Shown here piece after piece: positions 1 to 37,290 of a stretch of DNA of 37,290 nt (the first letter of the stretch is position 1; each line of letters begins with the position of its first letter). The stretch is from contig JAJZWV010000001.1 in the NCBI GenBank assembly GCA_021846505.1, positions 1 to 37,290 of the forward strand, written 5' to 3'. Below the pieces are notes generated by a model, which saw only the letters and a program-made list of their open reading frames with translations, had not been told where the DNA came from and ran no database searches. The stretch is from Bacillota bacterium. GTDB lineage: Bacteria > Bacillota > Sulfobacillia > Sulfobacillales > JAIMBI01. The position numbers and the translations under genes were made by a program.

Positions 1-1
1 G

Positions 2-127
2 GACATCCGGGCGTGGATCGCGGCGTGGAATGACCATCCCCGGCCCTATGTCTGGGTGAAGACGGCCGACCAAATCCTCGCGGCCCTCGCAAACTATTGC
101 AAGCGAATTAGCAATTCAGGACACTAG
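2..127 (+). mobile_element. IS630-family transposase, C-terminal fragment (cut by window edge)
   Basis: Reading frame 2 is open from the window edge to a TAG at 125-127 and encodes about 41 residues. The tail contains AWNDHPRPYVWVKTADQI and ends with CKRISNSGH. This pattern (WN-x-PRP-x-W-x-KTADQI followed by a C/R-rich end) is familiar from the C terminus of IS630/Tc1-type DDE transposases, so the gene lies mostly outside the window. The stop codon overlaps the end of the truncated vapC on the other strand, so the element boundary or a deletion junction must lie within a few bases of position 127. No terminal inverted repeat can be checked because only one end is visible. The family call is from memory of the motif and is fairly secure; intactness of the element is unknown. 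Confidence 0.75.
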
Positions 128-294
128 CTGCTCTCCCGGTGCTGGCTTTTCGAAACCCCAGACTGCAGCCCCGCCACGGTGACTGCCGATACGCCGATAT
201 CGGCGGTGCGAAATCCGCGCGGCCGGCGCAGCAAGGCGCGTGAATGGCCCCTAATCGCATAGATGCAGATGTCGGTCTCCAACATATGCCTCAT
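124..294 (-). pseudogene. vapC: Truncated VapC toxin (PIN-domain RNase remnant)
   Basis: The frame starts with ATG at 294, overlapping the vapB stop as ATGA, and runs 56 residues to a TAG at 126-124. The N terminus reads MLETDICIYAIRGHS, matching the start of VapC PIN-domain toxins (usually MLDTNICIYLI). It continues with DIGVSAVTVAGLQSGVSKSQH, matching the usual (V)SA-x-T-x-AEL-x-(Y)G motif. VapC proteins are normally about 130 residues, so more than half, including the later acidic residues, is missing. The break coincides with the transposase end at 125-127. The first catalytic Asp (L-D-T) is Glu here, and the Glu of the AEL motif is Gly, so the gene was probably already decaying or has been released from selection. 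It is not expected to be toxic. Confidence 0.75.
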
Positions 295-527
295 CCGTTG
301 AGAGCTTCCTGCTGTTGCTGGTCCGTCGGCTGCAGGCGCTCGGTGAGGTAGTCGTCCGAGAACAGGTCCAAGGCACGCTCCAGCGAATCCCACGCACCAT
401 CCAACGGCAACAACACGACGGCTTGGCCAAGTCGCTTCACAAACACCTCCGAACCGGCAAACCGAAACACCTGGGGCAGACGCACCGCCTGGCTGCGTCC
501 GGACTGGAAAAGTTTTGCCCGCTCCAC
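291..527 (-). CDS. vapB: VapB-type antitoxin (SpoVT/AbrB fold)
   Basis: This 78-residue protein carries the hallmark VapB/AbrB segment AKLFQSGRSQAVRLPQVFRF near its N terminus. After that come a GSEVFVKRLGQAVVLLP beta-rich stretch and a C-terminal toxin-binding tail (DSLERALDLFSDDYL). AbrB-fold antitoxins dimerise, bind their own promoter and block the VapC RNase. The start is taken as GTG 527-525, a few bases after a GGGGG stretch; the longer upstream frame has no family resemblance. It overlaps the following vapC start by four bases, as in a normal vapBC operon, but that toxin is truncated. The antitoxin therefore looks orphaned, perhaps kept to neutralise a toxin elsewhere or simply not yet decayed. 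Confidence 0.8.
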   Translation of the reverse strand: MERAKLFQSGRSQAVRLPQVFRFAGSEVFVKRLGQAVVLLPLDGAWDSLERALDLFSDDYLTERLQPTDQQQQEALNG

Positions 528-629
528 GACATTACCCCCGCTCGGATATATGCCAATCGTGCACCAAATGCCCGGCAAGCGCCATGCACGGCCCGCTACA
601 TCCTCGTTCCGGACCACATGCCGCGCTCA

Positions 630-1844
630 TTAAGAGGCGGGGCGGCTACTCGCCCCGCTCCGCAGCAAGCGGCCCAGCGGCCATAGAGCGGGCAAGGCCC
701 CCAGCAGGAGCAGCACCCCGAAACTCCACTCCACGCCGACCCCGCGGGACAGCACACCCAGCAATACGGTTCCCACCAACCCGGCGCCGCCGGTTGCGGT
801 GCGAATGGTGGCATTGGCGCGGGCCAAGTGCGTCGTCGGCACCGCCTCCTGCAGCCAGAGGTTGCGCGCCACTGCCAGGGATAGATACCCGACGCCGGTC
901 AGCCCCAGGCCCACGGGAATCATCCCCGGCCAGGGAGCCATCATCGCGGCCAGCCCCATCGCGTTCAGCGCCAGGTCCATGGCCAGCCACGTGTGCAGCG
1001 GATAGCGCCGCTGCCACAGCGGCAGCCGCGTGCCCACCAATCCCCCCAGCCCCAGCGCCACAAACATTAAGCCCACGGCGGCATCCGGCCAGTGAAAGTC
1101 GTGCAGCAGCCGATACGCGGCAAACACCGCCGCCACGCTGTAGCTCAGGCCGAGCGCCACCAGCGCACCCACCAGCGGGATCGCGGTGGCGCGCTGCTGC
1201 CGCAGCAACGCCAGTCCGGCACTGAGTGACGCGGGGAGCCGCTCGCGGCCGGCGGCCACCGGCCGCGCGGCCGGAATGCGGGTCCAGGGCCAAAGCGCCA
1301 GCGGCGCCAAGAACGACACGCTGTTGGCCCACATCAGCGAAAGCTCTTGGTGGTGTGCCAGCGCCGCCGCGGCCAGCAGCGGCCCCACCACGGTGGTGGC
1401 GGTGTAGGCGGTCGTGAGCCCGGCCGACGCGCGCGCCTTAGAGGCCGGAAACATCATGGGCACGACGCGCGCCTGCGCGGTCCCCAGCGCATTGGCTCCC
1501 ACGCCCACCAAAAAGCTAATGACATAAACATCCGGGGCGGTAAGCCAACCCCCGGCTAACCCCAGGGGCAGCACCGCGCTGATGCACGCCTGAAACATCA
1601 GCGCAGCTGCAATGGTGGCCAAGGGGCTCGTGCGGTCCACCCAGACGCCCCATAGGGGCAGCAGCAGCGTCGACAGCGCCTCCGCGGCGACGGTCAGCGC
1701 CATGGACAGGCTGGAGCCCGTCAGGCGATACACCACCAGCGGCAGCACCACCAAATAAAACGCGTTGCCGAGGTTATTCAGCGAGTTGCCCAGCACGTAC
1801 AGCCGATAGCGGCGCTGTGGCTCCGCGCTCCTCACAGGCGTCAA
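630..1844 (-). CDS. MFS transporter (drug/metabolite exporter type)
   Basis: A 404-residue, strongly hydrophobic protein with a pattern of about twelve membrane helices. It opens with a helix around residues 15-40 (NSLNNLGNAFYLVVLPLVVY). A loop-2/3 motif LWGVWVDR corresponds to the G-x-x-x-D-R signature of the major facilitator superfamily. The overall look is that of the MFS_3/enterobactin-exporter-like group, but the substrate cannot be read from sequence. The start is a TTG at 1844 behind GGGGGTGG; a GTG nine bases further in is an alternative. The gene stands alone, flanked by the vapB remnant and an orphan antitoxin, so context gives no substrate hint. Confidence 0.8.
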   Translation of the reverse strand: MTPVRSAEPQRRYRLYVLGNSLNNLGNAFYLVVLPLVVYRLTGSSLSMALTVAAEALSTLLLPLWGVWVDRTSPLATIAAALMFQACISAVLPLGLAGGWLTAPDVYVISFLVGVGANALGTAQARVVPMMFPASKARASAGLTTAYTATTVVGPLLAAAALAHHQELSLMWANSVSFLAPLALWPWTRIPAARPVAAGRERLPASLSAGLALLRQQRATAIPLVGALVALGLSYSVAAVFAAYRLLHDFHWPDAAVGLMFVALGLGGLVGTRLPLWQRRYPLHTWLAMDLALNAMGLAAMMAPWPGMIPVGLGLTGVGYLSLAVARNLWLQEAVPTTHLARANATIRTATGGAGLVGTVLLGVLSRGVGVEWSFGVLLLLGALPALWPLGRLLRSGASSRPAS

Positions 1845-2028
1845 GGCGCCACCCCCGCCGCCAGTGTGCCAAACGCGGGCGCGGGCCGCGTCCGCCTGAA
1901 GTCTCAGCGCCGATGTGCCTAAAGGTAGAGGCCAGGGCCCGCGACTTTGGTCCGGGCCCCTTCTATGCCGCTATGCGAATTCGCGACCTCACAGCCTCGG
2001 TGTACAGTGGCGCGGGGAGGTGCCTAGG

Positions 2029-2277
2029 GTGCAAACGGACGGCAGGGTTAACGTGACGATTTCGCTGCCTCATCGCGTCTGGCTGCAAGAGCAACACCAG
2101 GCGGCCGCCGCCGGCCTGTCCCTGCCAGCGTATATCGCCCACGTTTTGGAGGCGCACACCGACGAGGGGGCGCGCTGCCGCCAAGCAGAAGCCCGACAGC
2201 TGGCCTTAATGAGCTCTGGCATGAATCTAGGATTCGAACGGACCGGTTGGAGTCGAGAGCAAACCCATGACCGCTGA
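2029..2277 (+). CDS. Orphan RHH/MazE-like antitoxin
   Basis: An 82-residue protein begins at GTG 2029, eight bases after GGGGAGG (2014-2020). Its N-terminal part, VNVTISLPHRVWLQEQHQ then a helix ending AYIAHVLEAH, looks like a ribbon-helix-helix DNA-binding unit (beta strand followed by two helices). Its C terminus (LMSSGMNLGF then W-S-R-E-x-x-H) resembles the toxin-binding tails of MazE-type antitoxins. No toxin-sized frame follows: the next gene converges from the minus strand. It is therefore either an orphan antitoxin or a small stand-alone repressor. The resemblance is by eye and moderate. Confidence 0.55.
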   Translation: MQTDGRVNVTISLPHRVWLQEQHQAAAAGLSLPAYIAHVLEAHTDEGARCRQAEARQLALMSSGMNLGFERTGWSREQTHDR

Positions 2278-2288
2278 GGGGTGGGTCC

Positions 2289-2316
2289 CGGCCGCCTGTG
2301 AGCCGCAGGTCGGCCG
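2289..2316. terminator. Hairpin between convergent antitoxin and MFS genes
   Basis: CGGCCGCCTG (2289-2298) can pair with CAGG-T-CGGCCG (2306-2316) with one bulged T and a seven-base loop. It sits in the 145-bp gap between two convergent genes, where a bidirectional terminator would be expected. There is no T-run, so termination is only a suggestion. Confidence 0.3.
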
Positions 2317-2422
2317 GTGCCCGGGCCACACGCCCGCTTGCGCGGTAAAACGGCGGGAGGGCGTTGGCTTGGTGGCCCTTCCTCCAACCAGCGCCTGACG
2401 TGTGGGCTTTTATGGCCTGACC

Positions 2423-3643
2423 CTAGCCCCAGCGGCCGGCAAGCAAGGCCAGCATCAGCAAAGGCGCGGTGCCCAGGCCCGCGATGCCGGCCGCCAGCCC
2501 GAAGTGCAGTGACACCAGCCCGATGGCCGCGGCCAACAGGGCTTCCAAGGGCCCCGTGAGGCTGCCCATCGCGTGCATCAGGGCGGCCCGCCCCGGGAGC
2601 TGCGCGAATGCCTGCCCCTTCGCAATGGGATACCAGCCCGCACCGCCCAGGCCCACGATAGCGAGCCCAACCCCCGCCGCCATCACACTGGAGGCGGTGA
2701 CCAGGGCGGCCATGCCGCCCAGCACCACGCCGGCCATGATGGCCAGCAGCAGCCGGGGGCTCTGCGCGGCGGCGGTGCGCAGGGCCGGCACCCGCTCCAG
2801 CAGCACGAGCGCCAGGATGCCGCACCCCAGCGACCCGGCTATCCAAAGACCCACCAGAGCTTCCGAGGCGTGAAAGACGTCATGGAGATACAGAGCCGCA
2901 AATGCCAGCAGGATTTCGTCAATCATGGTGGGGATCCAGGCCAACATCCCCCACCGCAAGATCGCAGGGCTTATCACCATGCGGCGGAGGGTTGGCCAAA
3001 GCGACTCGGCCCCGTCGGCAGGGGCCGGGTCGGGGGCATTGGGAGGGCGTCCCGGTGGGAACCGCACCGACAGGGTGGCACCCAGCATGCCGAGCCACAT
3101 CACGGCGCCGAGCCAGCAGAGCGAGCGCCAGCCGTGGTGCGCGGCCGCCAGCGCGGTGATGGCAAGCGGCCCCACCACGTCCCCGATCCCGGCCAGCAGC
3201 GTCCAGCGGGTCATGAGTCCGACGGTGTCCCCCACGGCATCGTCCGCCAGAACGGCTTGCGCCAGTCCGACGGCCATGCCGGCCGCCGGGTAGTAGCAGG
3301 CAAACAGCAGCAGCATGAGGTCATAGCGGGTGGCCAGGCCCTCGGCCACCAGGCACACGGCCAGCACGAGGCCGGGGATGAGGATCCACCAGCGCTTGCC
3401 ATGGCGGTAGCTCCAAAGACTGAGCGCGGGCTTGAAGATGAAGCCCGAGGCGGCGCCGACCGCAAACAGCAGGCCCATCTGGCCGTAGTTGAGCCCCAAG
3501 AACGCTTGGAGCAGGGGAGCCCCGACCACGGGAATGGCTGCGACCGCCTCATCCAATAGCCCGTAGGCCAACAGGACCTGTCGGCGGCGGATGACAGGCG
3601 AGGGCGCGCCCAGGGGCAGCGTGCGATGTTGACTGGCGCTCAC
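2423..3643 (-). CDS. MFS transporter (12-helix permease)
   Basis: About 406 residues with regularly spaced hydrophobic helices. An N-terminal half (LLAYGLLDEAVAAIPVVGAP onward) is joined by a central hydrophilic loop (PPNAPDPAPADGAE) to a second half. This is the classic 6+6 layout of the major facilitator superfamily. A positively charged loop (SYRHGKRWW) follows helix 2 where the MFS signature normally lies, though the canonical GxxxDR motif is not obvious. An ATG at 3664 opens the frame, but GGAGGAGG lies just inside it, so GTG 3643 (spacing 11) is preferred. Substrate unknown. The gene is the second MFS permease in the first 4 kb and may be an exporter. It shares orientation with the upstream GntR gene, but a gap of about 320 bp separates them. 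Confidence 0.75.
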   Translation of the reverse strand: MSASQHRTLPLGAPSPVIRRRQVLLAYGLLDEAVAAIPVVGAPLLQAFLGLNYGQMGLLFAVGAASGFIFKPALSLWSYRHGKRWWILIPGLVLAVCLVAEGLATRYDLMLLLFACYYPAAGMAVGLAQAVLADDAVGDTVGLMTRWTLLAGIGDVVGPLAITALAAAHHGWRSLCWLGAVMWLGMLGATLSVRFPPGRPPNAPDPAPADGAESLWPTLRRMVISPAILRWGMLAWIPTMIDEILLAFAALYLHDVFHASEALVGLWIAGSLGCGILALVLLERVPALRTAAAQSPRLLLAIMAGVVLGGMAALVTASSVMAAGVGLAIVGLGGAGWYPIAKGQAFAQLPGRAALMHAMGSLTGPLEALLAAAIGLVSLHFGLAAGIAGLGTAPLLMLALLAGRWG

Positions 3644-3962
3644 AGCTACACAGTCCTCCTCCATACGAATGGCGTCAGGCGGATAAAAGGCCCTCGGCCA
3701 CGGGAGGAGAACGAGCCCTTAGAGGATCAGGCGGCTGAGCAACTTAACAAGGACCGCGGATCGCCATGGAGGGGCCACCTCCTTTCGCGTGCTAGATATA
3801 AAGATAAGTCCTGCGGGGGAACGCGTCCACCGCTCGCGGCGTTCTGGGCCGTGGGCTCGCATCTCGCTAAATCGCCGCCGCCTCCCAAGCCGGGTGCTTG
3901 GCCACTGCGCCCAGTCGGTTCACCGCCGCCCTTGTCAGGCGGCCGCCTCACGCGTGCGCCCC
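3644..3962. other. Intergenic region, no gene seen
   Basis: About 320 bases between the MFS start and the GntR stop, both on the minus strand. The frames crossing it are arginine/proline-rich antisense artefacts with no family resemblance. An AT-richer patch (GATATAAAGATAAG near 3795-3808) stands out against the GC-rich background and could contain the MFS promoter, but no clear -35/-10 pair was found. Confidence 0.4.
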
Positions 3963-4652
3963 TTAACCGGGAGGGACCGGGCTCTCCCGCTGCTCCACCC
4001 GCTGGACGATGCGGCCCATGGAGCGCGCTTTGTGGTCCAGCGTGAGCCGCTCGGCCAGCGCGGCGTCGCGGGCGCTGAGCGCGTCCAGGATGGCTTCGTG
4101 CTCCTGGATGGAAGCCCACGTGCTGGGATCATTGCCGGTGAGGGGCGGCGGGTAGCGGCCTGAGTGATCCCAGAGGTTCTTCAAGATCTCCAGCAGCCGC
4201 TCGTTGTTGCAGCCCGCGTAAATCCGCTCGTGGAAGGCGCGATTGAAGCGATTGAGCTCGCCGACCGCATCGCCCCGCTCCACCGCCCCATGGAGGCTCC
4301 GGTTGATTTCCCGGGCCTCGGCCAGATCCGCGTCGGTGAGGCGCGGCGTCGCCAGCCGCACCGCGAGTCCCTCAAGCGCCATCCGCACCTCGAACAGCTC
4401 CCGCAGGTCGGCCGCGGACAGCGGGGAAGTGACCGCACCCACGTGCGGCTCAGTGCGGATCAGCCCCTCCTGTTGGAGCTGGTTCAGCGCTTCCCGCACC
4501 GGGATTTCGCTGGTCCCATAGTCCTCCGCGATCTGGCGGGTGACGAGCCGCGTTCCCGGAGGATATCGGCCCTCCAGGATGTCATGGCGCAAGCCGTTCA
4601 GGATCCAGTCCTTCTTGGTTTGAAACTGCCATGCTCCGGTCGTGCGCTGCAT
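3963..4652 (-). CDS. GntR-family regulator, FadR/FCD subgroup
   Basis: A 229-residue protein begins at ATG 4652 behind TTGGAGGTGG. Residues 14-75 form the GntR winged helix (ILEGRYPPGTRLVTRQIAED then VREALNQLQQEGLI). Residues 80-215 match the helical FCD ligand domain (LRELFEVRMALEGLAVRLA, FHERIYAGCNNERLLEIL, QEHEAILDAL). In FCD domains an Asp four residues before the first His usually binds metal; here that position is Asn (NRAFH), which may change metal or ligand preference. The gene is divergent from the aromatic-acid operon, and an 18-bp AT-rich site lies between them. The likely role is a repressor released by a pathway intermediate, and probably autoregulation. Confidence 0.88.
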   Translation of the reverse strand: MQRTTGAWQFQTKKDWILNGLRHDILEGRYPPGTRLVTRQIAEDYGTSEIPVREALNQLQQEGLIRTEPHVGAVTSPLSAADLRELFEVRMALEGLAVRLATPRLTDADLAEAREINRSLHGAVERGDAVGELNRFNRAFHERIYAGCNNERLLEILKNLWDHSGRYPPPLTGNDPSTWASIQEHEAILDALSARDAALAERLTLDHKARSMGRIVQRVEQRESPVPPG

Positions 4653-4688
4653 CCGGCCACCTCCAAGAGGGGGTTCTCCCCTGGCGTT

Positions 4689-4706
4689 CTATATGATATA
4701 TAATGT
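4689..4706 (+). promoter_or_regulatory. Probable GntR operator overlapping the operon -10 box
   Basis: CTATATGATATATAATGT contains the inverted repeat TATAT-GAT-ATATA (4690-4702) and a perfect TATAAT (4699-4704) placed about 35 bases upstream of the SDR start. Sixteen of its 18 bases recur, inverted, at 9992-10009 before the MFS gene. Two AT-rich islands of this kind in GC-rich DNA, both in front of units of the same pathway and one beside the regulator gene, argue for a shared operator. A convincing -35 was not found. Confidence 0.65.
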
Positions 4707-4738
4707 CACAAACGCGGCTGAAGCAATGGAGGCTTTGT

Positions 4739-5680
4739 ATGTCGGAGCCCAAGCAGGACTTGGCCGAACGCGTCGCTGTCGTGACGGGCGGGGCGCGGGG
4801 CATCGGCTTGGCGGTGGCTCGGGCGCTTGGGGCCCGAGGGGCTCGCCTGGTACTCGCCGACGCAGGGCTCGACCCCGCCGGCCACCCCGAGAACCCGGAC
4901 GCGGCGTCCGACGCGGTGGCCGCCCTGGCGCGCGATGGCATTGTGGCGATCCCCTTCGCCGAGGTGCTGGGCACCCGAGAGACTGCGGAGCGCCTGGTGG
5001 CGTTCGCCACCGAGCACATGGGAGCCGTCGACATTCTGGTCAACAACGCGGCGATTCTGCAGGACCGCATGGTCTGGAACCTCACCCCTGCGGCGTGGGA
5101 CGAGGTGCTGGCCGTGAACCTCAGCACCGCCTTCTATCTGCTGCGGGCCGTGGCCGGGAACATGCGCGCGCGGCGGTTTGGCCGTGTGCTCAACATCGTG
5201 TCGTCGGCCGGCCTCATCGGCAACGTGGGCCAAGCCAACTACGGCGCCGCCAAGGGTGGGCTGGTGGCGCTTTCTCGTGTGGCGGCTTTGGACCTTGCCC
5301 GCTATGGCGTCACCGTGAATGCCATCGCGCCGTTTGCCCATACGCGCATCACCGACCTTATCGTACCCCACCACCCCGCTGTGGCCGAATACCTGGCCAC
5401 CGTTCGGGGCGTCGCCTCGCCAGACAGCGTGGGGGCGCTGGCCGCCTACCTCGCCACGGAGGAGTCCCAGGTGTACACGGGGCAAGTGTTCGGCGTGCGC
5501 GGGGGTGAGGTGTTCCTGTTTTCCGCGCCGCGTCCGGTCGGCGTGCAGCGGTCGCCGGCGGGGACGCTCACCGACCACGACCTGGCCGCCGCGTTCGCGC
5601 GCTGGGAGGAGCGAGGGCTGCTCACGCCGCTCGAGACCGATCTGGAGTACATGTCGCGTCCCCTCCCCCCCGACGAGTGA
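4739..5680 (+). CDS. Short-chain dehydrogenase/reductase, hydroxyacyl-CoA/diol type
   Basis: A 313-residue SDR begins at ATG 4739 with GGAGG seven bases upstream. The NAD(P) motif TGGARGIG lies at residues 17-24 and the NNAA motif at 102-105. The catalytic set is Ser155, Tyr168 and Lys172 (YGAAK). The sequence around NNAAILQDRMVWNL and the long insertions resemble the dehydrogenase units of multifunctional beta-oxidation enzymes and diol dehydrogenases. About 50 extra residues follow the core. As first gene of the operon, followed after 52 bp by a diiron oxygenase, it may rearomatise a dihydrodiol or epoxide-derived CoA intermediate, or oxidise an alcohol side chain. The substrate is inferred from context only. 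Confidence 0.82.
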   Translation: MSEPKQDLAERVAVVTGGARGIGLAVARALGARGARLVLADAGLDPAGHPENPDAASDAVAALARDGIVAIPFAEVLGTRETAERLVAFATEHMGAVDILVNNAAILQDRMVWNLTPAAWDEVLAVNLSTAFYLLRAVAGNMRARRFGRVLNIVSSAGLIGNVGQANYGAAKGGLVALSRVAALDLARYGVTVNAIAPFAHTRITDLIVPHHPAVAEYLATVRGVASPDSVGALAAYLATEESQVYTGQVFGVRGGEVFLFSAPRPVGVQRSPAGTLTDHDLAAAFARWEERGLLTPLETDLEYMSRPLPPDE

Positions 5681-5732
5681 GCACAGGGGGCGATGGAGGA
5701 CCTGCCGTCCGAAATCACAAGGAGGTGCACCC

Positions 5733-6461
5733 ATGACCTATCCCGATCCCTTTGCCGGTCCGGTGGCGTCGGCCCGCGAGCTCTCCACCATGCCAGACGA
5801 CTACCAGGCCGCCGTGTCCAAAGTGGTGCTGAGCCACGCGGCCAATGAGATCACCGGAGCACAAACCTTTGACGAGCCTTCGATTCGGCTTGCGCCGACA
5901 CCGTTCTTCAAGTGGACCGCAAGCCGGGTGACCATGGAAGAGTACGGCCACCATATCCTGTTCTCACGTCTGGCCGACGAGCTGGGCCTCGACTGGCGCA
6001 CCCGCAAACCCCTAACCTTGTTCGACTTCCCACTTGTCAACTGGACACAGTTCGGAGTGGTGAAGGCGGTGGTGGACCTCGCGGAGATCATCCAGCTCGA
6101 GGATCTTATGGAGTGCTCCTACACACCGCTAAAGCAGATCGCGATTCGAACCATGCCCGAGGAGCGCTTCCACGTCGGCCTCGGCAAGAAAATCATCGAG
6201 GAGCAAATCAAGACGCCCGATGGGCGGGCCCAGGTGGAGGCAGCGCTCACCCCGCTCTTCCATGAGACCCTGGGGTTCTTCGGGCGCGCCGGCTCCGGCA
6301 ACAACGCGGTGTTCCGCCGCTGGGGGATCAAGCGCCGCACCAACGAGGCCATGCGCCGCGAATACGTTGTGCGGGTGAAGAAGTACGTGGACGAGATCGG
6401 GTGCACGCTGCCGGCCATCCCTGCCGCGTACGCCGACGAGCACCTTGAGGACGTGTGCTGA
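5733..6461 (+). CDS. PaaA/PaaC-like ferritin-fold diiron oxygenase
   Basis: A 242-residue protein begins at ATG 5733 behind a consensus AAGGAGGTG. It shows the bacterial multicomponent diiron pattern: Glu39, Glu70-x-x-His73 (EEYGHH), a middle Glu (123 or 127) and Glu144-x-x-His147 (EERFH). Placement and spacing resemble the catalytic PaaA subunit of phenylacetyl-CoA 1,2-epoxidase. PaaA normally needs the inactive partner PaaC plus PaaB and the reductase PaaE, and none of these is encoded nearby. The product overlaps the cupin gene by one base (TGATG). In context it probably oxygenates a CoA-activated aromatic acid made by the ligase two genes on. A different oxidase or hydroxylase role within the ferritin-like superfamily is possible. 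Confidence 0.75.
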   Translation: MTYPDPFAGPVASARELSTMPDDYQAAVSKVVLSHAANEITGAQTFDEPSIRLAPTPFFKWTASRVTMEEYGHHILFSRLADELGLDWRTRKPLTLFDFPLVNWTQFGVVKAVVDLAEIIQLEDLMECSYTPLKQIAIRTMPEERFHVGLGKKIIEEQIKTPDGRAQVEAALTPLFHETLGFFGRAGSGNNAVFRRWGIKRRTNEAMRREYVVRVKKYVDEIGCTLPAIPAAYADEHLEDVC

Positions 6462-7480
6462 TGAGCGCCGAGGACTTCGACCGGCGTCTCCGGGCCCAGG
6501 CACTCGGTCCGCTGTGGACCGTGCTGGCGGATGTGCTCACCCCGACCCCGCGCCCCCGAGAAGTGCCGTATGCCTGGCACTGGCCTGCGGTGCGCCCGCT
6601 GCTGTACGAGTCGCTCGAGCGGGTGAGCGCCGAGGAGGCGGAGCGCCGGGTGCTGGTGCTTCAGAACCCCGGCCTGCCTGGGCCGACCGCTTGCACCGAA
6701 ACGCTCTACGCAGGGATCCAGATCATCGGCCCGGGGGAGGTGGCTCGGACCCACCGCCATTCGCCCAACGCGCTTCGGTTCATCATGGAAGGGACCGGCG
6801 CCGTCACCACCGTGAGCGGCGAGCGCATTGCCATGGACCGGGGAGACCTGGTCACGACCCCGACCTGGACCTGGCACGACCACGGGAACGATGGAGACGA
6901 GCCGGTGGTATGGCTGGACGGCCTGGACATCCCACTGGTCCAATCGCTCTCCGGCATGTTCTTCGAGCCCTATTCTGAGCACCGACAGCCCGTCACCCTG
7001 CCGGCGGGCGACTCCCGGCATCGCTATGGGATGGGCTTCCGACCGGCATTTGAGGGCTTCCCGCATCCGTACTCGCCGGTGCTGTCGTATCCGTATCGGG
7101 AAGCGCGCGCGGCGCTGGCGGCCGTCGCGGCGGCGGAGCGCGGAAGCCCCTACGATGGGGTGCGGATGGAGTACACCAATCCGCTGTCCGGCGGATCGGT
7201 GCTCCCGACCCTGGACGCCTACCTGCAGTGGATACACCCGGGTGCGCTGCTCAAGCCCATTCGGCGCTCGTCCAGCAGCGTCTACCTTGGGGTCGAGGGC
7301 CACGGAGCGATCACCATTGATGGCACCGCGTTCCCCTGGGGCGTCAACGACGTCGTGGTCGTGCCCAGCTGGGCCGAGGTGCGGCATGAGAACCCAGGCG
7401 CCGAGCCGGCGGTGCTGTTTTCATTCTCAAACGCACCGGTGCTCACGCCGTTTGGTCTCTACCGCGAGAGTGGCGCATGA
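6461..7480 (+). CDS. Gentisate 1,2-dioxygenase-like bicupin
   Basis: A 339-residue protein starts at ATG 6461, overlapping the previous stop by one base. Its N-terminal cupin carries GEVARTHRHSPNALRFIMEG (His98, His100) and TPTWTWHDHGN (His139, His141). This is the iron-binding signature of gentisate and related salicylate/1-hydroxy-2-naphthoate dioxygenases. A second, degenerate cupin lies around residues 265-330 (GHGAITIDGTAFPWGVNDVVVVPSW). The length fits gentisate dioxygenases (about 340-390). Expected reaction: Fe(II)-dependent ring cleavage of gentisate to maleylpyruvate, in the cytoplasm. The neighbouring FAH-family hydrolase and maleate isomerase-like enzyme supply the next two steps. 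It overlaps the ligase gene by four bases (ATGA). The exact ring substrate within this family is not certain. Confidence 0.85.
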   Translation: MSAEDFDRRLRAQALGPLWTVLADVLTPTPRPREVPYAWHWPAVRPLLYESLERVSAEEAERRVLVLQNPGLPGPTACTETLYAGIQIIGPGEVARTHRHSPNALRFIMEGTGAVTTVSGERIAMDRGDLVTTPTWTWHDHGNDGDEPVVWLDGLDIPLVQSLSGMFFEPYSEHRQPVTLPAGDSRHRYGMGFRPAFEGFPHPYSPVLSYPYREARAALAAVAAAERGSPYDGVRMEYTNPLSGGSVLPTLDAYLQWIHPGALLKPIRRSSSSVYLGVEGHGAITIDGTAFPWGVNDVVVVPSWAEVRHENPGAEPAVLFSFSNAPVLTPFGLYRESGA

Positions 7481-9015
7481 TCACACGAGCAGACTACCGG
7501 CAGCCCCGGGGCGCCGCACTTGCCGAAACGGCCGCGGCGCCGCTCACGGTCCCCGGGCTGCTCGAGCGCTGGAGCCATGAACTGCCCGACCGCCCCGCCC
7601 TCCTCGCTCCCGACGGCGATCTTACCTGGCGGGAGCTGTCGGGGGCCGTGGAGCGGCGCGCCCGGGACCTGATCGCGCTTAATGTCGGCGCCGGCGACGT
7701 GGTCGGGCTGCAGAGCCCCAACACACGGCACGCGGTGGTAGACCACCTGGCCCTCGCCCGCTGTGGCGCGGTGACGGCGATGATTCACCGCCCTTACCCC
7801 GATCCCGAGGTGGCCAGGCTCGCACGCCTCGTCGACGCCCGCTTCGTTCTCCGCGACGGGCAGGTCCTCGGCGAGCCGCCCCGCGCATCGGGCACGGCAG
7901 CGGCCCCGCCAGCCCCGGACGACCCGCTCGCGGTGTTTTTCACCTCGGGCACGGAGGGTCCCACGCCCAAGGCGTGCCTCCACTCCCATACCGGCCTGCT
8001 GGGCAACGCCCTGGCCGTCGCCCGGGACATGCATCTCGAGCCAACCGATTCCCTCTGCACGGCGAGCGCGTTCACGCATCTGTTCGGCTACCTCGCGCTC
8101 CATCTCTCGCTGGTGTCCGGCGCACCGCAGGTGCTCATGGAGCGGTTCTCACCCGACAACCTCGTGCGCGTGACGAGTCGGGCGTCCGGGCCAGTGCTGT
8201 TCGCGGTGCCAGCCCACCTGTACGACCTGATGGGTGCGCCCAGCGCCCTGTCAGCGATGGCCGGCCGGCTCAAAGAGATCCGCAGTGCGGGGGCATATCT
8301 CCCGCCCACACTGGTGGACCGGGTGGCGAGGCGCCTGGGCGCACCGGTGGTGGCGCACTGGGGCATGTCGGAAATTGGGGCCGGGCTTCACACCCGCCGC
8401 GGCGACCCGCCGGAGGCGGCGTGCGAGACGGTGGGGCGGCCAGTCGGCGAAAGCCGCGTCCTCATCGTCGACCAGGGCCGGGTGATTCGGGAGCCGGGTC
8501 GCACCGGCGAGCTCCTGTTCCGCGGGCCGTCGCTGTTCTTGGGCTACTACGGGGATCCGGATGCGACGGATGCCGCGTACGCGGACGTCGATGGCCTGCC
8601 GTGGCTCCGGACCGGGGATCTCGCGGCGTGGTCGCCGGAGGGACTCGTACGGTTCCGCGGGCGCGTCAAGGACATTGTGAACCGCGGCGGGATGAAGGTG
8701 AGCGCGCAGGAGGTGGAGGCCGCGGTCGCGACGCTGCCGGTGGTCCGGCACGCGGCCCTGCTGGCGGTGCCCGATCCCCGGCTCGGCGAGCGGGGCCTCC
8801 TCGTGGTGAGCCTCCGCGCCGGTGGCGCACTGACGCTCGACGAGGTGCGCCGCCATCTTGACCAGCAAGGCATCGCTAAGTTCAAGTGGCCCGAGGCGCT
8901 CGAAGTGCTGCCCGAACTGCCGCTGACCGCGACCGGCAAAGTCGCCAAGGGGCAGCTGCGGACGGCCATGGGGCTGGCAGGGCGTGACCCGTGCCGCACG
9001 CGGGCGGCGGAGTGA
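7477..9015 (+). CDS. AMP-forming acyl/aryl-CoA ligase (ANL superfamily)
   Basis: A 512-residue ANL enzyme begins at ATG 7477. The adenylation loop FFTSGTEGPTPKA lies at residues 154-166 and the A5 motif WGMSE near 297. The LRTGDLA motif, the hinge VNRGGMKVSAQEVE and the C-terminal catalytic lysine motif TGKVAKG follow in the standard order. The look is close to aryl-acid ligases such as salicylate, dihydroxybenzoate or benzoate CoA/AMP ligases. It would activate the incoming acid to a CoA thioester. Translational coupling to the dioxygenase gene (ATGA overlap) puts it in the same pathway. Its presence is odd for a plain gentisate pathway, which acts on free acids, and suggests the oxygenation step upstream works on a CoA ester, as in salicyloyl-CoA or phenylacetyl-CoA routes. 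Confidence 0.88.
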   Translation: MITRADYRQPRGAALAETAAAPLTVPGLLERWSHELPDRPALLAPDGDLTWRELSGAVERRARDLIALNVGAGDVVGLQSPNTRHAVVDHLALARCGAVTAMIHRPYPDPEVARLARLVDARFVLRDGQVLGEPPRASGTAAAPPAPDDPLAVFFTSGTEGPTPKACLHSHTGLLGNALAVARDMHLEPTDSLCTASAFTHLFGYLALHLSLVSGAPQVLMERFSPDNLVRVTSRASGPVLFAVPAHLYDLMGAPSALSAMAGRLKEIRSAGAYLPPTLVDRVARRLGAPVVAHWGMSEIGAGLHTRRGDPPEAACETVGRPVGESRVLIVDQGRVIREPGRTGELLFRGPSLFLGYYGDPDATDAAYADVDGLPWLRTGDLAAWSPEGLVRFRGRVKDIVNRGGMKVSAQEVEAAVATLPVVRHAALLAVPDPRLGERGLLVVSLRAGGALTLDEVRRHLDQQGIAKFKWPEALEVLPELPLTATGKVAKGQLRTAMGLAGRDPCRTRAAE

Positions 9016-9054
9016 GGCGAACGAGACCAACGAGACGACGGAGGGAGGCCGGCC

Positions 9055-9978
9055 ATGCGGCTCTGGGTGTTTGACGAATGGCGGATCGGCGTGTCGGTCG
9101 GGGATGATCCCGAGTGGCTGGTGGACGTGACGGAGATGGTGCCCGGCGCCGGCAGCTGGCCGCCGGTGCACATGAATGCGGTGGTGGCCGACCTTCCCCG
9201 GCTGGGGCCGGTACTCGCGCGGCAGGCGCGGGAAGCGGGGCCAGACCGGCGGCGCCGCTTGGCGGATCTGCAGCTCTTGCCGCCGGTCCCATGGCCCAGC
9301 AAGATTGTGGCGGCCCCGGTCAACTATCGCCAGCACCGCGACGAGCTGTCTGCGGCCGGTGGCGTCTACGCCGGTCAAGACATCAAGACCGTGATGGACT
9401 ACGGTCTCTTCTTGAAAGCTCCGTCGTCGCTGATTGGGCACGGCGGCACCGTCCAGCTGCCGTTTGGCAACCGCCGCACCGATCACGAGGCGGAGATTGC
9501 GGTCGTGATCGGGCGCACCGCCCGCAACGTCCGGGCCGAGGACGCCATGGCCTATGTGGCCGGATTCTCCGGCCTCATCGACTTCACGGTTCGAGGTTCG
9601 GAGGACCGGCCGTTTCGGAAAAGCTTCGACGGGTTCACGCCAATGGGCCCCTGCCTGGTCACGGCAGACGAAGTGGCGGACCCGGGTCACTGGCGGTTCT
9701 CGCTCACCGTGAACGGTGCCGTGCGCCAGGATGGGTCCACCGAGCGGATGATCCTGGACTTTGCCCACCTGGTGAGCCTGGCGTCTTACCACACGACGCT
9801 CTATGCCGGCGACATCATCGCCAGCGGCACCCCGGAGGGAATTGGGCCCGTGGAGCCCGGCGACCGTGTGGAGCTTGAGGTCGCTGGACTCGGCCGACTC
9901 GCCGTGGGGGTGGACTCGGCGCCGGCACCTGCAACCGAGATCATGGGGGACTGGGCGGCTCCTTTTCAGAATCGTTAG
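9055..9978 (+). CDS. FAH-family hydrolase (probable maleyl/fumarylpyruvate hydrolase)
   Basis: A 307-residue protein begins at ATG 9055 after GAGGGAGG. The C-terminal two thirds form the fumarylacetoacetate hydrolase fold: PSKIVAAPVNYRQH (82-95), the metal-binding DHEAEIAVVIG block (Glu145, Glu147), Asp176 in LIDFTVR, and KSFDGFTPMGP. Members cleave C-C bonds of 1,3-diketo acids with Mg or Mn. Beside a gentisate dioxygenase and a maleate isomerase, the natural reading is hydrolysis of maleylpyruvate to maleate and pyruvate. The family also includes 2,4-diketo-3-deoxy-L-fuconate/rhamnonate hydrolases, so a second use by the fucose genes of this window cannot be excluded. It is the last gene before the second operator. 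Confidence 0.85.
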   Translation: MRLWVFDEWRIGVSVGDDPEWLVDVTEMVPGAGSWPPVHMNAVVADLPRLGPVLARQAREAGPDRRRRLADLQLLPPVPWPSKIVAAPVNYRQHRDELSAAGGVYAGQDIKTVMDYGLFLKAPSSLIGHGGTVQLPFGNRRTDHEAEIAVVIGRTARNVRAEDAMAYVAGFSGLIDFTVRGSEDRPFRKSFDGFTPMGPCLVTADEVADPGHWRFSLTVNGAVRQDGSTERMILDFAHLVSLASYHTTLYAGDIIASGTPEGIGPVEPGDRVELEVAGLGRLAVGVDSAPAPATEIMGDWAAPFQNR

Positions 9979-9991
9979 TCCACATGGCCGT

Positions 9992-10009
9992 ACATCATAT
10001 ATAATATAG
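9992..10009 (-). promoter_or_regulatory. Second copy of the probable GntR operator
   Basis: Read on the minus strand, this is CTATATTATATATGATGT, differing from the site at 4689-4706 at only 2 of 18 positions. On the plus strand it holds a perfect TATAAT (10000-10005), about 60 bases before the MFS start. Binding there would block transcription of the transporter and isomerase unit, giving coordinated control with the first operon. Confidence 0.62.
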
Positions 10010-10067
10010 GGGAGGCGCCCGCCGCCTGCGTGTGCCTCGATCAACCCAGGGAGGCGTGTGATCGCAC

Positions 10068-11504
10068 ATGGAGCGGACGGAAGCGAGGGGTCCCACCAGT
10101 CCGGGGCTGGTTCTGGCACGGTTGGACCGCCTGACCGTATGGTCGTTGCCTTACCTATTCATCGGGGTCATCGGGTTGGGGTTCCTGTTCACGTTCTACG
10201 ACATTTTCGACATCAACGTGTCGTTCATCCAGACCTGTGCCACCATTCAGCCGCACTGCACACCCGTGAACGCCAGCAGCTACCTTGGCCTCCCCGTGCT
10301 GATGAACCTGGTCGGGTATGTGATCGGGACACTGGTGCTGTCGCCGCTCTCCGACCGGTTCGGGCGGCGCGACATGTTGCTCGTGACGCTCGTCATCACC
10401 GGGCTCGGGTCGCTAGCCACCGCCGCCGTGACCAACATGGCGGGGTTCGTGCTGGCGCGGGCGGTGACCGGCATCGGCATCGGCGCCGACCTGGCCATCG
10501 TCAACACGTACATTAATGAGATCGCGCCGCGCACGGGACGCGCCCGGTACACGTCGCTCATCTTCATCATGTCCGCGCTGGGCGCGTTCGTGGGCATCTG
10601 GCTCGGCCTGCTGCTCACGACACCCGCGTCGCCGTTCCCGCTCGGCCTGCCCTTCGCCCAAGCCGGTCCGCACTTCGCGAACGGCTGGCAAGTGATGTAC
10701 ATCGTCGGCGCCGCACTGGCACTGGTGGGCGTGCTGCTGCGAGTGCAGCTGCCGGAGTCGCCGCGGTGGCTCATCAACCGGGGCCGCGTCGCCGAAGCGG
10801 ATCGGGTGGTGACCCAGATGGAGGCGATGGCGTCCCGCCGGATGCGGCTGGCGGACGTGGACGCGCCGGCCCCGGAGGAGCCCGCGCCGGCCGCGATTCC
10901 CTACACCACCATCTTCCGCAGTCCAACCTATCTCAAGCGGACGCTGCTGCTGCTGGCCATGTGGTTCGTCAGCTACGTGACCGTGTACGCCTTCGCGTCC
11001 GGCTTCACCACGCTCCTGGCCGGACTGCACTATCCACCGCCGGAGGCGGGCCTCATCGCCGCGTTCGGCACCATCGGCTTCGTCCTCTGCGCGGTTGTGG
11101 CCTACCTGTGGGGCGAGCGTCTGGAGCGGAAGCGATGGCTGCCGATCTCCGCCGTGCTCACGCTCTTGGGCGGGGTCGTCGTGGCGGCCGCCGGGCAAAC
11201 GTTCTGGATCGCGGTGGTGGGCTCGATGGTGGTGTTCTTCGGGTTCAACCTGTGGGTGCCTATCGCCTACAGCTGGTCGACCGAAAACTACCCGACCCGC
11301 GCCCGAACCACCGGCTTTGCGCTGGTGGACGGCATCGGCCACCTGGGCGGCGGCATCGGCATCCTGGTGATTGCGCCCCTCATCCCGTACATGAACGTGC
11401 TGGAGGCATTTTTGCTCATCGGCCTCTTCCTGGTGGGGGGTGCCGTCATCGCGCAATTTGGCCTCAACACGCGCGGGCGCCTGCTCGAGGAGCTGTCGCC
11501 CTAG
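10068..11504 (+). CDS. MFS transporter, aromatic acid/sugar-porter type
   Basis: A 478-residue, twelve-helix permease begins at ATG 10068 after GGGAGG. It shows the MFS signature after helix 2 (SPLSDRFGRRDM, residues about 94-105) and a helix 4 stretch VTGIGIGADLAIVNTYINE. The matching motif YPTRARTTG appears in the C-terminal half. An acidic first helix (FYDIFDINVSF) is like that of aromatic acid:proton symporters and NiaP-type carriers. Acting in the cytoplasmic membrane, it most likely imports the aromatic acid consumed by the upstream operon. It has its own promoter region with the second copy of the shared operator and is followed by the maleate isomerase gene after a structured gap of about 105 bp. 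Confidence 0.85.
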   Translation: MERTEARGPTSPGLVLARLDRLTVWSLPYLFIGVIGLGFLFTFYDIFDINVSFIQTCATIQPHCTPVNASSYLGLPVLMNLVGYVIGTLVLSPLSDRFGRRDMLLVTLVITGLGSLATAAVTNMAGFVLARAVTGIGIGADLAIVNTYINEIAPRTGRARYTSLIFIMSALGAFVGIWLGLLLTTPASPFPLGLPFAQAGPHFANGWQVMYIVGAALALVGVLLRVQLPESPRWLINRGRVAEADRVVTQMEAMASRRMRLADVDAPAPEEPAPAAIPYTTIFRSPTYLKRTLLLLAMWFVSYVTVYAFASGFTTLLAGLHYPPPEAGLIAAFGTIGFVLCAVVAYLWGERLERKRWLPISAVLTLLGGVVVAAAGQTFWIAVVGSMVVFFGFNLWVPIAYSWSTENYPTRARTTGFALVDGIGHLGGGIGILVIAPLIPYMNVLEAFLLIGLFLVGGAVIAQFGLNTRGRLLEELSP

Positions 11505-11526
11505 GCTCAGGATGGGGAGATAGGGC

Positions 11527-11550
11527 AGGCAGCCGCGAGAGCGGCTGCCT
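11527..11550 (+). other. Strong GAGA-loop hairpin after the transporter gene
   Basis: AGGCAGCCGC (11527-11536) pairs perfectly with GCGGCTGCCT (11541-11550) around a GAGA (GNRA-type) loop. No T-run follows, so it may be an attenuating or RNA-stabilising element between transporter and isomerase rather than a full terminator. It lies 22 bases after the MFS stop. Confidence 0.5.
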
Positions 11551-11556
11551 AACCCT

Positions 11557-11580
11557 CCTCCACTGCATCCTCCACTGCAT
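11557..11580 (+). repeat. Perfect 12-bp tandem duplication
   Basis: CCTCCACTGCAT occurs twice in direct succession (11557-11568, 11569-11580), directly between the hairpin and the AAAGGAGG ribosome binding site of the next gene. It may be a slippage product; a role in leader structure is possible but not shown. Confidence 0.6.
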
Positions 11581-11610
11581 CAGGTCAATCACGAAAGGAG
11601 GCGCCCGACC

Positions 11611-12372
11611 GTGGCCCCCACCCGAATCGGCCTCATCGTTCCCAGCTCCAACGTGACCATGGAGACGGAGCTGCCGCAAATTTTTGGCCGTGAATCCGGT
11701 GCCTTCAGCTTCCACTCGAGTCGGGTGCGCATGCGAACGGTGCGGCGCGACGAGCTCGAGGCCATGAACGCGCAGATGGACCGCGCGGTGGAGGAGCTGG
11801 CCGACGCGGGCGTGGATGCCTTAGCGTACGCGTGCCTCATCGCGCTGGCCGTCGAAGGGCCGGGGGCCCACGAGCGCGCGGAGCGACGCCTTCAAGAGAG
11901 GGCACGGGCGCGCGGGCTTTCGGGGCCCATCGTGTCAAGCTTGGGTGCGCTGCTGGCCGAGCTCGACCGCCTCTCTGCCCGGCGGGTGGCGCTGGTGGCG
12001 CCGTACCTGCCCGAGCTGACCGGTGCCGTGATCCTCTATTTGAAGAGCTGCGGAGTTGAGGTGGTCGACGCCGTGAGCCTCTCCGTAGCGAACAATCTTG
12101 AGGTGGCGGCCTTGAATCCTGCACGGCTTCCGGACCACGCGAGGCAGCTCAACCTCGCAAGGGCCGATGCCGTCGTGCTGTCGGCGTGCGTGCAGATGCC
12201 ATCGCTGTCCGCGATCGCAGAGGCCGAGCGAGTCACCGGCCTTCCGGTGGTCACGGCGGCAAGCGCCACCGCGCTCCAGTTGCTGCGCGCCCTCGGTCAC
12301 GAACCCCGGAAGGTGAGCGCGGCATCTACTCCACCACGGCTGGACGCCGGACCTAGCTCGACTTCCGGGTGA
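11611..12372 (+). CDS. Maleate cis-trans isomerase-like enzyme (Asp/Glu racemase superfamily)
   Basis: A 253-residue protein starts at GTG 11611, ten bases after AAAGGAGG. The N terminus RIGLIVPSSNVTMETELP is the standard opening of maleate isomerases. The two catalytic cysteines of the fold appear as Cys75 (LAYACLIAL) and Cys193 (SACVQMPSL), almost exactly where characterised maleate isomerases have them (76 and 194). Arylmalonate decarboxylases share the fold but usually have one Cys. Expected reaction: maleate to fumarate in the cytoplasm. It completes a gentisate route in which maleylpyruvate is hydrolysed directly. The last 20 or so residues (SAASTPPRLDAGPSSTSG) are low-complexity and could reflect a late frameshift. 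Confidence 0.82.
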   Translation: MAPTRIGLIVPSSNVTMETELPQIFGRESGAFSFHSSRVRMRTVRRDELEAMNAQMDRAVEELADAGVDALAYACLIALAVEGPGAHERAERRLQERARARGLSGPIVSSLGALLAELDRLSARRVALVAPYLPELTGAVILYLKSCGVEVVDAVSLSVANNLEVAALNPARLPDHARQLNLARADAVVLSACVQMPSLSAIAEAERVTGLPVVTAASATALQLLRALGHEPRKVSAASTPPRLDAGPSSTSG

Positions 12373-13176
12373 GCTCGCCTTAAGGTGCGCCCCGGCGCGC
12401 GGCGGCGGCGGAGGGCGCTCCGTGGGCGAGTGCTGCGCCGATTTGGCGACGAGCAGGGATTGGGGCGAGAAGGGGAGGCGATGGCGCACGCCGCGACGGG
12501 GTGGAGGGTGTGCGCCCAGACACCTCGGCTGGCGGTGTCCCCAGTGTGGCGCAACGGCCTGGCTTGCTGCGGTCGGCCCGCGCCTGCACGCCGATGCGTG
12601 GTATGCCCTGGCGTCGCCACGAGCCGCGAAGGGATAGCCGCCGGCGCCGCCTGGGAGACATCCGGGTGCCCAGCTGGCCCAGAGCCGCATCCCGCCCATC
12701 CTGGGCGATGACCGAGTCGCTCCGCGGGGCGGCCCTACAGTGCGTCTGTCCCTGGCCCAAGTGTCCGGGCCATTCCCGGCGGCACCACCGGCGCGATGCG
12801 GCCCGCCGTACCGAGCCGGAAGTCACCGGCCCGCCTGTCTGCAGTGGCCGCGCCTCCGGCGCGGAGAACATCTGCGCCCCCGGCCAGCCGAGGCGTAGCC
12901 GGGCCCGGCAGGCGCTCACACTCTTTCCCATGAGGATCGCCTGGACCGATGGGATCGGAGAGCAGCGGGCAGCAGAAGAAGACACGTGCTTGCGGGTGAC
13001 CCGCTCGAGATTTTGCGCCGACCCCGCGCAATCCGCCCAGCTTGGCCGCTATCCCCTCCGCCGGCTTGTGTCGGCGCGCGGTGTGCGTCAGGATGCGACC
13101 AGAGGCCGATAGGACTCCAGCCGCTAAGCAGGGGGTCATCTCGGTGCCGGCAGCAGCAGATCAGGAGGGAAACCGC
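12373..13176. other. 800-bp stretch without a convincing gene
   Basis: All longer frames here are Arg/Pro/Ala/Gly-rich artefacts of high GC. The best small candidate is GTG 12422 to 12637 (71 residues) behind GGAGGG. It has a CPQCG knuckle (HLGWRCPQCGATAWL), but the second cysteine pair of a zinc ribbon is missing from the expected place, so it is not called as a gene. The region could be a decayed gene or a regulatory spacer; the end holds the AGGAGGGA of thyX. Confidence 0.4.
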
Positions 13177-13962
13177 TTGCAGCCCGTAAAGCCTGAAGTG
13201 TTCCTCATTGCCCGACCCGCCCTCGACTGGGATGAAGTGCGGCGCTATCTGAAGGGCGTTGGCGGCGAGGCCTGGGCCGACCGGGTCCAGGACCGTGTGG
13301 CCGACGAAGAAGCGCTGGTAGAGTTCGCGGGGCGCGTCTGCTACCGCTCCTGGGAGGCGGGGCTGAATCCCAACGTGACGCGCGTCCGCACCAACAGCCA
13401 CGTTTACCTCAGAAACATTCTCTCCAGCGGCCACGGCTCGGTCCTGGAGCATGCCTCCTACAGTTTTCTCTTCCACCATGTGAGCCGCGTGCTGACCCAT
13501 GAGCTGGTGCGCCACCGGGCCGGCGTCGCGGTCAGCCAGGAGTCGCTGCGGTTTGTCCGGCTGTCGGAACTTCCCTTTTGGTTTCCCGACTGGGCTCGCG
13601 GCGACGCCCTCCTCATGGAGCGGGCGCAGGCGGTGCTGGAGCAGCTGGAGGAGTTTCAGGGCTGGATGGGGGACCACTTCGGACTAGACAGCCAAGGCCT
13701 CTCGTTCCACGAGAAGAAGCACAAGACCAGCTTCATGCGCCGATTTGCCCCCGAGGGGGTGGCCACCGATATTTTGGTCACCATCAACATTCGCGCCTTG
13801 CGGCACATCATCTACATGCGCACCGCCCTGGGCGCCGAGGAAGAAATCCGGCAGGTGATGGACCTCGTCGCCGAGCGGGCGCTGGCAGCCACGCCTGCCC
13901 TGATGCAGGACTACGATCCCAACCAGGACCGGGAGTGGATTCCGAAGTTCCTCAAAGTTTAG
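13177..13962 (+). CDS. thyX: FAD-dependent thymidylate synthase ThyX
   Basis: A 261-residue protein taken from TTG 13177, six bases after AGGAGGGA; longer upstream frames lack any family similarity. It makes dTMP from dUMP using FAD, NADPH and methylene-tetrahydrofolate. Recognisable blocks are LASSGHGS-like ILSSGHGSVLEHASYSF, the signature ELVRHRAGVAVSQESLRF, and the C-terminal NIRALRHIIYMRT followed by acidic EEEIRQ. The canonical motif is RHR-x7-S; here the serine of the SQES segment falls one residue later (RHR-x8-S). Some ThyX subfamilies read this way, so activity is still expected. It appears to be a housekeeping gene between accessory blocks; no partner such as dCMP deaminase or DHFR is adjacent. 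Confidence 0.93.
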   Translation: MQPVKPEVFLIARPALDWDEVRRYLKGVGGEAWADRVQDRVADEEALVEFAGRVCYRSWEAGLNPNVTRVRTNSHVYLRNILSSGHGSVLEHASYSFLFHHVSRVLTHELVRHRAGVAVSQESLRFVRLSELPFWFPDWARGDALLMERAQAVLEQLEEFQGWMGDHFGLDSQGLSFHEKKHKTSFMRRFAPEGVATDILVTINIRALRHIIYMRTALGAEEEIRQVMDLVAERALAATPALMQDYDPNQDREWIPKFLKV

Positions 13963-14478
13963 GAGCGCGCCGCGCCCCTGTCCTGAGCCCCCGCGTGGGC
14001 ACAGCAGTTAGGCGCCCAGCGCCGTGCACCCAAAGGTGGTCCCGCCCCCGCGCAGCAAGCCAAACCCGGCCATAGGCGCCATGTCCCAGCCCGGCCGGAA
14101 GACGATGCTCCGCTGGCGGCACGGGTTCCCGCTCCCTCCCCCGTACGTGCGCACGCCGGTGGACACGTTCTCCCCGGCCCGTCTCGGCCGTCACACCGTT
14201 CCGATGCGCGAGCTCATCCCCCGGCGTCTCCCGATTCCAGTCCCCTCCCACCGGCGGGGCCCGCCGCAAATCTCTGTGCAGCGATCCCAGTCTCGCCAGC
14301 AGATTGGGCTCCGGGACCCTGACGGGCGCCAGTCCTGCGGCGCCCCCCGAAAATCGCCGCACGGACTTCCCCCACCACTCCGCGCTCAGGCAAGGGCCCG
14401 GGGCGGGCATCGCCCTGGGCTCCGTGAGTATTCACGCTCTGGGTGGCGCCTCGGCTCAGCCTTTCGCTCTGGTGACGC
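13963..14478. other. Hairpin-rich non-coding region between thyX and the S53 gene
   Basis: No plausible coding frame. Several short, perfect or near-perfect inverted repeats cluster in 150 bases: 14287-14309 (CCCAGTCT / AGATTGGG with one wobble), 14324-14345 (GGGCGCC / GGCGCCC), 14405-14415 (GGGC / GCCC) and 14423-14436 (CGTGA / TCACG). This density hints at a structured RNA or an intron/IS remnant, with the minus strand looking the more RNA-like. High GC alone produces some of these by chance. Confidence 0.35.
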
Positions 14479-16316
14479 CTAGTGATGCGGCTTGGGCCCA
14501 CCCGGCGGCGGCGCAGGCGCTGGCGGCGGGCCGGCCGGCGGCGCCGGGTTGGCCTTCGGCACGAAGGGTTGGATGGCCGCCATCATGTTGGCTGTGTTAA
14601 AGGTCCCGAGCCCGGTGTTGTAGTTGTAGCCCGGGGTTTCCGGGTACAGCCCATTGAAGCCCGCCGTGGGGGCATGGAACGCCGGCGTCGAGCAGATGTA
14701 CTCCAGCGTGGTGGCGTCGGTCTGGCAGGTGCCGCTCATGTACACGTCGTACAGCACCGGGGCGGCAAAGCCCAGGCGGTTGCCGTAGGCCGACTCAATC
14801 CGGGCCCACACGCCCAAGGCCAGCGGCGCGGACAGGCTGGTGCCGCCGACCCCGATGAACCCGCCGTTGCTTTGGCTGTAGACGTTGGCCCCCGATTCCG
14901 GGTCGGCGTCCATTGCCATGTCCGGCACACCCCGGTCCCCGGTGGTGCCGGCAGTCACCGGCAGCACTTCCTGCTGCCAGTAGGGCGCAGTCTCAAACTG
15001 GCTGATGCCGCCGCCGCCCGCGTTCCACGACAGCTCCTGATCGTAGGTGCGGTTGGAGTTCGTGAGGAGCGTCGTCCCGCCGACGCCCACGACATAGGGC
15101 GAGGAGGCGGGGTAGTTGACCATCGGGAGCCCGGAGTCCGGCACGCCGCTGGTGGGCGCCACTGCGCAGGTCGCGCCGGTGTCGCCGGCGCTGGCCAAGA
15201 CCGTCTGCCCCTGGGCGGCGGCCTCCGCGAAAATCTCGTCGTCAATGACCATGGAGCCAACCAGGTACGGATACGCCTCACACTCACCCAGCGACGCGCT
15301 GCCGGCCTTGGCCAAGTCCTGGCTCGCAAACAAGTTAAACGCCCGCGCCAGGTCGGAGTCGGTCAGCGAGGTGGTGTCGTAGAAGTAGTAGTGGGACACG
15401 TTCTGCGCCATGCCGGACGAGAACTGGCTGTCCAAGTCCCACTCCAAGTTGCCGGTGGTGGAGGGGCTCGCCAGCCCAACTTGCTCCACCGTCAGCGGCA
15501 CTTGCGGCAGGTTGTTGAGCTTCTCCTCCGTCCTGAGGTTCTGGATCGGGTTCGTCAGATTGCCTTGGGCAAACGTTGCAATCGCCGTCTTCGAGCCGGT
15601 CGGCTGCCCCACGGCCTGATACGCCTTCCAGAAGCCCTGCGGCGAGTACTCGTGCGGGTAGTTTGGCAGGCTGGTTGACGTGGTGGATGACGCCTTGATA
15701 GGCGCCGCTGTGAACTTGAATGCGCTGTTGAGCCCCAAGACGGCAACCACCACGCCGCCCAGCGAGCTCGGCACCATGGCCGCGCCCGTGTTGGCGTAAA
15801 CCGTCTGGCCGTTCAGGCTGAAGTTCGCGATGGCAGTGTCAAACGCGCGCTCGGCTTCTGCCACCGTGCCGCGCGCGGTCACCAGCAGGCGATTAGACGA
15901 CACCGACACGCGGGAGAACCCCTGCCGGGTTAGATACTGTGACACAGAATCGGCCGCGGCCCCGTCGGGCCATAGGTGGCCGTGAACTGCGACGGCGTGT
16001 AGGTGTCGCCGAAGGACGGCGAGCTGGGGTTCGACGCATCCGCGATGAAGTGGGACAGCGCCGTCGGGTTCTGCAGAGCCAATCCCACCGTAATGCTGAT
16101 CGGCGTGGATCCCGCAGTGGGTCCTAGATTGGTGGCGGAGCTGAACTGCACCACCTTGGTCGCGGTGGGAGCCCAAGTGCTCGCCGCATTGGCGGTCGCC
16201 GGCTGCAGCACCGTGGTCATCGCGGCCAGGGCCAAGCTGCCCGCCACCGCTAGGCCGCCGCGCCACCCGGCCCAGTTCGGCAAGGACACGCGCGCCTTCG
16301 TCCTGTTCGTTCTCAC
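14479..16316 (-). pseudogene. Sedolisin/kumamolisin-type S53 peptidase, frameshifted
   Basis: The gene starts at GTG 16316, seven bases after AAGGAGG. It encodes a signal peptide (Lys/Arg-rich start, then GGLAVAGSLALAAMTTVLQ and cleavage near ANA-AS) and a pro-domain start that ends abnormally after TATYGPTG. The continuation AAADSVSQYLTRQGF lies in the next frame, which then runs to 14479. One missing base in the C-run at 15960-15963 explains it. Downstream are the sedolisin features: E-x3-D (EWDLD), the oxyanion Asp in ASAGDTG and the nucleophile in GGTSLSAP. The C terminus is proline-rich (PPAGPPPAPAPPPGG). Restored length is about 612 residues, normal for the family: secreted acid-active endopeptidases. 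A sequencing error cannot be excluded. Confidence 0.85.
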
Positions 16317-16878
16317 TCTTCATCCTCCTTGATCAGGAGTCGTATGTGCATGAGAGCCCGACACATCGGGGATGGCTTCTGGCCGCACGGACCTGCGGCG
16401 GGATCTGCGAGCTTCATCAATTACTTCGCGGGCCTCTCGCCGAAGTGGGAGTCGTCCAGGCGAAGGACCATTTTGTCGACTGAGGCGCGTGAGTAACACT
16501 AACTGGCGAGGACGCCGTTTCCATGGCAAGCCGACCTCAGGGAGCCGAGAGTCATTCAGAAAGAGAGGGAGAGCTGCCACGGTCGCGGCACAGGCTGTCC
16601 AGGGCGCTCGCTGCAAGCAGCGGCGGCCAGCCCCACCGCGGTGGGTGCAAAGGGGTTCTCCATCGCAAGTCAATGCTCACCGGCTTCGCAGCAGCGCGCC
16701 CGCGAGACCACGTCCGAGTGAGCCGCGAAATCAAAGGAGCGGCAGCGCTGGCCGGTGAGGCGAAATCGCTAGGCGTGAGCGGAACTGGATCCTGCCGTCA
16801 CCCTAAACCTCGACGGCTGCGGCTACGTGGCACCGATAGCCCCGCCACGATCAGGTTTGCCACGATGCTGCAAAGGGA
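16317..16878. other. 560-bp region without a gene
   Basis: It contains the AAGGAGG of the S53 gene and presumably its promoter on the minus strand, then about 500 bases where only Arg/Ser-rich frames occur. The minus-strand neighbour on the far side is the D-threonine aldolase-like gene, whose stop lies at 16879. No repeat, RNA gene or terminator with a T-run was recognised. Confidence 0.4.
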
Positions 16879-17982
16879 CTACCTGATCGCTCCCCGGGCG
16901 GCGACGGGTAAGGTATCGATGACGAGGCCGCTGCGCTGCACGACCATGGCATCGTGGAGGTTAACCATAGTGCAGACGTGGTTGGGAACGACCGTGAGCC
17001 TCTGCCCGATTCTTAATCCCGTAGGGCCACCGACTCGGCTCACGACCACCCCGTGCTCTTCTGAGAGAAATGACACCCGCAGATCCGGTCGCTCGCGAAT
17101 GTAGCCGAACGACTCCATCACCGGCCCGTCGCCCGCAAGCGACTTGCTACCGGCGTCCACCACCGCGCGATCCCGACTGGGAATGCTGACCACCGAGGTC
17201 AGCACCACCGCAGCGCAGTCGTCGAACGCAGCGGCCCCGGCCATCACCGTTCCCACGTCGTTGTAGATGTATATGCCAGGGCGCATTTCGGTAGCCGTGC
17301 GCGTCTCCTCCATGTACCCGGCGATGACCGTGCCCCCCTGGGATACGATGTCCGGTGCCAGTCCCACTCGCGTCAGTGCCGCAGCGACCCGAGACATGCG
17401 TTTGTCTTCAGCAGCCACCAGGCTGCGGATGCCGTCGGGCCCTGCCCGCCAGGTGATGTGACCTCCAAAGCAGGTGATGCCGACGCAGCGCACGCCAACA
17501 TGCTCCGCATAGCGAGCCAATTCCACCACGTCCGCGTCCACGGCCAGCCCGCAGCGCCCAAATCCCGTATCCACTTCAATCAGCACCGAAGCGGCATATC
17601 CCGTCGCCGCGGCCACGGACGCCAAAAGGTCCACGGAGGCGGGGGAGTCAACCGCCACCATCGGCTTGAGCCCGCGATGAATTAGCTCCGTCAAGTGATG
17701 CGCCTTGATGTCCCCGACCAAAGGGTAGCCAACGTACTGGTCCAGAATCCCGTGCGACAGCAACACGTCGGCCTCACCCAACTTCGCCACCATGACGCGC
17801 TCGGCGCCCAGCGCAATCTGCCGCTTGGCCCAGTGCGGGGATTTGTGCGTTTTCGTATGTGGCACCAATACCATGCCGCGCTGTGTCACCTTCTCGGCCA
17901 TCCGCGTCAGGTTGCGATGGACGACAGTTTCGTCCACCAGCATGGCCGGGGTGTCGATGGCATCCACCGTGCAATTGGTCAT
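16879..17982 (-). CDS. D-threonine aldolase / D-serine dehydratase-like PLP enzyme
   Basis: A 367-residue fold-III PLP protein begins at ATG 17982 after GGAGGGACAGGA. The cofactor lysine is expected at Lys44 in VPHTKTHKSPHWAKRQ, the standard motif of this alanine-racemase-like group. The metal-binding H-x-C pair appears near the C terminus (VPNHVCTMVN), with EEHGVV before it. Family members split D-threonine or D-3-hydroxy amino acids to glycine plus aldehyde, or deaminate D-serine, with a divalent metal, in the cytoplasm. The gene is divergent from the solute-binding protein gene, and a perfect palindrome and a good promoter lie between them. That links a D-amino-acid step to the fucose regulon; the precise substrate is open. 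Confidence 0.87.
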   Translation of the reverse strand: MTNCTVDAIDTPAMLVDETVVHRNLTRMAEKVTQRGMVLVPHTKTHKSPHWAKRQIALGAERVMVAKLGEADVLLSHGILDQYVGYPLVGDIKAHHLTELIHRGLKPMVAVDSPASVDLLASVAAATGYAASVLIEVDTGFGRCGLAVDADVVELARYAEHVGVRCVGITCFGGHITWRAGPDGIRSLVAAEDKRMSRVAAALTRVGLAPDIVSQGGTVIAGYMEETRTATEMRPGIYIYNDVGTVMAGAAAFDDCAAVVLTSVVSIPSRDRAVVDAGSKSLAGDGPVMESFGYIRERPDLRVSFLSEEHGVVVSRVGGPTGLRIGQRLTVVPNHVCTMVNLHDAMVVQRSGLVIDTLPVAARGAIR

Positions 17983-18066
17983 TCCTGTCCCTCCGTCCCT
18001 GCTCGGTTCGCAGCTGTGGAAACCGGAACCCAAATCACCACAGGCACTTGCCGCAAGGATTGATTG

Positions 18067-18095
18067 ATGATAGCGTTCAGGTGGTTACTACGCAA
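18067..18095 (-). promoter_or_regulatory. Sigma-A-like promoter for the D-threonine aldolase-like gene
   Basis: On the minus strand TTGCGT (18095-18090) and TATCAT (18072-18067) are separated by exactly 17 bases, 85 bases before the ATG at 17982. The palindromic operator at 18100-18120 begins four bases upstream of the -35, a position compatible with activation or with repression by hindrance. Confidence 0.55.
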
Positions 18096-18099
18096 GTCA

Positions 18100-18120
18100 G
18101 AGGTGTGCATAGCACACCTC
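18100..18120. promoter_or_regulatory. Perfect palindromic operator (site A of the fucose regulon)
   Basis: GAGGTGTGC, centre ATA, then GCACACCTC: nine-base arms that match perfectly. It lies between the divergent PLP enzyme and solute-binding protein genes. Variants with the same centre and half-sites are found at 27504, 31859 and 31879, so it is read as the binding site of the IclR regulator encoded at 33464-34279 (inference). No T-run follows, and the position upstream of two starts argues against a terminator. Confidence 0.72.
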
Positions 18121-18248
18121 GATTAAGCCCACCCCCTAGCGGTCGCCTGTCAGAGCACAGTTGCCCAAACGGCGGCCCTCAGATGTGAGAATCTTCGGCA
18201 CGTTGTGTCGTCGCCAGACTGGGGGCCATTCTAGGAAAGGAGTTTCCG

Positions 18249-19961
18249 ATGAAAGGGAAAACTCGGGGACGCTCTCTGCCGGCTCTCTTACTCTCAGCCG
18301 CCTTGGCCGGGGTCCTCACCGCTTGCGGGGCGGGTCCGACAACCGCGCCAGCTACTCCCAGCACCCTGACGGTGGGAACGAGCGTGGGATTGACCATTTC
18401 TTCCTGGCTCCCCATTGTCGGCCCGTCGGACTGTGTCGGCGTCAACGGCCCCGGCGCGCTGGGGCCCGATACGTATAAGCCCCTTTTGTGGTACGCCAAC
18501 TCCGGCCAGCTGGACCTCAGCCGTTCACTCGCGTCCGGCGTCTCCGTGTCGCGAAACGACACGCTCTATACCATCACCATGAACCCCAAGTGGCATTGGA
18601 ACACAGGGCAGCCGGTCACCGCGCAGGACGCGGTCTACGACATCCGACTCTTTATAGCCGCCAGCGCACCCAACACACCTTACCCGTACTGCTTCAACGG
18701 CTCCGGAGGCGTTCCGACAGACTGGGGCAAAATCACCGTCATCAACAGCCACAAGTTCACCGTCCAAACCACGCGGCCAGTGAACCCGGAGTGGTTTGAG
18801 CGCAACGGCCTTGGTCAGATCGTGCCGGTGCCGCAGTTTTCGTGGGACAAGTACTCCTCCATGACGCAGGAGCTCAAGTGGATGAGCAAAGTCACCAGCC
18901 AACCAACCAATCCTATCTTCAGTGTCTATGACGGCCCATACCACCTGGCCAAGGTGGTCACCAACAGTTACTGGGAGTTTCTTCCGAACCCGCACTACGA
19001 TGGAGCGCACAAGCCCGCGTTCAAGAAAGTCTTGTGGGAGTATGAGACGTCCGCTCAAAGCACGTTCCTGGCCCTCAAATCAGGGTCCGTCCAAGTTGCC
19101 CAACTCCCGATGACGTTCTACGACTCCGTGTTGCGATTGACGAAGTACCGCGTATTCTCTCCGCACCTTTTTGGGTATCAGTGGCTGGGCCTCAACTTCC
19201 ACGCGCCGTCTTTGGGCGGCACCGGTCCCCTTATCCACGATCTCTATATTCGGCAGGCGCTGCAGCTGGGCATCGATCAAAAGGTCATTATCGACAAACT
19301 GAACCATGGCCTCGGCCAACCCGTGTACGGACCAGTGCCGCAATTCCCCAAAAACGGGTACTACGACTACTCGATGCCCAACTATTACCCGTACAATCCT
19401 CAGCGTGGTCGGCGGATCCTGGAGAGCCATGGGTGGCACGCGGTCAGCGGGGTCATGCAGAAGAATGGCGTCAAGCTCCAGTTTTCTCTCTACTACGGGG
19501 CGGGGACCAGTACGACCGTTCAAGACACGTTCCAGGTGATAGCATCCGACTGGGCAAAGGAGGGCATCCGGGTCACCATGTACCCCAAGCCCCTGCCGCA
19601 AGCGCTCGTCAAGAACTGGGCGATCGGCGGCCTCGGCGACTGGTTCTACGCCCCAGACTACTTCCCAACCGGGGGCGACTTGTTCGCGAGTACCGGTGGC
19701 ATCAACCAGGCCATCGGCCACTACGACAGCCGTACGATGAACCGCTTGATCCAGGCCACGTACGCCCCCGGCACACCGGCGCAGGTGAAACAGCGGATGG
19801 ACGCCTACCAGAAGTACGCCGCACAAAATCTGCCGGTGCTGTGGATGCCGGTGACGCCGGCTGCGGATGGGTTCCTGTATGTCGTGTCCAATTCCCTCAA
19901 AGGCTTCCGGTCCCACTATGACGACATGGAGGCGTACGTGCCGTACAACCTACTGAACTGA
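18249..19961 (+). CDS. Family 5 (oligopeptide/oligosaccharide-type) ABC solute-binding lipoprotein
   Basis: A 570-residue protein begins at ATG 18249 after AAAGGAG. Residues 1-26 are a lipoprotein signal (KGKTRGR, hydrophobic core, lipobox LTAC), so it should be anchored outside the membrane. The body follows the SBP_bac_5 pattern: NPKWHWNTGQPVTAQDAVYDI, then RQALQLGIDQKVIIDKL, YNPQRGRRILESHGW and a C-terminal LPVLWMPVTP. These proteins deliver peptides, nickel or oligosaccharides to Opp/Dpp-type permeases. No permease or ATPase gene lies in the window. It shares the divergent operator region with the D-threonine aldolase-like gene, and its peptide-type fold fits capture of a glycopeptide or an oligosaccharide. 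Substrate unproven. Confidence 0.88.
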   Translation: MKGKTRGRSLPALLLSAALAGVLTACGAGPTTAPATPSTLTVGTSVGLTISSWLPIVGPSDCVGVNGPGALGPDTYKPLLWYANSGQLDLSRSLASGVSVSRNDTLYTITMNPKWHWNTGQPVTAQDAVYDIRLFIAASAPNTPYPYCFNGSGGVPTDWGKITVINSHKFTVQTTRPVNPEWFERNGLGQIVPVPQFSWDKYSSMTQELKWMSKVTSQPTNPIFSVYDGPYHLAKVVTNSYWEFLPNPHYDGAHKPAFKKVLWEYETSAQSTFLALKSGSVQVAQLPMTFYDSVLRLTKYRVFSPHLFGYQWLGLNFHAPSLGGTGPLIHDLYIRQALQLGIDQKVIIDKLNHGLGQPVYGPVPQFPKNGYYDYSMPNYYPYNPQRGRRILESHGWHAVSGVMQKNGVKLQFSLYYGAGTSTTVQDTFQVIASDWAKEGIRVTMYPKPLPQALVKNWAIGGLGDWFYAPDYFPTGGDLFASTGGINQAIGHYDSRTMNRLIQATYAPGTPAQVKQRMDAYQKYAAQNLPVLWMPVTPAADGFLYVVSNSLKGFRSHYDDMEAYVPYNLLN

Positions 19962-19986
19962 TGTCCTCGCAAGGATCCTGGAGACA

Positions 19987-20018
19987 CGGGAGCGGCGGCC
20001 AGCATGCCGTCGCTCCCG
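19987..20018. terminator. Bidirectional hairpin between convergent genes
   Basis: CGGGAGCGGCGGC (19987-19999) pairs with GCCGTCGCTCCCG (20006-20018) over 13 positions with a single G-T wobble and a six-base loop. It lies between the stops of the solute-binding protein (+) and the GH116 gene (-), 25 bases from each, the expected place for a shared terminator, although neither side has a T-run. Confidence 0.6.
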
Positions 20019-20042
20019 CAGTCATCTGGGCGTCGCACCGGC

Positions 20043-22595
20043 TCACGCAAATGTTATGGTGGTGGGTGCAAAAACGTCCTCAATTTGAGGCCCCTCGAGT
20101 CGCACCACGCCAGCATGAGGATCCCCGTCCAGCGAAATCGCGCGATCCCCAACACGCGCCATCTCAGGCAGTCGGTCCCGAAATGCCAAGCAACCGAATG
20201 ATGCCAGCCGCAGACGCCCTCCCAGCACCTCCAGAGCGACCGTACCGCGATCCCATAAGAATCGGCCCCAGGCGCTGCCCACCGACCACAGTGAGCGAAA
20301 CTGCCCGGGGTGAATGCGGGGGTAGAAGCCCAGATACCCGCGGGTCAAGTCGAACTCGAACCCCGACAGCGCCAGCAGCAGGCTATACGAGGAGAGCGCG
20401 CGCGCATAGTGGCTCCCGCACTCGATTTCATTCCAGGGGTTGCGACGGCGTCCGTCGTACCGGTCTGAGATCGCCTCGACGATATCCAACCCTTCGTGGA
20501 CCAGTCCTTCATAAATCATGTGACTGGCCACTTGGTACTCGTACCCCGTCATGCATTCCCCGTGATACGGGACCGGCACTAGCGGCGCACCGCCATGTGG
20601 CCAGGTGGCGATCACGACGCCCCGCTCGCCATTCAAGGCAAATACGCGGTGAACATTGGCGTGCTGGCGCATGACCCGGAAGTTGTTGGAGTAGATGGCC
20701 TCAAGCGCACGCCGAACCTGATCGGGGTCCAACACGGCGCCTAAGCCGGCCACCCGCGCGTGCCACGCCCCAATCACCTGGTCGATGTGGCAACCGTTGC
20801 CCAACTGGTACTTCACTTGCCCCAGCTCCGTGTCCACCGGGAGCGAGGGGTCGGTCAGGTTGACTTGCTGCTTATAGTACTCGCCGTTGAACAGATGCTC
20901 AGCCACCCAACGACCTCCCCGCTCAGCAAGCGCCCGGTACGGGCCGCCATCTTCGCCCATCGCGTCCGCCATTTCCGCCGCCGCGGCCAGCGCGGCGAGG
21001 TAGTAGCCGGTCAGGCACGCGTTTGGTCCGTACCACTCCACGTCCAACGTGTGATGCTGGGTCCCTTCCATCACCCCATCCTTGTCGCGGTCCCATCTGT
21101 CAGGATTGGCGGCATCCCAGGAATACGCCAACGCCTGCTTGACCCTGGGCCACAGATGAGCCAGCCACGCTTGGTCTCCGGACACTTTCCACTCACGGTA
21201 CGCTTTGATAACTTCGCCCATCTGCCCGTCTGCGGCGGCCCTGTCGGTGGATTCGATGCGTGTGCGCGCCAGCGGCAGCAGCAAGCGGTACGCCATGCGC
21301 CCGCTGTCTTGCATACCATGCTCGAACGCGGCTCGGCGCATGCTGCGTGCTAGGGCTGGAAAAAGGAAGGGCGTTGCCTGATCATAATTCCAAACGTGAG
21401 TGCAGGAGCCTTCACAGCAGCCGGCGTCGGCATGGCATCCTTCAAACCCATAAAGCGTCCCGTCGGTCAATCGCAGCACGGTCGGCGACTTGAGGACCGA
21501 AAGATTTGCCGACACCCGATCCAGCACGGAACTCGGCAGCGTGCTGTCAAACAAGGTGTCCCTGAATTTCTCCGTGTCGCCGATCAGCCGGGGCCACTCC
21601 GCCAACACGTAGTCGGCCACCGCCGCGGCTCCGGCAAAGCGGGTGGCATAATGGTTGAGCCAGCGCGGCGGCGCGGCGGCCGTCCCAGGGTTCCAGTAGT
21701 TCACGCACCACGGAAAGTACCACGTGATAGCGAAGCGAAGCGTCGCAGTGGCACCAGGGTCAAGGTGGGCGTGCTGGCACAGCATGCCGACATCCGCCGC
21801 GTCGTAGACGCTGTCGACCTGCCGGGGCGAGGCGTAGGTGCGCGCGGGGAACCGGCCTGGCGCGCAAAACTCGGCCCAGAAGCGCTCCAAATTATCGAAC
21901 CAGTCCCCTCGATACCAATACTCCTGCGCGCTGACGTCTGAGCCATCGGTTGCAAGCACCAGCTCCCCATAGCCACTGTCGTCGGTTGTTAGGTCTGCGC
22001 TGTTCAGTACAAGCTGGTGAGTCCGTTGGCGGCGCGTCACTTTGTTCGCCCCCGAGCCGGCGAACGGGTTTTGCAGAGCCCCAACCAGTGTCACGTCAAT
22101 CGGCTCACGGGACACGTTGGAGATGCCAAAGGAAAATAGCGCGCAGGGCAAGGAAGAGTCATCGGCATTGTGAGGGATAAAGGGGTTGAGCGCGGTCATG
22201 CAAGCGTCGGCCCACCGATTCTGGTCGATAAACGATATCTCTGCGGTCGGAAACCGCCCGCGAAACCGGAGCTGGCTGAAGTGGGGCAGCCCGGCCAGCG
22301 CCTCACGCGGCGGGCCGAATCCAAACCCTCGAAAGTGCTCCCGCCCCTCACCCGAGTAAGGCGCCGGCAAGTCGCCGTTCATAATCTTGGCACTCTTCAC
22401 CTGGCCTCGAGCTTCAACCTTGAGAGCAAAAAACGTGAACCCTTGGTGGCAGTTGAGGTTGGGCCGGTTGGCGATGGAAAACTCCTCGAGCCGACCATTG
22501 CCTGTGAGGCCGATGCTGCCCGTTCCAATCCCCCCCAGCGGAAACACCACGGCCGACGCGTTTGCCTCGTCGTAGTCCCCCGTTGCCTTTTGCAC
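20043..22595 (-). CDS. GH116-type beta-glycosidase (bile-acid beta-glucosidase family)
   Basis: About 850 residues. The start is taken at GTG 22595 because AAAGGAG lies just upstream and the family-like FPLGGIGTGSIGLTGNGRL begins soon after; an ATG at 22679 behind AAGGTGG is possible. The N-terminal beta-sandwich is followed by an (alpha/alpha)6 domain. Key blocks are CEGSCTHVWNYDQ, where GH116 enzymes carry the nucleophile Glu, and HHTLDVEWYGPN, where they carry the acid/base Asp. No signal peptide, so intracellular. GH116 members hydrolyse beta-glucosides, xylosides or N-acetylglucosaminides with retention. Convergent with the solute-binding protein and divergent from the fuconolactonase-type gene, it probably trims a beta-linked sugar from the same imported glycan. 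Confidence 0.85.
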   Translation of the reverse strand: MQKATGDYDEANASAVVFPLGGIGTGSIGLTGNGRLEEFSIANRPNLNCHQGFTFFALKVEARGQVKSAKIMNGDLPAPYSGEGREHFRGFGFGPPREALAGLPHFSQLRFRGRFPTAEISFIDQNRWADACMTALNPFIPHNADDSSLPCALFSFGISNVSREPIDVTLVGALQNPFAGSGANKVTRRQRTHQLVLNSADLTTDDSGYGELVLATDGSDVSAQEYWYRGDWFDNLERFWAEFCAPGRFPARTYASPRQVDSVYDAADVGMLCQHAHLDPGATATLRFAITWYFPWCVNYWNPGTAAAPPRWLNHYATRFAGAAAVADYVLAEWPRLIGDTEKFRDTLFDSTLPSSVLDRVSANLSVLKSPTVLRLTDGTLYGFEGCHADAGCCEGSCTHVWNYDQATPFLFPALARSMRRAAFEHGMQDSGRMAYRLLLPLARTRIESTDRAAADGQMGEVIKAYREWKVSGDQAWLAHLWPRVKQALAYSWDAANPDRWDRDKDGVMEGTQHHTLDVEWYGPNACLTGYYLAALAAAAEMADAMGEDGGPYRALAERGGRWVAEHLFNGEYYKQQVNLTDPSLPVDTELGQVKYQLGNGCHIDQVIGAWHARVAGLGAVLDPDQVRRALEAIYSNNFRVMRQHANVHRVFALNGERGVVIATWPHGGAPLVPVPYHGECMTGYEYQVASHMIYEGLVHEGLDIVEAISDRYDGRRRNPWNEIECGSHYARALSSYSLLLALSGFEFDLTRGYLGFYPRIHPGQFRSLWSVGSAWGRFLWDRGTVALEVLGGRLRLASFGCLAFRDRLPEMARVGDRAISLDGDPHAGVVRLEGPQIEDVFAPTTITFA

Positions 22596-22715
22596 GGCTC
22601 CTGGCTCCTTTCCCTCTCCGCGCCGCCGACGGACCATCCTCTCGCCGGGGCTCCTGAGTGCTACCATCGAGTTTGCCATCTGACCACCTTCTGCCACCGA
22701 CAAGGGAGCGACGCA

Positions 22716-23561
22716 ATGACCATTGACGCCCACCAGCATTTCTGGGTGCTCAACCGCTTCACACCCAACTTTCCCAAGCCAGAGCACGGCGCCATTTACC
22801 GATCCTTCCTGCCTGAAGACCTTGAGCCGGTTTTAGCCGCCGCCGGCGTGGAAGGCACGGTGGTCGTGCAAGCGGCTCCGGCTCTCGAGGAGACGGAGTG
22901 GCTGCTGAACGTCACCGCGTCACGGCCGTGGGTCCGTGGCGTGGTGGGCTGGGTTGACCTGGACCAGCCGCCGGGCGCCCTTCGCCGTGACCTGAACCGC
23001 CTGGTGCGCTTCCCCAAACTGGTGGGGGTGCGTCCCATGCTCCAGGACCTCCCCGATCTTGACTGGATTCTGCGTCCACAGGTTGTGCACAATCTTCGTC
23101 AGTTGGCCGACCACCAGCTCACTCTCGATTTGCTGATTTATGATCGCCACATCCCCGCCGTCCTGCGGGCCCTGCCACAAGTGCCCGCTCTATGCGCGGT
23201 GGTGGACCACGCCGCGAAGCCCGAGATCCGGACGGGTGCCTGGGAGCCTTGGGCATCCCGCGTCGCGCGCCTGGCGACTCTTCCTCAGGTGTCTTGCAAA
23301 GTGTCCGGACTCGTCACGGAGGCGAATCCGGATCGATGGGGCCCCTTGGATTTGACACCGTACATCCGTCACGTCGTCAGCGCATTTGGCCCCGAGCGCG
23401 TCATGTTTGGCAGCGACTGGCCGGTGTGCCTAGGGACCACCTCCTATCAGCGGGTGTATGACACCGTGCGGGAATGGGCCGGTACAGCGCTGTCCCACGC
23501 CGAGCGAGAGAGCCTGTTCGGGCTGAACGCGGCCCGTTTTTACCACCTTCCCTCCGTGTGA
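22716..23561 (+). CDS. L-fuconolactonase-type amidohydrolase (COG3618)
   Basis: A 281-residue TIM-barrel amidohydrolase begins at ATG 22716 after AAGGGAG. It opens with the metal motif DAHQHFW (residues 4-10) and ends with the typical FGSDWPVCLGTTSY block, where the Asp is catalytic. Middle His residues (DHAAKPEI) also match. This group hydrolyses sugar-acid lactones: L-fucono-1,5-lactone, L-rhamnonolactone, 4-sulfomuconolactone. With an aldose dehydrogenase and L-fuconate dehydratase in the same block, L-fuconolactone is the likely substrate. It is the only plus-strand gene between GH116 and the FucD/IclR pair. The 120-bp divergent intergenic region to GH116 holds only a weak half-site of the regulon motif. 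Confidence 0.85.
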   Translation: MTIDAHQHFWVLNRFTPNFPKPEHGAIYRSFLPEDLEPVLAAAGVEGTVVVQAAPALEETEWLLNVTASRPWVRGVVGWVDLDQPPGALRRDLNRLVRFPKLVGVRPMLQDLPDLDWILRPQVVHNLRQLADHQLTLDLLIYDRHIPAVLRALPQVPALCAVVDHAAKPEIRTGAWEPWASRVARLATLPQVSCKVSGLVTEANPDRWGPLDLTPYIRHVVSAFGPERVMFGSDWPVCLGTTSYQRVYDTVREWAGTALSHAERESLFGLNAARFYHLPSV

Positions 23562-23568
23562 GCCGCCC

Positions 23569-23583
23569 GAGCGATGATCGCTC
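23569..23583. terminator. Small palindrome between convergent genes
   Basis: GAGCGA, loop TGA, TCGCTC: a six-base perfect stem fills the 22-bp gap between the fuconolactonase stop and the stop of the serine hydrolase coming from the other strand. Too short to be a strong terminator alone. Confidence 0.35.
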
Positions 23584-24486
23584 CTAGGCGCACCCGCCCG
23601 CCGTGCGCAGATAGTCCACCATTAACCTGGCTGCCCGGCCAATGGCAATACTGGCGTGGGGGTCGAGTCCCTTCCAGTCGGCGACGTCAGCAAGCGTAAA
23701 AACCGCCACCGCATACTGCCCTCCATCGGGGTACTCCACAACGCCCACCTCGTTGCGGATGCCGGTCAGTGTGCCGGTCTTTCTGGCGAAGCTGTCCTGG
23801 AGTGGCGCCGGGAACCCCGACACCAGCCCATGACTGGTAGTGCACTGACGCATGATGCTCCGCATCTCCGCGCACAGCGCCGGCGGTGCCGCTTGGTCGC
23901 GCCAGATGTACTGCAGCAGCTGCGTGATTTCCGCTGGCGTGGTGCGCCAAGCGGCCGTCGCGGGGTTCAAGTCCGGATCGCTGCGCATTCGGCGAAGCGC
24001 GTCGTCACCGTCCGTCACGCCTTGCATCCTCTGGTGAGATCGGGCGTAAAGGTCCCGAACCGTTCCGTCCAGCGTCGTCACCTGAAGTCCCAACGATCGC
24101 ATGGTCCCGGTCACGCGCTCAGGTGTGAGGCGGTCCAGAATGATGTCTGTGGCATGATTGTCACTTACCGTCATCATGAGGTGAGCGACGGCCCGCAACG
24201 AAAGATCGACTGGATCCGGCAAGACGGAGAGACCCGAGGGCCCACCGGTTCGTGGCGCGTCCGCGACATGTACGCGCTCAGCCAAGTCAACCTCTCCCGC
24301 CGCCACCGCCTGCATAAGCGACACCAGAATCGACACCTTCCCCACCGAAGCGGTAGCGCACACTGTCGTGTCGCAGTAGCCCACTTCCCGGTCCGCGGAC
24401 AGGTCGCGCGCATGCATAAATCCTTCCAAGCCTGCAGCGCGCACGGTTTGCCTCATTTCGGCCCGCACATCCTCGACATCGTTCAC
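23584..24486 (-). CDS. Class A beta-lactamase-like serine hydrolase, cytoplasmic
   Basis: A 300-residue protein from GTG 24486, eight bases after AAGGAG. All three penicilloyl-serine-transferase motifs are present: Ser47-x-x-Lys50 (SVGK), Ser108-Asp109-Asn110 and Lys236-Thr237-Gly238. In the omega loop the class A E-x-x-L-N becomes D-P-D-L-N (Asp170 at the deacylating Glu position). There is no signal peptide, so a role as a secreted antibiotic-resistance enzyme is unlikely. Its place 25 bp behind an M55 D-aminopeptidase gene, at the end of a four-gene unit, suggests hydrolysis of a D-amino-acid amide, ester or peptide inside the cell. This function is inferred from fold and neighbours. Confidence 0.82.
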   Translation of the reverse strand: MNDVEDVRAEMRQTVRAAGLEGFMHARDLSADREVGYCDTTVCATASVGKVSILVSLMQAVAAGEVDLAERVHVADAPRTGGPSGLSVLPDPVDLSLRAVAHLMMTVSDNHATDIILDRLTPERVTGTMRSLGLQVTTLDGTVRDLYARSHQRMQGVTDGDDALRRMRSDPDLNPATAAWRTTPAEITQLLQYIWRDQAAPPALCAEMRSIMRQCTTSHGLVSGFPAPLQDSFARKTGTLTGIRNEVGVVEYPDGGQYAVAVFTLADVADWKGLDPHASIAIGRAARLMVDYLRTAGGCA

Positions 24487-24511
24487 GTCACTTGCTCCTT
24501 CGCGTACGGAA

Positions 24512-25336
24512 TCAGCCCATGTCGCAGGTGGACCCGAGCCGCAAGGCGCCAAACGCCAACCGCCACGCGTCAACCGCGTTTGGACCCGTCACTTCCACCG
24601 TGCGGCCGTCTACCCGGGTCACCATCGGCAACAGGCATGCCACCTGCGCGTGTGAGGACCGGGTGAATTCCATCCGGAACGTCACGGGGCCGTCAATGTG
24701 CTGAACCGGAATCGTGGCATGGGCGCGGACCGCTTCCTCTACCCCTTCGCGCAGTAGCCGCCGCACCTCAGATAAGGGTCGTGAGCGGACGCACATGGAG
24801 TCCAAGGCGTATTTGACCACGGCGGTCCGCGTGCCCGGAAGCGACTCGTGCACCTGCGCTGCTAACTTGTCATCGCCGCTCACAAACACCACCGGTGCTC
24901 CGAAGTGACTGGCGATGGCCGCGTTGATTTGGGTCTCGCCCACCTGCCGACCGTTCAACCACCAGTTGTGAATCTGGCCGCCTGAAATCGTATGGTCGAG
25001 GGTGGCGGCTGTGGTTCCCGCCCAGGCATGGTACCCAATGCACACGACCGCGTCGGCGTCTTGAACGCCCTCCATCATGCACAGCGGCTTGTTGAAGCCC
25101 GAAATCAGCTCCACACGCTCGTCAAGTTCCTCGTACATGACGTTGCGCATGCCATCATGTGAATCGTTAACCACCACGCTGGCCGCACCCGCCGCGAAGG
25201 CCGCTTCGATGGCCAAGTTGGTTTCCTGGGTCATCAGCCGACGAAACCGATCATAGTTGGGACGGCCGTATAGCGTGTCCTGCGGGCCGCTGACACCGGC
25301 AATGCCCTCCATATCCACCGAAATCATCACGTGCAT
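24512..25336 (-). CDS. M55-family D-aminopeptidase (DppA-like)
   Basis: A 274-residue protein from ATG 25336 after AAAGGAG. It begins MHVMISVDMEGIAGV with Asp8 and Glu10, and continues with His60 (NDSHDGMRN), His103 (GYHAWAG), His115 and Glu134 (GETQIN). These residues match, within one position, the zinc ligands and catalytic His of Bacillus subtilis DppA (8, 10, 60, 104, 115, 133). DppA is a cytoplasmic, self-compartmentalising decameric enzyme that removes N-terminal D-Ala or Gly from small peptides. The B. subtilis gene sits in a dipeptide transport operon; here it follows Gfo/Idh and Zn-ADH genes and precedes a serine hydrolase, all apparently under the fucose operator B. Substrate stereochemistry is inferred from family. 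Confidence 0.92.
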   Translation of the reverse strand: MHVMISVDMEGIAGVSGPQDTLYGRPNYDRFRRLMTQETNLAIEAAFAAGAASVVVNDSHDGMRNVMYEELDERVELISGFNKPLCMMEGVQDADAVVCIGYHAWAGTTAATLDHTISGGQIHNWWLNGRQVGETQINAAIASHFGAPVVFVSGDDKLAAQVHESLPGTRTAVVKYALDSMCVRSRPLSEVRRLLREGVEEAVRAHATIPVQHIDGPVTFRMEFTRSSHAQVACLLPMVTRVDGRTVEVTGPNAVDAWRLAFGALRLGSTCDMG

Positions 25337-25381
25337 GTAAGTGACTCCTTTCCTGTCATTCACCGCGTTGCCGTCTGTGCT

Positions 25382-26458
25382 CTACTCCGCCTGCCGGCGA
25401 AGCACGGCTCGAAGGTCCTCCACCAGCGACACGTCCGGATCCCATGTCGAGACCACTACCTCCTCGCGTGTCAGCGCACTGGCATACAGCGCCAGCACCA
25501 CCTTCCATTCGTGAAGGGACCGACGGAGCTCAGTGCTTGGTGCCTGGCCAGGGTCGTGTCCCCAGGCCAGCATGGCCCGGTGGAACTTGGACTGGGCCGA
25601 AAGGTTCTGTCGGCGCCAAGCATCCACGCCGCCAAACGCCCCCCCCAAAAGACAGTTGGCCGACGCCACCTCGTAGCGGCCAAACTCCTCCCACACCGCA
25701 CGGCCAGATGCCCCGTATGCGGCGACGCGCACGTGCTGCCAGTTCGTCGGCCAGGAGTCCACCCGCGGCGCCGCGCGGCCCGTGACCCATACGCCCCGCA
25801 CCCCATTGGAAAACTCGAGTTGCGCCTCTGTGCTGACGGGGCCGGGATGGTCCGGGTCGGCATCATCCCAGCCGCTGACCGCCCCAAACACGCGTCTGAC
25901 GGCGACGCCGCCATTCAGCTCCATTCCGTAATGGAGGATGTGCGTGCCTTGGCCAGAGAGAGACATGCCGGCGCTCATGTCGATCCAGTGCAACTCCCCC
26001 AAGGCGCCACTCGCGACCGCGTGCCGAACCTGTTCATAGTCCGGATGCCAGCGAAATTGGTGCGACACCGCGAACCGCGTCGGCGCCCACTCTAATAGCT
26101 GCAACAGCCGGCGCAACTCCACCACATCCAGCGCCACGGGCTTCTCCAAGGTGCACAGTGGCACACCAGCCTGAGCGATCTGCTCCAGCAGATCCACCCG
26201 CCCGCGCGGGCCGGTCACCACGTGGACCAAGTAGGGCTTTTCTTGGGCGAGCATCTGGGCAACATCCTGATACGCCCGGAGGCCAAATGCGGCCGCGACC
26301 GCCGGACTTCGGGCCCCGGAGCGGTCCGCCACGGCCACCACTCGCGCCTCGGGAATCGCCTCATACGCGGCGATGTGGTTGGATGACCGGGTGCCCGCGC
26401 CAATGACGACCACGCGGTAAGGAGGCTCGTGAGCGTCACGCTGGTCAGCGGTAATCAC
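25382..26458 (-). CDS. Gfo/Idh/MocA-family NAD(P)-dependent oxidoreductase
   Basis: A 358-residue protein starts at GTG 26458 (GGAGG seven bases before), overlapping the previous stop as GTGA. The Rossmann N terminus VVVIGAGTRSSNH (residues 16-28) is followed by the catalytic EKPVA motif and a C-terminal substrate domain with the H-x3-H-like GTHILHYG. Family members oxidise or reduce cyclic sugars, inositols and amino sugars, or cleave glycosides by an oxidative route. Translational coupling to the zinc alcohol dehydrogenase implies consecutive steps or alternative sugars. The specific sugar cannot be read out; a C-3 or C-1 oxidation of a deoxy sugar or glycoside is a reasonable guess. Confidence 0.85.
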   Translation of the reverse strand: MITADQRDAHEPPYRVVVIGAGTRSSNHIAAYEAIPEARVVAVADRSGARSPAVAAAFGLRAYQDVAQMLAQEKPYLVHVVTGPRGRVDLLEQIAQAGVPLCTLEKPVALDVVELRRLLQLLEWAPTRFAVSHQFRWHPDYEQVRHAVASGALGELHWIDMSAGMSLSGQGTHILHYGMELNGGVAVRRVFGAVSGWDDADPDHPGPVSTEAQLEFSNGVRGVWVTGRAAPRVDSWPTNWQHVRVAAYGASGRAVWEEFGRYEVASANCLLGGAFGGVDAWRRQNLSAQSKFHRAMLAWGHDPGQAPSTELRRSLHEWKVVLALYASALTREEVVVSTWDPDVSLVEDLRAVLRRQAE

Positions 26459-27459
26459 TGTGGAGCCTCCTCAAACGGGTGCAGGACTACCTTGCCACAC
26501 CTCTGCTCCTCGGACACTTCAAACGCGGTTTGAATTTGGTCCAAAGGAAACCGGTGCGTGATGAGCCGCTCAACCCCCGCAAAGGTGCGGAGCACGTCCA
26601 TCACCTGCGGGAAGTCGGGAAGGGCATAGTGCCACGACCCCATGATCGTCATGCCCTTGCGAATCATGTCCGGACTCGCCCTGATGGGCGTCGGATCCAT
26701 GGTCTCTCCCACCAAGACCACCACTCCACGACTTCGCACCGCGTCAATCAGCAATCGATGGGCGGTCGGCACCCCCGAGCAGTCTACCCCGACGTCGGGG
26801 CCGTCCCCGCCGCAGGCAGCGCGGACTTGCTGCAGGACGTCGTCGTTGCGCGGGTCCAGCACCTCGGCCGCACCCAGATCCCGAGCCAGTTGAGCTCTGA
26901 AGGGATTCTGGTCCACGCCGAAGACCCGCGCCCCCCGGTGGACCCCGTTGACCACTGCGCCGAGGCCCACAGGACCAAGGCCCGTCACCAGCAAGGTGGT
27001 GGATCCGTCGACGCCGGCACGTTCTTCGGCACCAAATGACGGACCCAACCCGCAACAGGCCAGCGCGCCGACGTCGATGGTCACATCGTCCGGAATGGGC
27101 GCCAGTAGCCATGACGGCTTGGCAATGTACTCGGCCAGGGCACCCGCGTCCAGATCCAGGTTGTCCTTGCAGTAGATAAACTCTCCCCGCGTGCAGTGCC
27201 GGCACCGGCCACAGGGATATTGAGGCATAACCACCACCCGGTCGCCAACATCCACCGACGCCCCCGCAGCTCTTTCCACAACCACCCCGGCGGCCTCGTG
27301 GCCGATGTAGTGGAATGGACGCCCGCTGCGGAACAGCTTGTACTCCGCACACAGCGGAGCCGCCAGTATCTTCACCAACGCCCACCCGTCGCGGAGAGAT
27401 GGCATCGGAACAGTCTCCAACTCGGCTTGTCGATATCCCGCGATGCGGACTTGCCTCAT
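26455..27459 (-). CDS. Zinc-dependent medium-chain alcohol/sugar dehydrogenase
   Basis: A 334-residue MDR protein from ATG 27459 after AAGGAG. Catalytic-zinc residues appear in APLCAEYK (Cys37) and GHEAAG. The structural zinc site is C-x2-C-x2-C-x7-C (CGRCRHC then FIYC). The cofactor motif GLGPVGLG follows near residue 160. Sorbitol, threonine and L-fuconate/galactitol-type dehydrogenases belong here. It is the first gene of a four-gene unit (ADH, Gfo/Idh, M55 peptidase, serine hydrolase) with operator B 45-65 bases upstream of the start. A role in oxidising a sugar or sugar-acid alcohol group is inferred; it could replace the SDR in the fuconate branch or handle another monosaccharide. Confidence 0.87.
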   Translation of the reverse strand: MRQVRIAGYRQAELETVPMPSLRDGWALVKILAAPLCAEYKLFRSGRPFHYIGHEAAGVVVERAAGASVDVGDRVVVMPQYPCGRCRHCTRGEFIYCKDNLDLDAGALAEYIAKPSWLLAPIPDDVTIDVGALACCGLGPSFGAEERAGVDGSTTLLVTGLGPVGLGAVVNGVHRGARVFGVDQNPFRAQLARDLGAAEVLDPRNDDVLQQVRAACGGDGPDVGVDCSGVPTAHRLLIDAVRSRGVVVLVGETMDPTPIRASPDMIRKGMTIMGSWHYALPDFPQVMDVLRTFAGVERLITHRFPLDQIQTAFEVSEEQRCGKVVLHPFEEAPQ

Positions 27460-27503
27460 AGCCTACTCCTTCGTTGTCAGCTCGGTCACACTTCTGCACT
27501 CCT

Positions 27504-27524
27504 GATGATTGCATAGCAAACCTG
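27504..27524. promoter_or_regulatory. Fucose-regulon operator, site B
   Basis: GATGATTGC, centre ATA, GCAAACCTG. The right arm matches site A at seven of nine bases and the left arm keeps the inner TGC. It lies 45 bases upstream of the zinc dehydrogenase start on the minus strand. Its presence argues that the dehydrogenase-to-serine-hydrolase unit has its own regulated promoter instead of relying on read-through from the fucosidase unit. Confidence 0.6.
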
Positions 27525-27585
27525 TTGCGGCATAATGGCTTCGGTCCCTCAGCCAGCACACCGATCCCGATTTCCCCCGGGTCGA

Positions 27586-28509
27586 TCACGGCGCGCGCCC
27601 CGAGGGCCAGGTGATGTTGTGGACGGGTGCGAGGATCTGCTGCACTGCGGCTAGCAGTTGGTGGTTCAGGGGCTCCCCGACGGTGCGCACGTCACTTGCC
27701 AAGTGGGTCACGCTGGCAGTGCTGACCAACGTCGTGGCTACTCGCGGATGCCCGGTCGCGAATTTGAGTGCCAGCCCAGCGATATCCGCTTCGCGGGACC
27801 TTGCATAGGCGGCGGCCTGTTTCGCGGCGGCGCGCAGCGCGGGCGGCGCGGGATGCCAGTCTGGGGGCCCTGCGTTGGTGAGGAGTCCCATCGCCAGCGG
27901 ACTGGCGTTGACGAGACCCAACTCCCCGGCAGTCCACCGCGATGACAGATCCTCCAAGCTGTTGTCGTTCAGACAGTAGTGGCAGTAAGACAGGATGACG
28001 TCGGGCTTGGCGGCGGCCACAAACCCGTCCAGCACTGCCAGCGGCAAACCGGATGCGCCTGCGAAGCGCACCAAACCAGCCGTGCGGGCATCTTGAAGTG
28101 CGGCCCACCCCTCGTGCAGAACTTCATCGGGATCCCCAAACTCGATGTCGTGCAAAAAAGCAATGTCGAGGTAGTCCGTGCCGAGGGCGCGCAAACTGGC
28201 TTGGATGCTGGCCAAAATTCTTGCGCGGGAGAAGTCGAACTGGTCGGCTCCGTACCGTCCCGCCTTGGTGGACACCACTACCTGCTCGCGCGGCAACGCC
28301 GCCAGCGCGCTCCCGAGGCGTGCTTCCGCCAGTCCGAGACCGTAATACGGCGATACGTCGAAGTAGGTAATCCCAAGGTCAAACGCAGTCCTGACTACCT
28401 CGGCCGCCTCCCGGTCGGAGACGGGGCGAAACATGTTCCCGAGAGCGGACGCCCCTAGCCCCAGCACGGAGACCGTAAGGCCGGTCTGTCCCAATCTGCG
28501 ATATTCCAC
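27586..28509 (-). CDS. Aldo/keto reductase, probable L-fucose (L-galactose-type) 1-dehydrogenase
   Basis: A 307-residue AKR begins at GTG 28509 after GGGAGAGAGG. The catalytic tetrad is Asp51, Tyr56, Lys82 and His120 (FDVSPYYG, STKAG, FLHD). The DVSPYYG and LHDIEFG blocks are typical of the L-galactose / D-threo-aldose 1-dehydrogenase group, which oxidises L-fucose (6-deoxy-L-galactose) at C-1 to the lactone. In a cluster with fucosidase, lactonase and fuconate dehydratase, this gives the first step of the non-phosphorylating fucose pathway. It lies 40 bp after the SDR gene, as last gene of the fucosidase unit. Cofactor (NAD or NADP) cannot be decided. Confidence 0.87.
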   Translation of the reverse strand: MEYRRLGQTGLTVSVLGLGASALGNMFRPVSDREAAEVVRTAFDLGITYFDVSPYYGLGLAEARLGSALAALPREQVVVSTKAGRYGADQFDFSRARILASIQASLRALGTDYLDIAFLHDIEFGDPDEVLHEGWAALQDARTAGLVRFAGASGLPLAVLDGFVAAAKPDVILSYCHYCLNDNSLEDLSSRWTAGELGLVNASPLAMGLLTNAGPPDWHPAPPALRAAAKQAAAYARSREADIAGLALKFATGHPRVATTLVSTASVTHLASDVRTVGEPLNHQLLAAVQQILAPVHNITWPSGRAP

Positions 28510-28549
28510 CGCCGCCCTCTCTCCCTTTTTCTAGCCTCTGTCCACTGGG

Positions 28550-29308
28550 CTACAACGCTGTCAGACCTCCATCCACAATGAGAAAGGACCCATAGACAAA
28601 ACTGGATGTTGGCCCTAAGAGAAACCACACGGATTCCGCCACTTCCTCGGCAGTTCCCATTCGTCCGATAGGCTGGCGGGCCGCCATGTCTTGGCGGGCA
28701 ACGGCTGGATCGGGCTCTCCGGCCGTAATGCGAGCAATCCACGGAGTTTCGATGGTGCCCGGCACCACCGCATTGATGCGAATCCCGTGTCGGTGGAAAT
28801 CGGCATGCACCGACCGCGTCAGCGCCAACACGGCTCCCTTGCTGGCGGAGTAAGCTGCCCGGTTGCGGATTCCCACCATCCCGGCCACCGACCCCACATT
28901 GACAATGGTGCCAGCACCGCGCCGAACCATGTCGGGCAGCACGTGTTGCGTCATCATGAACGTTCCCAGCACATTCACCGTCATAACCCGCATAAATTCT
29001 TCCGGCGACGTTGCCAACACGGTTCCCGGCACCCCTATCCCGGCGTTGTTGACCAAGTCGGTGACCGGGCCAAGCCGACGGTGAACTGTGGCTATCGCCT
29101 CGGCCACGCTATCGCTGTCGGTTACGTCCAAGAGGATCGCCTCTCCACGCCCCCCCGCCTGCCGGAGGTCCCGCGCCACGTTCTCTGCACCGTCGTAATT
29201 CACATCGGCCACCACTACCGTCATCTCCTCACGGGCCAGCCGCTCAGCGACCGCCCGACCGATCCCGGATGCCGCTCCAGTCACCAGCACAGTGCGGTCG
29301 GATTCCAT
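28550..29308 (-). CDS. SDR, probable 2-keto-3-deoxy-L-fuconate dehydrogenase
   Basis: A 252-residue classical SDR from ATG 29308 behind GGAGGTGAGG. Cofactor motif TGAASGIG (10-17), NNAG (87-90), and catalytic Ser140, Tyr153, Lys157. Asp35 after the second strand favours NAD. The GIRINAVVPGTIETPW segment resembles sugar-acid dehydrogenases. In the fucose route, oxidation of 2-keto-3-deoxy-L-fuconate at C-4 is carried out by such an SDR, so this role is favoured over a general FabG function. It starts 17 bp after the end of the putative glycosidase gene. An alternative is the C-1 oxidation of L-fucose, a job some SDRs perform; the adjacent AKR would then act elsewhere. Confidence 0.83.
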   Translation of the reverse strand: MESDRTVLVTGAASGIGRAVAERLAREEMTVVVADVNYDGAENVARDLRQAGGRGEAILLDVTDSDSVAEAIATVHRRLGPVTDLVNNAGIGVPGTVLATSPEEFMRVMTVNVLGTFMMTQHVLPDMVRRGAGTIVNVGSVAGMVGIRNRAAYSASKGAVLALTRSVHADFHRHGIRINAVVPGTIETPWIARITAGEPDPAVARQDMAARQPIGRMGTAEEVAESVWFLLGPTSSFVYGSFLIVDGGLTAL

Positions 29309-29324
29309 GCCTCACCTCCATCAT

Positions 29325-30329
29325 CTATTGGCTTTCTGCCAAGGCCGGACCGTCGTGCAGTCTCCCCAGCCGAAGCGAGAGCAGTGCCGCATCGCGTTGA
29401 TGTTGCGCCGCCATCGCGTGATCGTCTTTGGTCAGTGTGGCTGAGGGGATGGCAGCGGCAACGCGGCAGCTGCCCATGTCATCGGGCAGCGCGGCCAGCA
29501 GCGCCTCCGGGTTGTGGGTCTCCCTGCCTTCCATGCCGCACACGCATTGCCACACCTGGGCCGAGAGGGCTGAAACTCGTCGCGTTTGGGCCAGCTCCGC
29601 ATCCGGAGAGAAGCTTTCGTTCATCAGCCAATTCACGTCGCCGGGCAGTGTCGTCCCGTCAAGCCGGACGTTCATCACATTGTTGACACTGAGCCAAATC
29701 AGACAATCAGGGTTCGCCGAGCGTGCAACCTCGGCAATCCGCTGCCAGACGCGGTCGGCCGCAGCCCGGTTGAACGCGGCGACCACGTCCGAAGGGAAGG
29801 CGGGCTGGTCCGGAGGGGGAGGATCCGCATGCCCCATCAGTGCTTGGTACACTTTCCACTCGCAGGGCAGTCCCACCGGATCCACGTTCCACCACATGTC
29901 CAGTATGAATCTGTTGACCGGCACAGCCGCGAGGGCATCGGTTACCGAGGCGGTCAAGTAATCCAGGTCGGCGGCGCTGAGGAGGATATGCCAGCGGTTC
30001 CATCGCCGAGCATGACGCGGGTCGGGATGTTGGGCGGCCCACGACCCCTTCACATCAATGATGAAGTATCCCATCATGCGCATGCCCTCATCATGGCCTT
30101 GCCGCGTCAGGTCGCCTATAAGGTCGCCAGCCTGTCCAGGGGTGCGCGGCGCCGCTGCGCCTTTGCACCACGCATGGCCGTAGTGACGATTGAATCGTGT
30201 TGACAGCCATGTCTCGCTGCCGGGCCAGGTCCTGGTCGGAATCCGCGCGCCCGCATAAGCCTGGCGAGGCAAACCGGTCCAGCAATCCCCGTTGAAGTCC
30301 ACGCAAGCCGCCCGGATCCCCTCTCCCAT
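29325..30329 (-). CDS. Putative glycoside hydrolase, TIM-barrel, family unclear
   Basis: A 334-residue protein from ATG 30329 after AAAGAGGT. No catalogued family is assigned with confidence. Visible are GMRMMGYFIIDVKGSW (strand plus loop), an HPDPRH segment, and VNRFILDMWWNVDP, where an Asp ends a strand as does the nucleophile of GH29-like fucosidases. Later come CLIWLSVNN and VNWLMNESFSP with a Glu that could be acid/base. It vaguely recalls the hypothetical GHL6 and alpha-L-fucosidase-related proteins. No signal peptide, so it is cytoplasmic. It sits 47 bp after a true GH29 gene and 16 bp before the SDR, so a second fucoside- or deoxysugar-cleaving activity is plausible. Function is inference. 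Confidence 0.65.
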   Translation of the reverse strand: MGEGIRAACVDFNGDCWTGLPRQAYAGARIPTRTWPGSETWLSTRFNRHYGHAWCKGAAAPRTPGQAGDLIGDLTRQGHDEGMRMMGYFIIDVKGSWAAQHPDPRHARRWNRWHILLSAADLDYLTASVTDALAAVPVNRFILDMWWNVDPVGLPCEWKVYQALMGHADPPPPDQPAFPSDVVAAFNRAAADRVWQRIAEVARSANPDCLIWLSVNNVMNVRLDGTTLPGDVNWLMNESFSPDAELAQTRRVSALSAQVWQCVCGMEGRETHNPEALLAALPDDMGSCRVAAAIPSATLTKDDHAMAAQHQRDAALLSLRLGRLHDGPALAESQ

Positions 30330-30376
30330 GGCAAGACCTCTTTCCCCAGCAGCACTGGGCCTGACCGGCAGTCTGT

Positions 30377-31810
30377 TTACCGCGGGCCTTTGGGCGGCGA
30401 GAACTTAAGCACCATAGGTCCCTCGGTGCGAGATGCGCGGTCCGGCAACGACACACGAATGGCGCCGCCACTTCGGGACCACGTCAGAGGCCCTGGGCGC
30501 CCCAGCAACTCCACCGTCCAGCCATCCAGCGCCTCCCCGGCCAAGCTTGCGATGGGCAGGTCCGCAGTAGTGGGAGGGACCATGGCGATCGCGTAGAGCG
30601 TTTTGCCCCGCGTCGTGAATCGGATGTCCTCACTCGAGTAGGGGTTCCGTTTGGCGTCGTTGAAGAATCCACCGGCCACCCGATTTGGCCCTTCGCCGTA
30701 CGTTCTCCAAGGGCGGGTGCCGTAAATGGCCTCGCCGTTCACCGACAACCACCGGCCAATGGCCAGAAGAATTTCCCTTTCAGCGTCAGGAATGGTTCCA
30801 TCCGCCTTGGGACCGATGTTCAGCAGCATGACGCCGTTCTTGCTCACGATGTCGATCAGATCCTGGACCACGTCGAGGCTGGTTTTGTATCGCTGCGGCT
30901 CCACGTAGCCCCAGGAATTTTTTGAGAGAGCCGTATCCGCCTGCCACAGCGGATAGCAAATCTCACCCTGTTGGCCGCGCTCCATGTCGTAGACGGCCGT
31001 GCCGGGCTTGAACGCCTGGTACTTGTAGTTGATTGCCACGCCGTGCTCCCGCTCTCGGGCACGATTGTAGTAGTACGCAGCCAACCGCCTGAGATACGGT
31101 TCGAAGCTAGGGTGTTCGATCCACCAATCGAAGTAGAGGATCTGCGGCGCGTAGCGGTCTATTAACTCCACCGTGCGATGGAGCCAGTCTTCCAAGAACA
31201 TCTCCGTGGGCGGCATGCTCTCGGGTTGCGCGGGTCCATACAGGCTTGCCGCCTGCAGTACATCCGAAGGCCCTTGGGTCCCGCCGTTGAAGAACCACCA
31301 GTGCTCGGCCCGGTGACTCGACACCCCAAACACCATCCACTGCCGGCGGACGGCCTCGGCCAGGTCCCCAATGATGTCCCGGTGTGGACCCATCTGCTTA
31401 GCGTTCCATGGCGACAACAAGGTGTCATACATGGCAAAGCCATCGTGGTGCTCCGCAACCGGAACCACGTACTGCGCCCCGGCTTGGCGAAACAATCGGG
31501 CCCAGTCATCCGGATCGAATTTTTCAGCCCGAAACTTTGGGATGAAGTCCTTGTAGCCAAACTGCTCGAGACTGCCGTACTGGGCTTGGTGGTGCTCGAA
31601 TTCATGGGTTTCCTTGAGATACATGTTGCGGGGATACCACTCGCTCCCGAAGGCCGGCACCGAGTACACGCCCCAGTGAATGAAAATCCCAAATTTCGCG
31701 TCCTGGTACCACTCGGGAACGGTGTAGCTCTGAAGCGAGCTCCATTCGTCACGAAACGGCCCTCCGGCAATAACGCGCCGGATGTTCTCCCGCCGGTCTG
31801 CCTGGTCCAC
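30377..31810 (-). CDS. Alpha-L-fucosidase, GH29
   Basis: A 477-residue protein. GTG 31810 is chosen because GGAGGGGGG lies seven bases upstream; the longer frame to 31936 would cover the operators and has no family similarity. GH29 hallmarks are AKFGIFIHWGVYSVPAF (His45), VVPVAEHHDGFAMYD (His121/122), and QILYFDWWIEH with the nucleophile Asp228. A C-terminal beta-sandwich (FTTRGKTLYAIAM onward) follows. It releases L-fucose from non-reducing ends with retention. There is no signal peptide, so it works inside the cell on imported oligosaccharides. It is the first gene of a four-gene minus-strand unit, with two operators directly upstream. Confidence 0.93.
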   Translation of the reverse strand: MDQADRRENIRRVIAGGPFRDEWSSLQSYTVPEWYQDAKFGIFIHWGVYSVPAFGSEWYPRNMYLKETHEFEHHQAQYGSLEQFGYKDFIPKFRAEKFDPDDWARLFRQAGAQYVVPVAEHHDGFAMYDTLLSPWNAKQMGPHRDIIGDLAEAVRRQWMVFGVSSHRAEHWWFFNGGTQGPSDVLQAASLYGPAQPESMPPTEMFLEDWLHRTVELIDRYAPQILYFDWWIEHPSFEPYLRRLAAYYYNRAREREHGVAINYKYQAFKPGTAVYDMERGQQGEICYPLWQADTALSKNSWGYVEPQRYKTSLDVVQDLIDIVSKNGVMLLNIGPKADGTIPDAEREILLAIGRWLSVNGEAIYGTRPWRTYGEGPNRVAGGFFNDAKRNPYSSEDIRFTTRGKTLYAIAMVPPTTADLPIASLAGEALDGWTVELLGRPGPLTWSRSGGAIRVSLPDRASRTEGPMVLKFSPPKGPR

Positions 31811-31858
31811 GCTCGGCCCCCCTCCGCTTATGGTCGCCCCGTCCGGCCCGCGGCCCGT

Positions 31859-31879
31859 ATGGTTTGCTATGCAGACCGC
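31859..31879. promoter_or_regulatory. Fucose-regulon operator, site C
   Basis: ATGGTTTGC, centre TAT, GCAGACCGC. It is a good inverted repeat and the inverse of the site A pattern. It lies between the GH29 gene (-) and L-fuconate dehydratase (+), with its centre 20 bases (about two helical turns) from site D, which suits cooperative binding on one DNA face. Confidence 0.65.
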
Positions 31880-31899
31880 AGGTGTGCTATCACATTGTA
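31879..31899. promoter_or_regulatory. Fucose-regulon operator, site D, overlapping a -10 box
   Basis: CAGGTGTGC, centre TAT, CACATTGTA. The left arm equals that of site A in eight of nine bases; the right arm is degenerate. On the minus strand it contains TACAAT (31899-31894), a good -10 for the fucosidase unit, with a weak TTCCCG 17 bases upstream. Regulator binding here would cover the -10 and start site, so repression is the likely mode. Confidence 0.55.
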
Positions 31900-32056
31900 C
31901 ATCTGAGGGGTTACCACGGGAAGCGGTTTCCGTCAATATGGAACGCGACTAGACTTGCCGTCTCTCCGGAGGGCGGCGAGAGGAACCACAGGACGGGACA
32001 CGGCCCCTCGGGTCGCCGGAGAACCCCTATACAGCCAGATAGGAAGTGTGGGCACC

Positions 32057-33397
32057 GTGCAGATAACCGGGGCAGACGTCTACGACGTGCGCTTTCCCAC
32101 CTCACGCAGCGCGGCCGGGTCCGATGCCATGAACCGCGATCCTGACTACTCCCTGGCTTACGTGGTTTTGCACACCGATCATCCGCTGGGCTTGGCGGGC
32201 CACGGGTTCACCTTCACGATTGGGCGCGGCAACGAACTGTGTGCCGAGGGTATCCGCAGCTACGCTCGACTGGTGATCGGGCGCAAGGTGGAGAGCCTCA
32301 CGAGAAACCTCGGCGCGTTTGCGCAGTCCCTCACCAACGAGAGCCAAATGCGATGGCTTGGCCCCGAAAAGGGTGTGGTGCACTTGGCGGCTGCCGCGGT
32401 GATCAACGCCGTGTGGGATCTTTACGCCAAGTGCGAAGGGAAACCCCTGTGGAAGCTTCTGGCCGACATGGATCCAGTGGAGTTGGTGCGCGCGGCCGAC
32501 TTTCGATACGTCACGGACTTTCTGACGGAGGCGGAAGCGATCGAGCGGCTGGAGCGGGGTCGATTTGGCCGCACCCAGCGAGAGCGGGAGATGGTTAGGG
32601 ATGGATATCCCGCCTACACAACCTCGGCAGGGTGGTACGGCTATGATGACGAGCAGATTCGGATGCTCGTGCGAGACGGGATTCGTGCAGGATGGACCCA
32701 CTTCAAGATCAAGGTGGGGGGAGATCCAGCCGTGGACCGGCGGCGCGTGGCGTTGGTCCGCAAGGAAATCGGCCCCACCCACGTGCTCATGCTTGACGCA
32801 AACCAGGTGTGGGGGGTAGACGACGCGGTCCGGTGCATACGAGACCTCGCGGAGTTTGACCCATGGTGGATGGAGGAGCCCACCAGTCCCGATGACGTGC
32901 TGGGCTATGCTGCTATCGCCAGGCAGGTGGCGCCGATCCCACTGGCCGCCGGTGAACACTGCCACAATCGCGTGATGTTCAAACAGCTATTTCAGGCGAA
33001 CGCGATTGGCTTTTGCCAGTTGGACGCTTGTCGCCTGGGAGGCGTGAATGAGGTGCTCACCGTGATGTTGATGGCGGACAAGGCGGGGATCCCCGTCTGC
33101 CCCCACGCGGGCGGCGTCGGACTGCCCGAGTATGTTCAGCACTTGGCCCTGTTGGACTACATTTCTGTGAGCGGCAGCCTCCGAGGGCGCACCTTGGAGT
33201 ATGTGGACCATCTTCACGAGCATTTCGTCCACCCGGCTGTCGTGACGGGCGGACGCTACCAAGTGCCTGCGGCCCCGGGATACAGCGCGGACCTTTACCC
33301 TTCCGCGCTCGCGGCGTACCAGTACCCAGACGGCGAGGCATGGAGCGGATCCAAAGACCCCTCGCGCGACGGAAGGAGCGGCCCGACTTTGGAGTAG
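32057..33397 (+). CDS. fucD: L-fuconate dehydratase (enolase superfamily)
   Basis: A 446-residue protein; GTG 32057 is chosen (AGGAAG upstream; GTG 32048 also possible) because DVYDVRFPTSRSAAGSDAMN then DPDYSLAYVVLHTD is the standard N terminus of L-fuconate dehydratases. Catalytic residues fall one position before those described for the Xanthomonas enzyme: Lys217-x-Lys219 (KIKVG), Asp247, Glu273, Glu300, His350 and Glu381. The enzyme removes water from L-fuconate to give 2-keto-3-deoxy-L-fuconate, with Mg2+, in the cytoplasm. It is divergent from the fucosidase unit, sharing two operators, and is followed after 66 bp by the IclR gene, probably on one transcript. This is the most specific marker of the pathway. 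Confidence 0.94.
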   Translation: MQITGADVYDVRFPTSRSAAGSDAMNRDPDYSLAYVVLHTDHPLGLAGHGFTFTIGRGNELCAEGIRSYARLVIGRKVESLTRNLGAFAQSLTNESQMRWLGPEKGVVHLAAAAVINAVWDLYAKCEGKPLWKLLADMDPVELVRAADFRYVTDFLTEAEAIERLERGRFGRTQREREMVRDGYPAYTTSAGWYGYDDEQIRMLVRDGIRAGWTHFKIKVGGDPAVDRRRVALVRKEIGPTHVLMLDANQVWGVDDAVRCIRDLAEFDPWWMEEPTSPDDVLGYAAIARQVAPIPLAAGEHCHNRVMFKQLFQANAIGFCQLDACRLGGVNEVLTVMLMADKAGIPVCPHAGGVGLPEYVQHLALLDYISVSGSLRGRTLEYVDHLHEHFVHPAVVTGGRYQVPAAPGYSADLYPSALAAYQYPDGEAWSGSKDPSRDGRSGPTLE

Positions 33398-33463
33398 ACT
33401 ATTGGCGGGCCATCTTTTGGGAGACGGCCGAGGTTTAGGGATTCAACACAGGGGGGCTGCTGC

Positions 33464-34279
33464 ATGGAGCGCGACCTCGGCGCGACGGCTGACACCCTAA
33501 GACGCAATCGCTCCTATGCGCTGCGCCATGCGCTGTCCATCCTGGACACCCTGGCGGCCCAAAGGAGCGCCGACGGCATCACGCTCAATCAATTGGTCCA
33601 GTCCACCGGCCTTAACAAAAGCACCGTGCTTCGTCTGCTGGCTCCTTTGCTGGAGCGGCGCATCGTTGCTAAAGACACCGCCACCGGCACATACCGAATG
33701 GGACTCCAGGTGGTTGAGTGGGCAGAAGCAGTCCTCGAAGAGACGGAGATTGTGCGCATCGGGTCCTCTCATCTGCACCGGCTAGTAGAAGATACCGGCG
33801 AAACCGCCTTTCTGGTGGTATATGACGACGGCGACGTGGTATATCTGTCGAAAGTGGAAAGCCCCAATGTCATTCGTATGTCGTCGCAAATCGGCACGCG
33901 CACTCCTGCGTACAGCACCTCCAATGGCAAGGCTATGCTGGCGTTCCTGCCGCCCGAGGAAACCGAGCGAGTCATCGCGCGAGGGCTCACGGCGTTCACA
34001 GTCAATACGATCACGTCGCCCGACGTCCTTCGGGCAGAGCTGGCCGTGGTCCGCGAGCGCCACTTCGCCGTTGACGACGAGGAGAACGTAGCGGACGCCC
34101 GCTGCGTGGGCGCTGCTGTGCGTGACCGGCAGGGTCGCGTCGCGGGCGCCATCAGCCTCGCGGGGCCGGCGTTTCGTATGGAACGCTCGCGGCTTCTGGA
34201 CCTTGGTCCACGCGTGGTGGCCACCGCAGACGCCATCTCGCGAGAACTGGGGTTTGTTCCACGGAGACCCCCTACCTGA
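33464..34279 (+). CDS. IclR-family transcriptional regulator
   Basis: A 271-residue protein from ATG 33464 after GGGGGG. The N-terminal winged helix covers residues about 15-75 (HALSILDTLAAQ, LNQLVQSTGLNKSTVLRLL, TGTYRMGLQ). The C-terminal effector domain has GETAFLVVYDDGDVVYL, the TPAYSTSNGKAMLAFLP block and DDEENVADARCVGAAV, all standard in IclR. Such proteins sense small acids such as sugar acids or 2-keto acids and bind short palindromes. It is the only regulator in the fucose block and lies directly behind fucD, so it is the likely reader of sites A-D. Its ligand may be L-fuconate or 2-keto-3-deoxy-L-fuconate (inference). Confidence 0.9.
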   Translation: MERDLGATADTLRRNRSYALRHALSILDTLAAQRSADGITLNQLVQSTGLNKSTVLRLLAPLLERRIVAKDTATGTYRMGLQVVEWAEAVLEETEIVRIGSSHLHRLVEDTGETAFLVVYDDGDVVYLSKVESPNVIRMSSQIGTRTPAYSTSNGKAMLAFLPPEETERVIARGLTAFTVNTITSPDVLRAELAVVRERHFAVDDEENVADARCVGAAVRDRQGRVAGAISLAGPAFRMERSRLLDLGPRVVATADAISRELGFVPRRPPT

Positions 34280-34501
34280 AATCCCCATGCGGGGCTACCC
34301 ACGACCCTTGGCACGCCTATGGACCCCCACTTCGGCACCGCACCTCGCGCCTGCAGCACAGCCGATTGGCATCACAGTGTCTTGACCGGGGTGGGGATCT
34401 CCAGCTTTCTGCGGGATGCACTCACCAAAGGCCTTCCCCTCGGTGCGCCACATAGCTGGCGGCGCCGGGAGTCATGCTGACAGCGGAGGTGCGGCACACA
34501 G

Positions 34502-34798
34502 ATGAATCGCGAGGGCAGGGGTTCAGCGGCCGATGGCGGGGTGTCGGCTGGCGATGCGGCGATAGACGCGGTGGCCACCTACGTGCGGGACGCGCTCGCG
34601 TCGCGCCGGGGCGCCGGGCTGGATGACCGCTTGGTGGGCCTGGCCAACCGGCTGACGGCGGATCCAGCGCCGGCGGGCAATGCCTGGCTCTATGCCTCGT
34701 GGCAGGCGGCCACGCCCGATGAGCGGCAGGCGCTGGCCCACCTGATTATCCGGACCGTGGGCCACGCCCACTTTCCCCCCGAATCGGATGGCCCTTGA
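34502..34798 (+). CDS. Small hypothetical protein
   Basis: A 98-residue frame from ATG 34502, with GGAGGT eleven bases upstream. It is not recognised. Predicted mostly helical (AIDAVATYVRDALASRR, LDDRLVGLANRLT, ATPDERQALAHLIIRTVGHAH), soluble and without cysteines. It converges with the DUF998-like gene. Composition is like a real helical protein and unlike the Arg/Pro-rich artefact frames, but the minus-strand frame over it is also open, so coding status is moderately sure. Confidence 0.5.
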   Translation: MNREGRGSAADGGVSAGDAAIDAVATYVRDALASRRGAGLDDRLVGLANRLTADPAPAGNAWLYASWQAATPDERQALAHLIIRTVGHAHFPPESDGP

Positions 34799-34824
34799 CG
34801 GCGGCGCGCTGCCGATGACCTCGC

Positions 34825-35409
34825 CTACAGCAGGGCCGCCGCCAGAAGGACACTCCACACGATGGCCAGCACGTAAAACACGCGCTCGACCGCGCCAAAA
34901 CTGCGCGGGGCTCCCGCAGATGACCGGCCCACCAGCACCATGAGCAAGAGGCACGCCGCCATGCCGAGGCCCAGCAGGCGAGACGGGCCGGCGAACCCAG
35001 CCAGGGCAGCCGACGCCACGCCCGCGCGCAGGTGTTGGGCGGCCAGCGCGATGCCGACAAAGGCAGCGGCGGCCAACACCCCATGCCAGCGGCCCGTGGC
35101 CGTCCGCGGCGCGTCGGGTGCGTCCATGGGAAACCAGCTGATCGCCGCGCGGGCCAGGACAAAGACGCCCAGCGCCACCAGCTCCAGGCGGCCGCCGATT
35201 CCCCCCTGCACCAACGCCCAGAGCAGTCCGGCGCCGGCCAGCGCAAACGCCAGAGTGGCGGCGCGGTACCCGCCCCGATACGGCGTGATGCCGTACTGGC
35301 TGACAGGGTTTTGAATCGGCGACAGCCCCGTGGGCGCCAGGTGGAGATACACGAGACTCCCCACCGTGCCCGCCAAGCCCAGCAGCGCCACCAGCGCGGC
35401 CACTTCCAC
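34825..35409 (-). CDS. DUF998-like integral membrane protein
   Basis: About 194 residues with six hydrophobic stretches. GTG 35409 is favoured because GGAGGTG lies eight bases upstream; ATG 35424 is possible. The first extracellular loop contains GLSPIQNPVSQYG, close to the motif that DUF998 proteins carry, and FPMDAPDAPRTATGRWHGVLA matches their second conserved loop (D-x-P-x-x-x-T-x-x-G-x-x-H). The function of the family is unknown. It is divergent from a MarR regulator with a perfect palindrome between them, so it is probably the regulator's target, perhaps in membrane stress or solute tolerance. Confidence 0.75.
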   Translation of the reverse strand: MEVAALVALLGLAGTVGSLVYLHLAPTGLSPIQNPVSQYGITPYRGGYRAATLAFALAGAGLLWALVQGGIGGRLELVALGVFVLARAAISWFPMDAPDAPRTATGRWHGVLAAAAFVGIALAAQHLRAGVASAALAGFAGPSRLLGLGMAACLLLMVLVGRSSAGAPRSFGAVERVFYVLAIVWSVLLAAALL

Positions 35410-35426
35410 TTCCGGCACCTCCATAT

Positions 35427-35443
35427 ATGCAACCCAGTTGCAT
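35427..35443. promoter_or_regulatory. Perfect palindrome, likely MarR operator
   Basis: ATGCAAC, spacer CCA, GTTGCAT: seven-base arms matching perfectly, in the gap between the divergent DUF998-like and MarR genes. Size and shape fit MarR dimers, and the location suggests both autoregulation and control of the membrane protein. Confidence 0.65.
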
Positions 35444-35464
35444 AAAAGGGAGTATGATGGGGCC

Positions 35465-35950
35465 ATGGGCAGGGTGTCAATCGGGCGGCATCGGTTTGGG
35501 GATTTGCTGGCGCTGGCGCGCGCCAGCTGGGTGGCGCAGATGGCGGCGGCCCTCGCCGAACGCGGCTATCCTGGCTATCGCCGCACCGACGCGTGGCTAA
35601 TGCGGCGGCTCCTGTTTGGCCCGCTGGCCATCACCCAAGTGGGCCCGCTGCTGGGCGTGACGCGTCAGGCGGGCCGCAAGTTCGTCGGCGGCTTGCTTGA
35701 CCGGGGATATGCCGCCACGGAATCCGACCCCCACGACCGCCGGCGGCTGAATGTCATCCTGACACCCGCCGGCCACACCTATGCCGCTGCCGTGGTCGAG
35801 GTGATTGCCGCACTGAACCAGGCGCTGGCGGATCAGGTGGACCCGGGCGACCTCGCCGCGGCCGACCGCGTGCTCCGCGCGGTGCTGGACGAAGGGGCCC
35901 GCCGGCGGACGGACCAGCAAATCGCGCCGCCGCCGGGGGACCCGTGCTAG
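35465..35950 (+). CDS. MarR-family transcriptional regulator
   Basis: A 161-residue protein from ATG 35465 with AAAGGGAG thirteen bases upstream. The winged-helix core is visible: LLFGPLAITQVGPLLGVTRQAGRKFVGGL (helix-turn-helix), then the wing RGYAATESDPHDRRRLNVILTPAG with the D-x-R motif, followed by a C-terminal dimerisation helix. The TPAG end of the wing is a MarR hallmark. It likely represses itself and the divergent membrane protein through the 17-bp palindrome. The end of the gene is 10 bp from the stop of the convergent permease gene. Ligand unknown. Confidence 0.83.
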   Translation: MGRVSIGRHRFGDLLALARASWVAQMAAALAERGYPGYRRTDAWLMRRLLFGPLAITQVGPLLGVTRQAGRKFVGGLLDRGYAATESDPHDRRRLNVILTPAGHTYAAAVVEVIAALNQALADQVDPGDLAAADRVLRAVLDEGARRRTDQQIAPPPGDPC

Positions 35951-35960
35951 CGGCGCCTCC

Positions 35961-37289
35961 TCAGCCCATATCCCGCAGGCGGGGCTCCTCGTCCTGCTGC
36001 TCCCGGACATCGTCCGCGAGGATGGTCCCCATCGTCCGGGCCAGGTCCGGGCGGCGGCGCGCGATGCGCCAGCCATAGAGGGCCGCCAGTGCCATCACCC
36101 CGGCCACCACGAGCGGAAAATCCGCATAGGGGGCTTGCTGGCCCGGAGCGGCCATCGCCAGCAGCGGCGGGATCATGACCAAGGTGCCCAGCAATGGCCA
36201 AAGCACGTGCGCCGTCCAGCGAAAATCCTGGGGATGGCGGCGGCGATAGTACACGGGCAGGGCCACGTTCACGGCCATGTAAATCAGCGCGATCGGGATG
36301 CCCGCCAGCGATCCCAAGTAGCCAAACAAGGTGATGGGCGGCACGGTGGCCCCCCACACCAGGGTGGCGGCTAAGCCGATGCCCAGGTACACAATCAGGG
36401 CGGTGCTGGGTGCGCGCCGCTGGGTCACATGCGACAAGGGGGCAGGCAGCAACCCATCGCGAGCGGCGCTGAACAGCATCCGGGCCTGCCCGTTGGTCGC
36501 CCCAATGATCTCGGCCAGTGTCGACGTGAAGCCCGCCAAGTAAGCCACGATCAGGAGCGGCCCCAGAACCAGCGCGCCCACCGTGATGAGCGGGACCGGC
36601 TGGCGGGCAATGTAGCTCGCATCGCTGTGCAGCGCCATCGTCGTGATCCACGACAAGCCCAAGTACACCACGGTCGCAAAGCCCAGGCTGATGTAAATCG
36701 AGCGAGGAATCAGGGTCCGCGGGTGCTTGGTCTCCTCCGCCAAGCCCATGGAGTTGCCGACGCCCGTAAACATCCAAATCGCCAGGGGAAACCCCAGCCC
36801 AATGCCGGCCAATCCCCCCTTCAGGTCGGCGGGGTTGAAGGCAGCAAAGGTCAGGGGCCCCTGATGGTGCGCCACGGTCAGGACGGCAATCAGCAGGATG
36901 GCCGCCATCTCAAAGAAAAACCCGCCCACCAGCCACCGGGTGGAAATCTTGACGCCGCGCACCATCAGAACTCCCAGCCACCCCACGAGCGCGATAGCAA
37001 TGCCTTGCCAACTCCAGTGGACATGCAGAAAGCGCGCGAGAATAATCGCCGTCCAGCCTCCCAGGATGGCCATCAGGCCAGCGCCCGACGCAATATAGCC
37101 AAAGGCCGCGGTCACGGCGGTCACAACGCCGGCGACCGGCCCAAACGCGGTGCCGATGTACGTGATGTACGACCCACTGGACGGCATCTTCACCGAAAAC
37201 TGCGCGATGCTGTTGGCGTGAAACAAGATGGCGATGGCCACGATGGCAATCGTCAATCCACTGGCGGCACCTGCTCCCTGAGCAATAAC
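35961..37289 (-). CDS. APC-superfamily amino acid/polyamine permease, 5' end outside window
   Basis: About 443 residues are visible and the frame stays open to the window edge (VIAQGAGAASGL continues upstream), so the N terminus is missing. Visible are the helix with SVKMPSSGSYITYIGTAFGP (the conserved S-G-x-Y segment of TM3), GVGNSMGLAEETKHPRTLIPRSI (the E-E-x-K-x-P-x-x-x-I-P loop motif) and FTSTLAEIIGATNGQARMLFSAARDGLLP. These are standard for the APC family in the cytoplasmic membrane. The C-terminal tail is charged (DDVREQQDEEPRLRDMG). Substrate is an amino acid or amine, not further defined. It is convergent with MarR and probably unrelated to the fucose block, though a D- or L-amino-acid uptake link cannot be ruled out. 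Confidence 0.85.
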   Translation of the reverse strand, partial: VIAQGAGAASGLTIAIVAIAILFHANSIAQFSVKMPSSGSYITYIGTAFGPVAGVVTAVTAAFGYIASGAGLMAILGGWTAIILARFLHVHWSWQGIAIALVGWLGVLMVRGVKISTRWLVGGFFFEMAAILLIAVLTVAHHQGPLTFAAFNPADLKGGLAGIGLGFPLAIWMFTGVGNSMGLAEETKHPRTLIPRSIYISLGFATVVYLGLSWITTMALHSDASYIARQPVPLITVGALVLGPLLIVAYLAGFTSTLAEIIGATNGQARMLFSAARDGLLPAPLSHVTQRRAPSTALIVYLGIGLAATLVWGATVPPITLFGYLGSLAGIPIALIYMAVNVALPVYYRRRHPQDFRWTAHVLWPLLGTLVMIPPLLAMAAPGQQAPYADFPLVVAGVMALAALYGWRIARRRPDLARTMGTILADDVREQQDEEPRLRDMG

Positions 37290-37290
37290 G

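Follow-up and report, generated by a model that had tools for sequence, protein, structure and literature searches.

The locus studied here raises the question of whether a PaaA-like diiron oxygenase can act apart from the PaaABCDE system and supply a gentisate pathway. The gene lies in a stretch of 37,290 nucleotides (contig JAJZWV010000001.1; hereafter the window) from a Bacillota bacterium of the order Sulfobacillales. A preliminary description of the same DNA had placed it in a CoA-ligase/gentisate operon, and the family and PDB matches confirmed this operon (Table 1). In our study, we consider it fairly probable, from sequence comparison, that the oxygenase is a PaaC-independent diiron enzyme of a CoA-dependent route to gentisate.

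Table 1. Features of the window operon and its regulator (positions in the window).
Feature	Position	Strand	Evidence
GntR/FCD-family regulator, divergent from the operon	3963–4652	−	PF07729, 104 bits; PF00392, 57 bits
SDR with C-terminal extension, (3R)-hydroxyacyl-CoA-dehydrogenase-like	4703–5680	+	PDB 2et6 best
Stand-alone PaaA-like diiron oxygenase	5733–6461	+	PF05138, ligands, predicted fold, tree
Gentisate 1,2-dioxygenase (bicupin)	6455–7480	+	TIGR02272; PDB 2d40
Acyl/aryl-CoA ligase (ANL family)	7477–9015	+	PF00501, 192 bits
FAH-family hydrolase, probably maleylpyruvate hydrolase	9055–9978	+	PDB 6jvv, E 5e-55, full length
MFS transporter, aromatic acid/H+ symport type	10068–11504	+	TIGR00895, 140 bits, under cut-off
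Maleate cis-trans isomerase-like protein	11611–12372	+	PDB 2xec, E 3e-56; 4fq7, E 3e-52

The oxygenase frame encodes 242 amino acids, begins with ATG and is preceded by AGGAGG. It is a real gene and not a chance frame, because the family match lies far above the cut-off, the operon genes overlap and the protein recurs with 79–93% identity in two other genomes. The oxygenase scored 96.6 bits against Pfam PaaA_PaaC (PF05138; gathering cut-off 28.5), which places it in this superfamily, and 83.7 bits against NCBIfam PaaA TIGR02156, under the equivalog cut-off of 280. When the oxygenase was aligned with relatives and with PaaA of E. coli, its iron ligands were E39, E70, H73, D115, E144 and H147, which correspond in the same order to E42, E72, H75, D126, E155 and H158 of E. 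coli PaaA (PaaA ligand list from PMC4498308). All six were invariant in the 33 stand-alone relatives aligned. The ligand pattern described earlier thus held for E39, E70xxH73 and E144xxH147, but its middle ligand is Asp115 and not a glutamate. E118 was invariant in the window clade and in the type-A relatives described below; the aligned residue of PaaA is Ala129. The lysine bridge of PaaA (Lys68-Glu49-Glu72-Asp126) was absent, with Lys68 aligned to Val66, which is adjoined by a conserved Arg65, and Glu49 aligned to Phe46. The stand-alone relatives contained Val, Ala or Ile at the Lys68 position (Thr in type B) and Phe or Tyr at the Glu49 position, and none of those aligned contained Lys or Glu at these two positions. 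Canonical PaaA identity was ruled out by the score, the missing lysine bridge and the tree position. BoxB identity was ruled out as well, since the oxygenase had no match to TIGR03225 at E 0.001 (242 amino acids against 471 model positions).

The AlphaFold2 model of the oxygenase (pLDDT 91.5) matched the folds of PaaA from the 1,2-phenylacetyl-CoA epoxidase PaaABCE (Z ~26, rmsd 2.5–3.0 over ~230 residues), SSO1313 of Sulfolobus (PDB 4mud; Z 25.4, rmsd 1.8 over 213 residues), PaaC (Z 21.7) and the benzoyl-CoA 2,3-epoxidase BoxB (Z 21). The oxygenase shares with PaaA the PF05138 fold, all six iron ligands and Phe108 (F97 in the oxygenase); unlike PaaA, which has ~310 amino acids and is ~25% identical, it is short, has no adjacent PaaB or PaaC and lies in a gentisate cluster where PaaA has paa genes. 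SSO1313 belongs to the same size class but shares only 19% identity, and is an uncharacterised PaaA-like protein whose entry title gives no function. BoxB resembles the oxygenase as proposed here in being a single-subunit diiron aryl-CoA oxygenase of related fold, whereas it has ~470 amino acids, is served by the reductase BoxA and leads to the hydrolytic opening of a non-aromatic ring. The preliminary description had regarded a single-subunit aryl-CoA oxygenase that feeds a gentisate-type route as new biochemistry; for single-subunit aryl-CoA oxygenation as such this was overstated, as BoxB is already monomeric and PaaC-free (PMC4498308). In the reading preferred here, the novelty relative to both PaaA and BoxB lies in how CoA chemistry, a diiron enzyme that is small and PaaC-free, a nearly constant SDR and gentisate cleavage are combined.

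The genes of the operon are tightly packed, with a gap of 52 bp between the SDR and oxygenase genes and overlaps of 7 bp (oxygenase/dioxygenase) and 4 bp (dioxygenase/ligase). The SDR contained a glycine motif at 29 and YxxxK at 180. By far its closest PDB match was the (3R)-hydroxyacyl-CoA dehydrogenase 2et6 (E 1.3e-62; runner-up E 3.5e-40), which suggests a CoA-bound beta-hydroxy compound as its substrate. The dioxygenase scored 377.8 bits against TIGR02272, under the cut-off of 442, a point against the preferred reading, although its closest solved relatives are gentisate dioxygenases (2d40, E 3.6e-88). The nearest aromatic PDB entries of the ligase were salicylate-AMP, 2,3-DHB-AMP and 4-chlorobenzoate-CoA ligases, and its alignments were compatible with several aromatic acids without singling out one. 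Cys75 and Cys193 were present in the isomerase-like protein, for which arylmalonate decarboxylase was rejected (E 1.6e-4 only, against far stronger maleate isomerase matches). Since the closest matches are to maleylpyruvate hydrolase and maleate isomerases, the operon would encode a coherent, glutathione-independent gentisate route to pyruvate and fumarate. No thioesterase gene was found in the window operon, which counts against the preferred reading. A 4HBT-type hot-dog thioesterase (G000:C65:38794-38997, L053) was present ~1.5 kb past the window end, one of eight 4HBT-type matches in the window genome.

Orthologues of the oxygenase were found in 4 of the 42 genomes of the order, with identities of 100% (window), 93% and 79%, and with two copies of 59% in G009. 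The first G009 copy is accompanied by genes for a ligase and a GntR regulator and by a divergently oriented gene for a 4HBT-type thioesterase, and the second adjoins a PaaX-family regulator. The SDR was not seen beside either copy, both being on short contigs, and this also counts against the preferred reading. Gentisate dioxygenase homologues were present in 17 of the 42 genomes. A FAD monooxygenase, first met beside the same operon in G038, was found in 8 of the 42, all of them dioxygenase-positive, and in none of the four genomes holding the PaaA-like gene. The FAD-monooxygenase operons were of varying completeness, with a GntR gene beside most of them. Their identities with the window proteins were 67–70% for the transporter, 36–45% for the ligase, ~50% for the FAH protein, 48–56% for the GntR regulator and 40–63% for the dioxygenase; neither the PaaA-like gene nor the SDR was found in those examined. 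Because these genes are shared and a FAD monooxygenase is found instead of the oxygenase and SDR, the latter two appear to occupy the place of a flavin hydroxylase in the operons of relatives. The chance of all four PaaA-like genomes being dioxygenase-positive was 0.02 and that of zero overlap with the flavin enzyme was 0.05, both figures being based on small numbers of related genomes; three of the four PaaA-like genomes belong to one genus, which makes the exclusivity statistic weak. A phylum-wide sample of 398 Bacillota genomes gave no further family member at E 1e-19. A second flavoprotein, adjoining a FAD-monooxygenase operon (L068 2011-4793), was near 3-hydroxybenzoate 6-hydroxylase (395 bits, cut-off 459).

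The profile search of 385 alphaproteobacterial genomes gave matches of at least 302 bits in 27 genomes, followed by a gap down to ~140 bits. Twenty-three of these genomes (23/385, about 6% of the sample) contained type A. In every type-A locus, the genes for a Fe2S2-FAD-NAD reductase, for the same SDR as in the window and for the oxygenase followed one another in that order on one strand. The gentisate dioxygenase was close by in 17 of the 23 loci, nearly always directly downstream (that of L148 scored 565 bits against the TIGR02272 cut-off of 442), and an FAH protein and a 4HBT-type thioesterase were near the oxygenase in 10 and 5 loci, respectively. Type B was represented by five loci, mostly with the reductase and two of them with a ligase that exceeds the cut-off of the benzoate-CoA ligase family; no SDR or gentisate dioxygenase was found at these loci, which are possibly another aryl-CoA route without BoxB. 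They include L154-L156 (oxygenase and reductase) and that of G438 (L173 6224-14376), where the oxygenase and reductase are accompanied by a benzoate-CoA-ligase-family gene, an aldehyde dehydrogenase, a thiolase and two ~130-aa proteins. In the tree, the window clade grouped with type A (support 99/95) and type B was their sister (99/94), with PaaA (99/99) and PaaC (100/100) apart; the deep joins, which have long branches, are less certain. The same core is thus shared by further Bacillota and many Alphaproteobacteria and looks like a real degradation route. Judged by size and composition, some of the alphaproteobacterial hosts appear to be small, low-GC genomes of marine type. Plasmid records queried with the window, type-A and type-B proteins gave, among the matches listed, only matches of 25–31% to other family members.

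An all-helical protein of ~185 amino acids was found near the oxygenase in 17 of the 23 alphaproteobacterial loci (e.g., L160 10049-10597 and L148 6582-7160). It contained a conserved G[RH]WPL motif near the C terminus (model pLDDT 93.8) and had no Pfam, NCBIfam or confident fold match. The cluster protein c5, considered as a thioesterase or oxygenase subunit, matched no family in Pfam or NCBIfam and no solved fold with confidence, and a 155-aa protein of the alphaproteobacterial loci, considered as a thioesterase, is a MarR regulator.

Since the relatives encode a Fe2S2-FAD reductase alongside the oxygenase, the enzyme probably works with a reductase and is not reductase-free. The window genome comprises 3.58 Mb and is 96% complete. 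No PaaB, PaaC, PaaD or PaaE is encoded in the window, as had been stated in the preliminary description, so that the oxygenase is not encoded with PaaB and PaaC. The genome contained four PF05138 proteins, namely PaaA and PaaC of contig C85, a PaaA-like protein of contig C53 and the window oxygenase. The genes paaA, paaB, paaC and paaD lie on C85 (L016 6331-8959). A complete paaABCDE using the window oxygenase, for which a genome search had been proposed, was not found; the C85 set has its own PaaA (390.5 bits against TIGR02156) and no PaaE. The search for a PaaE-type reductase found none in the window genome and was positive in nine control genomes; a relative of the alphaproteobacterial reductase was likewise not found there, in a search without a positive control. 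As regards the electron donor, both absences count against the preferred reading. Because neither reductase was found, a different kind of ferredoxin system may supply the electrons for the two oxygenase systems encoded here. The phenylacetyl-CoA epoxidase of the lineage, with paaABCD on C85 and no recognisable PaaE anywhere in the genome, itself lacks an obvious electron donor. The C53 protein (L015 6543-7520; G000:C53:34542-35519) is a second stand-alone PaaA-like protein of 325 amino acids (137.8 bits against the PaaA cut-off of 280); its gene lies downstream of lipoate and 2-oxoacid dehydrogenase genes, is kept in the genus and belongs to a clade different from that of the window protein.

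The genes present, their conservation, the ligand residues and the predicted fold were observed, and from them we infer the CoA-ester substrate, ring position, step order and SDR role of the following route. The transporter would import an aromatic acid, of which the ligase would form the CoA thioester. The PaaA-like oxygenase, with electrons from a transfer protein whose gene lies in another part of the genome, would put one O2-derived oxygen into the ring of the thioester, and the SDR would work on the oxygenated CoA intermediate. Gentisate would be freed by thioester hydrolysis, either by a hot-dog thioesterase or spontaneously; gentisyl-CoA is cleaved spontaneously in the Streptomyces salicylate route. 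The dioxygenase would then give maleylpyruvate, the FAH protein pyruvate and maleate, and the isomerase fumarate, and these lower steps are based on closer homology than the upper ones. The proposed route resembles those of SdgC (salicyloyl-CoA 5-hydroxylase) and PhgABC (4-hydroxybenzoate to gentisate) in CoA ligation, ring hydroxylation of the thioester and gentisate release. The SdgC and PhgABC routes use FAD monooxygenases, whereas the window contains a diiron enzyme and an SDR. Precedents for a gentisyl-CoA intermediate are found in SdgC (PMC13215587) and in the CoA route of PhgABC (PMC7862547).

A hydroxybenzoyl-CoA (salicyloyl-, 3- or 4-hydroxybenzoyl-CoA) is somewhat favoured as the substrate by analogy, because the transporter and ligase are shared with the flavin-type operons, and flavin enzymes of this type normally require a phenolic ring. 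The SDR is superfluous for simple phenol hydroxylation, which counts against the preferred reading, and its conservation favours a non-aromatic beta-hydroxy intermediate and thereby perhaps benzoyl-CoA. In such a version, to which we give a low probability, the oxygenase would epoxidise benzoyl-CoA, and water would convert the epoxide into a ring diol. The SDR would then oxidise the hydroxyl that stands on the ring in beta position to the thioester, and the ring would regain its aromaticity as gentisyl-CoA, both enzymes together achieving a net dihydroxylation. This version is favoured by the resemblance of the SDR to (3R)-hydroxyacyl-CoA dehydrogenases, since in such a CoA ester the hydroxyl at ring C2 is in the beta position, by its retention beside the oxygenase in two phyla and by its absence from the FAD-monooxygenase operons examined. 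No BoxB over the cut-off was found in any genome of the order, and the type-B relatives lie near ligases of the benzoate-CoA ligase family. However, this version needs a 1,4-opening, which is unproven chemistry, and neither an epoxide hydrolase nor a hydratase gene was found; the window ligase had no benzoate-CoA-ligase-family match among the matches listed, and the transporter and ligase shared with the flavin relatives point to a phenolic substrate. It is doubtful that the oxygenase represents one more class of diiron ring oxygenases for CoA esters, PaaC-free and working with a Fe2S2-FAD reductase and SDR, that converts benzoyl-CoA to gentisyl-CoA. If true, epoxidation, hydration and re-aromatisation of benzoyl-CoA would join hybrid CoA chemistry to oxygenolytic gentisate cleavage. 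The oxygenase set would also be a gene candidate for the aerobic benzoate route through benzoyl-CoA and 3-hydroxybenzoyl-CoA, to which, to our knowledge, no genes have been assigned. This route was reported in 1993, according to a title cited in PMC8388817.

Two further explanations appear quite improbable. The oxygenase might be a second kind of PaaA, which takes its PaaC and PaaB from the C85 set and forms a normal heteromeric epoxidase with another substrate. PaaB, PaaC and PaaD are indeed encoded in the window genome, where a shared PaaC is conceivable, PaaC-like genes are also present in three sampled relatives (G002, G004 and G009), and E. coli PaaA needs PaaC for solubility (PMC4498308). 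The oxygenase clade is, however, apart from PaaA in the tree and the lysine bridge is missing; moreover, of two alphaproteobacterial genomes, G438 contained a type-B member as its only PF05138 protein, and G437 contained four, including a type-A member and none of them PaaC (the fourth, L105, classed by its sequence), the completeness of neither genome being given. The SDR and oxygenase might instead serve a separate step, such as the oxidation of the side chain or ring of a different acyl-CoA, and merely share the operon with an ordinary gentisate pathway, in keeping with the likeness of the SDR to beta-oxidation dehydrogenases and with the type-B relatives, which have reductase, ALDH and thiolase genes and no gentisate dioxygenase. 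The frequent company of gentisate dioxygenase at the distant type-A loci argues against such a separate step, as does the absence of thiolase and hydratase from the operon. The earlier proposal of a PaaA-like oxygenase that acts on a CoA ester independently of PaaABCDE and feeds gentisate cleavage is supported by the conserved operon partners, the FAD-monooxygenase swap and the family members in genomes without detectable PaaC.

If the preferred reading, a PaaC-independent oxygenase on the way to gentisate, is true, the PaaA/BoxB family would have a third catabolic role, in which CoA-bound aromatics are primed for gentisate cleavage as opposed to hydrolytic ring opening. Two phyla have kept the gene set, and such loci would usually be annotated merely as 'phenylacetic acid catabolic protein'. 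No paper on this gene cluster was found among the open-access papers searched. For humic-rich Arctic waters, a marine survey places gentisate dioxygenase among the most abundant genes of ring cleavage (PMC9789639), so that an unrecognised upstream enzyme would change the reading of those genomes. The oxygenase would also provide a small system, possibly of one subunit, in which diiron aryl-CoA oxidation that lacks the lysine bridge can be studied. Elsewhere in the window, a long frame at 14479–16323 on the minus strand was found, and its translation resembles, by eye, a kumamolisin-type S53 peptidase.
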